Origin: an uncultured Oscillibacter sp. | GTDB lineage: Bacteria; Bacillota; Clostridia; Oscillospirales; Oscillospiraceae | Direction: 5' to 3' | Assembly: GCA_947577075.1 (NCBI GenBank) | Contig: CANPTW010000003.1 | Coordinates: forward strand, 1-64,000 | DNA length: 64,000 bases | Shown here: piece by piece, positions 1 to 64,000 of the stretch | How the letters are laid out: every line of letters starts with the position of its first letter | Numbering within the stretch: position 1 is the stretch's first letter | The notes under the pieces: model-generated | The model's input: only the letters and a program-made list of their open reading frames with translations | Database searches by the model: none | What the model was told of the DNA's origin: nothing | Program-made: the position numbers and the translations under genes

Positions 1-47
1 GCCTGGAAGGCGAGCTGGGCCTGGAAGACGGCCTGGGCGACGTCTGA
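1..47 (+). CDS. C-terminal end of an unidentified protein (truncated by window edge)
   Basis: Reading from base 3, one frame gives an acidic, Leu/Gly-rich tail (LEGELGLEDGLGDV) ending in TGA at 45-47. A terminator-like hairpin follows within 30 bases, as expected for the end of a real gene. The tail has a short internal duplication (LEGELG / LEDGLG). Too little is present to name the protein. Confidence 0.5.
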   Translation, partial: LEGELGLEDGLGDV

Positions 48-74
48 TTTCCACAACATTGGGAAACAATAGGA

Positions 75-99
75 CCGCCCCGCCGGAGAGGCGGGGCGG
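75..99 (+). terminator. GC-rich hairpin after the truncated first gene
   Basis: A perfect 10-bp inverted repeat (CCGCCCCGCC / GGCGGGGCGG) around a 5-base loop, 28 bases after the stop codon. No clear T-run follows, so termination strength is uncertain. Confidence 0.5.
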
Positions 100-174
100 C
101 CTCAGGCTGTCGAAAAAGTATTTCTCCAGCCTGAGCAGGCTTTCCGGCGCCGCCGGAAAACTTCTGATTGAAAA

Positions 175-203
175 CGAGAGAAACCCCTGATGGGTTTCTC
201 TCG
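175..203. terminator. Perfect 12-bp inverted repeat
   Basis: CGAGAGAAACCC and GGGTTTCTCTCG flank the 5-base loop CTGAT. There is no long T-run. It is either a terminator or an RNA-processing hairpin upstream of pepD. A second, weaker palindrome of CCGG type lies at 141-159. Confidence 0.45.
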
Positions 204-244
204 TAGCACTTTTCCATTCCGATAGCGTTTAATCAACGAACTAG

Positions 245-404
245 GGGCTGTTTAGAACATGGCGGAATGCCCGGCGGCGAGGGACTTTTTCGCCGGGCGA
301 GGCGATTTTCCCCGGGAATCCTGGCGGATTGCAAGGGAAAGCGACGAAGCATCCGCGGAAAAATATCCGCCGATTGGGTGTTTTGGCATGTTTCAATCAG
401 GCCC
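245..404 (+). repeat. Family B MITE-like repeat, copy B1
   Basis: This 160-bp non-coding stretch aligns along its length with the reverse complement of 40042-40201. Shared blocks include the GGCGGAATGC region, a GGCAAGGCGATTT-like core and CGCGGGAATCCTG-like sequence. Its ends form imperfect terminal inverted repeats (GGGCTGTTTAGAACATG against GGGCCTGATTGAAACATG read from the other end). It is preceded by CTAG. It ends only a few bases before the pepD ribosome-binding site, so the apparent N-terminal extension of pepD is repeat DNA and not protein. Confidence 0.75.
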
Positions 405-423
405 TGGAAGGAGGAACTTTAAT

Positions 424-1878
424 ATGACAGTCTTATCCGGCCTGGAGCCGAAAGCGGTATTCGAGTACTTTGAAAAGCTGTGCGCCGTGCCCCACGGCAG
501 CGGGAACACCAAGCAGATCAGCGACCTGTGCGTGGGCTTCGCCAAAGAGCTGGGCCTCCGGTGGCGGCAGGACGAGGCAAACAACGTCGTCATCTGGAAG
601 GACGCCAGCCCCGGCTGTGAAGGCGCGGCCCCCGTCATTCTTCAGGGGCACATTGATATGGTGTGCGTCAAGACGGAGGACTGCGCCAAGGACATGGCGA
701 AGGAGGGCCTGGACCTCCGCACCGACGGGGAGTGGGTCTGGGCGGACAGGACCTCTCTCGGGGGGGACAACGGCATCGCCGTGGCCATGATCCTGGCGAT
801 TCTGGCGGACGATTCCCTGGTCCATCCGCCTTTGGAGGCGGTCTTCACCGTGGACGAGGAAGTGGGCATGGACGGGGCCTTTGCCCTGGACTGCGCCGAC
901 CTTAAGGGGCGGAAGCTGGTGAACCTGGATTCCGAGGAAGAGGGCGTGTTCACGGTCTCCTGCGCCGGGGGCGCCCGGCTGGACTGCTTCCTTCCCGGGG
1001 TGAAAGAGCCCCTGGAGGGGGAGGCGGGCTATGAGATCGTTCTGGAGGGCCTTCTGGGCGGCCACTCCGGCGCCGAGATCCACAAGGGCAGGGCTTCTGC
1101 CAACCAGGTCATGGGCCGGGTACTTTACAGCGCCATGGAGCGCTTCCCCGGCCTGCGTCTGGCGGACGTCCGGGGCGGCCGGTTTGACAACGTGATCTGC
1201 TCCAAAAACCGGGCCGTGGCCGCCGTTCCGGCGGACTGCGCCGAAGATTTTGAGGCGTTTATCCAAGCGTTTGACGCGGCGCTGAAAAACGAATACGCGG
1301 GTTGCGACGACGGGATCACGCTGACCTGCGGAAGGGCCGCCCTGGACGGCGCCCTCTCCCGGGAAACGACGGCAAACATCCTCCGCACGCTGCTGGCGGT
1401 TCCCCAGGGGGTCCAGGCCATGAACGTGGACTTCCCCGGCCTGGTGCAGACCTCCTTGAATCTGGGCGTCATGGGCGTGGAGGAGGACGGGCTCCATTTC
1501 AGCATTTCCGTCCGCTCCTGCATCGCCTCTCAGAAAACCATGCTGATCCAGCGGCTGAAGGCCATCCTGGAATTGGGCGGGGGCTCCTTCTCCCTGCGGG
1601 GCAACTATCCCGGCTGGCAGTACGACCGGAATTCCGCCCTGCTGAGGGAGGTTCTGGCCGCCCACCAGGCGGTGACCGGCAGGGAGGGCTCCGTCGCGGC
1701 CACCCATGGCGGACTGGAATGCGGGCTGTTTATCGAGAAGCTTCCCGGCCTGGACGCGGTGTCCTTCGGCCCGGAGCTCCACGATGTGCACTCTGTTCAG
1801 GAGCGGCTGAGCGTGCCTTCCACCCAAAGGGTATACGCGGTGACCCGTGAGCTTCTGGAACGCAGCGCCGGAAAATGA
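424..1878 (+). CDS. pepD: Aminoacyl-histidine dipeptidase (M20C, PepD type)
   Basis: Cytosolic metallo-dipeptidase of 484 residues, the usual length for PepD/PepV-like M20C enzymes that split Xaa-His and other dipeptides. Visible metal and catalytic motifs are GHIDMV (His76, Asp78), LGGDNG (Asp115), the general-base pair in VDEEVG (about 145-146) and a C-terminal LHDVHS. The start at 424 is chosen because AAGGAGG lies at 408-414. The open frame runs further upstream, but that part falls in repeat B1. The gene is monocistronic and closed by a strong hairpin. Substrate preference cannot be read from sequence. Confidence 0.93.
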   Translation: MTVLSGLEPKAVFEYFEKLCAVPHGSGNTKQISDLCVGFAKELGLRWRQDEANNVVIWKDASPGCEGAAPVILQGHIDMVCVKTEDCAKDMAKEGLDLRTDGEWVWADRTSLGGDNGIAVAMILAILADDSLVHPPLEAVFTVDEEVGMDGAFALDCADLKGRKLVNLDSEEEGVFTVSCAGGARLDCFLPGVKEPLEGEAGYEIVLEGLLGGHSGAEIHKGRASANQVMGRVLYSAMERFPGLRLADVRGGRFDNVICSKNRAVAAVPADCAEDFEAFIQAFDAALKNEYAGCDDGITLTCGRAALDGALSRETTANILRTLLAVPQGVQAMNVDFPGLVQTSLNLGVMGVEEDGLHFSISVRSCIASQKTMLIQRLKAILELGGGSFSLRGNYPGWQYDRNSALLREVLAAHQAVTGREGSVAATHGGLECGLFIEKLPGLDAVSFGPELHDVHSVQERLSVPSTQRVYAVTRELLERSAGK

Positions 1879-1885
1879 GGAACGT

Positions 1886-1911
1886 GCGCCCCCGCCGAAA
1901 GGCGGGGGCGC
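1886..1911 (+). terminator. pepD terminator
   Basis: A perfect 11-bp stem (GCGCCCCCGCC / GGCGGGGGCGC) with a GAAA tetraloop starts 8 bases after the pepD stop. GC-rich stem, no marked T-run. Confidence 0.65.
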
Positions 1912-2097
1912 CTGAGCGCAGAGGCCGGTTATCCGCGCCATGCTGCCGGTTCCCTTCGCTTGTGCCGTTGGCATGAAGCGGCATGGCGAAAGCGCAAGCG
2001 CCGGCGGGGAATGTGATCCGGAGGCCGAACGCCCTTCCCGGGTGCGGCGGCGGGCTTGGCCGGCCGTCCATCTGCGGCGGCAAGGCCGCCGTTTTTT
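1912..2097 (+). other. Gene-free structured stretch ending in an intrinsic terminator
   Basis: No convincing coding frame. It contains an 8-bp pairing between CGCCATGC (near 1937) and GCATGGCG (near 1981) and several smaller stems. It ends in a textbook terminator at 2075-2097 (CGGCGGC, AAG loop, GCCGCCG, six Ts). A terminator this far beyond the pepD terminator could close a small RNA or act as a second stop for pepD read-through. No upstream promoter was identified, so an RNA gene is only a possibility. Confidence 0.35.
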
Positions 2098-2116
2098 CAA
2101 ACTTAAAAAGTATGTA

Positions 2117-2145
2117 TTGAAAAAAGAGACGGCGGCGGATATAAT
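2117..2145 (+). promoter_or_regulatory. Sigma-A-type promoter for the DHH gene
   Basis: TTGAAA and TATAAT are separated by exactly 17 bases. It lies just after the terminator at 2075-2097 and points at the gene starting at 2427. The transcript would run through repeat A1. Confidence 0.7.
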
Positions 2146-2207
2146 AATAAAAGTGTCGGCCGCTATGGATCGAGGAAGGGAGAGCCCTTTTTGCCGCTGC
2201 GCAGCTG

Positions 2208-2369
2208 GGGCCTGTTCCCATAAGCCCAAACGCACGTCTTTGCGGCAAATGTTGTCGTCTGCGGCGTTAAAAATGTTTGCCGGGCGGCCGCCCGCCCGCA
2301 AATGTTTGCCTTGCATCCGGCAAAAGTTTGCTTGGAAATCCCCACTTTTGTGCTGATGGGAACAGACCC
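2208..2369 (+). repeat. Family A MITE-like repeat, copy A1
   Basis: Full-length copy (162 bp). It starts GGGCCTGTTCCCATAAGCCC and ends in the near inverse, TGATGGGAACAGACCC. The middle has AT-rich arms (TTAAAAATGTTTGCC, GCAAATGTTTGCC) around a GC palindrome (GGGCGGCCGCCC). Other copies lie at 8113, 13405, 29334, 50341 and, degraded, at 47.8, 54.4 and 55.6 kb. It sits in the leader of the DHH gene. Confidence 0.85.
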
Positions 2370-2426
2370 TAAGAGACGCGGTTTTGCTTAAAGCGGCGCC
2401 AAAAGTTGACGAGGAGGTACGGTTTG

Positions 2427-3980
2427 ATGACATTAGAGGATTTACTGCGCTATGAAAATATCGTAATCCAATGCCATGACGACCCGGACGCGGACACCAT
2501 CGCCAGCGGCTACGCGCTGCTGAAATACTTGGAGAGCAAGGGGAAATCCCCCCGGCTGGTATACGGCGGCGGGCGGAAAGTCACGAAAAACAATTTGCTT
2601 TTAATGATCGAGAAGCTGAGCATCCCCCTGGAGCATGTGTGGGGGAGGGACTGCGACGCGGAGCTTTTGATCACGGTGGACTGCCGGGCCGGACAGCGCA
2701 ATGTTTCGGCGCTGCCCCACCAGACGCTCGCGGTCATTGACCACCATGAGCTTGATATGGGAGAGGTCCTGCCGGAGCTGCGGGAGGTGCGGACGGATTG
2801 CAGCGCCTGCGTCACCGTGATATGGGCCATGCTGAAAAAGGCCGGATTCCCCATTGAGGACCGCCTGCTGTCCACTGCATTGTACTATGGCCTGTACATG
2901 GATACCCAAAAGTTCAAGGGCACCGAGCGGCTGGACCGGGAAATGCTGGACGCGCTGCGGTTCGATTGGGACATCGTTCTCCTGCTCCAGAGCGCGGCTC
3001 TGGAACTGGACGACTTCCGGACCGCGGGCAGCGCGGTTATGAACCTGCGCTACCATCCGGAGTATCATTTCGCCCTGGCCCCGGTGTACACCTCCGAGCC
3101 GTATATGCTGGGCATTGTCAGCGACATGATGATGGATGTACACGAGCTGTCCGTGTGCGTCGCCTTTTGTCTGCTGGAAAGGGAGCGGTGCGTCAAGGTT
3201 TCCGTGCGCTGCTGCAATCGCAGGGACCGGGCAGATGATCTGGTGCACTGGCTCGTCCGGGACATGGGGAACGACGGCGGCGGCGACCGGACCAAGGCCG
3301 CGGGACGGCTGCCCCTTGCTATGCTGGAAAAGAACTGCCCGGACGGCAATCTGCTCTACACCGCAGGAGAGCTGATCTTCCAGCGGCTGACCGACTATTT
3401 CCGCACCCCGCTCAAGCGTCTTGCCCCCAGAGCGGAGGCCTACGGGCCCGACCGGGCGGAGGAGTTCTGCAAGGGGAAAGCGGAGCTTTACCACAAGAAA
3501 AAGGAGCTCGCGGGCTATGTGCGGGCCATGGACCTGTTCCCGGAGGGGACGGAGATCCTTCTCCGCACGCCGGAGGGGGATATCATCAAGAAAGCCGCCC
3601 CCGAGCTTTACATCCTGATTGACCCGAAGCGCGAGGTCTATCACATCTCGGAAAAGGAACTGCGGGAAAATTACGAGCTGACGGACGAGGAATACCCCAT
3701 GGACGGAGAGTGGCTGTGGCAGCCGAAGGTGTACCACGCCGGCAAAAAAGAGGCGATGCTGCTGGCCCCCTGCGCCAAAAAGTGCGTGGCCAAGGACGTT
3801 CCCCGAATCTGGGCCGCGCAGCTGAACTGCCGGCTGGAGGTCCTCGTGTGGGGAGACTGGCGCCTGGGTGAGATCGGGGACTGGCTGGTCTGCCAGGAGG
3901 TTGACCATCAGAACGCGTACATCATCCCGAGGCCGGTGTTTGAGCAGTCCTATGAGCGGGCGGAGGAAGCCGGAGGCTGA
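2427..3980 (+). CDS. DHH-family phosphoesterase (NrnA-like) with an extra C-terminal region
   Basis: 517 residues. The N-terminal half carries the DHH signatures: HDDPDAD at about 17-23, VDCRAG near 84-90 and the DHH triad at 105-107. A later GGGDRTKAAG segment (about 284-293) resembles the GG-rich DHHA1 substrate-binding loop. Such proteins hydrolyse small oligonucleotides, cyclic-dinucleotide products or pAp, using Mn2+. Known NrnA proteins are about 310-340 residues, so the last 200 or so residues are additional and unrecognised. The ATG at 2427 is chosen over an upstream TTG because GAGGAGG lies 9 bases before it. Substrate unknown. Confidence 0.8.
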   Translation: MTLEDLLRYENIVIQCHDDPDADTIASGYALLKYLESKGKSPRLVYGGGRKVTKNNLLLMIEKLSIPLEHVWGRDCDAELLITVDCRAGQRNVSALPHQTLAVIDHHELDMGEVLPELREVRTDCSACVTVIWAMLKKAGFPIEDRLLSTALYYGLYMDTQKFKGTERLDREMLDALRFDWDIVLLLQSAALELDDFRTAGSAVMNLRYHPEYHFALAPVYTSEPYMLGIVSDMMMDVHELSVCVAFCLLERERCVKVSVRCCNRRDRADDLVHWLVRDMGNDGGGDRTKAAGRLPLAMLEKNCPDGNLLYTAGELIFQRLTDYFRTPLKRLAPRAEAYGPDRAEEFCKGKAELYHKKKELAGYVRAMDLFPEGTEILLRTPEGDIIKKAAPELYILIDPKREVYHISEKELRENYELTDEEYPMDGEWLWQPKVYHAGKKEAMLLAPCAKKCVAKDVPRIWAAQLNCRLEVLVWGDWRLGEIGDWLVCQEVDHQNAYIIPRPVFEQSYERAEEAGG

Positions 3981-4032
3981 AAGCTGCCTGCCGGTCGTCG
4001 CCGGATGCTAGAAAATTTCATTCTGGGAGAGG

Positions 4033-4070
4033 CGGGGCGCCGTTCGCGCCTCTTCCGGGACGGCGCCCCG
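4033..4070. terminator. Hairpin downstream of the DHH gene
   Basis: An 11-bp perfect inverted repeat (CGGGGCGCCGT / ACGGCGCCCCG) with a 16-base loop, 50 bases after the DHH stop. Confidence 0.4.
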
Positions 4071-4138
4071 GTGGAGTGCCGCGGTTCAGGCGGAAACCGG
4101 GGCGGATATGGGGAACTGTTTTGATTGCGCAGAGGCAG

Positions 4139-4166
4139 GGGCCCGTTCCGGCTTTGGAACGGGCCC
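4139..4166. terminator. Strong 11-bp hairpin
   Basis: GGGCCCGTTCC and GGAACGGGCCC around GGCTTT. It is the most stable structure in the 636-base stretch between 3981 and 4615. That stretch otherwise holds only AT-richer DNA and a probable gene remnant. Confidence 0.55.
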
Positions 4167-4414
4167 TTGTGCGCGCCTTATGCGGGCGGGCCCTGGACGG
4201 CACGCGTCCCGTTCCCGCGAATGCTGCTGAAAGCGCCGCCGCCCGGCGGGGAGAGAACGAGCGGCGCTTATCTTGAACCGGGGTATATTTGTACCATATC
4301 CAACGTAACCGGCTCAAATATAGTCAATGAGGTTGATCGTATTTGCTGGATCATGGATGGACAAAGAGCCGTCCCCGTGTTAAAATAAACCCGATTTCAT
4401 GGATATCTTGCCGG

Positions 4415-4579
4415 TTGCGCCAGGGGGCAAAGGCTTCGGCGATTGCGGCGCATATCGGCTTGAAGCCGCCTCGTACGCGGGATTATTTAAATGAGCCGGC
4501 TTCGGAGGGGATTGCTGCAGCCGGGGGCGGTAACCGCAGCAGGACTTATGAATGGAAGCCTTTGGGAAACCCTGATTGA
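4415..4579 (+). pseudogene. Remnant of a winged-helix regulator C-terminus
   Basis: The frame reads RLRQGAKASAIAAHIGLKPP, then RTRDYLNE..EGIAAAGGGNRSRTY. This matches the helix-turn-helix and wing of ATP-binding (AlbA/Schlafen-type) or Fic-type regulators, in which a LSKSRTRELL-like recognition helix is followed by a basic NR.RTY wing. No N-terminal part, start codon with a ribosome site or complete domain precedes it. It ends a few bases before the ribosome-binding site of the next gene. I read it as a decayed gene end. A functional small protein is unlikely. Confidence 0.4.
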
Positions 4580-4615
4580 CGAGACGTATCAGGCGGATAT
4601 TGGAGGGGGCGCGGA

Positions 4616-5149
4616 ATGAACGTCATCTGCTTTGGCGACTCCAACACCTACGGCTGCGATCCCCGCTCCTGGCTGGGCGGGCGCTATGACGCGGGCGGCC
4701 GCTGGGTGGACATTCTGGCCGCGAAGACCGGCTGGGCCGTCCAAAACATGGGGGTCAATGGCCGGGAGATTCCCCGAACGGCCCCCGATATTCCACCCGG
4801 CACGGACCTTTTGATCGTCATGCTGGGCAGCAACGACCTGCTCCAGGGCCGTAGCCCGGAAGAGGCCGCCGGGAAGCTGGAGCGTTTTCTCTCCGCTCTG
4901 TCCCTGCCGCGGGAGCATATTTTGCTGATTGCCCCGCCGCGGATGCGCCGCGGGGAGTGGGTGCCGAGCCAAGAGCTCATCGACGGTTCCCGCACGTTTG
5001 CCCGGTGCTGCCGGAGCCTGGCCGGGCGGCTGGGCGTCCGCTTTGCCGACGCCGGAGACTGGGACGTCCCCATGGCCTACGACGGCGTACACTTCACGGA
5101 GCAGGGCCACCGGGCTTTTGCCGCCGGACTGTTGGAGGCGCTCAGATAA
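4616..5149 (+). CDS. SGNH/GDSL-family hydrolase
   Basis: 177 residues, no signal peptide, so cytosolic. Block I is CFGDSNTYG with catalytic Ser9. The block II Gly is in NMGVNG (about 46). Block III is LGSNDL with Asn73. Block V is YDGVHFTEQGH near the C-terminus, supplying Asp and His. This fits the small lipase/acyl-esterase (TesA-like, YpfH-like) group that deacylates carbohydrates or lipids. The substrate is not predictable. A GGAGGGG lies 8 bases before the ATG. It converges on yaaA with only 39 bases between the stops and no terminator between them. Confidence 0.85.
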   Translation: MNVICFGDSNTYGCDPRSWLGGRYDAGGRWVDILAAKTGWAVQNMGVNGREIPRTAPDIPPGTDLLIVMLGSNDLLQGRSPEEAAGKLERFLSALSLPREHILLIAPPRMRRGEWVPSQELIDGSRTFARCCRSLAGRLGVRFADAGDWDVPMAYDGVHFTEQGHRAFAAGLLEALR

Positions 5150-5188
5150 TGTGAAGCCATGAGCGGCAATCGGGTAAACGTCCTCGGC

Positions 5189-5947
5189 TCAGACGGATGC
5201 TTCCGGCTGTTTGAGAAATACAAAGCGGGTTTCCGCAGACAGCTCCCCATGGAAACGATAGCCCAGCTGGTCAAAGGCCCGGAGATCTTCCGTGTCTTCG
5301 ATTTTGTGCTCCGCCATCCAGCGGACCATCTGCCCCCGGGCCATCTTGCATTGGGTGCCTTTCTCGATGACCTTGCCACCCTTCCGCTCGCCGAAGGTGC
5401 AGGTGACAAAGCGGACGCTCTCGGGCAGATGGGGCTCCACCGCCTTGCTGTACTCCTTGGAGGCCAGATTCACCACGGTGCCTGTCTCGGCCGCCAGCTG
5501 CCGGGCCAGACAGCCGCCCCAGAACTGATACAGGTCCCGGCAGCCGTCCACTTTCAGCTGTGCCTGCATCTCCAGCCGGTAGGGGGTCACGCCGTCGAAG
5601 GGCCGCAGGAGGCCGTAAAAGCCGGAGAGGATGCGCAGGTGTTCTCGGAGATAGTCCAGGTGGGCCGCCTCCATCACGCCGGGGGCCATGCAGCGGTACT
5701 GGATGCCCTCGTAGGAGAGGACCGCCGGTGTAAGGCTGCGGCGCAGGTCCATGTGCTCCAGCCGCTCCACGTTCAGCCTGGCAATGGCGTCGCTGCACTT
5801 CCAGAGAGCCTGCAATTCTTTGGGGGACATGGCTTGCAGGACCGTTTTCAGCCGCTCGGTCCGCTCCAGGAACTGGGGCAGGCTGTCCACGGCAAAGCTG
5901 TCCGTGTCCATGATCATTTTCTTGGCCGGGGCGATGATGATGCGCAT
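5189..5947 (-). CDS. yaaA: YaaA/DUF328 peroxide-stress protein
   Basis: 252 residues starting MRIIIAPAKKM, the hallmark opening of the YaaA family. YaaA lowers free iron during hydrogen peroxide stress in E. coli and binds DNA there. Further conserved segments are LWKCSD, AVLSYEGIQY, LSGFYGLLRPFD, YRLEM and NLASKEYSK, all typical. The start is placed at this Met because GGAG precedes it by 8 bases. A frame extension upstream would overlap the preceding gene. It is the last gene of the def operon, which may couple iron control with an iron-dependent deformylase. Confidence 0.92.
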   Translation of the reverse strand: MRIIIAPAKKMIMDTDSFAVDSLPQFLERTERLKTVLQAMSPKELQALWKCSDAIARLNVERLEHMDLRRSLTPAVLSYEGIQYRCMAPGVMEAAHLDYLREHLRILSGFYGLLRPFDGVTPYRLEMQAQLKVDGCRDLYQFWGGCLARQLAAETGTVVNLASKEYSKAVEPHLPESVRFVTCTFGERKGGKVIEKGTQCKMARGQMVRWMAEHKIEDTEDLRAFDQLGYRFHGELSAETRFVFLKQPEASV

Positions 5948-5951
5948 AGAT

Positions 5952-6392
5952 CTACTCCTCAATTTTTTGCAGCGCCGCCACGATGTCCTTCAAAATCAGA
6001 GGCCGCATGCTGTCCGGATATCCGCTCAAATCGGCCTGTTCCAAAGCCGCCCGGATGCGGGAAATCAGCTCCGGTTTTGCTTCCGCCACCTCCGGCAGCG
6101 CCGCCACGCACTGACGGGCCGTGATGGGCTTCGCATCGGCCACATGGGATAAAAATTCGTCCAGCAGCGCGTCGAATTTTCCCGCCCTGTCCCAGCGGGC
6201 GTTGGCGGCCAGGATGGAGATGGCCCGGTTGCGGACCAGGGAGTTTTTGTGGGACAGGAGAGCGGCAAACTCATCAAAGTGAGAATACCAGGTGTCGGAA
6301 GCTCTGCTTTCCTCTGTGATCTGCTGGGCAAGGGCATAGGCGGCCTTGGCATCCTTTCCCGTCAGGCGGGCAATGCAGGCGTCGAAGTCCAT
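5952..6392 (-). CDS. HEAT-repeat-like protein of unknown function
   Basis: 146 residues, almost entirely alpha-helical by composition. It has repeated helix pairs of HEAT type (for example FAALLSHKNSLVRNRAISILA, then a TARQCVAALPEVAE stretch). HEAT repeats usually scaffold protein contacts. No catalytic motif is visible. It starts one base after the def stop and ends 4 bases before the yaaA start, so the three genes must be translated from one message. No closer assignment can be made. Confidence 0.75.
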   Translation of the reverse strand: MDFDACIARLTGKDAKAAYALAQQITEESRASDTWYSHFDEFAALLSHKNSLVRNRAISILAANARWDRAGKFDALLDEFLSHVADAKPITARQCVAALPEVAEAKPELISRIRAALEQADLSGYPDSMRPLILKDIVAALQKIEE

Positions 6393-6393
6393 A

Positions 6394-6804
6394 TCAGATC
6401 AGCACCCCCTCGCAGTGGTCGATTTCGTGCTGGATGATCTGGGCCGTCCAGCCGGTGAAGGTCTTGAAGCGGGTCTGGAACCGCTCGTTTTGGTACTGCA
6501 CCTTGATGGACTGCCAGCGCCTGGCCCTCCGGGTTCCGGTGAGGGAGAGACAGCCCTCCTCCGCCTCATAGGGCCCGGATTTTTTGATGATCTCCGGGTT
6601 GAACATGACCATGTACCTGCCCTGGTTGTCAAAGACGATGATTCTTTTTGGGACGCCGATCATGTTGGCCGCCATGCCCACACAGCCGTCCTTGTGGGCG
6701 GCCAGGGTGTCCAGCAGGTCCTGGGCGGCGGGCAGATCGTCAGGCGCGGCGGGCTCCGCTTTTTGGGAGAGGAAAGCCTCATCCTTCATAATATCTCGAA
6801 TCAT
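6394..6804 (-). CDS. def: Peptide deformylase-family protein
   Basis: 136 residues. Metal-binding motifs EGCLS (Cys85) and HEIDH (126-130) are intact, so the Fe2+/Zn2+ site and the general base are present. The enzyme would remove N-formyl groups from nascent proteins. Motif I reads GMAANMIG, where classical enzymes have GLAAPQIG, so the catalytic Gln is replaced by Met. That variant recurs, as far as I recall, in short clostridial deformylase-like proteins, and activity may differ. The start at 6804 has GGAGG 8 bases upstream. First gene of a three-gene operon. Confidence 0.85.
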   Translation of the reverse strand: MIRDIMKDEAFLSQKAEPAAPDDLPAAQDLLDTLAAHKDGCVGMAANMIGVPKRIIVFDNQGRYMVMFNPEIIKKSGPYEAEEGCLSLTGTRRARRWQSIKVQYQNERFQTRFKTFTGWTAQIIQHEIDHCEGVLI

Positions 6805-6856
6805 GATATGTGCCTCCGGTATCGGTTTCCCTGAGGGGAATGGTGTGATATTTGAT

Positions 6857-6885
6857 AGGATAGCACAGACAGGAAGAAAAGGCAA
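6857..6885 (-). promoter_or_regulatory. Promoter of the def-HEAT-yaaA operon
   Basis: On the minus strand, TTGCCT and TATCCT are 17 bases apart, with the -10 about 55 bases before the def start codon. Confidence 0.6.
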
Positions 6886-6950
6886 TCATGCCGGAACAGC
6901 GGCGATGGGGAGAAAGGGGGCCGGAAACTGCCTCGCCATAGACAAAGAAT

Positions 6951-6978
6951 ACGGGACCGGCTGCGCGGCCGGTCCCGT
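6951..6978 (-). terminator. Terminator of the two-membrane-protein operon
   Basis: A 10-bp perfect stem (ACGGGACCGG / CCGGTCCCGT), 24 bases after the stop of the gene at 7002-7403. T-rich sequence follows on both strands. Confidence 0.65.
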
Positions 6979-7001
6979 TTTTCTGTCCTGCGATCTCTTT
7001 T

Positions 7002-7403
7002 TCAGCTGCGCCTGATCTGCAGCAGCACAAGCACCAGGCCGACGCCCAGCAGGATGTGCCCGATCCCGGCCATGCCGGAGATCGCGGCGTCCGCGCCCCT
7101 GGAGAGACTGGTCCCCATGACCTGGGTCACCCCGCGCACCGCCAGCATGACGGCGGTCAGGTTCAGCCCGATGTGGTAGACCGCCAGCGCCCGCCCGGTC
7201 TTCTCTCCGGTGAAGGACAGGCTCTTTTCCAGTACTACCAGCAACAGGAAAAACACCAGCCCCAACAGGAAGTAATGGGTATGTACGACGGAGAGCGTGG
7301 TCCGGGCGGTGAATCCGTTGAATCTGGTGAACTCCCGGTAAAACACGCCGCCGGCCATGGCCAGGACGGCGTACAGCAGGGCTGAATTCATATAGTGTTT
7401 CAT
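7002..7403 (-). CDS. DUF2871 family membrane protein
   Basis: 133 residues with four predicted membrane helices (about 7-25, 38-62, 72-95, 105-130) joined by short loops. The opening MNSALLYAVLAMAGGVFYREFT and the conserved THYFLLGLVFFL segment match the DUF2871 family as I remember it. Function unknown. Two histidines in a membrane helix (VVHTHYFLLG) could bind haem or metal, but this is speculation. It lies 13 bases after the other membrane gene and shares its transcript. Confidence 0.75.
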   Translation of the reverse strand: MKHYMNSALLYAVLAMAGGVFYREFTRFNGFTARTTLSVVHTHYFLLGLVFFLLLVVLEKSLSFTGEKTGRALAVYHIGLNLTAVMLAVRGVTQVMGTSLSRGADAAISGMAGIGHILLGVGLVLVLLQIRRS

Positions 7404-7416
7404 AAGCGGTTCCTCC

Positions 7417-8082
7417 TTACTTGCATTCCTGTTTCATGGCGAAATATCCGATGAGCACCGTCCACACATAGGCGCAGGTCTTGGGGATCATCAGCATCCC
7501 GATCATGGGCACGGCGTCCGCCCACAGCACCACCGGAATGTAGAAGCCAAAGCTCAGCACGATGGTCAGCCATATCCAGCGGAATGCCCGGTCCTTGTGC
7601 TCCCTTGCGCTGCGATAGAACAGCACGATCACCAGCAGGCCCAGCAGGGCGAAGGGGACGTTGCGGCAGATTCCCCAGGAGAGGGGCGCTTCGGCGCTGA
7701 GCCACTGGTTCTGGGGCATCATGCACAGCGCGATCCGCACGCCGGCCAGAGCGTACACGGCGGCGGTAAGACCGCCCCGGCCGCTGACCTGATATCGCTG
7801 CCGCCAGACGTAGTAGAGCAGCACATAGAAAATCGTCATGGTCACCGAGGTGACCCACTTGCCAAGACCCAGGGGAACGGTGTAGTTCTCCAGGCCGGTG
7901 GTGCACAGGGCGATGACGCGGGGCACCAGATGGAAGGAGTCTCCCGCCCCCAGCACCACCGCCATCCAGCCGAACAGGCGGAACGGACGCGCTCCTCCGC
8001 TGCCCCGGATCATCAAGATTCCAATGGTGATGACCGTGATCAGATAGACAATATCAAACAGGGTTTCCGCAACTGCCTGCAT
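7417..8082 (-). CDS. Polytopic membrane protein of unknown function
   Basis: 221 residues with about seven hydrophobic helices and few charged loops. Starts MQAVAETLFDIVYLI and ends in a short basic tail (KQECK). AAGGAG lies 9 bases before the ATG. I do not recognise the family. Its pairing with the DUF2871 gene 13 bases downstream suggests a joint membrane function. The upstream DNA is repeat A2, so the promoter must lie in the repeat or upstream in tetR. The TetR protein encoded just upstream is a candidate regulator. Confidence 0.75.
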   Translation of the reverse strand: MQAVAETLFDIVYLITVITIGILMIRGSGGARPFRLFGWMAVVLGAGDSFHLVPRVIALCTTGLENYTVPLGLGKWVTSVTMTIFYVLLYYVWRQRYQVSGRGGLTAAVYALAGVRIALCMMPQNQWLSAEAPLSWGICRNVPFALLGLLVIVLFYRSAREHKDRAFRWIWLTIVLSFGFYIPVVLWADAVPMIGMLMIPKTCAYVWTVLIGYFAMKQECK

Positions 8083-8112
8083 CGTGTATTCTCCTTTATG
8101 TGTGAGATGTCA

Positions 8113-8273
8113 GGGCCTGTTCCCATAAGTCCAAATGTGCGGATTTCCGAGGAAATTTTTGCCGGATGCAAGGCAAAAATTTGCGGGCGAGCCGGCGCCC
8201 GGCAAAAATTTTTAACGCCGCAGACCACAAAACTTGCCGGAAAAACGTGCGTTTGGGCTTATGGGAACAGGCC
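8113..8273 (-). repeat. Family A MITE-like repeat, copy A2
   Basis: 161-bp full-length copy in the minus orientation. Both ends are near-perfect inverse copies (GGGCCTGTTCCCATAAG and CTTATGGGAACAGGCCC). It fills the whole gap between the tetR stop codon and the leader of the next gene. The tetR stop TAG abuts the element directly. Confidence 0.88.
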
Positions 8274-8834
8274 CTAATAAAGAGTCCTTCGGACGATCTC
8301 CAGTACGGCGGCGGGATCATAGTCCTGCCGCAGCAGGGCGGACAGCGTCAGCGAAAATAAAACATCGGAAAACCGTTCCGCAGTGAATTGCTCCGTAAAG
8401 GCACCCGCCCGAATCCCGCTGTCCTGTTTTAAGACGGAAAGCAGCCCGTCTATTATATGCTGCCAGGCCCGCCGCATTCTCCGTTTCCCGTCGGCCTTTT
8501 CCCCCTGCAGAAAGCCCAGGGAGTGCAGCGTAAAAAATCCGGGATACTGTCTGCAGCCGCGTTCCATCTGTTCATACATCCAGGTGATATAGGTTTGGGT
8601 GTCGTGAAACACGGCCCCATCTTCCGGGCGGGGGAAGATCTCGCGCCAGACGCTTTCCACGGTGGCGGACGCCAGGGCGGACTTGGAATCAAAATAATTG
8701 TAAATGGACCCCACCGACACCCCGCAGGCCGCGGCGACGGAGCGGATGTTGATTGCGGACCATCCCTGCCGCCGGATCAGCTCCCGGCTGGTTTTCAGGA
8801 TATCCTCTTTTGATGTGACGGCTGTATTCATCAT
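8274..8834 (-). CDS. TetR/AcrR-family transcriptional regulator
   Basis: 186 residues starting MMNTAVTSKEDIL. The N-terminal helix-turn-helix (about 25-50) reads INIRSVAAACGVSVGSIYNYF, the standard TetR recognition helix. The C-terminal ligand domain is unassigned. The double ATG at 8834/8831 follows TTGGGGTG. The promoter overlaps a perfect palindrome, which implies autorepression. The open frame extends well upstream but crosses that promoter and a terminator, so it is not used. The gene ends at the edge of repeat A2. Confidence 0.9.
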   Translation of the reverse strand: MMNTAVTSKEDILKTSRELIRRQGWSAINIRSVAAACGVSVGSIYNYFDSKSALASATVESVWREIFPRPEDGAVFHDTQTYITWMYEQMERGCRQYPGFFTLHSLGFLQGEKADGKRRMRRAWQHIIDGLLSVLKQDSGIRAGAFTEQFTAERFSDVLFSLTLSALLRQDYDPAAVLEIVRRTLY

Positions 8835-8846
8835 ATCACCCCAACA

Positions 8847-8887
8847 TGAACAATGTTCAGTATAACGGCGCATCTCCGGATTGTCAA
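8847..8887 (-). promoter_or_regulatory. tetR promoter with overlapping palindromic operator
   Basis: Minus-strand TTGACA (8882-8887) and TATACT (8859-8864) with a 17-base spacer, near consensus. The perfect palindrome TGAACA-A-TGTTCA (8847-8859) abuts the -10 on its downstream side, where a bound repressor would block initiation. Confidence 0.8.
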
Positions 8888-8942
8888 GTGTTTTTAGGCG
8901 TGGAGGCCCGGCAGATTTTAACACGCTATGGCCAAAGAAGGA

Positions 8943-8970
8943 GCCCCTGAAATCGTGTGATTTCAAGGGC
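8943..8970 (-). terminator. Terminator of the EFR1 gene
   Basis: 12-bp stem with one mismatch (GCCCCTGAAATC / GATTTCAAGGGC), loop GTGT, 12 bases past the stop. A near-identical hairpin occurs at 10067-10100. Confidence 0.6.
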
Positions 8971-8982
8971 CCTTGGCACTTG

Positions 8983-9732
8983 TCAAAGCGCCTCGAAGTG
9001 ATATCTGGGTTTCCCAACGCTCTTTTTGCCGTACTCGATGGCCCCCGCCGGGCAGCGGCAGATGCAGGCCATGCAGTGGGTGCAGTTTCCACCCCAGGCC
9101 GGCCGGCCGTTTTGGATCGTGATGTTGTTCGTTGGGCAAAGCCCGGCACACTGGCCGCAGCCGGTGCAGGCGTCCCCGGCCGTAAAGGCCCTGGCTTTGA
9201 CGAAGATGGTATAGAAGATCGGATTCACCGGACCGCTCATAAAGCGGTCATAGAGGTTGTTGCGGGGTGCCGGGAATGCTTGACCGGCCGCGATGGCGGA
9301 GGCGGCGCGGTCAATGTCCGGCTCCGCTTTGGCAACGATCTGCCGGGCTTCCTCCGCCCGGGGCGCGTTGAACATGGCAATGTAATTCTCCGGCATGACG
9401 ATCTGCGCCGTACCCATATCAGTGAGCTGCTTTTCTTGGCAGAGCGCATGGTTATATTGGGCGGCATTGCCGATCTCTCCGCCGCAGGTCATGACGAACC
9501 ACGCCTGCGCGGCTCCGGGGAACTCCGTCCGGCGCAGCCAGTCCTCCACCAGGCGGGGGATGCGCCAGGCGTAGGTGGGGGTGACGATTACCAGGCGCTC
9601 ATCCGTCTTGAGCGGGGAAGCGTCCCCTGCCTTGATACGGTCGTTCATGCTGAGAAGCTGGCCGCCCAAGGCGTCCGCAATGCGCTGTGCGGCGTATCGG
9701 CTGTTGCCGGTTCCGCTGAAATAGAGCACCAT
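8983..9732 (-). CDS. EFR1-type flavodoxin/ferredoxin fusion
   Basis: 249 residues. The N-terminal flavodoxin-like domain has an FMN phosphate loop (FSGTGNSRYAA, about 5-15) and a TPTYAWRIP segment. The C-terminal domain has two [4Fe-4S] motifs, CTGCGQCAGLCP and CTHCMACICRCP. This arrangement is the EFR1-family ferredoxin, a cytosolic electron carrier of unknown partner, common in Clostridia. A consensus promoter lies 140 bases upstream. The intervening leader contains a gene remnant. The downstream tetR has its own promoter. Confidence 0.9.
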   Translation of the reverse strand: MVLYFSGTGNSRYAAQRIADALGGQLLSMNDRIKAGDASPLKTDERLVIVTPTYAWRIPRLVEDWLRRTEFPGAAQAWFVMTCGGEIGNAAQYNHALCQEKQLTDMGTAQIVMPENYIAMFNAPRAEEARQIVAKAEPDIDRAASAIAAGQAFPAPRNNLYDRFMSGPVNPIFYTIFVKARAFTAGDACTGCGQCAGLCPTNNITIQNGRPAWGGNCTHCMACICRCPAGAIEYGKKSVGKPRYHFEAL

Positions 9733-9744
9733 GCTTGAACCTCC

Positions 9745-9867
9745 TTACCGGGCGGCAAAAGCCGCGATGGCCTCTGCCGTCTGCCTGATTTGTTCCTCTG
9801 AGGCCTCTTCACAGTGGTCGATATTGTACCGGGCGAGTTCTGCTGTTCCGCCGCGGTCTTCCTGCGT
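9745..9867 (-). pseudogene. C-terminal remnant of an unknown gene in the EFR1 leader
   Basis: A 40-codon frame encodes an ordinary-looking soluble C-terminus (GGTAELARYNIDHCEEASEE, then QIRQTAEAIAAFAAR) and ends 12 bases before the EFR1 start. It begins directly after an in-frame TAA, has no start codon and lies downstream of a good promoter. That fits a truncated gene end left in a leader. The parent family was not identified, though the sequence looks like an oxidoreductase tail. Confidence 0.4.
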
Positions 9868-9869
9868 TT

Positions 9870-9898
9870 AGTATAGCAATTATGTATCTTTCGTGCAA
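9870..9898 (-). promoter_or_regulatory. Promoter of the EFR1 transcript
   Basis: Minus-strand TTGCAC (9893-9898) and TATACT (9870-9875) with a 17-base spacer. Transcription would start just ahead of the remnant frame and continue into the EFR1 gene. Confidence 0.65.
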
Positions 9899-10165
9899 GA
9901 GTATGGGGAGCATGTCGGCCTCTGTTTACAAGAATTATCGTGGGGCAAAACGAATTTCTTGCTGTTTTGTCGGAATCTGCTGAAACAAATTACAATGCGG
10001 TTTGTGTTGGTACACGCCTCGGCAGTATGGTTCAACAACAATTTCTGGCACGCTATAGACAAGGAAAAAGCCCTTGAAATCATGCGATTCCAAGGGGTTT
10101 TGCGATAAGCGGTCAAAATTGATTTTTGGGAAGCGCTTTTCGATTTCGCAAAAAGAGGGGTGCCT
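9899..10165. other. AT-rich gap with a hairpin, no convincing gene
   Basis: Distinctly lower GC than its surroundings. Open frames of 71 codons (plus) and 109 codons (minus) exist but lack ribosome sites and family signatures. A hairpin at 10067-10100 (CCCTTGAAATC / GATTCCAAGGG flanked by As and Ts) looks like a bidirectional terminator and is nearly the same as the one at 8943-8970. Confidence 0.5.
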
Positions 10166-10195
10166 GCGGGGGAAACCTTTACAGGTTTCCCCCGC
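10166..10195 (-). terminator. sigE terminator
   Basis: Perfect 13-bp stem (GCGGGGGAAACCT / AGGTTTCCCCCGC) with loop TTAC, 71 bases past the sigE stop, with a T-rich stretch downstream on the minus strand. Confidence 0.75.
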
Positions 10196-10266
10196 GGGAT
10201 TTCAATCAACCCCGCCGCGGCTGTTCTTCTGCCCGCTCCCGGCGTCCCCGCGGACCGGGAACCGCC

Positions 10267-10965
10267 TCAGCTCATCCGCAGGATCTCCTTTTTCAGCCGG
10301 CCGATGATCCGCTTTTCCAGACGGGAGATGTAGGACTGGGAAATGCCCAGCTGGTCCGCCACCTCCTTTTGGGTCTGCTCCTTCCCGCCCCCCAGGCCGA
10401 AGCGGAGGGTGATGATCTGCCGCTCTCTGGGGGACAGGGTGTTGATGGCCGCCGCCAGCAAAGAGCGGTCCACGTCCTCTTCAATGGGGCGCATGACCAC
10501 GTCCTCGTCGGTGCCCAGCACGTCGCTGAGCAGCAGCTCGTTGCCGTCCCAGTCGGTGTTCAGCGGTTCGTCGAAGGAAACCTCCCCCCGGCGGGAGGCG
10601 TTTTTCCGGAGGTACATGAGAATTTCGTTTTCGATGCACCGGGAGGCGTAGGTCGCAAGCTTGATGTTTTTGTCCGTCCGATAGGTGCCCACCGCCTTGA
10701 TGAGGCCGATGGTGCCGATGGAAATCAGGTCCTCAATGTTGATGCCCGTGTTTTCAAACCGCCGGGCGATATACACCACCAGCCGGAGGTTATGCTCAAT
10801 CAGCTCCTGCCGGGCCGCCTCGTCCATGCTGCCCAGCAGCTCGGCCTCCCGCTCCCGGCTCAGCGGCGGGGGCAGGGTGTCGCTGCCGCCGATGTAATGA
10901 ATCCCGGCCTCCGGGCAGAGGCCCAGACGGGTCAGCAGCCGCCGCAGCTTGTTTAAAATATCCAT
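10267..10965 (-). CDS. sigE: Sporulation sigma factor SigE
   Basis: 232 residues, the length of pro-sigma-E. It directs early mother-cell transcription during endospore formation. Region 2 is clear ([17 protein letters not shown], then [21 protein letters not shown]), as is the region 4 helix-turn-helix ([22 protein letters not shown]). The N-terminal part of about 25 residues ([16 protein letters not shown]) fits the membrane-associated pro-sequence removed by SpoIIGA. AAGGGAGG precedes the ATG by 6 bases. The first 170 bases are overlapped in another frame by the end of spoIIGA. Confidence 0.95.
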
Positions 10966-11836
10966 GTCGTCCTCCCTTTCCCGCCGGTCCTCCCCACAGC
11001 GCCGAATAGCCGGCGCCCAGCGCCGAGGGGGAGAGGGCTGCCGTCAGCCCGGGATACCGGGCGCCCCCGATTTCGGTCCAGTCCGTCCGCACCGTCAGCA
11101 GCAGTCCGCCCGGCGTTCCCACCGCGCGGTAGGGCGTCAGCCGGGGGCGGAGCTCCGGGGCGGCGGCGCGGAGGGGTTCCACCAGCGCCTCCGGAGTCCG
11201 GAGCTCCCGCCCGGACAGCAGCCGGGCCGCCTCCGGGGGCAGGGCGGCGTCCAGCGCGCCGGGGGCCGCCACCAGCACCGGCCGGCCGTCCGGGGCCCGG
11301 AGGCCGCTGCCGCTGTCCAGCAGGGCCGTCAGCTCCGCCGTCCGCCCCCCGATCCGCACCCGGACCGGGAGCAGCTCCCCCTTCACGCCGTGGCCCGCCG
11401 CCGCCCGGAAGACCACGGACAGCACCCCATAGGCCGCCGTTCCGGCGACGGCCAGGGCCTTGGCGTCGACATTGGTGTAAAGTATGCCGTTCACCGCCGG
11501 CACGCCGCCTCCCGCCAGGAGGCCCAGACCCAGCACGCATCCGGCCATGGCGCAGGAGACGGCGAAAAAGAGCAGGATCAGCCTGAGAAGCTTTTCCTCC
11601 CCGCCGTAAGCGCCCAGCCCCAGGAGCACCCCCGCCGCCAGCTTTACCGGCGCCTCCGCCAGAAAGCCCAGCCCGGGCAGGAACACCGCCGCCGCGTAAG
11701 CGCCCCCGGCCAGGGCGGCCAGCGCGTAACGCTTCCGCCGCAGGGGGAGCCCCGCCAGGCGGGCCGCGGAGAGGAGGAGCAGATAGTCCATCAGGGCGTT
11801 CAGCACGAAGACGCTGTCTATGTAAATGACGGTCAC
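10796..11836 (-). CDS. spoIIGA: SpoIIGA, sigma-E processing peptidase
   Basis: 346 codons. Membrane-embedded aspartic peptidase that activates pro-sigma-E when triggered from the forespore. The N-terminal half has about five hydrophobic helices. The active-site motif LLDSGSGL places the catalytic Asp near residue 174. The start is taken as GTG at 11836 because AAGGGGGG lies just upstream. Unusually, the frame does not stop before sigE but runs 170 bases into it. The last 50 or so residues are Pro/Gly/Arg-rich ([20 protein letters not shown]) and look like frame read-through, so the functional protein may end near the sigE start. Confidence 0.88.
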
Positions 11837-11932
11837 GAGGTCCCCCCCTTTTTCCAAAAGCTATTATAGGACAGGGCGGGCGGAAAAGAGGTCGTATTTT
11901 GGGCCTGTGCTCCGGCCCTTTTGGACGAAAAA

Positions 11933-11959
11933 AAGCCGCCCCCCTGGGGCGGGATTTTT
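11933..11959. terminator. Bidirectional terminator between the MATE gene and spoIIGA
   Basis: 7-bp GC stem (CCGCCCC / GGGGCGG) flanked by seven As on one side and six Ts on the other, so it works on both strands. It would end transcription from the MATE gene at 12021 before spoIIGA. Confidence 0.65.
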
Positions 11960-12020
11960 TCCGCAGAAAGGCCGCCGGGGCGGCGCCGCGTCCCCGGGCG
12001 GCCCGCCGGGCTTTGGCGGG

Positions 12021-13376
12021 TCAGTCTTTGCCCAGGGCCATGGTTTCCCAGCGGTGCCCGTGGAAGCGGGGGAGGAAGCAGGCGATGCGCAGGAACCAGT
12101 CCACAAACATGGCCATCCAGATGCCCACCACGCCGAAGCCCAGGAACCGGCCCAGCAGGATACCGAAGCCCACCCGCATGGTCCACATGGAGAAGGAGGA
12201 AACCAGCATGGTAAAGCGCGTGTCTCCGGCGGCCCGGAGAGCCTGGGGCAGCGTGAAGGACAGGGGCCAGACCAGCAGGCCGAAGAAGCCGTGCATCCAG
12301 ACGATCTGCCGGGCATAGAGCTCCGCCTCCGGCGAGACGTTGTACAGCCGGAGAAAAAGGGGCATGGAGAGATAGACCAGCAGGATGCAAAGGCCCATGA
12401 AGACGTAGGTCGTCTTGAGGAGCTTCTTTGTATAGAAGCGGGCCCTGTCATAGTCCCCGGCGCCCACGCACTGGGACACCACCGTAACGATGCCCAGCCC
12501 CAGGGCGTTGCCCGCCACGCACTGAAAGGTGGCGAAGGTGTTGCCGATGGCGTTGGCCGCCACGGAGGCGGTGCCCAGCACGGAAACGGTGGACAGGAGG
12601 AGAATCTTCCCCAGCTGGAACATGCTGCTCTCCAGACCGTTGGTGACGCCGAAGCGGAGAATGTTCTTCACAATGTACCGGTCGTGCCGGAGGCTGAGGG
12701 CCTCCACCTGGAGGGGCAGGCCGGGCCTGCGGAGCAGGACCAGCATCGCCCCGGCGGCAAAGACCCGGGAGAGCAGCGTGGGAATGGCCACGCCCTCCAC
12801 GCCCATGCGGAAGCCGAAGATCAAAAGGGCGTTGCCCGCGCCGTTGATGATGTTCATAACCAGGGAGACCCACATGGAGATTTTTGAGTTGCCCATGACC
12901 CGGAACAGCGCCGCCCCGGCGCTGTAGACCGCCAGGAAGGGCGTGGAGGCTTCCACGATCATGTAATACGTATCGGCATAGGCGGCCACGTCGGCGTCCA
13001 CCCGGCCGAAAACCACGTCGAGGACGAAGCCCTTTCCCAGGTAGAACAGCGCCATAATGAGCAAAGAGGCCTCGATCATGAAGAGCAGAAGCTGCTCGCC
13101 GGAGTGTCCGGCCTTGTCCCGCTCCCGGCGGCCCAGGTACTGCCCGGCAATGGCCGCGCCTCCGGTGGCCAGGGCCGCAAAGGCGTTCACCAGCAGCACG
13201 TTCACCGTGTCCACCAGAGACACGGCGGAGATGGCCGCCTCCCCCACCTGGGAGACCATCACGGAGTCCAGAAGTCCCACGGTGATGGCCAGCAGCTGCT
13301 CGACGACCAGGGGGACAATCAGCCTCCGGAGGTCCCGGTTTGTAAAATCAATTTGTATCCGCTTGGTTTCCTGCAT
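12021..13376 (-). CDS. MATE-family efflux transporter
   Basis: 451 residues with the twelve-helix pattern of MATE pumps in two similar halves. It starts MQETKRIQIDFTNRDLRRLI. The conserved N-terminal segment LLDSVMVSQVGEAAISAVS is diagnostic. Such proteins export cationic drugs or metabolites with Na+ or H+. A CGGAG-type ribosome site lies 10 bases before the ATG at 13376. The further upstream open frame is only repeat A3 read as protein. Together with the AraC gene upstream on the same strand it could form a regulator-pump pair. Substrate unknown. Confidence 0.9.
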   Translation of the reverse strand: MQETKRIQIDFTNRDLRRLIVPLVVEQLLAITVGLLDSVMVSQVGEAAISAVSLVDTVNVLLVNAFAALATGGAAIAGQYLGRRERDKAGHSGEQLLLFMIEASLLIMALFYLGKGFVLDVVFGRVDADVAAYADTYYMIVEASTPFLAVYSAGAALFRVMGNSKISMWVSLVMNIINGAGNALLIFGFRMGVEGVAIPTLLSRVFAAGAMLVLLRRPGLPLQVEALSLRHDRYIVKNILRFGVTNGLESSMFQLGKILLLSTVSVLGTASVAANAIGNTFATFQCVAGNALGLGIVTVVSQCVGAGDYDRARFYTKKLLKTTYVFMGLCILLVYLSMPLFLRLYNVSPEAELYARQIVWMHGFFGLLVWPLSFTLPQALRAAGDTRFTMLVSSFSMWTMRVGFGILLGRFLGFGVVGIWMAMFVDWFLRIACFLPRFHGHRWETMALGKD

Positions 13377-13404
13377 GGTTTCTCGCTCTCCGTCATGGTA
13401 GTTG

Positions 13405-13564
13405 GGGCCTGTTCCCATCAGCCCAAACGCGCGTCTTTCCGGAAATTTTGTGGTCTGGGGCGTTAAAAATGTTTGCCGGGCGGCCGCCCGCCCGCAAATT
13501 TCTGCCTTGCATCCGGCAAACATTTCCTCGGAGATCCCCACGTTTGGTTTATGGGAACAGACCC
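13405..13564 (+). repeat. Family A MITE-like repeat, copy A3
   Basis: 160-bp copy beginning GGGCCTGTTCCCATCAGCCC and ending TTATGGGAACAGACCC, with the central GGGCGGCCGCCC palindrome kept. It separates the AraC gene from the MATE gene and ends 28 bases before the MATE start codon. Confidence 0.88.
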
Positions 13565-13634
13565 TGGATTCAAGGGTTCCCGCCGCGTGCCCCGGCGGAG
13601 GACGCGCCCGCCCGGACCCGCGGCCGGAGGCGGG

Positions 13635-14483
13635 TCAGCGGAACTCCTTCGGGTTCATGTGGAAGGTGTTTCGAAAGGCCCGCAAAAAGGTGGAGTACTC
13701 GGAAAAGCCCACCTGCTCCGCCGCCTTCATGACCGGCATGCCCGTCCGGATGAGCTCCCCGGCCCGGAGGAGGCGCTTCTGGCTGACGTACTGGTGAATG
13801 GTGTAGCCCGTGACGGCCTTGAAGCGGTGCATCAGGTAATACCGGCTGAGATAGAACCGCCTGGCCAGGGTGTTCACCGTCAGGTCCCCGGCCAGGTTCC
13901 CGGCGATGTACCGGAGGATCTCCTCAATCTTGGGGTCCACCCGGTAGCTGTCCGTCTCCTCCTGGGCGGTGCGGCTGCGGAGGGTGTCCCGGTTTACGTC
14001 GATCAAAAGCTGCTGGCAGAGGGTGTCCGCCAGGCGGGCGGCGCCGAACTCCGTGGAGTGCAGGGCCTCCTCCAGCCGCTGGATGACCCCCATGTACTCC
14101 AGCCGCCGTTCCGCCCCGGTCCGCAGAAGGTGGAAGCCCCGGCGGCGGGTGGCGTCGAAGCAGGCGTCCAGGGCTTCGCCGGGGTCGCTCCGGGCGGCCA
14201 GCCAGTCCCGGCCCAGCCAGATGACAATCCGCTCATAGGGCTGGCTGGGGTCGATGACGGGCCGGTGGATCAGGCTGTGCTGCACCAGCAGAATGTCCCA
14301 GGGCTGGAGGAAGTAGGTGACGCCCTCCACCAGGTAGGCCACCTTTCCCCCCAGCAGCAGGATGAGCTTGTCAAATTCGTGATAGTGGTAGTCCAGCTTC
14401 TGGGCGCGGCTGTCTTTCAGGTGGAAGAGGCGAAAATCCTCGTTCAGATAGCCCCGCTTGCCCGCGCCCTGATAATCCGCCAT
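13635..14483 (-). CDS. AraC-family transcriptional regulator
   Basis: 282 residues. The N-terminal cupin-like sensor (about 1-100) includes HYHEFDKLILLLGGK, typical of AraC ligand domains. The C-terminal double helix-turn-helix (about 180-280) contains LARRFYLSRYYLMHRFKAVTG and the conserved VGFSEYSTFLRAFRNTFHMNPKEFR ending in short segments. Likely a ligand-responsive activator of a neighbouring gene, most simply the MATE gene 259 bases downstream. Ligand unknown. Confidence 0.9.
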   Translation of the reverse strand: MADYQGAGKRGYLNEDFRLFHLKDSRAQKLDYHYHEFDKLILLLGGKVAYLVEGVTYFLQPWDILLVQHSLIHRPVIDPSQPYERIVIWLGRDWLAARSDPGEALDACFDATRRRGFHLLRTGAERRLEYMGVIQRLEEALHSTEFGAARLADTLCQQLLIDVNRDTLRSRTAQEETDSYRVDPKIEEILRYIAGNLAGDLTVNTLARRFYLSRYYLMHRFKAVTGYTIHQYVSQKRLLRAGELIRTGMPVMKAAEQVGFSEYSTFLRAFRNTFHMNPKEFR

Positions 14484-14507
14484 GGAGCCGCCCCCTTTCG
14501 CGCCCTC

Positions 14508-14536
14508 ATCTTAACGCACTTTTTGCGCGGCCGCAA
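14508..14536 (-). promoter_or_regulatory. Candidate promoter of the AraC gene
   Basis: Minus-strand TTGCGG and TAAGAT with a 17-base spacer, about 25 bases before the start codon. Weak match. Confidence 0.4.
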
Positions 14537-14636
14537 TCCGAATATCCAACAAACCTTGGAAAAGATTGATTTGATCTTTGGAGAAAGCGGCAAAAACCCG
14601 CCCCCCATTTTTTGAAAATTTGGGCACACAGGTCCT

Positions 14637-14664
14637 TTGAAATTTGCTATAGTTATTGTATAAG
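14637..14664 (+). promoter_or_regulatory. Promoter of thyA-folA
   Basis: TTGAAA and TATAAG with a 16-base spacer in an AT-rich pocket, 44 bases before the thyA start. Confidence 0.6.
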
Positions 14665-14707
14665 AAATTTCGGCATATATATAGGAAAGAAAGACAGGAG
14701 GCTGTCC

Positions 14708-15538
14708 ATGAGCCGTGCCGACCAGATTTTTATGGAGAACTGCCGGGACATTCTGGCCAACGGCGTCTGGGATACGGACCTGGAGGTCCGCCCCCGGTGG
14801 GAGGACGGCAGTCCCGCCCACACGGTGAAGAAGTTCGGCCTTGTGAACCGCTATGACCTGCGGGAGGAGTTTCCCCTCCTCACGCTCCGCCGGACCTATT
14901 GGAAGACGGCGGTGAAGGAGCTTTTGTGGATCTGGCAGAAAAAGTCCAGCAACATCCACGACCTGGACGCCCGCATATGGGACCAGTGGGCGGACCCGGA
15001 CGGGTCCATCGGCAAGGCTTATGGCTATCAGCTGGGGCTCCGGCACCACTACCGGGAAGGGGATATGGACCAGGTGGACCGGGTGCTCTATGATTTGAAG
15101 CACAACCCCGCCTCCCGGCGTATCCTGACCAATCTTTACAATTTCCAGGACCTCCATGAGATGAACCTCTATCCCTGCGCCTACTCCATGACCTTCAACG
15201 TCTCGGGCCGGGTGCTGAACGCCATCTTAAACCAGCGGAGCCAGGACATGCTCACCGCCAACAACTGGAATGTGGTCCAGTACGCGGTGCTGGTCCACAT
15301 GTTTGCCCGGGCCGCCGACCTGATTCCCGGCGAGCTGGTTCACGTCATTGCCGACGCGCACATCTATGACCGCCATGTCCCCCTGGTCAAGAAGCTGCTG
15401 GAGCGGGCTCCGTCTCCGGCCCCCGCCTTCTTCGTGGACCCGGAGATTACGGATTTTTATGAGTTTACCGTGGACAGCTTCCGCGTGGAGAACTACACCC
15501 CCGCCCCCTTCGACGACAAAATTCCCGTTGCTGTATGA
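14708..15538 (+). CDS. thyA: Thymidylate synthase (ThyA)
   Basis: 276 residues. It methylates dUMP with methylene-tetrahydrofolate to make dTMP and dihydrofolate. The catalytic Cys lies in LYPCAYSMTF. The dUMP-binding stretch LNQRSQDMLTANNWNVVQYA and the downstream HIYDRH motif are conserved. The LYPCAYS version resembles the Bacillus/phage phi3T-type enzyme more than the E. coli PPCH form. AGGAGG lies 7 bases before the ATG. folA follows after 9 bases and would recycle the dihydrofolate product. Confidence 0.95.
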   Translation: MSRADQIFMENCRDILANGVWDTDLEVRPRWEDGSPAHTVKKFGLVNRYDLREEFPLLTLRRTYWKTAVKELLWIWQKKSSNIHDLDARIWDQWADPDGSIGKAYGYQLGLRHHYREGDMDQVDRVLYDLKHNPASRRILTNLYNFQDLHEMNLYPCAYSMTFNVSGRVLNAILNQRSQDMLTANNWNVVQYAVLVHMFARAADLIPGELVHVIADAHIYDRHVPLVKKLLERAPSPAPAFFVDPEITDFYEFTVDSFRVENYTPAPFDDKIPVAV

Positions 15539-15547
15539 GGTGAATGT

Positions 15548-16051
15548 ATGAACGCTATCGTTGTCGCGGACCAGCGCTGGGCCATCGGCCATGACGGAGG
15601 GCTGCTCTTTTCCCTTCCCACGGACTTGCGCCGCTTCCGTTCCCTGACCATGAACGGCACCGTCATCATGGGCCATCTGACCCTGAACTCCTTCCCGGAG
15701 GGCAAGCCCCTGCCGCAGAGGCGGAACATTGTCATCACGCGGCACCCCGATACCCTGCCGGAGGGGGTGGAGGCCGCCCCTTCTCCGGAAAAGGCCCTGG
15801 CCCTGGCCGGCGGGCCGGAGACGCCGGACCTCTGGATCATTGGCGGGGGAAGCATTTATGCCGCCCTGCTCTCCCGCTGCAGCAGGGTCTACCTCACCCG
15901 GGTGGAAACCTGCGTGGAGGAGTCCGACACCTATTTCCCCAATTTGGACAAGCTGCCCAACTGGGAGGCGGAGTCCGCCGGAGAGCTGATGCAGGAAAAC
16001 GATTTGAAGTTCCGCTTCATTGAGTACGTCAATACGAAGCTGAACGGCTGA
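15548..16051 (+). CDS. folA: Dihydrofolate reductase
   Basis: 167 residues. It reduces dihydrofolate to tetrahydrofolate with NADPH. Family landmarks are the substrate loop AIGHDGGLLFSLPTDLRRF with the catalytic Asp, the MGHLTLNSFP cofactor helix and the LWIIGGGSIYAALL nucleotide loop. The usual Arg of MGRKT is His here. The ribosome site GAGGTGA overlaps the thyA stop codon, so the two are translationally coupled. A terminator follows at once. Confidence 0.94.
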   Translation: MNAIVVADQRWAIGHDGGLLFSLPTDLRRFRSLTMNGTVIMGHLTLNSFPEGKPLPQRRNIVITRHPDTLPEGVEAAPSPEKALALAGGPETPDLWIIGGGSIYAALLSRCSRVYLTRVETCVEESDTYFPNLDKLPNWEAESAGELMQENDLKFRFIEYVNTKLNG

Positions 16052-16052
16052 G

Positions 16053-16082
16053 GAGCCCGGAAACCCGGTTTCCGGCTCTTTT
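16053..16082 (+). terminator. thyA-folA terminator
   Basis: Stem GAGC-CGGAAAC / GTTTCCG-GCTC with one bulged C, followed by four Ts, directly after the folA stop. Confidence 0.75.
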
Positions 16083-16141
16083 AAAAGGGCGGACAGGAGG
16101 CCCGGGTCCCTGAGGGGCCGGGCGAAAAAACGGAAACACGC

Positions 16142-16176
16142 GGACTTTGGGGAGCGCCCCAAAGTCCCTTGTTTTT
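16142..16176 (+). terminator. Second intrinsic terminator upstream of recG
   Basis: Perfect 11-bp stem (GGACTTTGGGG / CCCCAAAGTCC), loop AGCG, then a T-rich run (CTTGTTTTTT). A back-up terminator that insulates recG. Confidence 0.8.
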
Positions 16177-16197
16177 TCCTCCGCTCCACGGTATAAT
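16169..16197 (+). promoter_or_regulatory. recG promoter
   Basis: TTGTTT (16169-16174) and TATAAT (16192-16197) with a 17-base spacer. The -35 overlaps the T-tract of the preceding terminator. Confidence 0.6.
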
Positions 16198-16232
16198 GGG
16201 GACGGAAAAACCGGCTGGAGAGGAGGGCCTCT

Positions 16233-18275
16233 ATGGCGGACCTGAAGACGGACGTGCGTTATATCAAGGGGATCGGCGAGCAGCGGGCCAAGGCCCTGGC
16301 CAAGCTGGACATCCGCACCCTCCGGGATCTGATTTCCTGGTTTCCCCGGCGCTATGAGGACCGGACGGAGGTCCGGCGCATCGCCGATCTGATTCCCGGA
16401 GAGACTGCCTGCGTCTGCGCCATGCCCGCGTCCGCCCCGGCGGTGTCCCACATCCGCAGGGGCCTGGATCTGGTGAAGCTCCGGGTGGTGGATGAAACCG
16501 GGACCCTGGACGTGACCTTCTTCAACCAGTCCTGGCTGAAAAACAGCCTCCGGCCGGGGGAGAGCTATGTCTTCTGCGGCCGGGCGGAGGGCCCCCCGCT
16601 CCGCCGCCGGATGGCAAACCCCATTGTGGAGCCGGAGGGACGGCGGGAGTCCACGGGCCGCATTGTCCCCGTCTACCCCCTCACCGCCGGGGTCAGCCGT
16701 CTGGTCCTCTCCCGGTCCGTCCGCCAGGGGCTGGACGCCTGCGCCGACATCCTGCCCGACGTGCTGCCGGACGAGGTCCGGCGGGAGCACCAGCTCTGCC
16801 GCATCGGCTACGCCTATGAAAACATCCACTTTCCCGCCTCCTTCGAGGCGCTGGACCTGGCCCGGCGGCGGCTGGCCTTTGAAGAGCTGTTCCTCTTCAC
16901 CCTGGGCCTGCGGCGGCTGCGGCAGAGGCGGGAGACGGTGGAGGTGGAGCCCTTTGGCCCCGTGGACATGGAGGCCTTTTACAGGGCCCTGCCCTTCACC
17001 CTGACGGAGGCTCAGCGGCGCTGCATCGGCGAGGCCCTGGGGGACATGGCGTCCGGGAGGCCCATGAACCGCCTCTGCCAGGGGGACGTGGGCAGCGGCA
17101 AGACCATGGTGGCCGCCGCCTGCGCCTACTTCTCGGTAAAAAACGGCCGCCAGGCGGCGCTGATGGCCCCCACGGAGATTCTGGCCCGCCAGCATTACGA
17201 GGGGCTGGCTCCTCTGCTGGAGCCCCTGGGGGTCCGCTGCGCCCTGCTCACCGGGTCCGGCACCGCCAAGGAGAAGCGGGAGCTTTCCGCCGCCCTGGCG
17301 GCGGGGGAGATCGACTTTATCATAGGCACCCACGCCCTCATCACCGGCGGCGTGGAGTACCGCCGCCTGGGACTGGTGGTGACGGACGAGCAGCACCGCT
17401 TCGGCGTGGCCCAGCGGGCGGCCCTGGCGGGGAAGGGGGACCACCCCCACACCCTGGTCATGTCCGCCACGCCCATTCCCCGGACCCTGGCCCTGATTTT
17501 GTACGGCGATTTGGACGTATCGGTTATCGACCAGCTGCCCCCGGGGCGGCAGCCCGTCCAGACCTCCTTTGTGGACGGCAGCTACCACCCCCGGATTTAC
17601 AAGTTTCTCCGGAGGCTGGTGGGAGAGGGGCGGCAGGTGTACATCGTCTGTCCCGCGGTCTCCGAGAGCGAGGAGGACGACCGGAAGGCCGTGACGGAGT
17701 ACGCCGCGCAGCTCCAGCGGGAGGTGTTCCCGGAGCTCCGGGTGGCTTACGTCCACGGGAAGATGAAGCCGAAGGAGAAGGACGCCGTAATGACGGCCTT
17801 CGCCGGCGGGGAGACGGATATCCTGGTGTCCACCACCGTCATTGAGGTGGGGGTGGACGTGCCCAACGCCGCCGTCATGGTGGTGGAGAACGCGGAGCGC
17901 TTCGGCCTCAGCCAGCTCCACCAGCTCCGGGGCCGGGTGGGCCGGGGGAAGTGGCAGTCCTACTGCGTCCTCATCTCCGACAACCGGAACGAGGAGACCC
18001 GCCGCCGCCTGAAGGTCATGACGAAAACCGCCGACGGTTTTAAAATCGCCGAGGAGGACCTGCGCCTCCGGGGGCCGGGGGACTTCTTCGGCCGGCGGCA
18101 GCACGGCCTGCCGGGCCTCCGGGTGGCGGACATCGGCTGTGACGCCCAGCTCCTGCGGGAGGCCCAGGGGGCGGCGGACGCGCTGCTTGCGAGGGACCCG
18201 GAGCTGAAAAGCTGCCCCGCCGCCGCGGAGCGCATAGCGGAGCTGTTCACCGAGGCGGAGCTCGCCTTTTCCTGA
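16233..18275 (+). CDS. recG: ATP-dependent DNA helicase RecG
   Basis: 680 residues, normal RecG length. It remodels stalled replication forks and branched recombination intermediates. The N-terminal OB-fold wedge region (about 1-200) is followed by the SF2 motor. Walker A is GDVGSGKT (about 288-295), the DEQH box is TDEQHRFGVAQ and motif III is MSATPIPRT. Motifs IV-VI include STTVIEVGVDVPNA and QLRGRVGRG. The C-terminal RecG wing follows. AGGAGGG lies 7 bases before the ATG. It has its own promoter. Confidence 0.97.
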   Translation: MADLKTDVRYIKGIGEQRAKALAKLDIRTLRDLISWFPRRYEDRTEVRRIADLIPGETACVCAMPASAPAVSHIRRGLDLVKLRVVDETGTLDVTFFNQSWLKNSLRPGESYVFCGRAEGPPLRRRMANPIVEPEGRRESTGRIVPVYPLTAGVSRLVLSRSVRQGLDACADILPDVLPDEVRREHQLCRIGYAYENIHFPASFEALDLARRRLAFEELFLFTLGLRRLRQRRETVEVEPFGPVDMEAFYRALPFTLTEAQRRCIGEALGDMASGRPMNRLCQGDVGSGKTMVAAACAYFSVKNGRQAALMAPTEILARQHYEGLAPLLEPLGVRCALLTGSGTAKEKRELSAALAAGEIDFIIGTHALITGGVEYRRLGLVVTDEQHRFGVAQRAALAGKGDHPHTLVMSATPIPRTLALILYGDLDVSVIDQLPPGRQPVQTSFVDGSYHPRIYKFLRRLVGEGRQVYIVCPAVSESEEDDRKAVTEYAAQLQREVFPELRVAYVHGKMKPKEKDAVMTAFAGGETDILVSTTVIEVGVDVPNAAVMVVENAERFGLSQLHQLRGRVGRGKWQSYCVLISDNRNEETRRRLKVMTKTADGFKIAEEDLRLRGPGDFFGRRQHGLPGLRVADIGCDAQLLREAQGAADALLARDPELKSCPAAAERIAELFTEAELAFS

Positions 18276-18378
18276 GGAGGGAGCGGGGAAAGCCGGAGGA
18301 GCGCGGGGCATCCCGCGGGCGTTTCGGGGAAGGCGGAAAAAAGTTAAAAAAGCGCGAATGGATTTCCCTCCGCCAATC

Positions 18379-18414
18379 GTGTTTGGTATGAAGCCGGAAA
18401 CGGTTACCAAACAC
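18379..18414. promoter_or_regulatory. Inverted repeat directly upstream of the secreted-repeat gene
   Basis: Perfect 10-bp arms GTGTTTGGTA and TACCAAACAC around a 16-base loop, ending 2 bases before the CGGAGG ribosome site. Either an operator, possibly read by the adjacent regulators, or an RNA hairpin that affects translation. Confidence 0.5.
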
Positions 18415-18429
18415 AACGGAGGAATCGGA

Positions 18430-18789
18430 ATGAAAAAGGCGCTTTTAAACATGTTCACAGCGGTGGTCGCAGTTTCTATGGCAGTGACCGCGACCTTTGC
18501 GGCGGGACCCGGGGGAGGGCGCTGCTTTGTGGACGCGGACGGCGACGGGATCTGTGACAACTTCGCCTCCGGCGAAGGCTGCGGGACCCGGTGCGGCGCA
18601 GGCTTTGTGGACGCGGACGGCGACGGAGTCTGCGACAACTACGCCTCCGGCGAAGGCTGCGGGACCCGGTGCGGCGCAGGCTTTGTGGACGCGGACGGCG
18701 ACGGGATCTGCGACAACTATGCCTCCGGCCAGGGCTGGGGCCACGGCGGCCACGGTGGGCACGGCTTCCGGGGCGGACACTGCCGGTAA
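18430..18789 (+). CDS. Small secreted protein with three DxDxDG (calcium-loop-like) repeats
   Basis: 119 residues. A signal peptide (basic MKK, hydrophobic core, cleavage after TATFA near 24) precedes a mature part built of 26-residue repeats starting at about 33, 59 and 85. Each opens FVDADGDG(I/V)CDN and continues with ASGEGCGTRCGAG, so the DNA repeat unit is 78 bp. The DxDxDG loop resembles EF-hand, dockerin and thrombospondin-type calcium sites. Cysteines are paired within each unit. The C-terminus is Gly/His-rich (GHGGHGGHGFRGGH) and may bind transition metals. CGGAGG lies 6 bases before the ATG. Followed 14 bases later by an ECF sigma gene. Function unknown. Confidence 0.82.
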   Translation: MKKALLNMFTAVVAVSMAVTATFAAGPGGGRCFVDADGDGICDNFASGEGCGTRCGAGFVDADGDGVCDNYASGEGCGTRCGAGFVDADGDGICDNYASGQGWGHGGHGGHGFRGGHCR

Positions 18790-18803
18790 GAAAAGGAACC
18801 AGG

Positions 18804-19289
18804 ATGCGGAGCGAACAGGAGACGACCAGGGCCATCGAACGGTATTCCGATACCGTTCGCCGGCTTTGCGTGGTACATTTGAAAAATGACGCCGACACCG
18901 AGGACATATTTCAAACCGTGTTTTTGAAATATGTCCTTAGCTCCGTTTCCTTTGAAAATGACGAGCATGAGAAGGCCTGGTTTATCCGGGTCACCATCAA
19001 CGCCTGCAAGGACCTGCGGAGAAGCTTTTTCCGCAGCCGTACCGTATCCTTGGACGAGGTGCTGGAGCGGCCGGCGGCCCTGCCCCCGGATTACAGGGAC
19101 GTCTGGGACGCCGTGTGTTCGCTCCCCCCAAAATACCGGGACGTTGTATACCTGCATTACTTCGAGGATTACACCGCTCCGCAGATCGGCCGTATTTTGG
19201 GCAAGAACGTGAATACGGTCTATACGCTCCTGACCCGCTCCAAACAGATGCTGAGGGAAACGCTGGGGGGTGAGTACGACTATGAATGA
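18804..19289 (+). CDS. ECF-type RNA polymerase sigma factor
   Basis: 161 residues with sigma region 2 (KNDADTEDIFQTVFLKYVL, about 28-46, then AWFIRVTINACKDLRRSFFR) and region 4 (LPPKYRDVVYLHYFEDYTAP, then QIGRILGKNVNTVYTLLTRSK). No region 3, so group 4. The start at 18804 follows AAGGAACCAGG, a modest ribosome site. Its end overlaps the start of the next gene by 8 bases, the usual coupling of ECF sigma with its anti-sigma factor. It probably directs transcription of its own operon in response to an extracytoplasmic signal. Confidence 0.9.
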   Translation: MRSEQETTRAIERYSDTVRRLCVVHLKNDADTEDIFQTVFLKYVLSSVSFENDEHEKAWFIRVTINACKDLRRSFFRSRTVSLDEVLERPAALPPDYRDVWDAVCSLPPKYRDVVYLHYFEDYTAPQIGRILGKNVNTVYTLLTRSKQMLRETLGGEYDYE

Positions 19290-20019
19290 CGCGTTCAAGG
19301 AACTCTTCGGCCAGGTGCGGGCGGGGGAAGACCTGAAGGACCGCACCAGGATATTTCTTGCCGGGAAGACCCGGGGATACACCCGGGGGAGAGAACGGCG
19401 GCGGCCCCTTTGCGCCGCGGCGTGCCTCCTGCTGGTGGTGCTGCTGGGGGGCCGGTGGCTTTACTTCACGCCCATAGCGGAAATCAGCATGGACATCAAC
19501 CCCTCCATCGAGCTGGGGGTCAACCGGCTTGACCAGGTGATTTCCGTGAACGGGTTTAACGAGGACGGACGAGCGCTTGCGCAGGGGCTGGATGTGAAGT
19601 ACAGACCGTATCGGGACGCCGTTGAAGAAATTTTAAACCATGACGCCGTCGCGGCGCTGCTGTCCGGCGGCGAGGTCATGGCCATTACGGTCTCGGGTCC
19701 GGATGAGCGGCGCTCCGCCAGAATCCTGTCGGAGGTGGAGGCCTGCGCGGCGGGGCACGGGAACACCCACTGCGATTCCGCCACGCCGGAGGACGCCGCC
19801 GCCGCCCACGAGCTGGGGCTCTCCTGCGGGAAATACAGGGCCTTTTTAGCGCTGCGGCAGCTTGACCCGGAGATCACCCCCGAAGCCGTACAGGGGATGA
19901 CCATGCGGGAGATCTGGGAATTGACCGGCCGCCTCTCCCCGGGCGGCGGGGACGGGCTGCCGCCGTCCGGCGGCCAGGGGAACGGGCATCACGGACATCA
20001 CGGATACGGCGGCGGATAA
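19282..20019 (+). CDS. RsgI-type membrane anti-sigma factor with His/Gly-rich tail
   Basis: 245 residues. A cytoplasmic N-terminal segment (about 1-40) would bind the sigma factor. One membrane helix follows at about 43-61. The outer domain opens with SMDINPSIELGVNRLDQVIS and GFNEDG, the signature of the RsgI middle domain. RsgI proteins of cellulolytic clostridia sense outside ligands through a C-terminal module. Here the C-terminus is instead PPSGGQGNGHHGHHGYGGG, which echoes the His/Gly tail of the secreted protein two genes upstream. The start overlaps the sigma gene by 8 bases. A terminator follows. Confidence 0.85.
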   Translation: MNDAFKELFGQVRAGEDLKDRTRIFLAGKTRGYTRGRERRRPLCAAACLLLVVLLGGRWLYFTPIAEISMDINPSIELGVNRLDQVISVNGFNEDGRALAQGLDVKYRPYRDAVEEILNHDAVAALLSGGEVMAITVSGPDERRSARILSEVEACAAGHGNTHCDSATPEDAAAAHELGLSCGKYRAFLALRQLDPEITPEAVQGMTMREIWELTGRLSPGGGDGLPPSGGQGNGHHGHHGYGGG

Positions 20020-20027
20020 GCGCGGGA

Positions 20028-20060
20028 AAGCGCCGGAGAAGGAAGCCTTCTCCGGCGCTT
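20028..20060. terminator. Bidirectional terminator between the anti-sigma gene and ftsK
   Basis: Perfect 15-bp stem (AAGCGCCGGAGAAGG / CCTTCTCCGGCGCTT) with a 3-base loop, placed between convergent stops. Confidence 0.75.
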
Positions 20061-20065
20061 GTTCG

Positions 20066-22675
20066 CTATTCCGCTCCGAAGTCCTCCGCGGGCGGTTCTT
20101 CCGGCGCGGCGCCCATCTTCATCTCCTGCCACTTCTCCTTGGTGATGAGGAGCTGCCGGGGCTTGGACCCCTCGAAGGGCCCCACATACCCCCGCTCCTC
20201 CAGCTGGTCCACCAGCCGGGCGGCCCGGGAGTAGCCCAGCTTCAAGCGCCGCTGGAGCATGGAGGTGGAGGCCTGCCCCGTCTCCAAAATGACCTCCACG
20301 GCGGCGGGGAGGAGCTCGTCCTCCTCGCTCTCCTGGGGCTCGGGGGAGGGCTTGCCGCCCTTGTTCCCCTTCTCCTGGACGGACTCCTCAATCTTGGCGA
20401 TGACGTCGTCGTCGTACTGGGCCTCTCCGGTCTGCTTGACGAAGGACACCACCCGGTCGATCTCCTCCGGGGTGATGAAGCAGCCCTGGACCCGGGTGGG
20501 CTTCCCGGCCCCCAGGGGGGCGTAGAGCATGTCGCCCCGGCCCACCAGCTTTTCCGCGCCGCCGTTGTCCAGGATGATCCGGGACTCCATGGAGGACGCC
20601 ACGGCGAAGGCGATGCGGCTGGGGATGTTGGCCTTCATGAGGCCGGTGATCACGTCGGCGGAGGGCCGCTGGGTGGCGATGACCAGGTGCATCCCGGCGG
20701 CGCGGCCCATCTGGGCCACCCGGCAGATGGACTCCTCCACCTCCTTGGCGGCCACCAGCATCAAATCCGCCAGCTCGTCGATGACCACCACCACGCTGGG
20801 CAGGGGCTCCAGATCCTCCTTCGTCCTTGCCAGCTGGTTGAACTCCTCCAGCTTTTTCACCCCGTGCTCGGAGAAGGTCTTGTAGCGCTTCATCATCTCG
20901 AACACCGCCCACTGGAGGGCCCCGGCGGCCTTCTTCGGGTCCGTCACCACGGGGATCAGCAGGTGGGGGATGCCGTTATAGGGGGCCAGCTCCACCATCT
21001 TGGGGTCCACCATGATGAAGCGCACGTCCTCCGGCGTGGACTTATAGAGGAGGCTGATGATCAGGGAGTTGGTGCACACGGACTTGCCGGAGCCCGTGGT
21101 GCCCGCGATGAGCACATGGGGCAGGGTGCCGATGTCCCCGACGACGTTCCGCCCGCCGATGTCCCGGCCCAGGGCGAAGGCCACCTGGGACTTGTGCCCC
21201 GCGAAGTCCCGGGACTCGATGACGTCCCGGATGAGGACCGGGGTCACCTGCTTATTGGGCACCTCGATGCCCACCACGGAGATTTTGTCGGGAATGGGGG
21301 CGATGCGCACCCCCGTGGCCCCCAGGGCCAGGGCGATGTCGTCCGCCAGGTTGGTGATCTTGGAGAGCTTCACCCCCTGCTCCAGGATGAACTCGTAGCG
21401 GGTGACGGAGGGGCCGTGGATCACGTCGCCGGGGGCGGCGTCCACGCCGAAGCTGGTCAGGGTCTCCGCCAGGCGGCGGGAGTTGTTCCGCAGCTCCGCC
21501 CCGGCCTCCACGTGGTTCTCTCCTGCGCTCATTTTCAGCAGGTCCACCGGGGGATACTGGTAGGACCCATCCTCGGCGGCCAGCTTTTCCTCGATCTCCG
21601 CGGCCACGGCGGCGGTCTGGGCCGCCACCTCCCTGGCCGTCTCCGCCTTGCCGCTGCGGGTGAAGGTCTCCGCCGTGGGGAGGGGGGCCTTCTCCGGCGG
21701 GGCGGGCTCCGGCTCCGGGGCGGCGGGGGGAACGGGCTCCGGCCGTGCCGCCGGCCCCGCCGCAGGGGACAGGGGTTCCGGGGCGGCGGAGACGGAGGGC
21801 CCCGGCTCGGGCACCGGAGAGGGCGGCGGCACGGGAATGGCCGCCCGGGGCCGCTCCGGTTCCGGCTCCGGCTGGGGGGCGGGGGCCGCCGGGGCCTGAA
21901 GAACCTGGTCCGGCGTGGGCTGGGCGTCGGCCTTGTGGCGGAAAAAGCCGGTGAATTTCCCGGATTTTTCGGGCTTTGCGGGGCGCTCCTCGCCGTCCAG
22001 GGGGATGTCGATCTGAGGCTTGGGGCCGGAGGAGGCCCGCCGCTTGGGCGGGTCCACGGGGGTTACCCGGATGGCGGGCTCGGGCTGCTCCTCATACTGG
22101 GGCCGTGTCCGCTGCCAGCCGGCGAAGGCGGCCAGGGTCGTCCGCAGGGACACAAAGAGGAGGGCCACAAACAGCACCGTGAACAAAATCACCGACGCCA
22201 GGGGGGAGAACACGGCGGCGGACCCGTTGGCCAGCACGCCGGAGACGGCTCCGCCGGACTCCAGCGCCGTGCCGTCGGCCCAGATGGCGTTGAGCATCTT
22301 AAAAAAGGAGGGCTCGTAGACCTTCTTGCACAGGACCAGGTGGGTCAGTGTCCCGAACAGGGGGGGCAGCAGCAGGGCGCAGGTGGTCCGCAGCTGGACG
22401 GGGCGGCCCCGGTGGAAGACCAAGATCAGCCCCGCCAGCACCAGGGAGGGCCCCGCCAGCCAGTAGCCGTAACCGAACAGGCCCTTCAGGAGCTTTGCGA
22501 AAAAGTCCAGAAACAGGGCGTTGACGCCGAAATAGCCCACGAAGACGCACAGAGCCAGCACCAGGAGCACGCCTCCCGTGACCTCCCGGCGGATGGGCTG
22601 CTTCTGGGGGGGCTTTTTGGTGGATCTGCCGCCGGACTTTTTGGCGGCGGGTTTCTTCTGTGTTGTGGAAGCCAA
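20066..22675 (-). CDS. ftsK: DNA translocase FtsK/SpoIIIE
   Basis: 869 residues. A basic N-terminus precedes four membrane helices (about 30-195). A long Pro/Ala/Glu-rich linker (about 215-385) follows, then the motor with Walker A GTTGSGKSVC and a DELADLM Walker B. The C-terminal gamma winged helix (LKLGYSRAARLVDQLEERGYV) recognises chromosome-orienting sequences. It pumps chromosomal DNA through the division or sporulation septum. The start codon is TTG at 22675, supported by GGGGAGG 8 bases upstream. Only 21 bases separate it from uppP on the same strand. Confidence 0.95.
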   Translation of the reverse strand: MASTTQKKPAAKKSGGRSTKKPPQKQPIRREVTGGVLLVLALCVFVGYFGVNALFLDFFAKLLKGLFGYGYWLAGPSLVLAGLILVFHRGRPVQLRTTCALLLPPLFGTLTHLVLCKKVYEPSFFKMLNAIWADGTALESGGAVSGVLANGSAAVFSPLASVILFTVLFVALLFVSLRTTLAAFAGWQRTRPQYEEQPEPAIRVTPVDPPKRRASSGPKPQIDIPLDGEERPAKPEKSGKFTGFFRHKADAQPTPDQVLQAPAAPAPQPEPEPERPRAAIPVPPPSPVPEPGPSVSAAPEPLSPAAGPAARPEPVPPAAPEPEPAPPEKAPLPTAETFTRSGKAETAREVAAQTAAVAAEIEEKLAAEDGSYQYPPVDLLKMSAGENHVEAGAELRNNSRRLAETLTSFGVDAAPGDVIHGPSVTRYEFILEQGVKLSKITNLADDIALALGATGVRIAPIPDKISVVGIEVPNKQVTPVLIRDVIESRDFAGHKSQVAFALGRDIGGRNVVGDIGTLPHVLIAGTTGSGKSVCTNSLIISLLYKSTPEDVRFIMVDPKMVELAPYNGIPHLLIPVVTDPKKAAGALQWAVFEMMKRYKTFSEHGVKKLEEFNQLARTKEDLEPLPSVVVVIDELADLMLVAAKEVEESICRVAQMGRAAGMHLVIATQRPSADVITGLMKANIPSRIAFAVASSMESRIILDNGGAEKLVGRGDMLYAPLGAGKPTRVQGCFITPEEIDRVVSFVKQTGEAQYDDDVIAKIEESVQEKGNKGGKPSPEPQESEEDELLPAAVEVILETGQASTSMLQRRLKLGYSRAARLVDQLEERGYVGPFEGSKPRQLLITKEKWQEMKMGAAPEEPPAEDFGAE

Positions 22676-22696
22676 GGTATGTACCTCCCCTTCGGG

Positions 22697-23533
22697 TTAC
22701 TTTTGAATGAAGATCAGGACCAGGGTGACGAGGCCCGCCAGCCAGCAGTAGTAGGCGAAGAAGCCGAACTTCCCCTTGTCCGCCACCAGCTTGATCAGCC
22801 GGATGCAGAGATAGCCCACCAGGGCGGAGACCGCCACGCCCACCAGATAAATGGGCACCTCTTCCCAGAGGACCTGGGCCTCCAGCGCGTCCTTGAGGCT
22901 CAGGATATTGGCCCCCAGGATGGCGGGGATGGACATGAGGAAGGAGTAACGCACGGCGAACTTCCGGTCGAAGCCTACAAACACGGCGGCGGTGATGGTG
23001 GTGCCGGAGCGGGAAATGCCGGGACAGGTGGCCAGGGCCTGCCCCACGCCCACCAGCAGGGCGTCCAGCATGGTGGCGGTCCGCTCCGTCTTCCGTCCCC
23101 GGCGGACGCGGTCGCTGGCAAAGAGGAGGCAGCCGGTGACCAGCAGGGCGAAGGCCACGAAATACATGTTGTCCCCCAGGGCCTCGACGGCGTCCTTCAC
23201 CGGCAGCACGGCGAAGAGGGGCAGAGTCCCCACAATGATCAGCAGGATCATCCGCCGGGCGGGAGGCGCGGGGGAGGGCGTGGAGCCATGGACCAGGTCG
23301 CCGATGCCATAGAAGAATTCGAGAATCATCTCCCCAATATCCTCCCGGTAGGCGATGAAGACGGCGAACAGCGTGCCCAGGTGGAGCAGCACATCAAAAA
23401 AGGGCGGGACGGCCGACGCGTCCGCGACGTTCAGAAGGTGCTCTGCGATGGCCAGATGGCCGGAACTGGACACCGGCAGAAACTCGGTTACCCCCTGGAC
23501 GACGCCCAGAAGGATGGAGGAAAGCAGGGTCAA
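22697..23533 (-). CDS. uppP: Undecaprenyl-diphosphate phosphatase (BacA/UppP)
   Basis: 278 residues, integral membrane. It recycles undecaprenyl pyrophosphate, the lipid carrier for peptidoglycan, and can give bacitracin tolerance. Signature motifs are GVVQGVTEFLPVSSSGHL (E, SSSGH) and the PGISRSGTT phosphatase loop, with eight or so helices. I place the start at a TTG (23533) because AGGAG lies 10 bases before it and the protein then opens like other UppPs. A GTG 9 bases upstream or an ATG at 23572 are alternatives. Confidence 0.93.
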   Translation of the reverse strand: MTLLSSILLGVVQGVTEFLPVSSSGHLAIAEHLLNVADASAVPPFFDVLLHLGTLFAVFIAYREDIGEMILEFFYGIGDLVHGSTPSPAPPARRMILLIIVGTLPLFAVLPVKDAVEALGDNMYFVAFALLVTGCLLFASDRVRRGRKTERTATMLDALLVGVGQALATCPGISRSGTTITAAVFVGFDRKFAVRYSFLMSIPAILGANILSLKDALEAQVLWEEVPIYLVGVAVSALVGYLCIRLIKLVADKGKFGFFAYYCWLAGLVTLVLIFIQK

Positions 23534-23724
23534 GGAATTCACGCTCCTAACTTGGGGGATTTTCCCGCCCATTCTCACGGCGGCGGGGAAAGAGGCGGGA
23601 GGGGGAAAAGCGGGCCGCACCGGGGCGGGGGAGGAGAAAAGCCGCCCCCCTCAAGGACAAGAAGCGGCGGTATATGCCGCCGGCCGGCCGCGGTTCGCTT
23701 TCAGCCGCGCCGACTATAAAACAC

Positions 23725-23734
23725 AGTATACCAC
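23725..23734 (-). promoter_or_regulatory. Candidate extended -10 promoter for uppP-ftsK
   Basis: Minus-strand TGG followed by TATACT, with no good -35. It would give a leader of about 190 bases. The rest of 23534-23850 is gene-free and shows only GC-rich sequence. Confidence 0.35.
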
Positions 23735-23850
23735 GGACGGGCTGTAAATTCCAGTCATATTTCCAAAAGTCCTCCAATTGCCGGGGCCGGAGGTTTGGCA
23801 AAAACGGCCGCCGCCCGGGAGGGGAAACCGCCTGTTATGCGGGAAAAAGC

Positions 23851-23876
23851 GGGACGAAGGAGCGCTCCTTCGTCCC
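23851..23876 (-). terminator. mtlD terminator
   Basis: Perfect palindrome GGGACGAAGGAGC / GCTCCTTCGTCCC. On the minus strand it is followed by GCTTTTT, 11 bases after the mtlD stop. Confidence 0.8.
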
Positions 23877-23887
23877 GCCGTACCGCT

Positions 23888-25045
23888 TTATTTTTTTGCC
23901 AGGGGCAGTGCCCGGTAGATGTCCAGGATGCGGCCGAAGAGGGGATTTTCCGGCTTCAGGCCGGAGTAAGCCTCCAGGGCGGCGGCGGGGCCGTCGGCCC
24001 GGATTTTGGCCAGCAGCTCCACGCTCTGGGGATCCTCCGGGCAGTCGAACCGCAGGGCGGCGGCGGCGCCGAAGAGCAGATGGTCCACCGGCAGGCCATA
24101 GGAGGCGGTGGTGGTCAGGGGCTTGATGAGACGGTCCCCGGCCTCCAGCTTCCGGATGGGCTCCCGGCCCACCCGCAGAACCTCGTCCTCCAGGAAGGGG
24201 TTTTGATAGCGGGCAAAAATCTTTTCCACATAGGCGTGGTGCGCGTCCGGGTCGAAGCCAAACTCACGGATGAGCCCCTCGCCGCTTTCCGAGATGGCGG
24301 CGTGGACGATCTCCCCGATGACCGGGTCCGCAATGCTGTCCTTGATGGTGGCGTAGCCTTTCAGATAGCCCAAGTATGCGCAGATGGCGTGGCCGCTGTT
24401 CAGGGTGAAGAGCTTCCGCTCCAGATAGGCCATCAGGTTGTCGGCAAAGGTCAGGCCCGGGATGTCCGGCAGTTCACCCTTCCAGGCGGATTTCTCCACG
24501 TCCCACTCGCAGTAGCGCTCCACCGCCGCGTCCAGGATATTCTCAAAATTGGGCTTGGGGCAGATCCGGTCCACGGCGCAGTCGGCGAAGCCGATGTTGG
24601 CCTCCAGGAAGGCGGTCTCCTCAGCGTTCAGGTGCTTCACCACCTCGTTTTTCAGGCGGGTGGTGGTCCGCAGTCCGTTCTCGCAGCAGACCACGTTCAT
24701 GGGCGCGGTGTTCCCGGCCTGGATGCGGGCCTGGACGCCCCCGGCGATGGACTTGGCGATGATGGGCAGAACGTTGGGCCCCACGGCAGTGGTGATGAGG
24801 TCGCACTGCGCCACCTTCTCCGCAAACGCCGGAGCGTTGGAAAGCACGCCGTCCACGTTGCTGATGGCGATTTCCCCGGGCTCCTTGTCCAGGATGTGAA
24901 CCGTGTAGGCGTGATCCCGGTTCAGCGCCTCGATGATGGGCTCCACCACGTCGGCGAAGGTGACGTGCCAGCCCGCCTGGGAGAGCAGGGCGCCGATAAA
25001 GCCCCGGCCAATGTTGCCCGCGCCGATTTGAATTGCCTGTTTCAT
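23888..25045 (-). CDS. mtlD: Mannitol-1-phosphate 5-dehydrogenase
   Basis: 385 residues, the normal MtlD length. It oxidises mannitol-1-phosphate to fructose-6-phosphate with NAD+. The N-terminal Rossmann loop is QIGAGNIGRGFIG. The conserved core includes NSGHAICAYLGYLKGY with the polyol-dehydrogenase Lys/His region. AAAGGAGGAG precedes the ATG. It stands alone with its own terminator, beside pgi, which acts on its product. A mannitol-type PTS permease lies 6 kb away, under different control. Confidence 0.95.
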   Translation of the reverse strand: MKQAIQIGAGNIGRGFIGALLSQAGWHVTFADVVEPIIEALNRDHAYTVHILDKEPGEIAISNVDGVLSNAPAFAEKVAQCDLITTAVGPNVLPIIAKSIAGGVQARIQAGNTAPMNVVCCENGLRTTTRLKNEVVKHLNAEETAFLEANIGFADCAVDRICPKPNFENILDAAVERYCEWDVEKSAWKGELPDIPGLTFADNLMAYLERKLFTLNSGHAICAYLGYLKGYATIKDSIADPVIGEIVHAAISESGEGLIREFGFDPDAHHAYVEKIFARYQNPFLEDEVLRVGREPIRKLEAGDRLIKPLTTTASYGLPVDHLLFGAAAALRFDCPEDPQSVELLAKIRADGPAAALEAYSGLKPENPLFGRILDIYRALPLAKK

Positions 25046-25109
25046 ATAACTCCTCCTTTAAAAGTAACCGTTCTGGTGTCGTAATCGTTTTCGCCACAAC
25101 TCGAAAGAA

Positions 25110-25138
25110 GGCCGCCTCGCCCTTGAGACGGGGCGGCC
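25110..25138 (-). terminator. Hairpin between pgi and mtlD
   Basis: 7-bp stem GGCCGCC / GGCGGCC with a 15-base loop in the 197-base gap after pgi. A second, AT-rich 11-bp perfect inverted repeat (AACTTTTTCTT / AAGAAAAAGTT, 25221-25244) overlaps the pgi stop codon. Confidence 0.45.
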
Positions 25139-25242
25139 CCTTAACTGGAGAGTCTTCGTTGCCGTCGCTCCGGCTTGGAATATCACCAGACTGTCAGAGC
25201 GAGATAAAGTTCTCTTTGGCAACTTTTTCTTACAAGAAAAAG

Positions 25243-26580
25243 TTACTTGCCGAGCTTCGCCTCCAGGGCGGCTTTCTGCTCCTCGTAGCCGGGCTTGCCC
25301 AGCAGGGCGAACATGTTCTTCTTATAGGCCTCCACGCCGGGCTGGTCGAAGGGGTTGACCTCCAGCAGGTAGCCGGACAGGCCGCAGGCGTACTCGAAGA
25401 AGTAGATCAGCTGGCCCAGGGAGTCGGCGCTCTTGCCGTCGGTTTCCACGATGACGTTGGGCACGCCGCCCTCGGTGTGGGCCAGCAGGGTGCCCTCCAT
25501 GGCCTTGTCCCGGATGTAGTCCATGGACTCCCCGGCCAGGAAGTTCAGCCCGTCGCCGTTGACCTCGTCCCGGGGCACCAGCAGCTGGTGCTCGGAGGCC
25601 CCCAGGCGGACCACGGTCTCAAACATGATACGCCGCCCGGCCTGGATATACTGGCCCATGGAGTGGAGGTCCGCGGTGAACTCCACGCTGGCGGGGAAGA
25701 GGCCCTTGCCGTCCTTGCCCTCGCTCTCGCCGTAGAGCTGCTTCCACCACTCCAGCATGAAGCGGAAGGCCGGGTCGTAGCAGGCCAGGACCTCGATGCT
25801 CCAGCCCTTGCGGTACAGCGCGTCCCGGAGGGCGGCGTAGGTCCAGGCGGGATTCTCATAGGAGCCGGTCTCGCAGACCTTCATCATCTTGGCCGCGCCG
25901 CCCATGAGTTCCTCAATGTCGACCCCCGCCACGGCGATGGGCAGCAGGCCCACGGCGGTGAGGACGGAGTACCGCCCGCCCACGCCGTCGGGTACCACGA
26001 AGCTCTCCCAGCCCTCCTCGTTGGCCAGGGACTTCAGGGCCCCCCGGGCCTTGTCGGTGGTGGCGTAGATGCGGCCCTTGGCCCCGGCCTTGCCGTATTT
26101 CTTCTCCAGGGCGTCCCGGAAGAAGCGGAAGGCCACGGCGGGCTCCGTGGTGGTGCCGGACTTGGAGATCACGTTGACGGAGAAGTCCTCGTCCCCGATG
26201 AGGTCGAAGACCTCCTGCATGGCGTCGGCGGAGAGGCCGTTGCCCACGAAGTAGATATTCGGGGTCTTCTTGTTTTTCTTCTGGTTATAGTTGGGGGAGC
26301 AGAGATATTCCACCACGCCCCGGGCTCCCAGATAGCTTCCGCCGATGCCGATGACCACCAGGGCCTTGGAGTCGTCCTGAATCCTCCTGGCGGCGGCCTG
26401 GATGCGGGCGAACTCCTCCTTGTCGTAGTCCACAGGGAGGCGGACCCAGTCGGTGAACTCGTGGCCAAGGCCCGTGTGCTTCTGGAGCTTCTCCTGGGCC
26501 TCCGCCAGGCGGGGGGCGGCGGCGTCCCGGTAGTCGGCGGGGATAAAGTTTTCGATCTGGAAGGATTTGACGTTCAGCAT
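25243..26580 (-). CDS. pgi: Glucose-6-phosphate isomerase
   Basis: 446 residues, the short bacterial form. It interconverts glucose-6-phosphate and fructose-6-phosphate in glycolysis. Conserved sites are [13 protein letters not shown], the sugar-phosphate SKSGTTTEP loop, [15 protein letters not shown] and a C-terminal [12 protein letters not shown] with the catalytic Lys. The ATG at 26580 has AAGGAAG 9 bases upstream. The longer open frame starts inside the promoter region and is not used. Confidence 0.96.
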
Positions 26581-26647
26581 GATGCAGCTTCCTTTCCGTG
26601 TGGTGTCGGTATTTTTGTGGTTTCCCGCTAAAAGCGATGCTGAAACC

Positions 26648-26676
26648 AGTATAGCATTTCGGCAGGTTGACGGCAA
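26648..26676 (-). promoter_or_regulatory. pgi promoter
   Basis: Minus-strand TTGCCG and TATACT with a 17-base spacer, about 68 bases before the pgi start. Confidence 0.65.
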
Positions 26677-26713
26677 GATGCAGCGGGGAAAAAGTTGGTA
26701 AAATTTTGCGCCC

Positions 26714-27070
26714 CTACCGTTGGATAAGAAGCGCGCCCATCCCCAGGACCTGGCGGTGAAATTGGAGGAGGGCGGCTTTTCCCGCCTCCGTGCGGCCCAG
26801 CGGGAGCTTGAGCTCCGCGCCGCGCTTCAGCGGCTCCACGGTGCAGACGGGAGCGCCGAGAGACTTCCCCCCGGTTCCGGCCCACAGGTCGATGCCCCCA
26901 CCGTCCATGGAGGCGGTTCCGCGCAGATATCCGTAGTCAAGGGGGCAGGTGATATGGGGATATCCGGGATGCGGGGCCCCTCTGGGCCGGTGGGTGATGA
27001 TTTCCGGCTCCGGTACCAGCTCGTCCAAGGCATCCCGGAATCCCCTGTCAAAGTTGTCCAAAAAAGCCAC
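26714..27070 (-). CDS. Short inorganic-pyrophosphatase-like protein
   Basis: 118 residues. The core segment [20 protein letters not shown], then LWAG, mirrors the soluble family I pyrophosphatase signature (DYGY(I/L).GT.S.DGD..D). Both Asp positions of the D-G-D..D box are at least partly kept. Known family I enzymes are 160-180 residues, so this is a shortened relative. It may hydrolyse a different phosphoanhydride or be a conserved hypothetical. The start is GTG at 27070 with a poor ribosome site. It is divergent from glmS, whose promoter begins 17 bases away. Confidence 0.65.
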
Positions 27071-27086
27071 CCGTTTCTAAGGCAGG

Positions 27087-27115
27087 TTGACAATTGGAAT
27101 CTGGTTCCGTATAAT
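27087..27115 (+). promoter_or_regulatory. Consensus promoter of the glmS transcript
   Basis: TTGACA, 17 bases, TATAAT: an exact sigma-A consensus. It gives a leader of about 265 bases containing the ribozyme. Confidence 0.85.
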
Positions 27116-27174
27116 GCAGTAAGGCCGAAAGGCCGCGCAAATCGCAGAGGTGAAAGGAGATCATGGGGAAGCCC

Positions 27175-27345
27175 CCATCAAAGCGCCATGAGCCGGTTTC
27201 GGCCGGATAACGAGGTGAGGGGAGTATCGAGGGATTCGGCGGATGCCCCTCCGTGCCCGGGCAGGCGCGATACACGGCTTTAAATATGCGGGCAACCGCA
27301 AAACAGAGGAGCCGTGACCGCCCTGGGAAGACAAATGACTGCGCA
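27175..27345 (+). ncRNA. glmS ribozyme/riboswitch
   Basis: The leader of glmS contains the conserved glmS-ribozyme pieces in order: AAGCGCC at 27181-27187, ACGAGGTG, GGGAGTATCGAGG, then ATTCGGCGGATGCCCC, and further paired elements with GGCTTTAAATATGCGGGCAACCGC. In the established class, glucosamine-6-phosphate bound as coenzyme triggers cleavage just 5' of the G in A|GCGCC, here between 27182 and 27183. The cut message is then degraded. It lies within one transcript with glmS. The 3' boundary is approximate. Confidence 0.9.
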
Positions 27346-27386
27346 TTTGTCCTCTTAATTTTCCAAATTAGGAGGAACTTGATCCC

Positions 27387-29225
27387 ATGTGTGGAATTGT
27401 AGGCTTTGTGGGCCGTGAGCAGGCCGCGCCTGTTTTGCTGGAGGGACTCCGGCAGATGGAGTACCGGGGCTATGACTCCGCCGGCGTCGCCGTTCGGTCG
27501 GAGACCCGGGGGCTCCAGGTGCGCAAGTCCAAGGGCCGGCTCCAGGTTCTGGCGGACCTGACCCACGGCGGCGCGGACCTGGAGGGCGTGCTTGGCATCG
27601 GGCACACCCGCTGGGCCACCCACGGCGAACCCAACGATGTAAACGCCCACCCCCATGTCAGCGGGGACGGCAGGATCGCCCTGGTACATAACGGCATCAT
27701 CGAAAACTACCTGGAGCTCAAGGAGCTCCTCACCCGGCGGGGAGTGGTCTTTACCTCCGAGACGGACACCGAGGTGGTGGCCCACCTCCTGGAATTCCAT
27801 TACCAGGAGTGCGGCAACATGCTGGAGGCCGTGGGCCGGTGCCTGCGGCGGATCGAGGGGTCCTATGCCTTCGGCATCATCTGCTCCGACTACCCTAACG
27901 CCCTCATTGCCGCCCGGAAGGACAGCCCGCTGATCATCGGCTTCGGGGAGGGGGAGAACTTCATCGCCTCCGACGCCACGGCCATCATCCGGCATACCCG
28001 GGACGTGGCCTATATGAACGACGGGGAGATTGCCGTGCTGACGGCCCAGAGCGTGGACGTCTTCGACGACGAGCTGAACCCCCTGGAGAAGGAGCACAGC
28101 CACATCGGCTGGGACGCGGCCTCCGCGGAAAAGGGAGGCTATCCCCATTTTATGTTCAAGGAGATCCTGGAACAGCCGGAGGCCCTGCGGAAAACCATCT
28201 CCCCCCGCATCCGGGAGGGCCGGGTGGTGCTGGACGATATCCGCCTGACGGCGGAGTACGCCCGGAGCGTCTCCCGTATTTACATGATCGCCTGCGGCTC
28301 CGCCTATCACGCGGGAGTGGTGGGAAAGTACACCTGGGAGCGCCTGCTCCGCCGCCCGGTGGAGGTGGTGCTGGCCTCGGAGTTCCGCTACAGCGAGCCG
28401 CTGGTGGATGAGCATACCCTGGTGATTGCGGTGAGCCAGTCCGGGGAAACCCTGGACACCATGGCCGCCCTCCGGGAGGCGAAGCGCCTGGGAGGCCGGA
28501 CGCTGGCCGTCTGCAACGTGGTGGGCAGCTCCATCGCCCGGGAGGCGGACGATGTGCTCTACACCTGGGCCGGGCCGGAGATTGCCGTGGCCACCAGCAA
28601 GGGCTACTCGACCCAGCTGGCGGCCCTGGACCTGGTGGGACTGTATCTGGCGGACCTGCTGGGAACGGTGGAAAAGAGGGAATACGACGAAATCCTGGCG
28701 GAGCTCCAGGCCCTGCCGGAGAAAATGAGCCGCTATCTGGAGAACTTTGAGGACACAAAGTATTTTGCCTCCCGGTACTTCAACCACGACTCCATTTTCT
28801 TTATCGGCCGGAATCTGGATTACGCCATGGGCCTGGAGGGGTCCCTGAAGCTGAAGGAAATCAGCTACATCCACTCGGAGGCCTACGCCTCCGGGGAGCT
28901 GAAGCACGGAACCATCTCCCTGATCGAGCCGGGAACGCTGGTGGTGGCCCTGGGGACCTACGCGGCCCTCTTCGACAAGGCCATGAGCAATGTGGTGGAG
29001 GTGAAGTCCCGGGGGGCCACGGTGCTGGCCGTTACAACGGAGCGCTTCCGGGAGCGGATGGAGAAGACCGCCGACGGGGTGGTGGCCGTGCCGGAAACCC
29101 ATCCCCTTCTTCAGCCCTCCCTGAGCATTGTGCCCCTCCAGCTCTTTGCCTATTACGTGGCGCTGCAGCGGGGCTGCGACATCGACAAGCCCAGAAACCT
29201 GGCGAAGTCGGTGACGGTGGAATAG
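27387..29225 (+). CDS. glmS: Glutamine-fructose-6-phosphate aminotransferase (isomerizing)
   Basis: 612 residues. It makes glucosamine-6-phosphate from fructose-6-phosphate and glutamine, the first step to UDP-GlcNAc for the cell wall. The N-terminal glutaminase begins MCGIVGFVG with catalytic Cys2. Two SIS isomerase domains follow, with CGSAYHAG and SQSGETLDT in the first and SEAYASGELKHG in the second, and the C-terminal DKPRNLAKSVTVE is invariant. TTAGGAGGAA lies 11 bases before the ATG. Controlled by the ribozyme in its leader. Confidence 0.98.
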   Translation: MCGIVGFVGREQAAPVLLEGLRQMEYRGYDSAGVAVRSETRGLQVRKSKGRLQVLADLTHGGADLEGVLGIGHTRWATHGEPNDVNAHPHVSGDGRIALVHNGIIENYLELKELLTRRGVVFTSETDTEVVAHLLEFHYQECGNMLEAVGRCLRRIEGSYAFGIICSDYPNALIAARKDSPLIIGFGEGENFIASDATAIIRHTRDVAYMNDGEIAVLTAQSVDVFDDELNPLEKEHSHIGWDAASAEKGGYPHFMFKEILEQPEALRKTISPRIREGRVVLDDIRLTAEYARSVSRIYMIACGSAYHAGVVGKYTWERLLRRPVEVVLASEFRYSEPLVDEHTLVIAVSQSGETLDTMAALREAKRLGGRTLAVCNVVGSSIAREADDVLYTWAGPEIAVATSKGYSTQLAALDLVGLYLADLLGTVEKREYDEILAELQALPEKMSRYLENFEDTKYFASRYFNHDSIFFIGRNLDYAMGLEGSLKLKEISYIHSEAYASGELKHGTISLIEPGTLVVALGTYAALFDKAMSNVVEVKSRGATVLAVTTERFRERMEKTADGVVAVPETHPLLQPSLSIVPLQLFAYYVALQRGCDIDKPRNLAKSVTVE

Positions 29226-29285
29226 CGGCCCATAAACCGCGTTCCGTTTCCCCCGGTCCTGCCCGGCGTCCGCCGCGCTCCGGTT

Positions 29286-29331
29286 CCCCCGCCCCGGGCC
29301 CCGCTTTGCGGGAGCCGGGGCGGGGGTTTTT
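29286..29331 (+). terminator. glmS terminator
   Basis: 12-bp stem (CCCCCGCCCCGG / CCGGGGCGGGGG) enclosing a smaller hairpin, followed by five Ts. Confidence 0.85.
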
Positions 29332-29333
29332 CA

Positions 29334-29489
29334 GGGCCTGCTCCCGTAAGGGAACTGTGGGGAGGTTCGGGCAGATGTTTGCCGGATGCAAGGCGAAAAT
29401 CCGCAGGCATGCCGGCGCGCGTCAAACATTTTCAGCGCGGCGGAGGGCAGAATGAAAAGACGGGGATTTGGGCTTACGGGAACAGGCCC
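29334..29489 (-). repeat. Family A MITE-like repeat, copy A4
   Basis: 156-bp diverged copy in minus orientation, starting GGGCCTGCTCCCGTAAG and ending CTTACGGGAACAGGCCC. The core reads TTGCCGGATGCAAGGC as in copy A2. It fills the gap between the glmS terminator and the stop codon of the dehydrogenase gene, which lies 6 bases away. Confidence 0.85.
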
Positions 29490-29494
29490 CGGGA

Positions 29495-30757
29495 TCAGGC
29501 TACGCCGAAGTGCCGGAAGAGGATGTCCTCCGCCTCGGAGTTCCAGAGGCCGCTGTGGGCGTCGCAGCAGTCCGCCAGACGGGCGAAGAGCGGGTCTGTT
29601 TTTCCCTTCTCCCGGAAGTCCGCGATGGCGGTGAGAGGCATGTCGAACTGGGTATAGGTGAGTTTTTTCCCGCCGGGGAGGCTGGGGAGGTTCTTTGTGG
29701 TTTCCACGATGGAGTCCATGCCGCCCACATGGGTGACCATGACGGCGGGGCGGATTTTCCCCTCCGCCGCCAGGCGGATGGCCTCCTTGAGGTCGCCGGT
29801 GCTTCCTCCGGTGGTGCCGATGATGTGGGTGGAGGAATAGTGGCAGTTATAGAGGTTGATGGTGGCGGAGAACCCCTTGTCCATGGGCCCGGAGAAGAAG
29901 TTCATGCACCCGTCGAAGCCCAGCAGCCGGTCCCCCAGCTCCGCCAGGGAGCGGATGGAGTTATAGACGAATACGTCGTCATACCCCTTCCCGCCGGTGA
30001 GCTCCATCAGCCGGGTGAACTCATCGGGGCACTCGCTGGGGTTGATGTACGTCAGGCGGATGCCGTGGGCGGCGGCCCTGGACTCGGGGATCAGCTGCCG
30101 GGCCCGGGCGATCCGCTCGCCGGAGAGGTCCGTTACCACGATCATGCCGGGCTTCTTCTCCAGGGTCAGGGCGTATTCAATGGCGCCCAGGCCCATGGGG
30201 CCGCAGCCTCCCATAATGAGGAGGCTGCCCCCCTCCTTGACGCCCATGGTATGCTCGTGGCTGTGCCGGTCCGTGTGATAGATGTCGTGATACCCGCCCA
30301 CGACGCAGCTCATGGGTTCCCCCAGGCTGGCTTCGAAATAGCTTTCGCCGTCGTAGTGAAGGAGATACCCCAGCTCCATGACCTCGGGAGGGACCACGCA
30401 GTAGGTGCAGGCCCCGCCGAAGTATTCATAGGAGTAGCCGGGAGAGGCCAGGCTTCCCTTATAGTTCAGGGCGGGCTGCTGGGCGAATTTCTCCCCGGGA
30501 GCGAATTCGCCCAGCCATTTTTTCCCGACCTTCACGATGTCGCCGGCAAACTCGTGGCCGATGATAACGGGGTGTGTGTCCACATTGGAAGGACAGCGCT
30601 TGTGGGCCTTGCCCTGGACCAGCAGCTTGTACGTGGACATGCAGATGCTGTCGCTCATGACCCGGACCAGAATCTCGTCGTCCCGGATGGGGGGCAGGTC
30701 GAACTCCTCCAGGCGGATGTCGTAAGCGCCGTAGAGACGCACGCCCTTAGACCGCAT
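29495..30757 (-). CDS. Zinc-binding dehydrogenase resembling L-sorbose-1-phosphate reductase
   Basis: 420 residues of the medium-chain dehydrogenase superfamily. The Zn-site segment GHEFAGDIVKVG, a Rossmann loop GGCGPMGLGAIEYA and the extended size with CMSTYK near residue 40 match the SorE/YggP group. That group reduces L-sorbose-1-phosphate to glucitol-6-phosphate, or oxidises related hexitol phosphates. It starts 3 bases after the mtlA-type gene and is the last gene of the DeoR-controlled PTS operon, so it most likely acts on the sugar phosphate delivered by that permease. The exact substrate is open. Confidence 0.82.
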   Translation of the reverse strand: MRSKGVRLYGAYDIRLEEFDLPPIRDDEILVRVMSDSICMSTYKLLVQGKAHKRCPSNVDTHPVIIGHEFAGDIVKVGKKWLGEFAPGEKFAQQPALNYKGSLASPGYSYEYFGGACTYCVVPPEVMELGYLLHYDGESYFEASLGEPMSCVVGGYHDIYHTDRHSHEHTMGVKEGGSLLIMGGCGPMGLGAIEYALTLEKKPGMIVVTDLSGERIARARQLIPESRAAAHGIRLTYINPSECPDEFTRLMELTGGKGYDDVFVYNSIRSLAELGDRLLGFDGCMNFFSGPMDKGFSATINLYNCHYSSTHIIGTTGGSTGDLKEAIRLAAEGKIRPAVMVTHVGGMDSIVETTKNLPSLPGGKKLTYTQFDMPLTAIADFREKGKTDPLFARLADCCDAHSGLWNSEAEDILFRHFGVA

Positions 30758-30760
30758 CGC

Positions 30761-32674
30761 TTACTCCAGGCCGTTGAGCAGCTTGTAGAGCTGGTCCACG
30801 CCGGCGTTGTCCACCAGCTTGTCGGTGTCCTCCTCGGTTTCGGCCACCTGGACGATGCGGTCCAGAATGTCCATATGCTCCTCGCCGGTGGAGGCGATGC
30901 CCACCACCAGGCGGACGAGCTCCTCGTCCTCGCCCCAGACGATGCCCTCGGGATAGGTCATCACGACGAGGCCGGTCTTCTTGATAAAGCTGCGGGACTC
31001 GTTTGTGCCGTGGGGAATGGCCACATGGCTGCCGATGGCCACGGGGAAGCTGGCATCGCGGTCCAGCATGCCCTGAATATAGCCCTCCTCGGCGTAGCCG
31101 CTTTCCACCATCCGCTTGCCCACGGCCTTAATGGCCTCCTCGGGGCTGACGGGCTTGCAGTTCAGCACGATGTTTTTCTTCTCCAGCAGGATGGGCCGTT
31201 CTCCGGCGGGCTTCGCCTCCGCGGCGGCGGGGGCGGCGGCAGGGGCGGCGGCAGGGGCGGCTCCGCCCTTCCGGGCCTCCAGCAGCTCCTTTACCAGCAC
31301 GTCGTACTCCGGCGCGCCCATGAAGTTCTTGATGGGGATGATCCGGGCCTGGGGGGCGCGCTGGGCGGCCCGGCCGGACAGCTCGTGGTGGGTGACGACG
31401 ATCTGGCAGTCGCCGGGAATCTCGCCCACGGGGTAGTGGATGACCTCAATGTCCGTGATGCCCGCGTCCTTGAGCTTGTTGCGGACCATGGTGGCCCCCA
31501 TGGCGGAGGAGCCCATGCCCGCGTCGCAGGCGAAGACGATCTTCTTGACGTCCTTGGCGGAGACGGAAGCGCCGGTGGAGGAGGCGGGAACCGCCTGGCC
31601 CTTGGAGGCGGCCTTGCTGGCGGCCACCTGCGCCTGGGCCTCTTCCAGGCTGGCGTCCTTGCCGAAGAACTTCAGCAGGAAGACGGAGATCAGGAAGCTG
31701 ACCACGGCGGCGATGCCGATGCCCGCGATGTTGGCGAAGTACCCCCCCTTGGGCGTCATGAGCATCTCGGCGATGATAGAGCCGGGAGAGGCCGCCGCCA
31801 CCAGGCCGCCCTTCAGAACGGACAGGGTGAAGATGCCCACGATGTTGCCGACCATGGGGCCCAGGATGACGATGGGGTTCATGAGGACGTAGGGGAAGTA
31901 GATCTCGTGGATGCCGCCCACGAACTGGATGACGGCGGCGGCGCCGGCGGAGGAGCGGGTCTCGCCCTTACCGGCTACGCAGTAGGCCAGCAGGAGGCCA
32001 AGGCCCGGTCCGGGGTTGGACTCGATCATGAAGAGGATGGACTTGCCCGCTTCCATGGCCTCCTGGGTGCCGATGGGGGTGAAGACGCCGTGGTTGATGG
32101 CGTTGTTCAGGAAGAGCACCTTGGCGGGCTCCACCAGGATTGCGGTGAGGGGCAGCAGCCCGTTGTTCACCAGCAGACCCACGCCCGCGCCTAGGATATC
32201 CGTGATGGTCACGCAGGCGGGGCCGATGACGAAGATGGACAGCACCGCCAGGATGCCGCCGATGATGCCCACGGAGAAGTTGTTGACCACCATCTCGAAG
32301 CCGGCGGGGATGTGGCCCTCCATGGCCTTGTCAAACTTCTTGATGCACCAGCCGCCTAAGGGCCCGCAGATCATGGCCCCGATGAACATGGTGCTGGAGG
32401 TGGAGGCGATGGCGCCCAGGGTGGCCAGCGCGCCGGTGACGGCGCCCTTCTGCCCGCCCACGGCCCGGCCGCCGGTATAGCCGATCAGAATGGGAAGCAG
32501 GTACTGGAGCATGGGACCCACCATGGTGTTGATGGTGGCGGCGGGACCCCATTTGCCCAGCCAGCCGTCCGGGATGAACAGGGCGGCGATCAGGCCCCAG
32601 GCGATGAAGGCTCCAATGTTGGGCATGACCATGCCGCTGAGGAACCGTCCAAATTTTTGAACGCGCTCTTTCAT
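30761..32674 (-). CDS. mtlA: PTS mannitol-type permease, EIICBA fusion
   Basis: 637 residues. EIIC (about 1-345) has eight or more membrane segments and the GIHE signature near 254-257. EIIB carries the phosphocysteine in FACDAGMGSS (Cys383). An Ala/Pro linker of repeated APAA units (about 470-490) leads to EIIA with phospho-His555 in IPHGTNES. It imports and phosphorylates a hexitol or ketose, classically D-mannitol. Having EIIA fused as in E. coli MtlA is less usual in Firmicutes, where MtlF is commonly separate. ATG at 32674 follows AAAGGACG. Its true substrate may not be mannitol, given its neighbours. Confidence 0.92.
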   Translation of the reverse strand: MKERVQKFGRFLSGMVMPNIGAFIAWGLIAALFIPDGWLGKWGPAATINTMVGPMLQYLLPILIGYTGGRAVGGQKGAVTGALATLGAIASTSSTMFIGAMICGPLGGWCIKKFDKAMEGHIPAGFEMVVNNFSVGIIGGILAVLSIFVIGPACVTITDILGAGVGLLVNNGLLPLTAILVEPAKVLFLNNAINHGVFTPIGTQEAMEAGKSILFMIESNPGPGLGLLLAYCVAGKGETRSSAGAAAVIQFVGGIHEIYFPYVLMNPIVILGPMVGNIVGIFTLSVLKGGLVAAASPGSIIAEMLMTPKGGYFANIAGIGIAAVVSFLISVFLLKFFGKDASLEEAQAQVAASKAASKGQAVPASSTGASVSAKDVKKIVFACDAGMGSSAMGATMVRNKLKDAGITDIEVIHYPVGEIPGDCQIVVTHHELSGRAAQRAPQARIIPIKNFMGAPEYDVLVKELLEARKGGAAPAAAPAAAPAAAEAKPAGERPILLEKKNIVLNCKPVSPEEAIKAVGKRMVESGYAEEGYIQGMLDRDASFPVAIGSHVAIPHGTNESRSFIKKTGLVVMTYPEGIVWGEDEELVRLVVGIASTGEEHMDILDRIVQVAETEEDTDKLVDNAGVDQLYKLLNGLE

Positions 32675-32762
32675 AGAATAACGTCCTTTCTCTTGATTAG
32701 GTTGAAGGTCGGGAAGTAAGCATACCACTTCCCGGCTGGGGAAAAACGCGGAAATGCGGGGC

Positions 32763-33674
32763 TCAGAACGCCGGCAGGAGCTTGCGGATCTCCTCTCCGG
32801 TGGCAAGGCCGTCGGAAAAGACGGTGGCGGACCCGGCGGCGGCCCCCATGCGGTGGGCGGCGGCGTAGTCCCGGGTTTCCAGCCACCCGGCCAGGAACCC
32901 GGCCACCATGGAATCCCCCGCGCCCACGTTGTGGCGCACCGTTCCCGGGGGCACCCCCAGGCGGCGGCATACGCCGGTTTCATCCAGCAGCAGCGACCCA
33001 TCCCCGGCCATGGAGACGAGAACGTTCCGGGCTCCCTGCTCCTGAAGGCTTTGGGCGCAGGACAGGATTTCCGCTTCCGTGAGGGAACCCCTTCCAAAGA
33101 GCTCCCCCAGCTCGGCGCTGTTGGGCTTGATCAGGAAGGGCCGGTAGGGAAGGACCCCCCGCAGCACGTCCCTGGCGGCGTCCACCACCGTCAGAACGCC
33201 CCGCCCTTCCACCCGGGCCAGGATCTGCCGGTATACGTCCCCGGGCAGCCCCGCCGGCAGGGACCCGGCCAGGACCAGCACGTCGCCCCCGGCCAGGCGG
33301 TCCAGCTTTTGAAAGAAGGATTCCAGCGCCGGAGGGGGGATGGCGGGCCCGCCGCTGTTGATCTCCGTCTCGTCGCCCCCTCCGCCGGAGCGGATTTTCA
33401 CGTTGACGCGGGTGAGCCCCTTTTCCAGCCGGACAAAGTCCGTCCGGATGCCCTTGGCGTTCAGGCCGTCCTCCAGCGCCCTGCCGGTGAACCCGGCCAG
33501 GAAGCCCAGGGCCACGGTTTCCACCCCCAAATTGTGCAGGACGGTGGAGACGTTGACGCCCTTCCCGCCAAAGTGCATGTGCTCGTTTTGGGTGCGGTTC
33601 AGGCTTCCGGTGTGGAAGCCGTCCACAAGGACCTCGTAGTCCAGCGCGGGATTCAGCGTTACGGTATAGACCAC
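32763..33674 (-). CDS. fruK: 1-phosphofructokinase-type PfkB kinase
   Basis: 303 residues, PfkB/ribokinase fold. The first signature is FGGKGVNVS (36-43) and the catalytic signature NVGAGDSMVAGF lies near 245-257. It opens MVYTVTLNPALDYEV, the usual start of FruK and LacC/tagatose-6-phosphate kinases. The enzyme would phosphorylate fructose-1-phosphate to fructose-1,6-bisphosphate, or the tagatose equivalent. It starts 3 bases after the DeoR gene, so the two are coupled. An 88-base gap with an 8-bp hairpin (CGGGAAGT / ACTTCCCG, 32710-32734) separates it from the permease gene. Confidence 0.9.
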   Translation of the reverse strand: MVYTVTLNPALDYEVLVDGFHTGSLNRTQNEHMHFGGKGVNVSTVLHNLGVETVALGFLAGFTGRALEDGLNAKGIRTDFVRLEKGLTRVNVKIRSGGGGDETEINSGGPAIPPPALESFFQKLDRLAGGDVLVLAGSLPAGLPGDVYRQILARVEGRGVLTVVDAARDVLRGVLPYRPFLIKPNSAELGELFGRGSLTEAEILSCAQSLQEQGARNVLVSMAGDGSLLLDETGVCRRLGVPPGTVRHNVGAGDSMVAGFLAGWLETRDYAAAHRMGAAAGSATVFSDGLATGEEIRKLLPAF

Positions 33675-33677
33675 GGC

Positions 33678-34421
33678 TTACACCTCCCTGATTTCCGTAA
33701 AGTCCCGGTACCGCGGGTCCGGCAGGCGGTCCGTGATGATGCAGGCGGCCTCGATGGGAAATATCACGGCCGCGGTTACCTGGCCGAATTTACTGGAGTC
33801 CGCCAGGACATAGACCGACTGCGCCCGGTCCGCGGCCAGGGCCTTTACCGCCGCCTCCTCCGGGTCCGGCGTGGTGAAGCCCTGGGCGACGGTGATGCCG
33901 TTGGCCCCCAGAAAGGCCTTGGTAAAGTTATAGCGGCGCAGCGCCTCCAGCGTTTCCGACCCGATCAGGGCCATGGTCCCCGCCTTCAGGGCGCCCCCCA
34001 GCACGTGGGTCCGGAGGTTCCGCTCCATAAGGCGGCAGGCACATTCGATGCTGTTGGTCAAAAACAGGGCCCCGGAGGTCCGCAGGTGCTCCGCCATGCG
34101 GAGAACCGTGGTGCCCGCGTCCAGAAAGACCACGTCCTCGTCCCCGATGAGCCCGGCGGCGTATTGGGCAGCCCGGTCCTTTTCCTCCGTGTGGAGCTGC
34201 CGCTTGGTTTCCATGTCCAGCTCCTCGCCGTGGAACTCGCCGTTCATCAGCACCGCCCCGCCGTGAACCTTGCTCAGTTTGCCCCGCTTGGCCAGCGCGT
34301 TCAGATCCCGGCGGATGGTGGCCTCGGAGGCGCCCGTCGCCTGGCACAAATCCGTTACCGTGACGGCCCGCCGCCAGGCCAGCTCCTTGAGAATCCGTTC
34401 CGCGCGTTGTTCAGCCAGCAT
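33678..34421 (-). CDS. DeoR-family sugar operon repressor
   Basis: 247 residues. The DeoR helix-turn-helix (about 6-57) includes VTDLCQATGASEATIRRDLNAL and KVHGGAV. The C-terminal sensor domain keeps the ISOCOT-fold signature VFLDAGTT and GANGI. Such repressors release DNA on binding a phosphorylated sugar, often fructose-1-phosphate. First gene of the operon. The promoter just upstream carries repeated ATCAATCA blocks that are the likely operator, so it probably represses itself and the PTS genes. Confidence 0.92.
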   Translation of the reverse strand: MLAEQRAERILKELAWRRAVTVTDLCQATGASEATIRRDLNALAKRGKLSKVHGGAVLMNGEFHGEELDMETKRQLHTEEKDRAAQYAAGLIGDEDVVFLDAGTTVLRMAEHLRTSGALFLTNSIECACRLMERNLRTHVLGGALKAGTMALIGSETLEALRRYNFTKAFLGANGITVAQGFTTPDPEEAAVKALAADRAQSVYVLADSSKFGQVTAAVIFPIEAACIITDRLPDPRYRDFTEIREV

Positions 34422-34473
34422 AATTCACCCCCTCTTTGTGACGGAAAATGGTTGGTTTGCGGTTTGCTCCTTT

Positions 34474-34515
34474 ATAATACCTCCAATATCAATCAAAGTC
34501 AACAGCAATCAATCA
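34474..34515 (-). promoter_or_regulatory. Promoter and repeated operator of the PTS operon
   Basis: Minus-strand TTGACT (34497-34502) and TATTAT (34474-34479) with a 17-base spacer. Two direct repeats, ATCAATCAA (34488-34496) and AATCAATCA (34507-34515), lie about 20 bp apart, on the same face of the helix, and flank the -35. That is a typical DeoR arrangement. Confidence 0.65.
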
Positions 34516-34626
34516 TTTCCGGTCAACAAAAAGTGAGGGCTTATTTTGTATGAAATGCCAAAAATCCGGCGGGCCTTTGTTCAAAAGCGATCAAAGCCCG
34601 GAGGGGTTTGCCGGCGTTTCACAGGA

Positions 34627-34657
34627 CAGCACCCCCGCCGGAAAGGCGGGGGTGCTG
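34627..34657 (-). terminator. Terminator of the aminotransferase gene
   Basis: Perfect 13-bp stem (CAGCACCCCCGCC / GGCGGGGGTGCTG) with a GGAAA loop, 2 bases from the stop codon. The remaining gene-free DNA up to 34421 contains the PTS promoter and nothing else recognised. Confidence 0.75.
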
Positions 34658-34659
34658 CC

Positions 34660-35796
34660 TCAGAGCGTTTTGAGAAAGGCTTCGATCCGGTCCAGACCCT
34701 CTTTCAGGTCCCCGTCGGAATAGCAGTAGCTCAGGCGCATATAGCCCTCCGTGCCGAAGTACACGCCGGGGATAACGCCCACCAGGCCCTCCCGCAGCAT
34801 CTTCTCGCAGAAGCGGAGGGAGTCCATGCCGAAGGGCTTGATGTTGATGAACATGTAAAACGCACCCTCGGGCTCCTGGACCTCCAGGCCCATATCCGTC
34901 AGACGGCGGTAGACATAGTCCCGGCGCCGACGGAAAAGCTCCACCATGGGGGCGGTGTCGCTCTCCAGCGCGGCGGCGCAGGCCGGCTGGACGAAGGCGG
35001 GGGCGGAAACCACGGAGTACTGGTGGAAAATCTGCATGCGGTCCCGGACGGGGGCGTCCGCCAGGCAGTAGCCCAGCCGCCAGCCGGTCATGGCATAGGG
35101 CTTGGAGAAGCTCTGGATGACGATGATCCGATCCCGCATGTCCTGGTACTCGGAGAAGCTGTGATAGCCGTCGGTATAGACCAGGGTCCGGTACACGTCG
35201 TCGCAGAGGACGAAGATGGGCTTGTCCTTCAGGATATCGTGGACGGCGTCCAGGGTTTCCCGGGTGTAGATGCAGCCGGTGGGATTGTTGGGGGAGGTGA
35301 GGACTATGGCCTTGGTCCTCGGCGAGACGGCGGCCCTCAGGGCGCCGGGACCGATCTGAAAGCGGTGGTCCTCGGTGGGCAGGGGGACCGGCACGCCCCG
35401 GCAGAGCCGGGTGATGGATTCGTAGAGGCTGAAGGCCGGGGTGGGGATGATGACCTCGTCCCCCGGGTTCAGCACGGTGGACAGGGCGATAAAGAGGCTC
35501 TCCGTGGCTCCGATGGTGAGGATGATCTCATCGGGGGAGTAGTGAAGGCCGTGGGCCCGGGCTTCAAATTTGGAGATGGCCTCCAGCATATAGGGATAGC
35601 CGTTCCCCGGGGGATAATGGGTGTCGTTGGCGTCCAGGGCGGCCTTGGCCGCCTCCTTGATTGCTTCCGGGGTGTTCTGATCCGGCTCGCCGATGGTCAG
35701 GGCGCAGGCGCCCGGGGTGTCCCGCACCAGGAAGGTAAAACGGCGGATGCCGGAGAGTTCCACGCCCAGCACGGCGCGGTTGAAAGTCAGGTCCAT
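34660..35796 (-). CDS. PLP-dependent class I/II aminotransferase
   Basis: 378 residues, fold type I. Signatures are TIGATESLF at the cofactor phosphate site, LTSPNNPTG, and the PLP lysine in QSFSKPYAMTGWRLGY (near 225), with the phosphate-binding Arg in the C-terminal MRLSYCYSD. Closest in feel to aspartate/alanine-type PatA aminotransferases. The amino-acid substrate cannot be fixed. ATG at 35796 has AAGGAG 10 bases upstream. The gene is single, with a consensus promoter and its own terminator. Confidence 0.9.
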   Translation of the reverse strand: MDLTFNRAVLGVELSGIRRFTFLVRDTPGACALTIGEPDQNTPEAIKEAAKAALDANDTHYPPGNGYPYMLEAISKFEARAHGLHYSPDEIILTIGATESLFIALSTVLNPGDEVIIPTPAFSLYESITRLCRGVPVPLPTEDHRFQIGPGALRAAVSPRTKAIVLTSPNNPTGCIYTRETLDAVHDILKDKPIFVLCDDVYRTLVYTDGYHSFSEYQDMRDRIIVIQSFSKPYAMTGWRLGYCLADAPVRDRMQIFHQYSVVSAPAFVQPACAAALESDTAPMVELFRRRRDYVYRRLTDMGLEVQEPEGAFYMFINIKPFGMDSLRFCEKMLREGLVGVIPGVYFGTEGYMRLSYCYSDGDLKEGLDRIEAFLKTL

Positions 35797-35828
35797 GGGT
35801 CTCACGCTCCTTCTTGAATTACGCAAAC

Positions 35829-35857
35829 AGTATATGCGCATCCGGGAGGCTTGTCAA
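35829..35857 (-). promoter_or_regulatory. Promoter of the aminotransferase gene
   Basis: Minus-strand TTGACA (35852-35857) and TATACT (35829-35834), 17-base spacer. Confidence 0.75.
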
Positions 35858-35925
35858 CCGCTTGGACCTTCTTCCGCCCGCCGGGGGAGGGGATTCCCCG
35901 TGGGCGCATTCTCTCCGGAGAGCTG

Positions 35926-35952
35926 CAAAAAAGACGCCGTGTTTGCGGCGTC
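35926..35952 (-). terminator. Terminator after the 25-codon ORF
   Basis: 7-bp stem (GACGCCG / CGGCGTC) followed on the minus strand by six Ts. It closes the small ORF transcript 10 bases after its stop codon. Confidence 0.75.
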
Positions 35953-35962
35953 CTGTCTGCGG

Positions 35963-36040
35963 TTACCGGTCGCTGGGGAGCCAGCAGTCCTGAAAGATCA
36001 GGTCGTCCACGTCTCCGGCGGTGCAGTTCCGTAAGCTCAC
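35963..36040 (-). CDS. Possible 25-residue small protein
   Basis: A GTG-started frame preceded by AAGGAGG at 8 bases encodes an acidic peptide with two cysteines (MSLRNCTAGDVDDLIFQDCW, then LPSDR). It is followed after 10 bases by a good terminator, and its leader holds an inverted repeat (AGACT / AGTCT, 36065-36081). Strong ribosome site plus own terminator argue for a real transcription unit. The promoter is unclear and no family is recognised. It could also be a leader peptide or a random frame in a small RNA. Confidence 0.45.
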   Translation of the reverse strand: MSLRNCTAGDVDDLIFQDCWLPSDR

Positions 36041-36147
36041 GGGCAGGTCCTCCTTCTGTTTTTCAGACTATTGAACAGTCTATGCGCCGAAGGAGAAAAA
36101 GTTGCCTGCAAAAAGAAAGGGAATCCCCGGCCCCTGCGGGCGGGAAA

Positions 36148-36184
36148 AAGCGGAGGGGAAGAACGGAATTCTTCCCCTCCGCTT
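36148..36184 (-). terminator. Terminator of the purine-salvage operon
   Basis: 16-bp perfect stem (AAGCGGAGGGGAAGAA / TTCTTCCCCTCCGCTT) with a 5-base loop, ending in a T-run on the minus strand, after the deaminase stop. Confidence 0.85.
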
Positions 36185-36241
36185 CTGCAAATTTCCCGGG
36201 AAGCCCAAATCAGGCCCTTGACGGAGAGCCTTGCGGGAGTC

Positions 36242-37540
36242 TCAGCCGTACAGCCGCTTTACGGCGGCCTTGGCCTCAAAGAGGATTTTCTCCCGGTCCA
36301 GGGTCAGGAACTCCCCGTTTTCATAGAGGATTCTCCCGTCCACCATGGTCATGACCACGTCGCTGCCCTGGGCGGAGTAAACCGTCAGGGCCAGGGGGTC
36401 CAGATTGGGGTACAGGTGGGGCGCCGTGGTGTCCAGGGCGATGATGTCCGCCTTTTTCCCGACCTCCAGGGCGCCGGTGTCCTCCCGCCCCTGGAGCTTG
36501 GCGCCGTTCCGGGTGGCCATGGCCAGGAGCTCCGCGGGCTTGAGGATGGTGGGGTCCCGGTGGAAGCCGTTGTGGAGGACGGCGGCCAGGTGCAGCTCCT
36601 CCATCATGTTCAGGTTGTTGTTGCTGGCCGCTCCGTCGGTTCCAAGGGTGACGTTCAGCCCCAAGTCCAGCATCCTCTGGATGGGGGCGAAGCCGCTGCC
36701 CAGCTTCATGTTGCTGGTGGGGTTGTGGATGGGGCTGACGCCCTTTTCCAGCATCAGGGCCATGTCCTCCTCCGTCACGAAGACGCAGTGGGCGGCGGCG
36801 GTGGGAGAGTCGAAGGTGCCCAGGTCATAGAACCACCTTGCCGGGGTTTTCCCATACTTGGCCACGCACTCGTCGTGCTCCTTTTTCGTCTCGGAGAGGT
36901 GAATGTGCATCCGCCCGCCCAGGGCGCGGCAGTCGGCGCTGTAGGGCCTTACGATATGCTCAAAGCAGGTGTACTCGGCGTGAACGGCGAAGTCGATGCG
37001 GACCCGCCCCTCCGCGGCGCCGTGATAGTCCTTGAAGAGCCGGATGGACTCCTGAGCCCGGAAGTTGTCCTCATAGCGCTCGTCCTTGTCGAAGCACTGG
37101 ACGGGGCGGCTGAGGTTGGCCTTGATTCCGCAGGCGGCGGCGTTCTCCGCGGCGGTGGCGGGCTCAAAGTACATGTCGGAATAGCTGGTGGTGCCGGTGG
37201 AGATCATCTCAAGCAGGGCCAGGTTGTTTCCCGCCCGGATGTCCTCGGCGGTGAGCCGGTCCTCAATGGGCATCATTTTCCCAAACAGCCACTCCTGAAG
37301 GGGCAGGTCGCTGCCCACGCCCCGGAGCAGCACCATGGGGCTGTGTCCGTGGCAGTTGATGAGGCCGGGGAGCAGCAGGCGGCCCGTCATGTCCTTTTCC
37401 CGGTCATAGGCGGCCCGGGGCCGCTCCGCCCCGATGTAGTCGATGGTATCTCCGTCAATGCCCAGATAGGCGTTTTCCAGGCAGCGGAAGCCCGCCTCCC
37501 CGGCGGCCAGAATGTCGCAGTGTTTCAGCAGCAGTTTCAT
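36242..37540 (-). CDS. mtaD: 5'-methylthioadenosine/S-adenosylhomocysteine deaminase
   Basis: 432 residues, amidohydrolase superfamily. The metal ligands are visible as HGHSP (HxH near 56-58), HIHLSE and the C-terminal TDGAASNNN. The overall pattern (FEPATAAENA, HNPTSNMKLGSG) matches MTA/SAH deaminases, which turn methylthioadenosine, SAH or adenosine into the inosine form. It starts 13 bases after the purine nucleoside phosphorylase gene, which can split the deaminated nucleoside. Together they form a purine and methionine salvage pair. Specificity among adenosine analogues is not certain. Confidence 0.88.
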   Translation of the reverse strand: MKLLLKHCDILAAGEAGFRCLENAYLGIDGDTIDYIGAERPRAAYDREKDMTGRLLLPGLINCHGHSPMVLLRGVGSDLPLQEWLFGKMMPIEDRLTAEDIRAGNNLALLEMISTGTTSYSDMYFEPATAAENAAACGIKANLSRPVQCFDKDERYEDNFRAQESIRLFKDYHGAAEGRVRIDFAVHAEYTCFEHIVRPYSADCRALGGRMHIHLSETKKEHDECVAKYGKTPARWFYDLGTFDSPTAAAHCVFVTEEDMALMLEKGVSPIHNPTSNMKLGSGFAPIQRMLDLGLNVTLGTDGAASNNNLNMMEELHLAAVLHNGFHRDPTILKPAELLAMATRNGAKLQGREDTGALEVGKKADIIALDTTAPHLYPNLDPLALTVYSAQGSDVVMTMVDGRILYENGEFLTLDREKILFEAKAAVKRLYG

Positions 37541-37553
37541 AACAGTTTCCTCC

Positions 37554-38450
37554 TTAGAACCTGTATTCATCGGTTGTGAGTACAGGTTCTTGGTTCAGTG
37601 TGGCCCGCCGGTCCGTGTCCAGGGCTTCATGGATGGCGGCTATGATGGTTTTCACGTATTCGCTGAAGCTGCCGGCAATCATCCGGGCGGTTTCGTCCAC
37701 CTCGGAGTCGCTGAGGGGCCGGTCCAGCACCCCCGCCGCCATGTTGGTCATGACGGACAGGGCCAGCAGGGGAAGCCGGCAGTGGGCGGCGGTGAGGGCC
37801 TCGGTGACGGTGGACATGCCCACGGCGTCGGCCCCCAGGATCCGGGCGGCCCGGATTTCCGCCGGAGTTTCGAACTGGGGGCCGGGGAAGAACATGTACA
37901 CGCCCTCGTGGACCCGGAGGGGGCCTCCCTCGGCGCAGTCCAGGGCCAGCCGCCGCAGCTCCGGCGTGTACATCCGGGACACGTCGAAGAACCGGGGGCC
38001 GAACTCCTCCGCGTTGGGGCCCCGGAGCGGGCTGTCCCCGTTGAGCTTGATGTGGTCCGCAATCACCATCACATCTCCGGGGCGGTAGGCGGTGTTCACG
38101 GCCCCGGCGGCGTTGGTGAGAAGGACGGCCCTGACCCCCAGCAGCTTCAGGACCCGGACGGGGATGACCAGCTGCTGAAAATCGTACCCCTCGTAGGAGT
38201 GAAAGCGGCCGGACATACAGACCACCCGCACTCCGCGGACCGTGCCGAAAATCAGCGTTCCGGCATGGGAAGACACGGTGGTGCGCAGAAAATTGGGGAT
38301 GTCGGCGTAGTCCACCGTTACAGGGTCCTCAATGGCCTGGGCGAAGGGACCCAGGCAGGAGCCCAGGACGATGGCGATCTCCGGCGCGCCGTCAAACCTG
38401 GTTTTCAGAAAATCCGCGCTCTTTTGAAAGTATTCGCAGGGGTAGGCCAT
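37554..38450 (-). CDS. punA: Purine-nucleoside phosphorylase, trimeric type
   Basis: 298 residues. It cleaves inosine/guanosine-type nucleosides with phosphate to base and ribose-1-phosphate. Class signatures are VLGSCLGP, VSSHAG, GRFHSYEGY, LTNAAGAVN and FETPAEIRAAR, plus a VGMSTVTEA stretch that contains the phosphate and base contacts. AGGAGGTG lies 10 bases before the ATG at 38450. First gene of a two-gene operon with mtaD. Confidence 0.93.
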   Translation of the reverse strand: MAYPCEYFQKSADFLKTRFDGAPEIAIVLGSCLGPFAQAIEDPVTVDYADIPNFLRTTVSSHAGTLIFGTVRGVRVVCMSGRFHSYEGYDFQQLVIPVRVLKLLGVRAVLLTNAAGAVNTAYRPGDVMVIADHIKLNGDSPLRGPNAEEFGPRFFDVSRMYTPELRRLALDCAEGGPLRVHEGVYMFFPGPQFETPAEIRAARILGADAVGMSTVTEALTAAHCRLPLLALSVMTNMAAGVLDRPLSDSEVDETARMIAGSFSEYVKTIIAAIHEALDTDRRATLNQEPVLTTDEYRF

Positions 38451-38521
38451 AGGCTGCGTGCACCTCCTGACAGTTTTTCCGGGGAGCGGCGCATGGGGAC
38501 GAAAAGGCGCTCTTATGGATG

Positions 38522-38550
38522 ATTTTAACACAGGTCCGGTTGGGTGTCAA
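38522..38550 (-). promoter_or_regulatory. Promoter of punA-mtaD
   Basis: Minus-strand TTGACA (38545-38550) and TAAAAT (38522-38527), 17-base spacer. Confidence 0.75.
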
Positions 38551-38588
38551 TCGGACAAAGCCGCCCCGCCCGCTTCCGGGAGGGCGGC

Positions 38589-38617
38589 TGGACAGACCGT
38601 GGAAAATATGGTATGGT
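38589..38617 (+). promoter_or_regulatory. Promoter of the GNAT gene
   Basis: TGGACA and TATGGT, 17-base spacer, divergent from the punA promoter by about 40 bases. Confidence 0.5.
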
Positions 38618-38686
38618 GAAGCCCATGAAAGCGTCCCGCCGGGAACGGCGGCGGGAGAGGCCCGAGACGCGGATTGGAGGAACGGC

Positions 38687-39367
38687 ATGGAACGAGCGCT
38701 GCTGGAGTGGGTTTCCCGGGACCCGGCGCGGTACGGCTATCTGCTGGATTTTTACCGGCGGGGGGCCCGGGTCTGCTGCGCCGGAGCGGAGGGCGTGGTG
38801 CTGAAAAACGACAAGCTTGGCCTCTGCTATGCAGGGGGGACCGCCTTTGCGCCGGAGCTGGAAACCAGCCGGCTGGCGCTGGTGGAGGATCGGGCCCTGG
38901 CGGAGCGGCTGGCGGCCCGGGCCCCCGGGCTGGAGATCCTGGAGTGCGCCCAGGCGGTTTACCTGAAAAAGGACCCGCCGCCCCGGCGGGACTGCCCCGG
39001 CGTGACCCTCCGGCCCCTGACCATGGACGATCTGGACTTTGTGCTGAAGAACTACCGCCACCCCGGCGCGGTGGAGGCCCACATCCGGGAGCGCATCCGG
39101 GAGGGAATGCTGGGCGCGGAGGCGGAGGGAGAGCCGGCGGGCTTCATCGGCGTTCACGAGGAGGGGACGATGGGCCTTTTGGAGGTTCTGCCCCGGTTCC
39201 GCCGCCGGGGCCTGGCGGAAGCGCTGGAGGCCGCCCTGATCCGAAGGCAGCTGGAAAAGGGCGTTCTGCCCTATGCCCATGTGAAAACCGGAAACGCCGC
39301 CTCGGAGGCGCTGCAGACGAAGCTGGGCCTGACGCTCGACCGCCGCCGTTTCTATTGGGTCGGCTGA
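38687..39367 (+). CDS. GNAT-family N-acetyltransferase
   Basis: 226 residues. The C-terminal half (about 100-226) has the GNAT acetyl-CoA site, with VLPRFRRRGLAEALEAALI corresponding to the R/Q-x-x-G-x-G/A loop. The following GNAASEALQTKLGL is the usual motif B region. The N-terminal half is less conserved and may form a second degenerate GNAT fold. Substrate unknown. GGAGG precedes the ATG at 38687 by 6 bases. It stands alone between divergent promoters. Confidence 0.85.
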   Translation: MERALLEWVSRDPARYGYLLDFYRRGARVCCAGAEGVVLKNDKLGLCYAGGTAFAPELETSRLALVEDRALAERLAARAPGLEILECAQAVYLKKDPPPRRDCPGVTLRPLTMDDLDFVLKNYRHPGAVEAHIRERIREGMLGAEAEGEPAGFIGVHEEGTMGLLEVLPRFRRRGLAEALEAALIRRQLEKGVLPYAHVKTGNAASEALQTKLGLTLDRRRFYWVG

Positions 39368-39388
39368 GCGGCGGCGCGGGCACCGGAC

Positions 39389-39417
39389 TTGCATTTCCAA
39401 AATTTTTCAATTATAAT
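39389..39417 (+). promoter_or_regulatory. Promoter of the Rrf2 gene
   Basis: TTGCAT and TATAAT, 17-base spacer, within an AT-rich pocket directly after the GNAT gene. Confidence 0.75.
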
Positions 39418-39478
39418 GGCGGTGACGGCATGGCGGCGCACGGCATGACATGGAGTTTTGGAAAGGCGGAAGATAGAA

Positions 39479-39901
39479 ATGAGAATCTCTACAAAGGGGC
39501 GCTATGCCCTGCGGCTGCTGGTGGACGTGGCGGAGAACCAGACCGGAGGCTATACCCGCTTGAAGGACGCCGCCCGGCGGCAGGAAATTTCAGAGAAATA
39601 CCTGGAGATTATCGTCCGGGCCCTGGTGCGGGAGGGCTATCTCACCGGCGTGCGGGGCAAGGGCGGCGGCTACCGGCTGAGCAGGACTCCGGAGGAGTAC
39701 AGCATCCTGGGGATTTTAGAGGCCGCGGAGGGGCCGCTGGCCCCGGTGTCCTGCCTGGAGGACGGCTGTCCCCGCATGGACGGCTGCCCCACCATGCCCC
39801 TGTGGCAGGGCCTGGACAAGGTGATTTCGGAGTATCTGGAGGGCGTCACGCTGGCGGACCTCCTGCGGACCGGGGGAGAGGACCTCCGCCCGGAGGCGTG
39901 A
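39479..39901 (+). CDS. Rrf2-family transcriptional regulator with three clustered cysteines
   Basis: 140 residues opening MRISTKGRYALRLLVDVAE, as in IscR, CymR and NsrR. The winged helix includes ISEKYLEIIVRALVREGYL and the wing GVRGKGGGYRL. Near residue 100, CLEDGCPRMDGC supplies three Cys spaced C-x4-C-x5-C, the arrangement that holds an iron-sulphur cluster in IscR-like members. A sensor of Fe-S, redox or NO status is likely. CymR-type members lack the cysteines. No target gene is adjacent, because a terminator follows. Confidence 0.9.
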   Translation: MRISTKGRYALRLLVDVAENQTGGYTRLKDAARRQEISEKYLEIIVRALVREGYLTGVRGKGGGYRLSRTPEEYSILGILEAAEGPLAPVSCLEDGCPRMDGCPTMPLWQGLDKVISEYLEGVTLADLLRTGGEDLRPEA

Positions 39902-39981
39902 ATGTGGAACGGCCCCCGGGAGGCGCCGGCGGCGGCGTGGCCGCCGCGGGAAACACGGGCGCCCCGGGAGGGCGGAGAAAA

Positions 39982-40026
39982 GCCGGACCGTACGCAGAAA
40001 CGGAGCGTGCGGTCCGGCAGTGTTTT
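39982..40026 (+). terminator. Terminator of the Rrf2 gene
   Basis: 14-bp stem with one mismatch (GCCGGACCGTACGC / GCGTGCGGTCCGGC), followed by a T-run. Confidence 0.75.
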
Positions 40027-40041
40027 TGCGCCGCTGGACTA

Positions 40042-40201
40042 GAGGGTGTCTTCAAACTCCCGAAACGCGGACCGGCGGCATCTTTTTCCGCCATGCCGCG
40101 TTGCTTCAGCTTGAAATCCGTCAGGATTCCCGCGTCAAATCGCCTTGCCTGGCAGAAAAATCCGCCCCAATCCGGCATTCCGCCGGTTTTAAAACAGACT
40201 C
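40042..40201 (-). repeat. Family B MITE-like repeat, copy B2
   Basis: 160 bp, the inverse-oriented partner of copy B1 at 245-404. Terminal inverted repeats are GAGGGTGTCTTCAAAC and, from the other end, GAGTCTGTTTTAAAAC. A CTAG adjoins both ends, which could be a target-site duplication as made by IS5-group transposases. It is non-coding and sits between the Rrf2 terminator and the response-regulator stop codon. Confidence 0.75.
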
Positions 40202-40218
40202 TAGGGTTCAAGGTTTTT

Positions 40219-40986
40219 TCAGGCGTGGGGCCTGTCCCGCTTCCCGCCGTGGAGGTTCCGCCACTCTCCCGCGGAGATGCCCTCCAGTTTTTTGAACACG
40301 CGGGAGAAGTGGGCGGTGTCGGCATAGCCCACCTGCTCGGCCACTTCGCTGATGCGCAGCGCCGGATCGGCCATCAGCTCCTTGGCCCGGCGGATGCGCA
40401 CCGCGTTGAGCAGGTCGTAAAAGGACTGGCCCAGGTGCTTGTTCAGCAGCTTGGACAGGTGCCACTGGCTGACATAGCAGTGGTCGGCCACATCCTGAAG
40501 GGAAAGCCGACGGCCGCAGTGCTCCGCGATGTAGGCCTGCGCCCGGCGGACCAGGAAGCTGTTGGGGTCCTCGCCCGCCGCCTGGGGCTCCGGCTCCTCC
40601 AAGGGCGGAAGTCGGTCCAGCACGCCGGTCATATGCTCCAGCGCCTCGTTCAGCTCCTCCATTTTGGAGGGCTTCAGCAAAAACCGGGAAACGCCCAGGC
40701 GGATGGCCCGCTGGGCATACTCAAAATCCCGGTAGCCGGTGAGAACGGCAATCTGCATGCGGGGAAACTCCCCCTTCAGTCCGGCCAGCATGGTCAGGCC
40801 GTCCTCCCCCGGCATCTTGATGTCGGTGAAGAGGATGTCCGGCCTGTGGGTCCGAATGGCCGCGGCGCCGGCGGCGGCGTCCTGGGCGGCGGCGGCGACC
40901 CGGCAGTTGTGGGCGGCCCAGTCCACCACTTTCTGAAGACCTTCCGTAATAATGGCTTCGTCGTCAATCAGAACAACTTTGTACAT
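40219..40986 (-). CDS. YesN-like response regulator with AraC output domain
   Basis: 255 residues. Receiver domain (about 1-120) with the acidic pair in LIDDEA, the phospho-acceptor Asp in ILFTDIKMPGEDG and a LLKPSKMEEL switch. The C-terminal AraC double helix-turn-helix (about 150-250) includes VADHCYVSQWHLSKLLNKHLG and VGYADTAHFSRVFKKLEG. Partner of the YesM-type kinase at 44454-46139. It lies at the end of the ABC-importer gene run, which it very likely controls. Confidence 0.92.
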   Translation of the reverse strand: MYKVVLIDDEAIITEGLQKVVDWAAHNCRVAAAAQDAAAGAAAIRTHRPDILFTDIKMPGEDGLTMLAGLKGEFPRMQIAVLTGYRDFEYAQRAIRLGVSRFLLKPSKMEELNEALEHMTGVLDRLPPLEEPEPQAAGEDPNSFLVRRAQAYIAEHCGRRLSLQDVADHCYVSQWHLSKLLNKHLGQSFYDLLNAVRIRRAKELMADPALRISEVAEQVGYADTAHFSRVFKKLEGISAGEWRNLHGGKRDRPHA

Positions 40987-41170
40987 AAAGGAGTCACCTC
41001 GTATCCTTAGAGCCGCCGGGCGCGCGGAACGCCGCCTTATGAGAACGGGCCCCGGGCGGCGGCCCGGCGGCGTTCGGCCCCGCCGTCTATAGAGTCAGCG
41101 CCGCAAGCCGCGTGAGCGGCTCACTGTGCTTGACGATATCATACAAAAGACGGCCGGAAAAGGCAAGGGC

Positions 41171-42025
41171 TTATCCTTTGACGGCTCCCGCCGTCAGGCC
41201 CTTGATGATGTGCTTTTGCAGCAGGATGTACACGGCCAGCACCGGCACCACGATCAGCACCACCGAGGCGGCCATCAGGCCGTAGTCCACGCCGGCCTGG
41301 GAGCTGATCTCATTGAGCAGCAGGGTGATGGTCTTCTCCCTGGGGACCCGGAGGAAGAAATTCTGGGTGAACAGATCGTTGTAGCTCCACAGGAAGGAGA
41401 AAATGGCCACGGTGGCGAAGGAGGACTTGGCCGCCGGCATGATGATGTGGAAATAGACCTGGAACACATGGCAGCCGTCCATATAGGCGCTTTCCTCCAG
41501 CTCCATGGGCACGGACTCAATAAAGCCCATCAGCACAATGATGGCGAAGCACAGGTTGCCCGCAATCTGGGGAAGGACGACGGCCAGCAGGCTGAGCCAG
41601 CGGTTTCCGCTGCTGGCGATTCCCCAGGCGGCTTCCATGCGGAAGACGGGGATGATGGTGGAGAACACCGGGAACATCATGCCCGCCATAATCAGGCTGC
41701 GGCACAGCCCCCGCAGCTTGAAGCGGAAGCGCACCAGCCCGTAGGCGGCAAAGCCGGCGATCAGCACCACCGCGACGGTGACGGCGGCGGAGATGACAAG
41801 GCTGTTCAGATAGGCGTTTCCAAAGTCGAAGCGGTCCATGGCCTTGGCGTAGTTTTCCGTGGTCAGGCCGCTCCCCGGCAGGGGGACGGAGAAGGAATCC
41901 TTGCGGATCAGGCCCCGCTCCCGGAAGGAATTCAAAATGACCCAGACGAAGGGGTACAGCGTGGTAAGGGCCCAGAACACGAGGACCGCGTAGGTTCCCG
42001 CCTTGGCGGGCGTCAGCTTTTTCAC
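41171..42025 (-). CDS. ABC sugar transporter permease (MalG-like)
   Basis: 284 residues with six membrane helices. The EAA loop, contacting the ATPase, reads ELEESAYMDGCHVFQVYFHIIMP. It ends TAGAVKG as carbohydrate permeases of the CUT1 group do. It follows the MalF-like gene after 18 bases. No ATPase is encoded nearby, so a shared MsmK/UgpC-type ATPase elsewhere in the genome must power it, as is usual in Firmicutes. Confidence 0.93.
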   Translation of the reverse strand: MKKLTPAKAGTYAVLVFWALTTLYPFVWVILNSFRERGLIRKDSFSVPLPGSGLTTENYAKAMDRFDFGNAYLNSLVISAAVTVAVVLIAGFAAYGLVRFRFKLRGLCRSLIMAGMMFPVFSTIIPVFRMEAAWGIASSGNRWLSLLAVVLPQIAGNLCFAIIVLMGFIESVPMELEESAYMDGCHVFQVYFHIIMPAAKSSFATVAIFSFLWSYNDLFTQNFFLRVPREKTITLLLNEISSQAGVDYGLMAASVVLIVVPVLAVYILLQKHIIKGLTAGAVKG

Positions 42026-42043
42026 AATGCGTTCCCCCCTCTC

Positions 42044-42937
42044 TCAAAGGTCGTCCCCGGGCGTGAAGACCCGGTTGGCGACGTTGGAAAACAGCACGCC
42101 CAGCACCACGATGAGGATGGCAATGGCGGAGCCGTAGTCCACGTTGCCCCGGTTGAAGGTCTGGTCGTACATATAGGTGCCGGTGAGCCAGCCCTGGTCC
42201 TGGGGCATTCCCGCCCCAAACATGACCCAGGGCAGGTCGAAGACCTTCAGCGCGCCGGTAACCGCCAGCACCAGGCAGGTGCAGAGCACGCTGCGCAGCA
42301 GCGGCAGGGTGACGTACCGGACCCGCTTGAGGCCGGTGCAGCCGTCCAGGGCGGCGGCCTCGTACAGGTCCTGGGAGATGTTGTTCAGCCCCGTCACCAG
42401 GATGACGAAGTAAAAGCCCACGTACTGCCACATCACCGGGGCGAACATGGTGAGGAGAAAATGGTCCGGGTCCTTCCAGTCGACGTTCTCCGCGACGATT
42501 CCCAGGTTGGCCAGCAGCTGGTTGAGCATGCCGCCGTTATACAGGAAGATCAGATTGAACATCAGGCCCAGGGCGGTGGCGGAAATCACGATGGGGAAGA
42601 AGTACAGGGTCCGGAACAGCTGGGCCCCCACCCGTATGGAGTCCACCAAAAGGGCCAGGATCAGGGCGATGCCCACCTGAAAGACCACGGTGCACAGGGT
42701 CAAAAGCACGGTGTTGCCCAGGGCGGTGCGGAGCTTGGGGTCCGTGAGCAGGGCCGCATAGTTGGCATACCAGGGGGAGTTGAGGCCCTGGGCCGGGGCC
42801 CCGAGGCCGGTGATGTCGGAGAAGCTGTTCAGGATGTTCTGGAAGAAGGGGTAGTACAGGAACAGGATCAAAAACAGGAACGCGGGCAGCAGGAAGACCA
42901 CCAGCGGCCCCTTTTTGCGGTACAGCGTGGGACCCAT
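42044..42937 (-). CDS. ABC sugar transporter permease (MalF-like)
   Basis: 297 residues, six helices, starting MGPTLYRKKGPLVVFLLPAF. The EAA loop is DLYEAAALDGCTGLKRVRYV, typical of CUT1 inner-membrane subunits that pair with a MalG-like partner. It lies between the binding-protein gene and malG-like gene with short gaps. Substrate is inferred from context as an oligosaccharide, perhaps chitobiose or a related beta-linked disaccharide. Confidence 0.93.
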   Translation of the reverse strand: MGPTLYRKKGPLVVFLLPAFLFLILFLYYPFFQNILNSFSDITGLGAPAQGLNSPWYANYAALLTDPKLRTALGNTVLLTLCTVVFQVGIALILALLVDSIRVGAQLFRTLYFFPIVISATALGLMFNLIFLYNGGMLNQLLANLGIVAENVDWKDPDHFLLTMFAPVMWQYVGFYFVILVTGLNNISQDLYEAAALDGCTGLKRVRYVTLPLLRSVLCTCLVLAVTGALKVFDLPWVMFGAGMPQDQGWLTGTYMYDQTFNRGNVDYGSAIAILIVVLGVLFSNVANRVFTPGDDL

Positions 42938-42995
42938 CGATACTCACTCCTTTAAGGGGAAAGCCCCGCCCGCCGGGCAGGGCTTTCCGGGAAAA

Positions 42996-44321
42996 TCAGT
43001 TGAGGGCAACGGCGGAGTTTACGGCGTCCTCCGCGGTCATTTTGCCGGTGACCACGTTCTGCACGTTTCCGAACAGGTCGGCCTTGCATTCGCCGCTGAC
43101 CGTGTCCTGCACGGCTCCGATGACGCCGGTGATATTTGCGTTGGCGTCGGCGGCGGACTGCTGAAGCTCGTTCAGGCCCGAGGGAGAGGCGCCGTTTTTC
43201 AGGGCGGTGACCTCGGTGGTGACGAAGTTGCTCATAACCTCGTCGGAGGTCATGTGCCGGACGAATTCCACGGCGGCCGCCTGCTTGGCGGGATCGTCCC
43301 AGGCCCGCTTGGTGATGAAATAGCCCATGGAGATGCCGCCGATGGCCTCGCCGGCGGTGCGGGCCCCCTTGGCGGGGACGTAGGAGACGGCGTAGTCGCC
43401 CAGCTGGTCGCCGTAGTTATCCACGAAGTAGTTGACCTTCCAGGAGCCGTCGATCAGGAAGGCCGCGTCGCCGTCGGCAAAGATCTGGACGGTTTCCGCG
43501 TCGGTGGCGGTGAGGGTATTGACGGGGAAGTAGCCCCGCTCATACAGGTCCTTGATGTCGTTCAGAGCGGCCACCCATTTCTGCCCGGCGGCGTCGTCGG
43601 CGGAGGCGGGGACATCCAGCTGGCTGTCCAGGGTGCCGTTGTTCATCACGGTGAACTCGAACCAGTAGTGGGGGACCTCAAACAGGGAGCAGGCGATGGG
43701 GGCGTAGCCCTTGGCCTTGATGGTCTCGCAGTCGGCCAGGAACTGGTCCCAGGTGTAGTCGGGGCCGGGGACGGCCACGCCGCAGTCGGCCAGGACCTTT
43801 GTGTTGACGAACATGTTTTCCCAGAACCCGGAGGAGGGAACGGCGTAGGTTTTGCCGTCCTGGGCCACGGCCATCATGGAGTCCTTCATGTTGCCGGCAT
43901 AGTCGGGATAGGCCGCCCGGATGGTGCCGACGTCCACCACCTTGCCCGCCTGAATGAAGGGCTCGGCGTCGGCGTTGGTGAAGAAGAAGAGGACGTCGGG
44001 CTCGGTGCCGGTCTGGAAGTCGGTGAGCACCTTGGCCTTCCACTCCTCGTTGGAGGAGGCGGAGGCGTCCAGAATGGTGTTCCCGGTGGCGGCCTCATAG
44101 GCGGCCACGGCGTTTTCGTAGTTTTTCCGGTTTCCGTCGTCCCCGCCGTAGGAGGTGACGACCGTCAGCTCCACCTTCGCGGCGGCGGGCTGCCCGCCGG
44201 AGCCGTCCCCGCTTCCGCCGGAAGCTTCGGAGCCGCCGGAGCTTCCTCCGCCGCAGCCGGACAGCAGACCCAGCGCCAAAACGGCGGCAAGGGCGAATGC
44301 AAGAATCTTATTTCGTTTCAT
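42996..44321 (-). CDS. ABC sugar transporter solute-binding lipoprotein
   Basis: 441 residues. Lipoprotein signal MKRNKILAFALAAVLALGLL followed by the lipobox SGC with Cys23. A Ser/Gly-rich tether (about 24-45) leads into an extracellular binding domain of family 1 type (conserved KVDVGTIRAAYPDYAG, and YAVPSSGFWENMFVN). It captures the sugar for the two permeases encoded next. GGAGG lies 7 bases before the ATG at 44321. A candidate promoter could lie in the AT-rich stretch at 44340-44410, but I could not settle on one. Confidence 0.93.
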   Translation of the reverse strand: MKRNKILAFALAAVLALGLLSGCGGGSSGGSEASGGSGDGSGGQPAAAKVELTVVTSYGGDDGNRKNYENAVAAYEAATGNTILDASASSNEEWKAKVLTDFQTGTEPDVLFFFTNADAEPFIQAGKVVDVGTIRAAYPDYAGNMKDSMMAVAQDGKTYAVPSSGFWENMFVNTKVLADCGVAVPGPDYTWDQFLADCETIKAKGYAPIACSLFEVPHYWFEFTVMNNGTLDSQLDVPASADDAAGQKWVAALNDIKDLYERGYFPVNTLTATDAETVQIFADGDAAFLIDGSWKVNYFVDNYGDQLGDYAVSYVPAKGARTAGEAIGGISMGYFITKRAWDDPAKQAAAVEFVRHMTSDEVMSNFVTTEVTALKNGASPSGLNELQQSAADANANITGVIGAVQDTVSGECKADLFGNVQNVVTGKMTAEDAVNSAVALN

Positions 44322-44453
44322 GACATAACCTCCATATTTTGTTCGCGTACCAATCCTCTCTTTGTACAATATCATCATACGCCCTTTGGGCCTTGGAATA
44401 AATAACCAGGCTTGTCGTTTGTTGTCTGTTGTTGCTTGGTATAGAAGCGGAGG

Positions 44454-46139
44454 TCACCGGCGGGCCGCCACCAGAAGGCGGGCGGTCACAAGGCTTCCCG
44501 CTCCCCGGGTGATGGTCAGGCCGCATTCCGGGCCGTAGAGGATGCGCAGGCGCAGGTTCACGTTGGCGATGCCGATGTTGCCCGCGGGCTCGTTCTGCAT
44601 GTCGTAGTCCGGCGAGAGCAGGCGGGCGATGTGCGCCTCGTCTTCCGGCCGCAGCCCCCCGTCGTTCTCAATTTCCAGGACGAGGAAGCCCTCCCGCCGG
44701 AAGCCCCGGAGGGCCACCCGCCCCCGGCCCTTGGGGCCCACGCCGTGCTCCACCGCGTTTTCGATTACCGGCTGGAGAATCAGGCGGGGGACCAGGCAGT
44801 CCATCAGCTCCTCCGGCAGGTCCGTTTCCACCGTCAGCCGCTTGCCGAAGCGCTGGGTGACGATGTAAAGGTAGGCGTTTACATAGGTCATCTCCTCCGC
44901 CAGCCGCACCTGGGGGCTGCCCTTCCGGTCCAGGGCGGCGTCCAGCACGGTGGAGAGCGCCTCGATCATCCGGGAGGCCTTCACATCCCCGCACAACCGG
45001 GCCTGCCAGTTGATGGTTTCCAGGGTGTTGTTGAGGAAATGGGGGTTGATATGGGCCTGGAGGGCCTTGATCTGGGCGTCCCGGCGGGCCAGCTCCTCCT
45101 GATACAGGCGGTTGAACTGGCGACGCAGCTGGCCGGACATCTGGTTGAAGGAGTCCACCAGGTATTGAAACTCCCGGCTTCCGGTTCCTGCCTCAATCTG
45201 ATAGCCCAGCTCCCCCTGGCGGATATGGGCCGCCCCGTCCATCAGCTCCCGGATGGGCTGGGAGATCCTCCGGCGGAAAAACCGGAAGGTAAACAGCAGC
45301 AGAAGCAGCAGGGACAGCCCCATGGCGGGAAGCAGCCAGCGGTAGCTGCCGGCCCCGGTGAACAGGGCGGCATAGTCCAGGGACGCCGTCCCCCGCAGGG
45401 TGTAGTCCCGTCCCCGGATGGTGTGCTCCAGGGTTTTGCCCCCGGGGGAGGGGGGCCCGTCCCCCTTCAGGGTGAGGGCGGCCTCCGGCCCCAGGCTGAC
45501 GGATACCGCCGAGGCCCAGGGAAGCAGGGCCAGATCCCCGAAAAAGTAATCCGTGTTCAGCGCCAGGGCCAGCGTCCCGATGGGGGCGTAGCCGGAGTCC
45601 ATCAGGTTGCGCACCAGATAGACCCGGCCCTCCTGCTCCCGGAAGCCCACCGTCGTGTCCAGCTCCGCCGCCAGCGCCCGGATGGACTCCGCGTCCAGCC
45701 TCCACAGCTCCCGGGCCTGGCTGTAAAGCAGGCCGGAGCTGCCGTTGACCACCGTGATCGCCATTTCCTCCGGGTCCTCCGCAAAGCAGAACACCCCGTA
45801 GAGAAAGCGGCTGTCCGACTGATACAGGCGGCCCAGCAGCGTGGAGAGGCGGCGGTAGAGCAGGGGATAGCTGCCGTCCCGCCGGTACTGGGTCCACGCC
45901 TCCCGAAGGTCCGGATCGTAAGAGGGCAGGCGGGACGCCTCCACCGCGCTGTTCACCCGGTCGGTTCCCAGCTGGAGGTTCAGCTGGAACTGCTCCTCCA
46001 CCGCCCGCTCCTTCTGCCGCCCCGCGCCGGACAGGAGGTACCAGCCTGTGGCCGTGGCGGCGATGACCATGGGCAGCAGCCAGCAAAGCAGGATGATGAG
46101 GGACATCTGCTGGCGCAGAGAGGGGGTTCGTTTTTTCAT
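44454..46139 (-). CDS. YesM-like sensor histidine kinase
   Basis: 561 residues. Membrane helices at about 13-35 and 275-297 flank a large extracellular sensor domain. A HAMP linker follows (RRRISQPIRELMDGAAHI). The His-kinase box reads QAHINPHFLNNTLETINW and the ATPase N-box LILQPVIENAVEHGV, both diagnostic for LytS/YesM kinases. GGGAGG precedes the ATG. It pairs with the YesN-like regulator at 40219. Split placement around the importer genes suggests one co-regulated locus. Confidence 0.93.
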   Translation of the reverse strand: MKKRTPSLRQQMSLIILLCWLLPMVIAATATGWYLLSGAGRQKERAVEEQFQLNLQLGTDRVNSAVEASRLPSYDPDLREAWTQYRRDGSYPLLYRRLSTLLGRLYQSDSRFLYGVFCFAEDPEEMAITVVNGSSGLLYSQARELWRLDAESIRALAAELDTTVGFREQEGRVYLVRNLMDSGYAPIGTLALALNTDYFFGDLALLPWASAVSVSLGPEAALTLKGDGPPSPGGKTLEHTIRGRDYTLRGTASLDYAALFTGAGSYRWLLPAMGLSLLLLLLFTFRFFRRRISQPIRELMDGAAHIRQGELGYQIEAGTGSREFQYLVDSFNQMSGQLRRQFNRLYQEELARRDAQIKALQAHINPHFLNNTLETINWQARLCGDVKASRMIEALSTVLDAALDRKGSPQVRLAEEMTYVNAYLYIVTQRFGKRLTVETDLPEELMDCLVPRLILQPVIENAVEHGVGPKGRGRVALRGFRREGFLVLEIENDGGLRPEDEAHIARLLSPDYDMQNEPAGNIGIANVNLRLRILYGPECGLTITRGAGSLVTARLLVAARR

Positions 46140-46161
46140 TGCGTCGTCCTCCCGATTTTAA

Positions 46162-46189
46162 AATACCCCGCCGTCCCCGGCGGGGTATT
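46162..46189 (-). terminator. Terminator after the phosphohexomutase gene
   Basis: 12-bp perfect stem (AATACCCCGCCG / CGGCGGGGTATT) with a TCCC loop, followed by T-rich DNA on the minus strand. It separates the mutase from the kinase gene. Confidence 0.75.
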
Positions 46190-46250
46190 CGCGCAGAACC
46201 GATCTGCGGATAGGATGCAGGCTGCCCGCGGAGGCTTCCCTGGGGATCGG

Positions 46251-47684
46251 TCACTCCACGTTCCGCCCCTCCAGGTCCAAAAACGCCTCCATGCGGCGGG
46301 CGGTTTCCTCCGCCTGCGGGAGGGCGTCCATCTCGCAGAATACCCGCAGCAGCGGCTCGGTGCCCGAAAAGCGGCCGACCACCCAGCCGCCGCCCTGGAA
46401 GTACACCTTGCAGCCGTCGGCATAGCTGACGCGGTCGATCTCCCGCCCAAAGTCCGGAAGGAGCTTGTCCTCCATAAGGGTGCGCCGGATGCGCTCCTTC
46501 TCCTCCGGGGAAAAGCGGTAGCCCCGCTCCACCATCTCGAAGCTGCCGCACCGGCCGGTAATCTCCCGGTACAGCTCCGACAGGCTCCGGCCGGTGGAGG
46601 CCATCATCTCCACCAGAAGGGCGGCGGCATAGATGCCGTCCTTGCCCTGGATGTGCCCCCGGACGGTGAGGCCCCCGGAGCTCTCCCCGCCGATGACCGC
46701 TCCGGTTTCCAGCATCTTGGCGGAAATGTGCTTGAAGCCCACCGGGACCTCATAGCACTTCTCCCCAAACTGGGCCGCGATGGCGTCCAGCAGGTGGGTG
46801 GTGGCCAGGTTGCGCACCGCGGCTCCGTGCCAGCCCTTGTATTTCAGCAGATAGTAGTACAGCAGCGCCAGAATTTTGTTGGGGTGCAGGAACTCCCCCC
46901 GGTCGTCGATGATCCCCAGGCGGTCCGCGTCTCCGTCGGTGGCAATGCCGATGTCGCAGCCGTTTTCCAGAACAAAGCTCCGCAGGCCGATGAGGGTCTT
47001 GCTGTTGGGGGCGGGAAGCCGGCCGCCGAAGAGGGCGTCCCGCCGTTCGTGGATCACGTCCACGTCGCACCGCGCGGTGATCAAAATGGTCTGCAGGGCG
47101 GTTTTGGACACGCCGTACATGGGGTCCAGCACCACCCTCAGCCCCCGGGACCGGATGGCGTCCATGTTCACCGCCCGAATGACGGAGTCGATGTAAGCGT
47201 TCATCGGGTCGACGATCTGAATCCGGCCGGTGCGCACGCCCTCTTCATAGGATACGGCGGGGATATCCGCCCCCGCCAGGGCGGCGATGTGCTCCTCGAT
47301 GTCGGCGGTGGTCAGCTCGTCCGCGTCCCGGCCCCCCTGGACAAAGACCTTGATTCCGTTGTAAAGGGCGGGGTTGTGGCTGGCCGTCACCGCCATGCCG
47401 TAGGACAGCTCGTAGTATTTCACGGCGAACATAATCAGGGGCGTGGGGGACTCCCGTTCCACCACCATGCAGGGAATGCCCGCCCCCGCCATCACCTCGG
47501 CGGCCCAGTGGGCGGCCTCCTGAGAGAGAAACCGCCGGTCGTAGCCGATTAAAAAGCCCCGCTGGGCGGCGCCCTCCGCCTTCATCTTGCTGGCCAGGGC
47601 CGCGGTGAGCAGCTGAATGTTGGCCTTGGTAAAGCCGTCGCCGATGATGGCCCGCCAGCCGCCGGTGCCAAATTGGATGCTCAT
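46251..47684 (-). CDS. Phosphoglucomutase/phosphomannomutase-type alpha-D-phosphohexomutase
   Basis: 477 residues. The phosphoserine loop is VTASHNPALYNG, the metal loop DGDADRLG, the sugar loop GGESSGGL and the phosphate-binding RFSGTEPLLR. It interconverts 1- and 6-phosphates of hexoses. Its position downstream of a disaccharide phosphorylase, separated by 246 bases and a repeat remnant, suggests it converts the released sugar-1-phosphate to the 6-phosphate for glycolysis. Whether it prefers glucose, mannose or N-acetylglucosamine phosphate is not evident. AAGGAG precedes the ATG at 47684. Confidence 0.9.
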   Translation of the reverse strand: MSIQFGTGGWRAIIGDGFTKANIQLLTAALASKMKAEGAAQRGFLIGYDRRFLSQEAAHWAAEVMAGAGIPCMVVERESPTPLIMFAVKYYELSYGMAVTASHNPALYNGIKVFVQGGRDADELTTADIEEHIAALAGADIPAVSYEEGVRTGRIQIVDPMNAYIDSVIRAVNMDAIRSRGLRVVLDPMYGVSKTALQTILITARCDVDVIHERRDALFGGRLPAPNSKTLIGLRSFVLENGCDIGIATDGDADRLGIIDDRGEFLHPNKILALLYYYLLKYKGWHGAAVRNLATTHLLDAIAAQFGEKCYEVPVGFKHISAKMLETGAVIGGESSGGLTVRGHIQGKDGIYAAALLVEMMASTGRSLSELYREITGRCGSFEMVERGYRFSPEEKERIRRTLMEDKLLPDFGREIDRVSYADGCKVYFQGGGWVVGRFSGTEPLLRVFCEMDALPQAEETARRMEAFLDLEGRNVE

Positions 47685-47814
47685 GGGATACGCTCCTTTC
47701 TCCCGCCTTTTGATTTGTTCCGGGACGCCCCGTCCGGGAGCGGTCCGCCGCGGACCGCGTCCCCGCGCCGCCGGCAAAGGGGAAGCGCCGCGGTGCGCCG
47801 GGGCCTTTTCAAGC

Positions 47815-47923
47815 TCCGCCTTGCAAGAGGAACCCGGCATGAGGCCCGGAGGCTTTTTCCAGCCGCCGCGCAGGCGGCGGACCTTCCGAAAAAACACGGG
47901 TTTAGCCGTATGGGAACAGGCCC
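47815..47923 (-). repeat. Family A repeat remnant, copy A7
   Basis: Only the right half is recognisable. It ends AGCCGTATGGGAACAGGCCC, the terminal repeat of family A, preceded by a degenerate GC core. It ends 7 bases from the phosphorylase stop codon. The left boundary is uncertain. Confidence 0.6.
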
Positions 47924-47930
47924 TGGGGGG

Positions 47931-50318
47931 TCACGCGGGGCCCATCACCACCGTGACGCGGTTGACGCTTCCGGCGGGCTGCACGGGAATCAGCCCCTCC
48001 ACCGGCAGCCCGTTGCAGGAGATCCGGGCCACGCCCTTTTCCACGCCGCCGGGGTTTTCCACCGTAATCCGGTAGACGGCCCCCCGCCAGACCCGGGTCA
48101 CCTGAAATTCCCTCCAGTCCGCCGGGATGCAGGGGTCCACCAGCAGCCCGCCGAACTGGGGCCGCACCCCCAGGAGATACCGGGTGGCGGCGAAGTAGCT
48201 CCAGCCGCCGGAGCCGGTCATAAAGGGGTGGCGGGCCCGCCCGAAGGCGCTGTGGTCGGGCCCCATCACAAATTGACAGTAGGAGTAGGGCTCGCTCTGC
48301 CGTATCTCGATTTTATCATTTTGCGCCGCCGGACACAAGGCCCTGTAAAATTTCATGGCCCGGCTCCCTCTGCCCAGCACCGCCTCGGCGCACCAGGCCC
48401 AGGGGTTGGCGTGGGAAAAGATGGCGCCGTTTTCCTTGACTCCGGGGTAGACGCGGGTGATGAAGCCGACGCCGTCGTCCGGCCGGGTGTAGGACGGCGC
48501 GTTCAGCCGGAGGCCGAACTCCGTGTACAGCCGGCCGTCCACCGCGTCCATGGCCTTCCGCCCCCGCTCCGGGTCCGCCGCCCCGGAGAGAACGGCCCAG
48601 GCGTTGCTCTCCAGGTGGACCTGGCCCTCCCGGTCGGAGTGGGAGCCGATTTTCCGCCCGTCCGCCGTGATTCCCCGGAGATACCAGCCTCCGTCCCAGA
48701 GCTCCCGCTCACAGAGGGCGGCGACCCTCCGGCCCATGGCCTCGTAGTGCGCGGCGTCCTCCTCCCGGCCCAGGGCCCGGGCCGCGTCCGCAAAGTGCCC
48801 CAGGGCCCATACATGGAGGAAGGAAACCATGGCGCTTTCCCCGCCGCCCAGGTTCAGGCAGTCGTTCCAGTCCGCCCGCAGGCCCTTGCAGACGCCGTGG
48901 GCGCCCACCTGCTGCGCGGAGAAGTCCAGGATTTTTTTCAGATGCTCGTAAACCGTCCCCTCGCCGCCGTCCGCGTAGCCCACGGTCCGGTCAAAAAAGT
49001 CCAGCTCCCCGGTTTCCCGGACATACTCCGCCGCCGCGGCCACCAGCCACAGCGCGTCGTCGGCGCAGGCGTCGGCCAGGCCGTGGACAATGTCGGCCCT
49101 GTCCGGCGTGGGAATCACGGTGGGGGACTTGAAGGCGGGCTTCGGCCGGGGGGTGAACCAGTCCGGGTCAAAAAGGTGCAGGCCGTATCCGGAGGAGGTC
49201 AGCCCCTGCATCAGCTGCAGGATGCGCTCCCGGCACTTGTCCGGATTGGAGTGAGGAATGGTCATGGCGTCCTGGGCCGTGTCCCGGTAGCCCAGCCCGG
49301 TGCGCCCCCCCACCTCAATGAAGGAGGCGAACCGGGAGAACATCACGTTTACCTCGCTCTGGTACAGCGTCCAGGTGTTGAGCATGACGTTCATGTCCTC
49401 GTCGGGGGTGGAAACCTGCAGCTTGGAGAGCTTCTCATCCCAGTACCGGGCCAGGCCGGCGAGCGCCCCGTCCACCGCCGCCGGGCTGCTGTATTTTTCG
49501 CGGATCCGGCGGCCCTCCGCCAGGTCCCCTTCTCCCAGCATCCAGGTGAGCCGCACCTGTTCGCCGGGGGCCAGCCGCAGCTTTTTCTGCAGGACGGCGC
49601 AGTGGTTGCCGCCCTTCTCAAAGGAACCGGAGCATGCCCCCCGCTCCACGGCCAGGGGGCTGCTCTCCGTGCGGTAGGGGCCCAGGAAGGCGTCCCGCAG
49701 GCAGTCGAAGCCGTCCGGGCGGAAGGAGGCGGCCATGAACTGGCGGGCCTGTTCATAGAACAGCTCGTATTCGATCACGCCGTCTTCATACCGGCTCCCC
49801 GCGCAGTAGAGGGACATTTGGAAGTTCTGGTTGTCAATGGGAATCTGGTGGAAGGAGAACTCGGCGTAGGAATAGACGCTGAGGGAGCGGCGCCGGTCCG
49901 AAGCGTTCTCCAGCCGCAGGTCCCACAGCTCCACGTTTTCCCCCTGGGGGATGAAAAGGGTCTGGGCGGCGTTCACGCCGTTTCGGGCGCACTCATAGAC
50001 GGAGTAGCTCAGGCCGTGGCGGCAGCGGTAGTCCTCCAGAGCCCCGCCGCAGGGCTGCCAGGAGACGGACCAGTATTCCCCCGTTTCGTCGTCCCGGAGA
50101 TAGAGATAGTGCCCGGGGCGGTCCATGGGGACGCCGTTGGGGCGGAACCGGGTGATCCGGTGGTGCTCCGGGCTTTTGTAAAACAGGTAGCCCCCGGCGG
50201 TGTGGTTGACCACGGCGCACAGGTCCTCCACCCCCAGGTAGTTCGTCCAGGATACGGGCACATCTACCCGGTCGATGACATATTCCCGCCGTTCCTGATC
50301 AAAGTGTCCATATTTCAT
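47931..50318 (-). CDS. chbP: GH94 disaccharide phosphorylase, N,N'-diacetylchitobiose phosphorylase-like
   Basis: 795 residues, the size of GH94 enzymes. It closely follows the pattern I remember for Vibrio chitobiose phosphorylase: MKYGHFDQERREYVI start, GHYLYLRDDETGEYWSVSWQ, FIEVGGRTGLGYRDTAQDAM, GLRADWNDCLNLGGGESAMV with the catalytic Asp near 490, and VTRVWRGAVYRI at the end. Such an enzyme splits GlcNAc-GlcNAc with phosphate into GlcNAc-1-phosphate and GlcNAc in the cytosol. Cellobiose phosphorylase is the alternative, but the motifs favour chitobiose. TAGGAGG lies 8 bases before the ATG at 50318. Confidence 0.88.
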   Translation of the reverse strand: MKYGHFDQERREYVIDRVDVPVSWTNYLGVEDLCAVVNHTAGGYLFYKSPEHHRITRFRPNGVPMDRPGHYLYLRDDETGEYWSVSWQPCGGALEDYRCRHGLSYSVYECARNGVNAAQTLFIPQGENVELWDLRLENASDRRRSLSVYSYAEFSFHQIPIDNQNFQMSLYCAGSRYEDGVIEYELFYEQARQFMAASFRPDGFDCLRDAFLGPYRTESSPLAVERGACSGSFEKGGNHCAVLQKKLRLAPGEQVRLTWMLGEGDLAEGRRIREKYSSPAAVDGALAGLARYWDEKLSKLQVSTPDEDMNVMLNTWTLYQSEVNVMFSRFASFIEVGGRTGLGYRDTAQDAMTIPHSNPDKCRERILQLMQGLTSSGYGLHLFDPDWFTPRPKPAFKSPTVIPTPDRADIVHGLADACADDALWLVAAAAEYVRETGELDFFDRTVGYADGGEGTVYEHLKKILDFSAQQVGAHGVCKGLRADWNDCLNLGGGESAMVSFLHVWALGHFADAARALGREEDAAHYEAMGRRVAALCERELWDGGWYLRGITADGRKIGSHSDREGQVHLESNAWAVLSGAADPERGRKAMDAVDGRLYTEFGLRLNAPSYTRPDDGVGFITRVYPGVKENGAIFSHANPWAWCAEAVLGRGSRAMKFYRALCPAAQNDKIEIRQSEPYSYCQFVMGPDHSAFGRARHPFMTGSGGWSYFAATRYLLGVRPQFGGLLVDPCIPADWREFQVTRVWRGAVYRITVENPGGVEKGVARISCNGLPVEGLIPVQPAGSVNRVTVVMGPA

Positions 50319-50340
50319 GGGAAGACCTCCTATCGATGCA

Positions 50341-50499
50341 GGGCCTGTTCCCGCAAGCCCAAACCCGCATCCTTTCGGCAGATTCTGGCCTCCGGGGCGT
50401 GAAAATTTTGGGCGTGCGCCGGCGCGCCTGTAAATTTTTCCCCCTGCGTCCCGCTGAAACCTGCCCGGATATCCCCGCGTTTGGCTTGGGGGACCGCCC
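50341..50499 (+). repeat. Family A MITE-like repeat, copy A5
   Basis: 159-bp copy starting GGGCCTGTTCCCGCAAGCCC. The right terminal repeat is eroded (TTGGCTTGGGGGACCGCCC). It lies in the leader of the phosphorylase gene, between a possible TATAAT box (minus strand, 50512-50517) and the ribosome site, so the transcript would pass through it. The remainder of the gene-free stretch up to 50690 shows no further structure. Confidence 0.75.
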
Positions 50500-50690
50500 T
50501 GCGGTACTTCCATTATAACATGGTTCCCCCTGGGGGCGATGGCAGGAAATGTGTTCTTTTGCCCCTGATTGGCGGCTGTGGAAAGATTCCGCCGGATGCG
50601 GGCCCCGCCCGGCGCAGCCGCCGCGGCGGGACGCGGCGTTTCTCTATGGAGCATCTCCCGATGGGGCGCGCTTCGCGGCCGGAGGGCGGC

Positions 50691-51428
50691 TTATCCCTCC
50701 AGCGCTCCGTACCGGGCCTCGTCCACCGGCTCGCACCACTCGGTGGAGCAGTCCTCGCCGGGGGCCTCGAAGGCCACATGGCTGAACCAGGAGTCTTTCG
50801 CCGCGCCGTGCCAGTGCTTCACCCCGGCGGGGATATACACCACGTCGCCGGGATTCAGCTCTCGGGCATCCTGGCCCCGCTCCTGGTACCAGCCCCGGCC
50901 GTTGGTGCACAGGAGAATCTGCCCGCCGCCCTGGGACGCGTGGTGGATGTGCCAGTGGTTCCGGCAGCCCGGCTCGAAGGTGACGTTGGCCAGGAAGACG
51001 GTCTCCCGGGGGTCCGTCAGGGGCTTGAGGTAGGAGTTGCCGGTGAAGTACTGGGCATAGGCCTCGTTGGGCGCCCCCAGGCCGAAGAGGCCGCCGTCCG
51101 TTCCGGCGTCGTCCCTGTAGACCTCCACCGCCGCCCGGAAGGCCGCCCAGGCGTTGGGCCACCCGGCGTAGAAGGCCAGGTGGGTGAGAATCTCCGCCAT
51201 CTCGTCCTTCGTGACGCCGTTTTTCTTGGCGCTCTGCACATGGAACTGGAAGGAGCTGTCGATCAGCCCCTTGCTCACCAGGGCGGAGACGGTGAGGATG
51301 GAGCGCGTTTTCAGGGACAGCTTTCCCTCCCGGCTCCAGACCTCGCCAAAGAGCACGTCGTCGTTGAGCTCTGCGAACTTGGGGGCAAACTCCCCCAGCT
51401 GATCTCTGCCCGCCGTCTGCTTAACCAT
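50691..51428 (-). CDS. Carboxymuconolactone decarboxylase-like / cupin fusion protein
   Basis: 245 residues. N-terminal CMD/AhpD fold (about 10-105) with LSLKTRSILTVSALVSKG and DEMAEILTHLAFYAGWPNAW. The AhpD Cys-x-x-Cys pair is absent (SSFQ at that place). C-terminal cupin (about 125-240) has metal-binding HWHIHH and a second motif PAGVKHWHGA. Fusions like this are found beside flavodoxin and oxidoreductase genes under LysR control, and are thought to handle reactive or quinone-like compounds. Reaction unknown. It starts 29 bases after the MATE gene and ends the cluster. Confidence 0.88.
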   Translation of the reverse strand: MVKQTAGRDQLGEFAPKFAELNDDVLFGEVWSREGKLSLKTRSILTVSALVSKGLIDSSFQFHVQSAKKNGVTKDEMAEILTHLAFYAGWPNAWAAFRAAVEVYRDDAGTDGGLFGLGAPNEAYAQYFTGNSYLKPLTDPRETVFLANVTFEPGCRNHWHIHHASQGGGQILLCTNGRGWYQERGQDARELNPGDVVYIPAGVKHWHGAAKDSWFSHVAFEAPGEDCSTEWCEPVDEARYGALEG

Positions 51429-51457
51429 TGTAAATTCCTCCTTATAAAATAGAAAGT

Positions 51458-52798
51458 TTATCTGCTTGGATCGCGCTTTAGGTTGTCAGCCCGAGTCCCG
51501 AACTGCCCGGCAAAGGCCGCCGCGAACAGCAGCGCCTTGCACACATTGTCCGCCACCATACACCACCAGACCGCCCGGAGGCCCAGCCCCCATACCCGCA
51601 CGCAGAGGAAGGTGAAAAATATCCGCACGCCCCACATGCTGGCCGTCTCGATGATAAAGGGACCTCTGGTCCGGCCCATTCCGTAAAAAATACCCTCCAG
51701 CACGATCATCAGCCCGAAGAAGGGCTCCGAAAAGGCCACCAGACGCAGCATCTCCGCCCCAAGGGAAACCACCGCCTCCACCGGGGAAAACAGGGCCATG
51801 AGAGGCCGGGCCACAAGGTAAAGCACTACGCCGCTGAGGCACATCATGCCCACCGTCAGGGCGATGCTCAACCCGCTGACGGCCCGGAGCTTCTTCCGGT
51901 CCCCCTCCCCCAGGGCCGCGCCCACCAGGGCGGAGGAGGCGGTGCGGAGGCCGTAGCCGGGGATGTAGAACACCGTCTCCGCCGTGACGGCGATGGAATG
52001 GGCGGCGAAAACCGTGGTGCTCATGCTCCCGGCGATCATTCCGGCGAATACCACATAGCCAAGGCAGGAGGTCAGGCTGGTCCCCAGCACGGGAAGCCCC
52101 GTCTTTGCGCACTGCCGGAGCAGGACCGGGTCCGGCGCAAACTCCCGCCAATTCCAGCGGAGCAGGGGCGTCCTCCGGTAGGCCAGGAGCATCAAGCTTC
52201 CGGAAACCACATGGGAAAGGGCCGTGGCAATGGCGGCGCCGGTAACGCCCAGGCCCCAGGAGTAAATCAGAGCATAGTTCAGCCCCGCGTTTAAGCAGTT
52301 CGCGCCCATGCTGATCAGCATGGGCGTTTTCGTGTCCTGGGTGGCCCGGATGGCCGCGCCGAGGATGGTATTTGCCGCCCGGAAGACCATGGGCAGGCTG
52401 ATGATGAAAAAATACAGCGACGCCTGTTTTTGAATGGCGGGCTCCGCCCCCATCCAGACGGGAATGAAGGGGCTGAGGGCCATGGAGACGCCGCCGAAGA
52501 GGATGCCGCAGCCCGCCGCCAGCAGCAGCGCCTGCTGGGAGAGCTTCGCCGCCCTCGCCCGGTCCCCGGCTCCCGCCGCCTGGGCAATCAGCGCCAGCAC
52601 CGCCGTTCCCACCGCCGCCAAAAGGCTGCCGACCAGCCAGGTGACGGTGGTGGTGACGCTGACGGAGGCCGTGGCCCGTTCCCCCAGACGGCCCACCATG
52701 GCGGTGTCCACGTACTGCAAAAGCGTGGTGAGAATTTCTTCCGCCATGGTGGGAATGGATAACCGGACAAGGGTGCGGAATAAGGTCCGCCGCTCCAT
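51458..52798 (-). CDS. MATE-family efflux transporter
   Basis: 446 residues, about twelve helices. Opens MERRTLFRTLVRLSIPTMAE and carries the MATE N-terminal signature QYVDTAMVGRLGERATASV, repeated in weaker form in the second half. It exports small organic cations or metabolites using an ion gradient. Its start lies 1 base after the stop of the SLH-flavodoxin gene, so the two are translated from one message. It is unlikely to be close kin of the MATE at 12021. Confidence 0.92.
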   Translation of the reverse strand: MERRTLFRTLVRLSIPTMAEEILTTLLQYVDTAMVGRLGERATASVSVTTTVTWLVGSLLAAVGTAVLALIAQAAGAGDRARAAKLSQQALLLAAGCGILFGGVSMALSPFIPVWMGAEPAIQKQASLYFFIISLPMVFRAANTILGAAIRATQDTKTPMLISMGANCLNAGLNYALIYSWGLGVTGAAIATALSHVVSGSLMLLAYRRTPLLRWNWREFAPDPVLLRQCAKTGLPVLGTSLTSCLGYVVFAGMIAGSMSTTVFAAHSIAVTAETVFYIPGYGLRTASSALVGAALGEGDRKKLRAVSGLSIALTVGMMCLSGVVLYLVARPLMALFSPVEAVVSLGAEMLRLVAFSEPFFGLMIVLEGIFYGMGRTRGPFIIETASMWGVRIFFTFLCVRVWGLGLRAVWWCMVADNVCKALLFAAAFAGQFGTRADNLKRDPSR

Positions 52799-52799
52799 G

Positions 52800-54320
52800 T
52801 CAGCTCAGGGAGAGGGTGACGCTGACATCCCCGCCGCCCAGGATTTCCCGCAGCTCCGGGGCGCCGGCGCTGTTGACCCGGCCCAGGCGGGTGAGGTTCC
52901 AGGTGTTGGGGGCGTAGTAGATGACGAACTGATTTCCCTGGTAGAGAATCAGGTCCCCGGCCTGGGTGGTGATCTGCTCATTGTTGGCGGGAAGGCTCTG
53001 CCCCAGGGGGCCCACCTTCTCCATGCCGCCGTAGTCGCTCATCTCAATGGTGCGGGGACCCTCCGCCAGCAATTCCCGCAGGGCCCGGGCGGAGGAATTG
53101 TCCGCCAGCGTCGCGGTGAGGGTGGTTCCGTTGACGGTGAGGTTCAGCGTGGCGGGCTCCCCTTCCGAAGCCGTCTCCGCCGCCGGAGCGGCGGGCAGGT
53201 TCAGGCCGTTGATCCAAGCTTCCACCGTATCCCGGGAGGCGCCGCCGCCAAACCGCTGGCCCTCCAGCCAGTTGGCATCCGAAGCGGAAGCCCGGAGGTT
53301 CGCGGCGCTGGAGCCGATGCCGCTGCTGCCGGAGGTGCAGAAGGGCACGATGGTCTTGCCGCCAAACTCCCCGCGTTCCAGGAAGGTGTACAGAATCTTG
53401 GGGGCCTGGCCGTGCCAGATGGGATAGCCGAGAAACACGGTGTCGTAGTCCGCCAGGTTGGGAAGCGCGCCGGAGACGGCCGGACGGGCGGAATCGTCGT
53501 TCTGCTCCCGGTTGGCCCGGCAGTTCGAGTCGTTGTAGTTCAGATCGGCGGCGGTGTAGGGGACCTCCGGGGTAATCCGGTAGAGGTCCGCGTCCAGAAT
53601 GGCCTCCAGATGCTTGGCAATGTTCTCCGTGCTGCCGGTGTTGGAGAAGTAGGCCACCAGGACCTTGCCGCCTCCGTCGGGAGAGGGGGCCGGCGCGGGC
53701 GTCTCGCCGCCGGACAGGAGCCGGTACTGGTACAGGGCGGAAACCACCTCGGCCCGGGTGGCGGGGGCCTGGGGGTCAAAGCGCCCGTCCGTCCGGGCGG
53801 CCAGGATGTCGTTGGCCCGGGACCAGTCCGCCGCCGCTTGGGCATAGGAAGCGATGGCGTCCTCGTCCGGGTAATCCTCCGCCGAGGCCCCCGGGCTCCC
53901 GGCCCAGCGCCAGAGGATGGCAATCAGCTGCTGGCGGGTCACGGGGTCGTTCACGCCGAAGCGCCCGTCGGCGTAGCCGTTCACCAGTCCGTTGTCTGCC
54001 GCCCAGCCGGCGGCGTCCGCGTAGTAGGCCGCGGCGGCCACGTCGGAAAACCGGGCGGTCCCGGAGGCGGCGGGGCTTCCGGCGGAGCGGTGGAAAATCG
54101 CCGCCATCTGGGCACGGGTCACGTTGTCCCCCGCGCCGAAGCGCCCGTCACCGTAGCCGTTGACATAGCCGCCGGCCACCGCCCATCGGACCGCTTCGGC
54201 GTAAGGAGCGTCTTCCGCCACGTCCGGGAAGGCGGGCTCCGCGGCGGAGGCCATGGCGGCGAGGGCCAGCGCCAGGCAGAGCGCCAGCGCGGGGACATAA
54301 AACCGTTTGATTCCAGCCAT
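52800..54320 (-). CDS. Surface-anchored SLH-flavodoxin-cyclophilin-fold protein
   Basis: 506 residues. A signal peptide (MAGIKRFYVPALALCLALAL, cut near 26) is followed by three S-layer homology repeats (about 30-85, 90-150, 155-205), each with a GYGDGRFG or DGRFDPQ type core. A Pro-rich linker leads to a flavodoxin domain (about 220-370, FMN loop FSNTGSTENIAKHLEAI). The C-terminal domain (about 395-505) resembles the cyclophilin-like fold proteins found beside such flavodoxins. The protein would sit on the cell wall outside the membrane, an unusual place for a flavodoxin. Start at 54320 follows AAAGGA. First gene of a three-gene operon. Confidence 0.85.
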   Translation of the reverse strand: MAGIKRFYVPALALCLALALAAMASAAEPAFPDVAEDAPYAEAVRWAVAGGYVNGYGDGRFGAGDNVTRAQMAAIFHRSAGSPAASGTARFSDVAAAAYYADAAGWAADNGLVNGYADGRFGVNDPVTRQQLIAILWRWAGSPGASAEDYPDEDAIASYAQAAADWSRANDILAARTDGRFDPQAPATRAEVVSALYQYRLLSGGETPAPAPSPDGGGKVLVAYFSNTGSTENIAKHLEAILDADLYRITPEVPYTAADLNYNDSNCRANREQNDDSARPAVSGALPNLADYDTVFLGYPIWHGQAPKILYTFLERGEFGGKTIVPFCTSGSSGIGSSAANLRASASDANWLEGQRFGGGASRDTVEAWINGLNLPAAPAAETASEGEPATLNLTVNGTTLTATLADNSSARALRELLAEGPRTIEMSDYGGMEKVGPLGQSLPANNEQITTQAGDLILYQGNQFVIYYAPNTWNLTRLGRVNSAGAPELREILGGGDVSVTLSLS

Positions 54321-54379
54321 AAAAATCGTCCTTTCTGTTTGCAGAGCCCGGCGGATCATTTCCCATTGAACACCGGGAA

Positions 54380-54409
54380 GACGCGCGCTTTACGTATGGG
54401 AACAGACTT
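54380..54409 (+). repeat. Family A repeat fragment, copy A8
   Basis: Only the right terminal repeat remains (ACGTATGGGAACAGAC). It lies in the leader of the SLH-flavodoxin gene. Assigned by similarity to the conserved end alone. Confidence 0.45.
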
Positions 54410-54451
54410 GGGGAGTGCCATAAATTACGGGGCGCCCCTGCCGGAACGGAA

Positions 54452-54508
54452 AATCGAAGCCGCCCGGTTGACAGCTTCGATTGTATTCCATGATTCAAGA
54501 AATGTAAA
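54452..54508 (-). promoter_or_regulatory. Promoter and LysR-type operator of the SLH-flavodoxin operon
   Basis: Minus-strand TTTACA (54503-54508) and TACAAT (54480-54485) with a 17-base spacer. A 9-bp inverted repeat (AATCGAAGC / GCTTCGATT, 13-base centre, 54452-54482) overlaps the -10 and could bind the LysR protein encoded just upstream. Confidence 0.6.
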
Positions 54509-54563
54509 ATACTTTCTTCCTATCCCCTTCCATGCCTGAAAAACATGGGAGGGGGCCGCGCGG

Positions 54564-55457
54564 TTACTTCCGGGCGGTATCCTCCGGAAGCTGCCGCAGA
54601 AGCTCCAGGAATTTTTCCGCCGCGGCGGAAAACACCTGGTGCTTTTTCCAAACCACGCTCATGCCCGCCCGGACCGGCGGCGTGAGGGGCCGGAAGCAGA
54701 GGGGGCTGCCTCCGGCGGTGTTGATGATGCCGTCCAGGCACAGCGCGGCGCCCAGGCCGTCCTCCACCATCAAGGAGGCGTTAAATACCAGGCTGTAGGT
54801 TGCGATGATGTTCAGGCTGCCGAAGTCCCTGCCCAGCCAGCGCTCCAGGACGGAGCCGTCCCGGACGCGCCGGGAGATGACGAGGGGCAGCCCCCGCAGA
54901 TCCGCCGGAGCAATGGCGGCCTTCTCCGCCAGGGGGTGATCCCGGCGCAGAAGAAGCCCCCAGGTGTCCGCCGCGGGCAGGGAATGGGCGCTGTATTTGC
55001 CGGTGTTGATGGGGTCGAACAGCAGGCCGAAGTCGATCAGGCCCTTGTCCAGCTGCTCCGTCACGTCCGTGGTGTCGCCGCTGGAGATATGGAAATGGAC
55101 CCCGGGGCATTGGGACTGGAGCTGCCGCGCCGTCCGCGTCAGGAGGTGCACGCCCCGGGTTTCCCCGGCGCCGATGTAGACGTCTCCCGTCAGGGCGGCG
55201 TTTCCGGCGGTCAGCTCTCCGGTGGTTTTCTCCACCAGATCCAGAATTTCCCCCGCCCGCTTCCGCAGCAGGACCCCGTCCTCCGTCAAGGTAATCCGGC
55301 GGTTGCCCCGGACAAACAGCTTTTTGCCGAGCTCCGCCTCCAGGTCCATCAGCTGGCGGGAGAGGGTGGGCTGGGAGAGGTGCAGGGACTCCGCCGCGCC
55401 GCAGATGCTCTCCGCCCGGGCCACGGCGAGGAAGTAGCGCAAAACCCGCAGCTCCAT
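54564..55457 (-). CDS. LysR-family transcriptional regulator
   Basis: 297 residues. The N-terminal winged helix (MELRVLRYFLAVARAESI, then AAESLHLSQPTLSRQLMDLE) is the textbook LysR DNA-binding domain. The C-terminal periplasmic-binding-like effector domain follows (about 90-295). ACAGGAGG lies 8 bases before the ATG at 55457. It has a consensus promoter. Located on the same strand upstream of the SLH-flavodoxin/MATE/CMD-cupin genes, it is their obvious regulator. The effector is unknown. Confidence 0.93.
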   Translation of the reverse strand: MELRVLRYFLAVARAESICGAAESLHLSQPTLSRQLMDLEAELGKKLFVRGNRRITLTEDGVLLRKRAGEILDLVEKTTGELTAGNAALTGDVYIGAGETRGVHLLTRTARQLQSQCPGVHFHISSGDTTDVTEQLDKGLIDFGLLFDPINTGKYSAHSLPAADTWGLLLRRDHPLAEKAAIAPADLRGLPLVISRRVRDGSVLERWLGRDFGSLNIIATYSLVFNASLMVEDGLGAALCLDGIINTAGGSPLCFRPLTPPVRAGMSVVWKKHQVFSAAAEKFLELLRQLPEDTARK

Positions 55458-55486
55458 AAGCCCCTCCTGTGTGTTGGAATGAAACA

Positions 55487-55515
55487 AGTATACCAGGCTT
55501 TTTCATGCCTGTCAA
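55487..55515 (-). promoter_or_regulatory. LysR gene promoter
   Basis: Minus-strand TTGACA and TATACT with a 17-base spacer, 30 bases before the start codon. Confidence 0.8.
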
Positions 55516-55619
55516 TTATGGAGGGCTGTTTGGCATAGGCGTTTGACGCCATGGGTCCGCCGCTCCGCAGCCGGGCCGGAGGGAGGGGCGGCACGGAGGG
55601 CGGACGGAGGCGGTTTTTC

Positions 55620-55751
55620 CTCCCTTGCCGGCATGATTCCTGAGGATTGTGAAACATGTTTGAGATGCGCCGGCGGGCCTGCAGATGTTTGCCCTGCCTC
55701 CGGGAAAAGCTTGCCCGGAAATCCGCACGGCCGGTTTATGGGGACAGGTCC
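55620..55751 (+). repeat. Family A MITE-like repeat, copy A6 (left end lost)
   Basis: Aligns from the middle arm (GAAACATGTTTGAG..GCGCCGGCGGG) through GCAGATGTTTGCCCTGCCTC to the right end TTTATGGGGACAGGTCC. The left terminal repeat is not recognisable. The right end overlaps the SirTM gene by 16 bases and supplies its last codons and TAA. Confidence 0.7.
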
Positions 55752-56623
55752 TGGGAACAAAGGGCGTTCAGCAGTTCGCCAATATCCGTATTTAGGCATA
55801 AGCTGCGTCCTTCCAGCGCATGGGGGGCATACGCCTGTCCTTGATTGACGCAGACATAGAACGCGCCGGGGTTTTGCAGGGTCCGCATCCAGAAGGGGTA
55901 TTTGATGATGCCCGGCGTGTTGCCGCCCACGCCCAGCTCCAGGTACAGAACGCTGCCCTCCCGGTGACGGCGGAGGTACTCCCCGTACCGCTCCGCGGCG
56001 GCATGCCAGCCCGCGTCCTGGACAAACGTGCCGTCCGAACGGAGATTCATTGCCGCGGGCTTTCCGCAGCGGGGACAGCGGGGGACCAGCTCGCTGGGAA
56101 TCCGCATGTTTTCCTGCCGCTCCACCATCTGCCGGACAAGCGCCTCGTTTTCAAAGGTCTCCTGGCAGCAAGGCTCCGAGCATTGGAACAGGCCGTAGTC
56201 CCCCTGGGTGTAAAACAGCCGCGTCTTGTCAAAGCCCGCTTTCTGAAAGCAGTGGTCCACATTGGTGGTCAGGACAAAGCAATCCTTGTCCCGCACCAGC
56301 TTCTCCAGGGTTTCATATATCGGCTTCGGCGGGGGCAGGCAGCGGTTGACGTAAATATACCGGCTCCAGTAGGCCCAGAAGATCTCCGGCTCCGGAAACG
56401 GGTAGAAGCCGCCGGAGTACATATCCCGGAAGCCGTACCGGGCGGCAAAATCGGAGAAATACCTCTCGAAGCGCGCCCCGGTATAGACGAACCCGGCGGA
56501 GGCGGACAGCCCCGCCCCGGCGCCGATGAGAACCGCGTCCGCGTCCTCCAGAATGCGGCGAAAGCGCTCAATTTCCCGCGAGGAGCTCTTTGTAGATTGA
56601 GTAGTCCGCGTCCTTGAAAACAT
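55736..56623 (-). CDS. SirTM-class sirtuin (protein ADP-ribosyltransferase type)
   Basis: 295 residues. The NAD+ loop is GAGAGLSASAG (34-44), followed by TTNVDHCFQKAG (Asn121, Asp123). Where normal sirtuins have the catalytic His, this protein has Gln140 (TQGDYG). That swap defines the SirTM class, which ADP-ribosylates protein rather than deacylating it. A zinc ribbon is formed by CSEPCC (148-153) and CPRCGK. The start overlaps the macrodomain gene by 56 bases, as in staphylococcal and streptococcal pairs. The final residues (DLSP) and stop are repeat A6 DNA, so the native C-terminus may have been replaced. Confidence 0.9.
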   Translation of the reverse strand: MFSRTRTTQSTKSSSREIERFRRILEDADAVLIGAGAGLSASAGFVYTGARFERYFSDFAARYGFRDMYSGGFYPFPEPEIFWAYWSRYIYVNRCLPPPKPIYETLEKLVRDKDCFVLTTNVDHCFQKAGFDKTRLFYTQGDYGLFQCSEPCCQETFENEALVRQMVERQENMRIPSELVPRCPRCGKPAAMNLRSDGTFVQDAGWHAAAERYGEYLRRHREGSVLYLELGVGGNTPGIIKYPFWMRTLQNPGAFYVCVNQGQAYAPHALEGRSLCLNTDIGELLNALCSQDLSP

Positions 56624-57347
56624 TGAAAATCACCTTCTTTACGGATGTCGGCTCCTGAAGGAACTGCCGCACCGTCTTCACGGCAATTTCGGCGGCCTCA
56701 CGGTTGGGAAAGCGGAACTCCCCGGTGGAGATGCAGCAGAAGGCCACGCTCTCCAGCCCGTGTTCCGCCGCCAGGGTCAGGCAGGAACGGTAGCAGGAGG
56801 CCAGCAGTTCCCGGTCCTCCGGCGTCGTCCTGCCCCGAATGATGGGGCCGACCGTGTGAAGAATATGCTTGCAGGGCAGGTTGTAAGCCCCCGTGATTTT
56901 GGCCCGGCCGGGCTTTTCGGCGCAGCCCTGGGCTTCCATGATCGCGGCGCACTCCTGCCGGAGCTGCACCCCGGCGCAGGTGTGGATGCAGTTATCGATG
57001 CAGCGGTGGCAGGGAATGTAGCAGCCTGTCATCCCGGAGTTTGCGGCGTTGACAATCGCATCGCAGCGGAGCGTCGTGATATCTCCCTGCCAAAGATACA
57101 GCCCCTCGGCGATGGGCGTCAAGTCCTCCGGGCCGACGACGTCCTTTTTGCGGAGCTCCTCCCGGAGATACGCGTCCTGCACCGCCAGGAAGTCCGGACC
57201 GGCGGCCCGGGCCGGACGGACGTTCAGCAGGGAGCGGAGCAGCCGCTTCTGCGCGTCCGCCCCGGGCGGGACGGCCAGCTTCCGGTATTCCCGTTCCTCG
57301 GACAGCAGGCGCCTGATGAGGAACCGCCGTTTTTCAGCCTGGGTCAT
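56568..57347 (-). CDS. Zn-dependent macrodomain protein-ADP-ribose hydrolase
   Basis: 259 residues. An extra N-terminal helical part (about 1-75) precedes the macrodomain with VNAANSGMTG (100-107) and the cysteine/histidine-rich loop CYIPCHRCIDNCIHTCAG (109-126). That loop holds the zinc of Zn-Macro proteins. Members remove mono-ADP-ribose from targets modified by SirTM. The start overlaps the MDR gene by 14 bases with AAGGGAG upstream, and the end overlaps the sirtuin gene. In staphylococci the target is a lipoylated GcvH-like protein. None is encoded here. Confidence 0.92.
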   Translation of the reverse strand: MTQAEKRRFLIRRLLSEEREYRKLAVPPGADAQKRLLRSLLNVRPARAAGPDFLAVQDAYLREELRKKDVVGPEDLTPIAEGLYLWQGDITTLRCDAIVNAANSGMTGCYIPCHRCIDNCIHTCAGVQLRQECAAIMEAQGCAEKPGRAKITGAYNLPCKHILHTVGPIIRGRTTPEDRELLASCYRSCLTLAAEHGLESVAFCCISTGEFRFPNREAAEIAVKTVRQFLQEPTSVKKVIFNVFKDADYSIYKELLAGN

Positions 57348-58326
57348 AAAAACTCCCTTCTCCGTCCAGCTCCACGACAATTTTTCCCTCCGCCGTCCCG
57401 CTGTCCAGGGCCTTGCAGGCGGCGGCGATATCGTCAAAGCGGAAACGCGCGCCAATCCCGGGCCGGAGCCGGTGCTTTTTCAGGAAGGCAAACATGGCGT
57501 CCATGCTCTCCCGGGTGGGGTTGTTGCTGAAAAACCCGGTGAGGTACACGCCGTTTGGAATGTCCTTGATGGGATCGAAGCCCTCCAGCGTAAACACGCC
57601 CCCCAGGATGCCGGTGCTGCAGACGACGCCGCCCGTTTCCACGCACCGCAGGGTATCGGAGAGGGTCTTCGGCCCCACCAGCTCCAGGGCCTTCGTTACG
57701 CCGCTGAAGGTCCCGGCCAGCGCGCCGGAGTCCAGGACGGCCCGGTCCGCCTCGTTCAGCAGGGGCAGCTTCCGCTCCCGGTGGGTCGTGGCGATCACAC
57801 AGCAGCCCAGGGCCTTGGCGATCCGGATGGCCGCGAGGCCCAGCGCGCAGGTGCCGCCCCGCACCAGAAGGGTGTCGCGGGGCTTGAGGCGCAGACACGC
57901 AAACAGGGATCCCCAGGCGGTGAAGCAGGTTTCCGGAACGGCGGCAAGCTGCGCCCAGGGCAGGCTGCTGTTCACGGGAAACACGTGGGAAACCGGCAGA
58001 AGGGCGTATTCGGCATAGCTGCCGTGGAAGCAGCGGCCCATGCCGCCCATAAGCGCCGCCACCCTTTGCCCGGCCGCCCACCCGCTGTCCGACGGGCAGG
58101 CGATTTCCCCCACGCATTCAATGCCGGGGATGATGGGCTTTTGGATGTAGTCCGCCCGGATCTCGCCGAGCCGCAGCAGCCCCTCGGAGTGATTCAGGCC
58201 GAAGGCCCGGACCTTCACCAGCACCCAGCCAGGGCGGACCTTCGGGACCGGGACTTCCGTCAGGCGGACGTCCTCCGGGGCGGTGGGCCCGGTCAGCACC
58301 ACGGCCTTCATGGTTTTCGGAATCAT
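57334..58326 (-). CDS. MDR-superfamily oxidoreductase (quinone-reductase-like)
   Basis: 330 residues, medium-chain dehydrogenase fold without clear structural zinc cysteines. Conserved pieces are PGIECVGEI, VPETCFTAWGSLF and the NADPH loop GGTCALGLAAIRIAKALG, then EGKIVVELD near the end, typical of zeta-crystallin/quinone reductases. Starts 13 bases after the flavin/ferredoxin gene and overlaps the macrodomain gene by 14 bases, so it is an integral part of the operon. Substrate not known. Confidence 0.88.
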   Translation of the reverse strand: MIPKTMKAVVLTGPTAPEDVRLTEVPVPKVRPGWVLVKVRAFGLNHSEGLLRLGEIRADYIQKPIIPGIECVGEIACPSDSGWAAGQRVAALMGGMGRCFHGSYAEYALLPVSHVFPVNSSLPWAQLAAVPETCFTAWGSLFACLRLKPRDTLLVRGGTCALGLAAIRIAKALGCCVIATTHRERKLPLLNEADRAVLDSGALAGTFSGVTKALELVGPKTLSDTLRCVETGGVVCSTGILGGVFTLEGFDPIKDIPNGVYLTGFFSNNPTRESMDAMFAFLKKHRLRPGIGARFRFDDIAAACKALDSGTAEGKIVVELDGEGSFYDPG

Positions 58327-58339
58327 AACGCCGCCCTCT

Positions 58340-58945
58340 CTACAGCCGCTCCACCGCCTGCGCCGGGCAGCGCTCGAAGCAGGCGCCGCAGTGGAGGCAG
58401 TTTTCAGGCCGGATGCGGAACGGCGTTCCCGCCTCAATTGCACGTTGCGGACAAACGGACCGGCAGCCGCCGCAGCCGATGCAGCGGTCCGTAATGCGGA
58501 AGCCCTTCGGTACGGCCTTTCCCCCGTTCACGGTGTAGGTTTCCCGAAAAATCGGGCGGACGCCCAGATTGAAATACTCCATGGCCATATCCCGGATTTC
58601 AAAGATGATGCCGATGCTCCGGGTGCCGCCGGGGTAGACGTTGGCCAGATAGGGCTGTTCCGCGAAAATCACGTCCATCCACCGCTCCTGGTCCGCGGCG
58701 GGAATGGCCTTCCCGGTAAGGCGGATCATTTCGTTAAACCTCGTGTGCCCCAGAAGCTGCACCCTTCCGTCCCGCTCCAGCTCCCTGCAGAAGGACTTGC
58801 CCCGGGCGGTAAAGAAATAGAGCGCGTCCGGCTCATAGTGGATTGCGCTGACACAGCGGAGCTGCGGCGCGCCCTCCGCGTCCACGGTGGCGGCGGAAAG
58901 GGTTCCCACATAGCTTAACTTTTCCAGGCAGGTTTTTGCGTCCAT
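58340..58945 (-). CDS. Pyridoxamine-oxidase-fold flavoprotein with two [4Fe-4S] clusters
   Basis: 201 residues. The N-terminal split-barrel FMN-binding domain (about 1-130; VGTLSAATVDAEGAPQLRCV, YFFTARGKSFCREL) joins a dicluster ferredoxin (CIGCGGCRSVCPQRAI and CLHCGACFERCPAQAV, about 150-200). Likely passes electrons between a flavin and iron-sulphur proteins. It begins 2 bases after the radical SAM gene. An attractive but unproven role is electron supply to the maturase, since radical SAM enzymes need reduced clusters. Confidence 0.88.
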   Translation of the reverse strand: MDAKTCLEKLSYVGTLSAATVDAEGAPQLRCVSAIHYEPDALYFFTARGKSFCRELERDGRVQLLGHTRFNEMIRLTGKAIPAADQERWMDVIFAEQPYLANVYPGGTRSIGIIFEIRDMAMEYFNLGVRPIFRETYTVNGGKAVPKGFRITDRCIGCGGCRSVCPQRAIEAGTPFRIRPENCLHCGACFERCPAQAVERL

Positions 58946-58947
58946 TT

Positions 58948-59976
58948 TCAAATCTCCTTCCAGCACTGCGGATCGGCGGCGTAGAAATTTCCGGTCTTTC
59001 CGGCGGCCACGGCGGGGCAGCCCCGGCACCAGGCCGCCAGCTCGCACCGGGCGCACTTCTCAAACTTCTCATAGTCCCGGTACTCCTCCATCCGGCAGAC
59101 CCACACGTCGGCCAGCCGGTCCTGGAATACGCTGCCCACCCGGCTGTTTTGGACCCGGCGGCAGGCGTAGATGTCCCCGGTGGGCAGAATGGTCAAATGG
59201 CAGTTTCCGCAGCTGCACCCGCCGTAGGTCATGCCGTCCTCTGCGGCGTCGGGGATTTTGAACGCGCCGGTTTCGTACTCGTACAGCGTCCAGAGGTGGT
59301 CCTTCTTGTTGAAGTACGTCTCGCAGCCCGCCGCTTCATATTCCTTAAATTTTTTGTCGCAGGTTTCTAGCAGCTCCCGGTAGCGCAGGGGCGTGACGTC
59401 CGTGTCCTTCTCCCCGCTGGTGGGGCAGTAGCGGGCGAAGGCAAATACGTCCGCCTTGTGCGCCACCGCCGTGTCGAGGATGGCGGGAACCTCGTCGATG
59501 TTCGCGCCGGAGACGGTGGTCATGATGACCGCCCGGATGCCCGCCTGTTTGAGGAGGCCGATTTTCTCCAGGGTGACGTCGAAGGAGCCGGGCTTGCGGA
59601 ACCAGTCGTGGGTCTTTTGCATGCCGTCCAGGGAAAGCTGGTATTTTTCGCAGCCAAAGCCCTTTAGCCGCCGGCAGACCTCGTCCGTCAGGTGGAAGGG
59701 ATTGCCCAGAATGGTGAAGGGGACGCCGTGCTCCTTCAGCAGCCCCAGCAGCTTCCAGAAATCCGGGTGGAGAATGGGGTCCCCGCCGGTGATGTAGAAG
59801 TAGGGCAGGCGGTTATAGACCTTGCAGAAGTCCAGGCAGTTGTAAAAGGTATCCTGCATCTGGGGCCAGGTCATGGCGTCCGGAGCCTTGCAGGCGTCCT
59901 CGGAAAAGATGTAGCAGTGCTTGCACCGCTGGTCGCACTCGTCGGTAATGTGCCATTGAAAAGAGAAGTATTCCAT
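58948..59976 (-). CDS. Radical SAM/SPASM peptide maturase (ACGX system type)
   Basis: 342 residues. The SAM-cluster motif is CDQRCKHC (C14, C18, C21) in the TIM-barrel part, with YITGGDP and QLSLDG following. The C-terminal SPASM region (about 255-342) has seven or more cysteines for two auxiliary clusters (CSCGNC, YACRR, CARC, WCRGCP, CW). Such enzymes crosslink or modify Cys/Ala-rich precursors. The start at 59976 has AGGAGG upstream. The precursor gene lies 122 bases before it. I recall a TIGRFAM class named rSAM/SPASM, ACGX system that fits, but this was not checked. Confidence 0.9.
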   Translation of the reverse strand: MEYFSFQWHITDECDQRCKHCYIFSEDACKAPDAMTWPQMQDTFYNCLDFCKVYNRLPYFYITGGDPILHPDFWKLLGLLKEHGVPFTILGNPFHLTDEVCRRLKGFGCEKYQLSLDGMQKTHDWFRKPGSFDVTLEKIGLLKQAGIRAVIMTTVSGANIDEVPAILDTAVAHKADVFAFARYCPTSGEKDTDVTPLRYRELLETCDKKFKEYEAAGCETYFNKKDHLWTLYEYETGAFKIPDAAEDGMTYGGCSCGNCHLTILPTGDIYACRRVQNSRVGSVFQDRLADVWVCRMEEYRDYEKFEKCARCELAAWCRGCPAVAAGKTGNFYAADPQCWKEI

Positions 59977-60020
59977 GTGGTCCTCCTTGGAATTCGTGGG
60001 TTTTGGCTGCGGAACGCGCT

Positions 60021-60054
60021 CCCGAAAAGCGGAAACGGCGTTCCGCTTTTCGGG
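60021..60054 (-). terminator. Strong hairpin between precursor and maturase genes
   Basis: Perfect 14-bp stem (CCCGAAAAGCGGAA / TTCCGCTTTTCGGG) with a 6-base loop, without a long T-run. It could attenuate transcription so that more precursor than enzyme is made, or protect the precursor message. Confidence 0.6.
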
Positions 60055-60098
60055 GACGCGTCCCCTTGGGCGTTCCCGGGGGGACGCGCCCGGCGCGC

Positions 60099-60266
60099 TT
60101 ACCGCTTGCCGCCGGCGCCGCAGGCAGAGCCGCAGGCCGTGGGCTTGGGGTCGGAAGCGCCGCAGGCGCTGGGCTTCTTGTCTCCCGCGCCGCAGGCGGT
60201 TCCGCAGGCGGCGGCGGGGGCGGCGTGGGCGCCGGTGCTCCACCCGATCAGATTTTTCAGTGCCAT
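60099..60266 (-). CDS. ACGX-repeat RiPP precursor peptide
   Basis: 55 residues. A short leader with a hydrophobic patch (MALKNLIGWSTGAHAAPAAA) is followed by a core of ACG(T/A/S) repeats: ACGTACGAGDKKPSACGASD, then PKPTACGSACGAGGKR. There are five Cys, each in an Ala-Cys-Gly setting. AGGAGG lies 8 bases before the ATG. The gene sits directly upstream of a radical SAM/SPASM gene, so it is its likely substrate. Usual gene finders may skip it. It probably yields a thioether-bridged or otherwise crosslinked peptide. Product and role unknown. Confidence 0.88.
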   Translation of the reverse strand: MALKNLIGWSTGAHAAPAAACGTACGAGDKKPSACGASDPKPTACGSACGAGGKR

Positions 60267-60320
60267 GTGAGATTCCTCCTGTTGTATGTATGTCCGCCGG
60301 GAGTTCCCGGCCGCAATAGA

Positions 60321-60349
60321 ATCCTAACACCTGAGGGGGCGGCCCACAA
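60321..60349 (-). promoter_or_regulatory. Candidate promoter of the ACGX operon
   Basis: Minus-strand TTGTGG and TAGGAT with a 17-base spacer, about 55 bases before the precursor start. A weak match, as expected for a regulated promoter. Confidence 0.45.
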
Positions 60350-60370
60350 GTACGCACCTTTTTTTTACCT

Positions 60371-60388
60371 GGTTACCTTTTTGTAACC
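60371..60388. promoter_or_regulatory. Palindromic operator candidate in the divergent HxlR/ACGX region
   Basis: GGTTAC and GTAACC arms separated by 6 bases. It lies 6 bases upstream of the hxlR-type -35 and about 21 bases upstream of the ACGX -35. Further GTAC/TACC elements flank it. A likely binding site for the dimeric HxlR protein. Confidence 0.55.
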
Positions 60389-60394
60389 CGCTCC

Positions 60395-60423
60395 TTGACA
60401 GGGAATCGGGATTGCACTATAAT
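60395..60423 (+). promoter_or_regulatory. Consensus promoter of the HxlR gene
   Basis: TTGACA, 17 bases, TATAAT: exact consensus, 40 bases before the start codon. Confidence 0.85.
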
Positions 60424-60463
60424 TCGCGTGTAACAGCCTGTTTTGATGCATGGGAGGATTTTT

Positions 60464-60787
60464 ATGCGGACCAAGGAGGAACTGCCCGCCTGCCCGGTGG
60501 CTACCACCGTGGCGCTGATCGGGAGCAAGTGGAAGCTGCTGATTATCCGGAACCTGCTGGGCCGCCCCTGGCGGTTCAACGAGCTTCGGAGGGACCTGGA
60601 GGGCATCAGCCAGAAGAGCCTGACGGACAGCCTCCGCTCCATGGAGGAGGACGGCCTCGTCACCCGCACGGTCTATCCGGAGGTGCCGCCCCGGGTGGAG
60701 TACGCCCTCAGTGAGCTGGGGGAATCCATGCGGCCCATTTTGGACGCGATGGAGCTGTGGGGGGCGGATTACAGCCGGCGCTGCTGA
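60464..60787 (+). CDS. HxlR-family redox-type transcriptional regulator
   Basis: 107 residues. Opens MRTKEELPACPVATTVALIG with the N-terminal Cys10 in the place used for thiol sensing by YodB/HypR-type members. The winged helix includes SKWKLLIIRNLLGRPWRFNEL and QKSLTDSLRSMEEDGLV. HxlR proteins bind palindromes as dimers and often respond to quinones, aldehydes or disulphide stress. Divergent from the ACGX/ADP-ribosylation operon with a shared palindrome, so it probably controls it. GGGAGG lies 7 bases before the ATG at 60464. Confidence 0.92.
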   Translation: MRTKEELPACPVATTVALIGSKWKLLIIRNLLGRPWRFNELRRDLEGISQKSLTDSLRSMEEDGLVTRTVYPEVPPRVEYALSELGESMRPILDAMELWGADYSRRC

Positions 60788-60813
60788 AAAAGGTCCGCCG
60801 GGTTCTTTTCTGC

Positions 60814-60836
60814 GCGGCGCTGTTTTACAGCGCCGC
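60814..60836. terminator. Terminator after the HxlR gene
   Basis: Perfect 10-bp stem (GCGGCGCTGT / ACAGCGCCGC) with a TTT loop, 27 bases past the stop. Confidence 0.65.
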
Positions 60837-60930
60837 CAGCCGCGTAAGCGCCTTCCTGTGCGGGAATCGCCGGGGCGCAATGCGCCCCGGCGGCGCGGCT
60901 CCTGCCGGGCGGAAGCGCATGTCCTGACAG

Positions 60931-60977
60931 CAGAAATACCGGGATTCTGGGTTTTCCCATGAATCCCGGTATTTCTG
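60931..60977. other. Very long perfect hairpin between convergent genes
   Basis: CAGAAATACCGGGATTC pairs with GAATCCCGGTATTTCTG (17 bp). The stem continues as TGGG/CCCA with a TTTT loop and a single bulged T, giving 21 base pairs in 47 bases. It lies between the convergent HxlR gene and the gene ending at 61022. It may be a bidirectional terminator, although it lacks a T-run, or a small structured RNA. Confidence 0.55.
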
Positions 60978-61021
60978 CGCAAAGGGGAAGCGGTTCCGCT
61001 CACGGCGCACAGCCGCGGGAG

Positions 61022-61588
61022 CTATTCCAGCTGGGTAAAGACGCTGTGCCCCTTTCGGTATGCGTCGTTGTCCTTCTCACCCAGCTCCCGCTCCACTTGG
61101 GCCAGCTGCCGTTCCAGATTCCGGATTCCGGCCTCGTCGGTTTCGGCGCCGAGCTGCTGCTCCAGCTCCTGCCGCTTCCTTTTCAGCTGTTCAATCTCCC
61201 GGTCCACCCGGTCGGTATTGCAGACGCAGCGCTCCTCCTTTTCCTCCTTCGGGCCCGCCGCCTCCCGATTCGGCGCGGGCTCCTCCGCCCGGGGGGCGTC
61301 CGCATCCGGCGTTTTCCCGCCGGACCCATCTCCCGGCCCTTCAGGGGCGTCCGCCGTCCGCTCCGGGTCGTCGAAATAAATCTTGGGCCGTCCGTCCTCG
61401 TCCCTGCCCATCCAATAGCGGCCAAAGGGTTCGCGGGTTTGCTCCGGGACGTATTCGTCCGTCACAGGCTTTAACGGGCGTTCCGGGGCCTCCGCCCCGG
61501 GCGTTTGGACCTTGGGCGCGCCAAGCGCCCTCTCCGCCGCGGCCGGCGGCCGGACCGCGCCGGGATTCGTACCAGAAACAGGCGTCAT
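61022..61588 (-). CDS. Acidic coiled-coil protein of unknown function (Oscillospiraceae-type)
   Basis: 188 residues, no signal peptide. The first half is Pro/Ala/Glu-rich and disordered in look. A conserved-looking block DEYVPEQTREPFGRYWMGRD and PKIYFDDPE lies near 65-100. A CVCN pair (about 140) precedes a C-terminal coiled coil (about 145-180, REIEQLKRKRQELEQQLGAE). I recall similar hypothetical proteins in this bacterial family but no function. GGAGG precedes the ATG at 61588. The promoter carries direct repeats that match those of the LytTR regulator gene, so it is a likely regulon member. Confidence 0.8.
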   Translation of the reverse strand: MTPVSGTNPGAVRPPAAAERALGAPKVQTPGAEAPERPLKPVTDEYVPEQTREPFGRYWMGRDEDGRPKIYFDDPERTADAPEGPGDGSGGKTPDADAPRAEEPAPNREAAGPKEEKEERCVCNTDRVDREIEQLKRKRQELEQQLGAETDEAGIRNLERQLAQVERELGEKDNDAYRKGHSVFTQLE

Positions 61589-61708
61589 AGATCGTTCCTC
61601 CTTGAAAAAATGTGCGGAGCATGAAGCCGAGGGACCGGACCCCGCCGGGGGCGGCAGTCCCATCGGCCGTTTGCGGAAATGGCCGGGTCACGGCCTCCCG
61701 GCTTTTAC

Positions 61709-61737
61709 AGTCTACCGGCCCGAGCCTGCCGGTTCAA
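61709..61737 (-). promoter_or_regulatory. Promoter of the coiled-coil protein gene
   Basis: Minus-strand TTGAAC (61732-61737) and TAGACT (61709-61714), 17-base spacer. LytTR-type repeats start 6 bases upstream of the -35. Confidence 0.6.
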
Positions 61738-61743
61738 TGGGTT

Positions 61744-61776
61744 TGTATTGAAATGCTTCCTGGGTGTCATGAAATG
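61744..61776 (-). promoter_or_regulatory. LytTR-type direct repeats, copy 1
   Basis: TGTATTGAAATG (61744-61755) and TGTCATGAAATG (61765-61776), written on the plus strand, 21 bases apart start to start. The same pair, spacing and position relative to a -35 occur at 63901-63933. LytTR regulators are known to bind two direct repeats on one helix face. Confidence 0.7.
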
Positions 61777-61824
61777 CCCGCGGCGGTCCGGGAGCGCTTT
61801 TGCGGAAATCCCGCCGGTCCTTTC

Positions 61825-63126
61825 TCAGCAGGTTTGGGACCCGTCCCGACAATCCGGAGGCGCGACGTTCAGCAGCACGCTCAAATAAAAGCGCCCTCCG
61901 TGTTTTTCCGCCAGCACCGCCCCGCGGTACTTTTCCGCCACCGCTTTGATGTTGGAAAGCCCGGTCCCCGCCGGGGGCGGGGGTCCCTCCGGGCAGGTGT
62001 TCTCAAAGACCAGCATATAAAAGTCCCCCTGCCGCTCCCCGCTGATGCGGACGGCCCCGGCTCCGGCGCCGGAGCGGCAGGCGGCGATGGCGTTGTCCAG
62101 GGCGTTGGCGAAGAGCACGCACAGGTCAAAGTCGTCGATCCCGCAGGGCGTGGGCAGGACCAGGGAAACCTCCGCCGCGATTTCCTTCGCCAGGCCCAGC
62201 TTCTCTCCCAACAGGATGTCCACCACCGGGTTGCCGGTCTGATAGGGGAAGGACAGGGCTTCCGAGACGGTTTCCAGCTTGTCCAGATACGCTCTGCCCT
62301 CCTCCAGCCTTCCGCTTCTGAGCAAACCGTCCAAAACGGACAGATGATTTTGGATGTCGTGGCGGAAGGATTTTGTCCGCTCGTAGCGGGCCCGGGCTTC
62401 CGCAATATAAACCTTTTGCGCATGGGCCGCCTGGGTCAGCGACCGCACCTCCGCCTGGGCCTGAAAGCCCCGGCAGAGGTGGCGGTAAGCGTACAGGGTG
62501 CAGAGCAGCGCCGCCAGCCCCATGACTTGCAGAAGCAGCAGCGTGCCGTGCCGGCCCACCTCCGCCGGGGAAACCCTGGGGACCAAAACGCTGTAGGCGG
62601 TTTGAAGGATATAGAGCTCCGCGGCAAAGAAGAACAGGCCGGGAAACAGCAAAAGCCCAATATAGGGTGTCTGGCTGTCCTCCGTCCAAGTCAGAAGCTT
62701 CAATACGGCGCGGTAACAGCAGATGCAAAGCCCGAAGAAAAGAATCTGGGCCGCCGAAAGAAGCAGATACAGCAGCGGACTTCCGATAAAACGGGGGAAG
62801 AGCGCCGCTTCCACAGAGTTGACGACGCCGAAGGAGATCTGCGAAACATAGAAGGCCAGAACGGCGGCCAGCCAGGAAACCGGCGGCCGGATTCCCATTC
62901 CAAAGCGGCCGACGGCATACAATGCGAGCACGCCCATGCCGACGGGGAGGATTCCGCCGAGGGCAAGCCGGACCGAGACAAGCTGAAGCATGCCCAAAAG
63001 GAGAAGGTAGACGGCGGCGTGCCGCGGCTTTGGCCGCCTCCCCGTGAGGCGGCCGACAAAGCGCATGTGCATCACGCCCTGCCCCGCGAGACAGAGGCCG
63101 TCCAGAAACAGCGTGAACCAGCCCAT
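61825..63126 (-). CDS. GHKL-type sensor histidine kinase (AgrC-like)
   Basis: 433 residues. Six or seven membrane helices (about 1-210) form the sensor. The kinase part has the phospho-acceptor region SFRHDIQNHLSVLDGLL, the N-box VLFANALDNAIAACRS and the G-box GTGLSNIKAV, as in AgrC/ComD-like kinases that often sense peptides. It starts 1 base after the response-regulator gene, so the two are translated together. No AgrB/AgrD-type peptide genes were seen nearby. Confidence 0.92.
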   Translation of the reverse strand: MGWFTLFLDGLCLAGQGVMHMRFVGRLTGRRPKPRHAAVYLLLLGMLQLVSVRLALGGILPVGMGVLALYAVGRFGMGIRPPVSWLAAVLAFYVSQISFGVVNSVEAALFPRFIGSPLLYLLLSAAQILFFGLCICCYRAVLKLLTWTEDSQTPYIGLLLFPGLFFFAAELYILQTAYSVLVPRVSPAEVGRHGTLLLLQVMGLAALLCTLYAYRHLCRGFQAQAEVRSLTQAAHAQKVYIAEARARYERTKSFRHDIQNHLSVLDGLLRSGRLEEGRAYLDKLETVSEALSFPYQTGNPVVDILLGEKLGLAKEIAAEVSLVLPTPCGIDDFDLCVLFANALDNAIAACRSGAGAGAVRISGERQGDFYMLVFENTCPEGPPPPAGTGLSNIKAVAEKYRGAVLAEKHGGRFYLSVLLNVAPPDCRDGSQTC

Positions 63127-63127
63127 G

Positions 63128-63841
63128 TCAGGTGCTCCTCTCTTTCATATAGCGCAGAAGGGCCTGGGTCAGCTCCCGTTCCCGCAGCCGGGAGACGGGA
63201 ATACACGCCCCCTGGGGCAGCAGGACCTGCCCGGCCCGGCAGCCGCGCACATAGTCCAGATTGACCAGATAGCTTCGGTGGCACTTGAAAAAGCGCCCGT
63301 CCACCCGCCGCTCCAGATCCTCCAGCTTGCCGTAATAATCGCGCACGGACCCGTCGTTTTTATGGAGATAGACTTTCCGGCCCAATACCTCGCAGTACAC
63401 AATATCGCAGAGGGGGACGACCTCGCAGCCGGTTCCCCGCTGAATGACAAGGTTCTCCGCCGTCCTCTGCTCCAGGGAGCGGAGAAGGCGGTCCATGGTC
63501 CGGTTGAAGCGGGGGCCGTCCAGGGGCTTGAGCAGATAGCCGCGGGCCTCCACGTCGAAGGAGTCGAACACACACTCTTTCAGCGCCGACACAAAGACCA
63601 GCAGGGCGTGATCTCCCCGGCGGCGCAGCAGCCTGGCCGTCTCCATTCCATCCGGCTGTTCCATCCGGATGTCCAGAAAAATCACGTCAAAGCCGCCGCC
63701 GGCGTCCAGCAGGGCGCGGCCGTTGGAAAAGCTGCTGACGGAATAAGCGGTGATGGAATGTCCGTTCATATAGTTTGCAAGACGGCCGGAAAGCTCCTGG
63801 GCCATCCCGGGCTCGTCATCACAGATCGCAAATTTTATCAT
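63128..63841 (-). CDS. LytTR-family response regulator
   Basis: 237 residues. Receiver domain (about 1-120) with ICDDE acidic residues, phospho-Asp in VIFLDIRMEQPDG and a YLLKPLDG switch. C-terminal LytTR DNA-binding domain (about 140-235) with VYCEVLGRKVYLHKNDGSV and FFKCHRSYLVNLDYV. Start taken as ATG at 63841. A GTG four codons upstream is possible. It forms a two-component system with the kinase downstream. Matching direct repeats upstream of its own promoter suggest autoactivation. Confidence 0.93.
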   Translation of the reverse strand: MIKFAICDDEPGMAQELSGRLANYMNGHSITAYSVSSFSNGRALLDAGGGFDVIFLDIRMEQPDGMETARLLRRRGDHALLVFVSALKECVFDSFDVEARGYLLKPLDGPRFNRTMDRLLRSLEQRTAENLVIQRGTGCEVVPLCDIVYCEVLGRKVYLHKNDGSVRDYYGKLEDLERRVDGRFFKCHRSYLVNLDYVRGCRAGQVLLPQGACIPVSRLRERELTQALLRYMKERST

Positions 63842-63887
63842 GTTCGCCACCACGTTTTTCGATCAGCTTAACAGAAGCGGGACCGGG

Positions 63888-63933
63888 AGGTAACCTCCGA
63901 TGTAATGAAATGCCGTTTCTGTGTCATGAAATG
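63888..63933 (-). promoter_or_regulatory. Promoter region and LytTR-type direct repeats, copy 2
   Basis: Plus-strand TGTAATGAAATG (63901-63912) and TGTCATGAAATG (63922-63933), 21 bases apart, end 7 bases from a TTACCT -35 candidate (63888-63893, minus strand). A weak TTAAGC -10 lies 16 bases further down. The geometry equals that at 61744-61776. The last 60 bases of the window hold only a GC-rich inverted repeat. Confidence 0.65.
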
Positions 63934-64000
63934 ATTTTCGGCGCCCGCAAAAAGAGCGGCGGGGCGCTGCTCCGCCGTTCCTCATGAATGACGTTGAAAC

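Follow-up and report, generated by a model that had tools for sequence, protein, structure and literature searches.

An Oscillibacter operon uniting an ACGX peptide cassette with a SirTM/Zn-Macro pair: a possible two-arm clostridial stress regulon

Gene content of the locus

The window analysed here, a 64,000-nt stretch of DNA from an uncultured Oscillibacter sp., contains six open reading frames at 55736-60266, all on the minus strand. From the coordinates, they are separated by gaps of 122, 2 and 13 bases and then joined by overlaps of 14 and 56 bases. A preliminary description of this DNA had reported six genes in this order, on one strand and with this spacing, and the coordinates agree. 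Its identification of the genes as precursor, maturase, PNPOx-ferredoxin, MDR reductase, Zn-Macro and SirTM was upheld by matches to NCBIfam, Pfam and the PDB. The features are as follows.

60464..60787, plus strand: divergent HxlR/DUF24-family regulator, 107 aa (Pfam HxlR, 104.7 bits)
60371..60388, no strand: inverted repeat GGTTAC-N6-GTAACC in the regulator/operon interval (read from the sequence)
60347..60361, minus strand: shared control-site core AAAGGTGCGTACTTG (pattern match and conservation in relatives)
60321..60349, minus strand: predicted sigma-70 promoter of the operon, TTGTGG, 17 nt, TAGGAT (read from the sequence)
60099..60266, minus strand: ACGX-repeat precursor peptide, 55 aa (TIGR04341, 45.8 bits, cut-off 28)
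59977..60098, minus strand: structured precursor-maturase spacer with two strong hairpins (-63.4 kcal/mol, z -4.15)
58948..59976, minus strand: radical SAM/SPASM maturase of the ACGX system (TIGR04340 rSAM_ACGX, 597.5 bits, cut-off 400)
58340..58945, minus strand: PNPOx-like split-barrel protein fused to a 2[4Fe-4S] ferredoxin (Pfam PNPOx_N, Fer4)
57334..58326, minus strand: MDR-family NAD(P)H reductase, PIG3-like (Pfam ADH_N, ADH_zinc_N)
56568..57347, minus strand: Zn-Macro, predicted ADP-ribosyl hydrolase (NF003163, 347.3 bits, cut-off 272; Pfam Macro)
55736..56623, minus strand: SirTM, class M sirtuin, predicted protein ADP-ribosyltransferase (PDB 5a3a, 259 bits)

The regulator and the control site at 60347-60361 had been omitted from the preliminary description. 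Expression of the last five genes as one message would fit their overlaps. No terminator was called in the spacer behind the precursor, despite its strong structure, and the corresponding spacer had z < -2 in 52 of 63 loci when compared with single-base shuffles. The MDR reductase scored 146.5 bits against TIGR02824, under the cut-off of 296.8. In this gut-type bacterium, a single operon joins genes for a modified peptide rich in cysteine, for redox enzymes and for reversible ADP-ribosylation.

Peptide, maturase and the ADP-ribosylation pair

The precursor and maturase genes are adjacent and both products score above their NCBIfam cut-offs, as expected of an ACGX RiPP system. The window precursor has five cysteines in CX3C/CX3D spacing, two of them followed by Asp at i+4 and the last by Gly at that position. 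Across 67 precursors with 429 cysteines, Asp or Cys was found at i+4 in 411 cases (CX3D 217, CX3C 194), and the maturase probably forms Cys-Asp thioethers in the CX3D units. Against the PapB model it scored 60.6 bits, far under the cut-off of 340. Among the papers listed by literature searches, none was about ACGX peptides by its title or abstract opening, and none tied them to SirTM; a search on ADP-ribosyl, RiPP, radical SAM and sirtuin terms had no 'radical SAM' paper among the best matches listed. Because none of the six operon genes encodes an exporter or a protease, the setting of ACGX peptides is likely to be a cytosolic stress response, not an antibiotic one.

The best PDB match of the window SirTM (5a3a, SpySirTM) covers residues 14-287, and the alignment shows that N121, Q140, R195, N260 and GVGGNTP are kept. 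The features that define class M, namely Gln replacing the catalytic His, Asn118, Arg192 and GVGx[NT]TP, are thus all present. Among 104 SirTM matches in the fetched loci, the QG motif was found in 90, a TTN-type motif in 100 and a GVGx[NT]TP-type motif in 89. The window protein reached only 19.9 bits against Pfam SIR2 (cut-off 24), and it was not among the matches when the window's own genome was searched with that model. We predict that it is a protein ADP-ribosyltransferase.

The Zn-Macro gene adjoins the SirTM gene, and its product is closest in the PDB to 8rsi, at 268 bits, followed by 5kiv at 252. It has the short Zn-loop CYIPCHRC followed by D-x3-H; among the 84 Zn-Macro matches of the fetched loci, CX4HXC occurs in all 84 and IDx3H in 80. 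An N-terminal extension is present, since Pfam Macro begins at residue 99 of 259 and the 8rsi match spans residues 3-259. Judged by alignment, the catalytic and zinc-binding residues described in the literature are retained in both enzymes. The idea that a SirTM gene with no Zn-Macro beside it has no eraser was rejected, because a Zn-Macro match lies elsewhere in most such genomes: in a search of 21 genomes, three of which (G238, G515 and G520) turned out to carry Zn-Macro beside SirTM, 19 had a match at E < 1e-60, G629 one at only 2.5e-32 and G840 none.

Recurrence of the linkage

The preliminary description had called for a search of related genomes for co-occurrence of ACGX genes with SirTM and Zn-Macro, and would have given up its reading if the ACGX genes were never found near the pair. 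The linkage in fact turned up repeatedly in the two groups that were sampled (394 and 299 genomes): of the 64 genomes with an ACGX maturase, 56 contain a SirTM match and eight do not, and in at least 35 the two lie no more than about 6 kb apart. SirTM here means a match at E <= 1e-20, which takes in fragments and relatives of 30-45% identity. The order sample (394 genomes) had maturase in 27, SirTM in 94, both in 23 and linkage in 13 (Fisher p 4e-12); the second, family sample (299 genomes) had maturase in 37, SirTM in 144 and both in 33 (p 3e-8), in tests that ignore shared ancestry. Linkage in the second sample, at least 22 genomes, is a lower bound, because SirTM places are known only among the matches listed, leaving those of G549, G554, G759 and G798 unlisted. 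We therefore rejected the view that the linkage is peculiar to the window genome, and these genes stand side by side in dozens of others.

Genomes in which the two parts were scored as unlinked were still enriched for SirTM, both in the order sample (10/14 vs 71/367, p 5.5e-5) and in the second (11/15 vs 111/262, p 0.019). SirTM lay elsewhere in 21 of the 25 genomes whose kept ACGX locus is without it; at least three genomes are doubly labelled (G015/G523, G416/G530, G444/G525), so that this set overlaps the order sample. Conversely, no ACGX maturase match was found in 71/94 SirTM genomes of the order sample and 111/144 of the second. On a SirTM tree of 102 rows, linkage changed 18 times, at least 11 of these changes being forced by starred branches.

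A control site shared by both parts

HxlR-family roles include stress control, as in the YodB/HypR/QsrR-type regulons. The window regulator combines an HxlR domain with an N-terminal CPV cysteine, as do thiol-sensing HxlR/DUF24 regulators with their conserved cysteine, and CPV or CPI was found in 104 of 106 HxlR matches of the fetched loci. A divergent HxlR gene was present in 65 of 80 kept relatives, these being the nearest of 402 and not a random sample. The available text of PMC7835342 reports the conserved cysteine of the family as a sensor of electrophiles or oxidants.

Between regulator and operon, GTTACAAAAA was among the commonest 10-mers in relatives (33/77), and the GGTTAC-N6-GTAACC repeat possibly provides half-sites for the regulator. 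The control-site core, GTGC[GT]TACTT, overlaps the predicted operon promoter; the promoter itself (TTGTGG, 17 nt, TAGGAT) was not in the output of an automated scan. The 15-mer pattern had a single match in the window genome, at this operon (reversed control, 0), and the 10-mer core a single match in the window against 0.05 expected. In 1.89 Mb of fetched loci there were 122 core sites where about 7 were expected, and the best -10-like hexamer lay 16-17 nt past the -35 position at 114 of 120 distinct sites. One 15-mer site (L247), inside an open reading frame read by eye as leuC, was counted as chance, and two of the 27 sites in the second genome scan repeat first-scan sites from doubly labelled genomes.

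The core lay upstream of 82 of 95 distinct maturase loci, a count corrected from 85/100 because L205, L206, L217, L220 and L222 duplicate kept loci under other ids. It also lay upstream of 25 of 53 SirTM loci without a nearby maturase, the other 28 having none, and all 114 upstream sites were oriented toward the operon. The 10-mer had been picked from ACGX and SirTM upstream regions, so these counts are partly circular; the genome scans and a test on 18 further loci came later. In that test, on SirTM loci from genomes with ACGX and SirTM unlinked, the core was upstream of 10 and absent upstream of eight. Seventeen of these loci came from the 21 SirTM-elsewhere genomes (G523, G526, G529 and G530 left out), and the eighteenth, G780, was added since its site was already known; without it the count is 9/17. 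Six other unlinked genomes (L169, L171, L176, L184, L190 and L191) had the core in three. Genome G496 has exactly two 15-mer sites, one before an ACGX operon ending in Zn-Macro and the other upstream of SirTM on another contig. Because the core lies before both ACGX and SirTM operons, it looks as though the peptide cassette and the ADP-ribosylation pair form two arms, often fused, of a single regulon.

Redox partners and the likely target of SirTM

The model of the PNPOx-ferredoxin (pLDDT 92) had its best fold matches among NimC/NimA-family and PNP-oxidase structures. The protein was found in 18 of 48 SirTM-positive genomes, from many families, and in none of 18 checked SirTM-negative ones, all from the window's family; within that family alone the counts were 3/6 and 0/18 (p 0.01). 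Fourteen further control genomes, in which SirTM absence was not established, had no match. Inside ACGX loci the protein tracked the Z/S pair (27, 7, 7, 18; p 9e-5), and the idea that nitroreductase or MDR follows the pair in the same way was rejected for want of any association there. A tree-based comparison with SirTM gave three supported independent pairs, too few to use. No other operon protein follows SirTM as closely as the PNPOx-ferredoxin, which is the leading candidate for a partner or target. It cannot be the only target, since 30 of the 48 SirTM-positive genomes had no match at E <= 1e-15, and that version was rejected.

Gene content, linkage, the shared control site and the conserved catalytic residues are established by comparison of sequences. 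The reading that we prefer, at a probability of roughly 0.4, is that the operon represents one version of a two-arm, HxlR-controlled clostridial regulon for thiol/electrophile or oxidant stress, the inducing signal being proposed from the regulator family alone. One arm would comprise the ACGX peptide, its maturase and flavin or NAD(P)H reductases (nitroreductase or MDR), and the other the PNPOx-ferredoxin with SirTM as writer and Zn-Macro as eraser. The divergent HxlR-family repressor, which would have a reactive N-terminal cysteine, would sit across the -35 element in each of the two promoters until stress frees it. With NAD+ as its substrate, SirTM would attach a single ADP-ribose to some component of the redox arm, the PNPOx-ferredoxin being the most likely one, and hold it off, and Zn-Macro would switch the modified component on again. 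The logic would be that of the staphylococcal operon, where the partners are a dithiol carrier and a flavin reductase, with different parts.

A tentative but serious alternative is that the arms only respond to one HxlR-controlled stress, fusion being a convenience, and that SirTM acts on a protein that has nothing to do with the peptide and whose gene lies elsewhere. L170, L194, L199 and L201 agree with this, since SirTM/Zn-Macro, HxlR and the site are present there but the stretch that was fetched gave no match to either ACGX or the PNPOx-ferredoxin, and linkage has often been gained and lost. By itself, however, this alternative does not account for the finding of the PNPOx-ferredoxin only in SirTM-positive genomes of those checked, or for its tracking of the Z/S pair inside ACGX loci.

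We consider it rather unlikely that SirTM modifies the ACGX peptide, at the Asp of CX3D or a free Cys, with Zn-Macro reversing this and the matured peptide replacing lipoyl-GcvH-L. The frequency of SirTM in maturase genomes and of Asp or Cys at i+4 would suit such a target, as would the chemistry: in the available text of PMC11490716, Zn-Macros are the sole hydrolases known to cleave Cys-ADP-ribose and also act on Asp/Glu sites. An ACGX maturase match is, however, missing from most SirTM genomes, which rules the peptide out as a universal target, and as sole target it was rejected. In addition, L216 has ACGX beside its SirTM and L201 does not, although the two SirTMs are close (about 0.11 changes per column), and L201's genome, G289, is outside the maturase-positive set. 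That the peptide is a thiol/thioether redox carrier in place of lipoyl-GcvH-L, switched off and on by SirTM/Zn-Macro, seems to us improbable. Finally, a chance neighbourhood of six unrelated genes or an artefact of the fragmented assembly (94 contigs) has a negligible probability and is refuted by the conserved synteny in dozens of genomes, and the assembly's single 15-mer site lies at this operon.

Comparison with known systems

As the preliminary description had said, GcvH-L and lipoate ligase are missing from the six operon genes, and the window's own assembly (83% complete) had no PF01597 (GcvH) match. Among 30 SirTM genomes searched, one had a clear GcvH match (134 bits) and eight others had partial matches of 20-24 bits, six of them above the cut-off of 22.2. 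Since the GcvH-L context is absent, the operon is a SirTM operon type other than the GcvH-L/LplA2 one; in this, and in the recurrence of the linkage, the interpretation given in the preliminary description is partly supported. According to the available text of PMC11490716, from 2024, no SirTM target besides GcvH-L is known, those of other SirTM/Zn-Macro systems being unknown. Because related genomes put both parts behind the same control site, the locus and its relatives suggest a short list of operon-encoded target candidates, together with a regulator and its site, in genomes where clear GcvH is as rare as one in 30. ACGX peptides, in turn, gain a likely biological setting.

The ACGX system as named in NCBIfam (TIGR04341, TIGR04340) consists of peptide and maturase only, and the window adds further genes. 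It resembles the PapA/PapB ranthipeptide, as presented in the available part of PMC9413430, in its CX3D repeats and SPASM radical SAM maturase; unlike in PapA, 194 of the 429 cysteines of ACGX precursors are in CX3C spacing. With YodB/HypR/QsrR-type regulons the window shares the conserved N-terminal cysteine (cysteine sensing in the available text of PMC7835342), a divergent regulator and reductase targets, but its HxlR protein would control a RiPP together with an ADP-ribosylation pair.

The extended SirTM operon of Staphylococcaceae and Lactobacillales, as outlined in the available part of Rack et al. 2015 (PMC4518038), comprises SirTM, Zn-Macro, GcvH-L, LplA2, OYE and LLM. Like it, the window has SirTM beside Zn-Macro plus redox enzymes, with the published catalytic residues kept. 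Window-type operons, in contrast, are without GcvH-L and lipoate ligase and have the ACGX peptide and maturase, PNPOx-ferredoxin, MDR or nitroreductase and the HxlR regulator. The minimal SirTM/Zn-Macro operons, whose target is given as unknown in the available text of PMC4518038 and PMC11490716, have the same enzyme pair and no lipoylation genes. The window Zn-Macro is nearest 8rsi, which is MorMacro of a minimal operon and, by the available text of PMC11490716, unable to demodify GcvH-L. Unlike the minimal pairs, the window pair is embedded in an operon beside a peptide cassette, and the two have a control site in common.

Gene content of the operon and its conservation

The preliminary description had placed six genes on one strand of the window, at 55736-60266; the window sequence bore out both this gene order and the spacing that it gave, with all six genes on the minus strand. 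The 55-aa precursor and the maturase pass the curated cut-offs of TIGR04341 and TIGR04340, respectively, and the macrodomain gene passes that of NF003163 (protein-ADP-ribose hydrolase). The sirtuin scored under the Pfam SIR2 cut-off (19.9 vs 24 bits), and its closest solved structure was SpySirTM (5a3a, 259 bits). It retains counterparts (N121, Q140, R195, N260 and GVGGNTP) of all the SpySirTM residues cited here as tested or described by Rack et al. (Asn118, Gln137, Arg192, Asn258 and GVGx[NT]TP; PMC4518038). In a PF02146 search of the window's own genome, this class M sirtuin (55736-56623) was absent from the matches listed. The macrodomain carries a short zinc loop (CYIPCHRC) plus Dx3H, the same kind as described in PMC11490716. 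Its closest solved structure was 8rsi, that of MorMacro from a minimal operon, which was reported to have failed to demodify GcvH-L (PMC11490716).

Genome contigs were searched with the maturase, and the nearest 80 of 402 relatives were kept. Among these 80 we found a divergent HxlR gene in 65, nitroreductase in 50, MDR in 23, PNPOx-ferredoxin in 46, Zn-Macro in 27, SirTM in 38, and SirTM or Zn-Macro in 41; for the kept relatives having at least 4 kb downstream, the last figure was 34 of 59. The common order was HxlR (divergent), ACGX, maturase, nitroreductase/MDR, PNPOx-ferredoxin, Zn-Macro and SirTM, and the window was alone among the 81 loci compared in having PNPOx-ferredoxin ahead of MDR. 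A precursor with a MALxNL-type leader was present in 67 of 81 loci, the window counted in.

Co-occurrence of maturase and SirTM across genomes

The proposed joining of the ACGX peptide to ADP-ribosylation genes recurred in related genomes. Presence was scored at E <= 1e-60 for the maturase and at E <= 1e-20 for SirTM, a threshold that takes in fragments and relatives of 30-45% identity. With shared ancestry ignored in both Fisher tests, the 394 genomes from the window's order held the maturase in 27, SirTM in 94 and both in 23 (p 4e-12), and the 299 genomes of a second sample, from one family reached via the Lachnospiraceae locus L055, held them in 37, 144 and 33 (p 3e-8). The two genes were linked, that is, about 6 kb or less apart on the same contig from match coordinates, in 13 genomes of the order sample and in at least 22 of the second.

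SirTM was also commoner in genomes with an unlinked maturase than in maturase-free genomes, both in the order sample (10/14 vs 71/367) and in the second sample (11/15 vs 111/262). It was encoded elsewhere in 21 of the 25 genomes whose kept ACGX locus is SirTM-free, at least three of these 25 being order-sample genomes under a second handle. Across both samples, 8 of 64 maturase genomes gave no SirTM match. When 102 SirTMs of the fetched loci were placed in a quick tree, the state 'beside the maturase' switched 18 times, and at least 11 times by starred branches.

A putative control site shared by the peptide and ADP-ribosylation arms

The 10-mer core GTGC[GT]TACTT was first noticed 5' of ACGX operons and in HxlR-SirTM divergons without ACGX. 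The fetched loci (1.89 Mb) contained 122 core sites where about 7 were expected; in the same loci GTGCGTACTT gave 107 matches, against a mean of 2.65 and a maximum of 20 for permuted 10-mers. Five repeated loci were then dropped for the following counts, and the site was sought up to 3 kb upstream. Of 95 maturase loci, 82 carry the core upstream (six of the other 13 have fewer than 450 bases on that side), as do 25 of the 53 SirTM loci without a nearby maturase, and every upstream site was oriented toward its anchor gene (88/88 for the maturase, 26/26 for SirTM). At 114 of the 120 distinct sites a -10-like hexamer follows 16-17 nt after the -35 position, which places the core over a promoter. 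The elements of this region in the window are as follows:

starts 60464, plus strand: divergent HxlR-family regulator, beyond the span of the preliminary description
60371-60388: inverted repeat, between the HxlR regulator and the precursor
60347-60361: control-site core AAAGGTGCGTACTTG, between the HxlR regulator and the precursor
59977-60098: precursor-maturase spacer of 122 bases with two strong hairpins (z -4.15)

The TTG of the core takes the -35 position of the predicted promoter. A stricter 15-mer pattern matched the window genome once, at the ACGX-SirTM operon (reversed control 0), and gave 15 matches and no control matches in 21 genomes, followed by 27 matches and 3 control matches in 33 further genomes, where G530 repeats G416. 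Twelve of the 15 matches adjoin a maturase, one precedes SirTM, one precedes an orphan HxlR-ACGX pair and one lies within an unrelated gene. At locus L249 (G416, contig 102, site 822-836), the control site accompanies an orphan pair of HxlR and ACGX precursor genes; no maturase was matched within its 2.3 kb, and that of G416 is on another contig.

For SirTM loci from genomes with ACGX elsewhere, the core was upstream in 10 of 18, and at least three of the remaining eight end at a contig edge; six further unlinked genomes had it in three. One genome, G496, has only two 15-mer sites, one per arm and on different contigs: the first precedes an ACGX-maturase-nitroreductase-PNPOx-ferredoxin-Zn-Macro operon, and the second (locus L191) precedes SirTM with one gene in between. 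In G496, writer (SirTM) and eraser (Zn-Macro) lie apart, yet would have one switch common to both. At two other loci, L261 and L275, SirTM immediately follows the control site, its match starting 79 and 126 bases after the end of the core, and has no Zn-Macro beside it; a Zn-Macro-like match is found elsewhere in both genomes, partial in that of L275.

HxlR-family regulators sense electrophiles or oxidants via a conserved N-terminal cysteine (PMC7835342), and formaldehyde sensing by B. subtilis HxlR has been described as using a Lys two residues past it. This cysteine was conserved in 104 of 106 HxlR matches from the fetched loci, and the formaldehyde-type Lys is not present in the window protein. 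No terminator was called in the window's precursor-maturase spacer. In relatives, the spacer folded with z < -2 (vs single-base shuffles) in 52 of the 63 loci measured, and a T-run of at least 6 occurred in 2 of 63; such a structured spacer would be compatible with an unequal dose of peptide and enzymes.

Candidate targets of SirTM

A search of 30 SirTM genomes for GcvH returned one clear match (134 bits) and partial matches of 20-24 bits in eight others, which we take to be other lipoyl/biotinyl domains, six of them exceeding the Pfam cut-off. The window assembly (83% complete) gave no GcvH match. Because this known target is nearly absent from the SirTM genomes searched, another target is probably needed.

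PNPOx-ferredoxin (E <= 1e-15) was present in 18 of 48 genomes with SirTM and in none of 18 without it, the latter all from the window's family; 14 more control genomes, for which SirTM absence was not established, also gave no match. Within the window's family alone the counts were 3/6 and 0/18 (p 0.01). In the 18 positive genomes, the gene adjoins Zn-Macro/SirTM in 15 and the maturase in two, and stands apart in one. Among ACGX loci, 27 had both PNPOx-ferredoxin and SirTM/Zn-Macro, 7 and 7 had one of the two, and 18 had neither (p 9e-5); nitroreductase and MDR showed no association with SirTM/Zn-Macro inside these loci. A tree-based test of PNPOx-ferredoxin against SirTM yielded no more than three supported independent pairs. 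The predicted structure (pLDDT 92) has a split barrel resembling NimC/NimA-family and PNP-oxidase structures, and the protein also carries a 2[4Fe-4S] ferredoxin, so that a role as electron carrier using flavin and iron-sulphur groups is probable.

A second candidate target is the ACGX peptide. Position i+4 of its cysteines, across 67 precursors, is Asp (217) or Cys (194), together 411 of 429, and PapB is reported to join Cys to Asp within CX3D units (PMC9413430). As universal SirTM targets both were rejected, the peptide because the majority of SirTM genomes are without ACGX and PNPOx-ferredoxin because of the 18/48 count.

Class-M-like sirtuin genes with 30-39% identity to the window SirTM stand two or three in tandem in L233 (1739-4311), L234 (4282-6756), L235 (5471-7125) and L236 (4763-6435). 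One paralog per array has EG replacing QG and TSNGE replacing TTNxD, and no Zn-Macro was matched within these fetched stretches. Further protein families recur as neighbours of SirTM: DUF1848 in L208 (4702-5625, Pfam), with the same cluster in L175, L187 and L202, and, recognized by eye, DUF5131-like and spore-photoproduct-lyase-like ORFs in other loci (L170 7032-7907, L205, L212; L191 3177-4106).

Proposed mechanism and relation to known systems

Pairs of SirTM and Zn-Macro are already known from outside the GcvH-L operon, and ACGX families are already named; in open papers, whose lists were partly covered, we found no link between the two. We file the operon as a second kind of extended SirTM operon whose putative control site is shared in trans. 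With the HxlR-family repressor released, the thiol-rich peptide, its maturase, the reductases and the SirTM/Zn-Macro pair would be expressed; a redox component would be kept off by SirTM, at the expense of NAD+, and freed again by Zn-Macro. The staphylococcal/streptococcal system is reported to have a lipoyl (dithiol) protein as its target, and the streptococcal one to bind an OYE-type flavin enzyme (PMC4518038). By our own analogy, the CX3C/CX3D peptide and other flavin/Fe-S proteins may occupy comparable places here.
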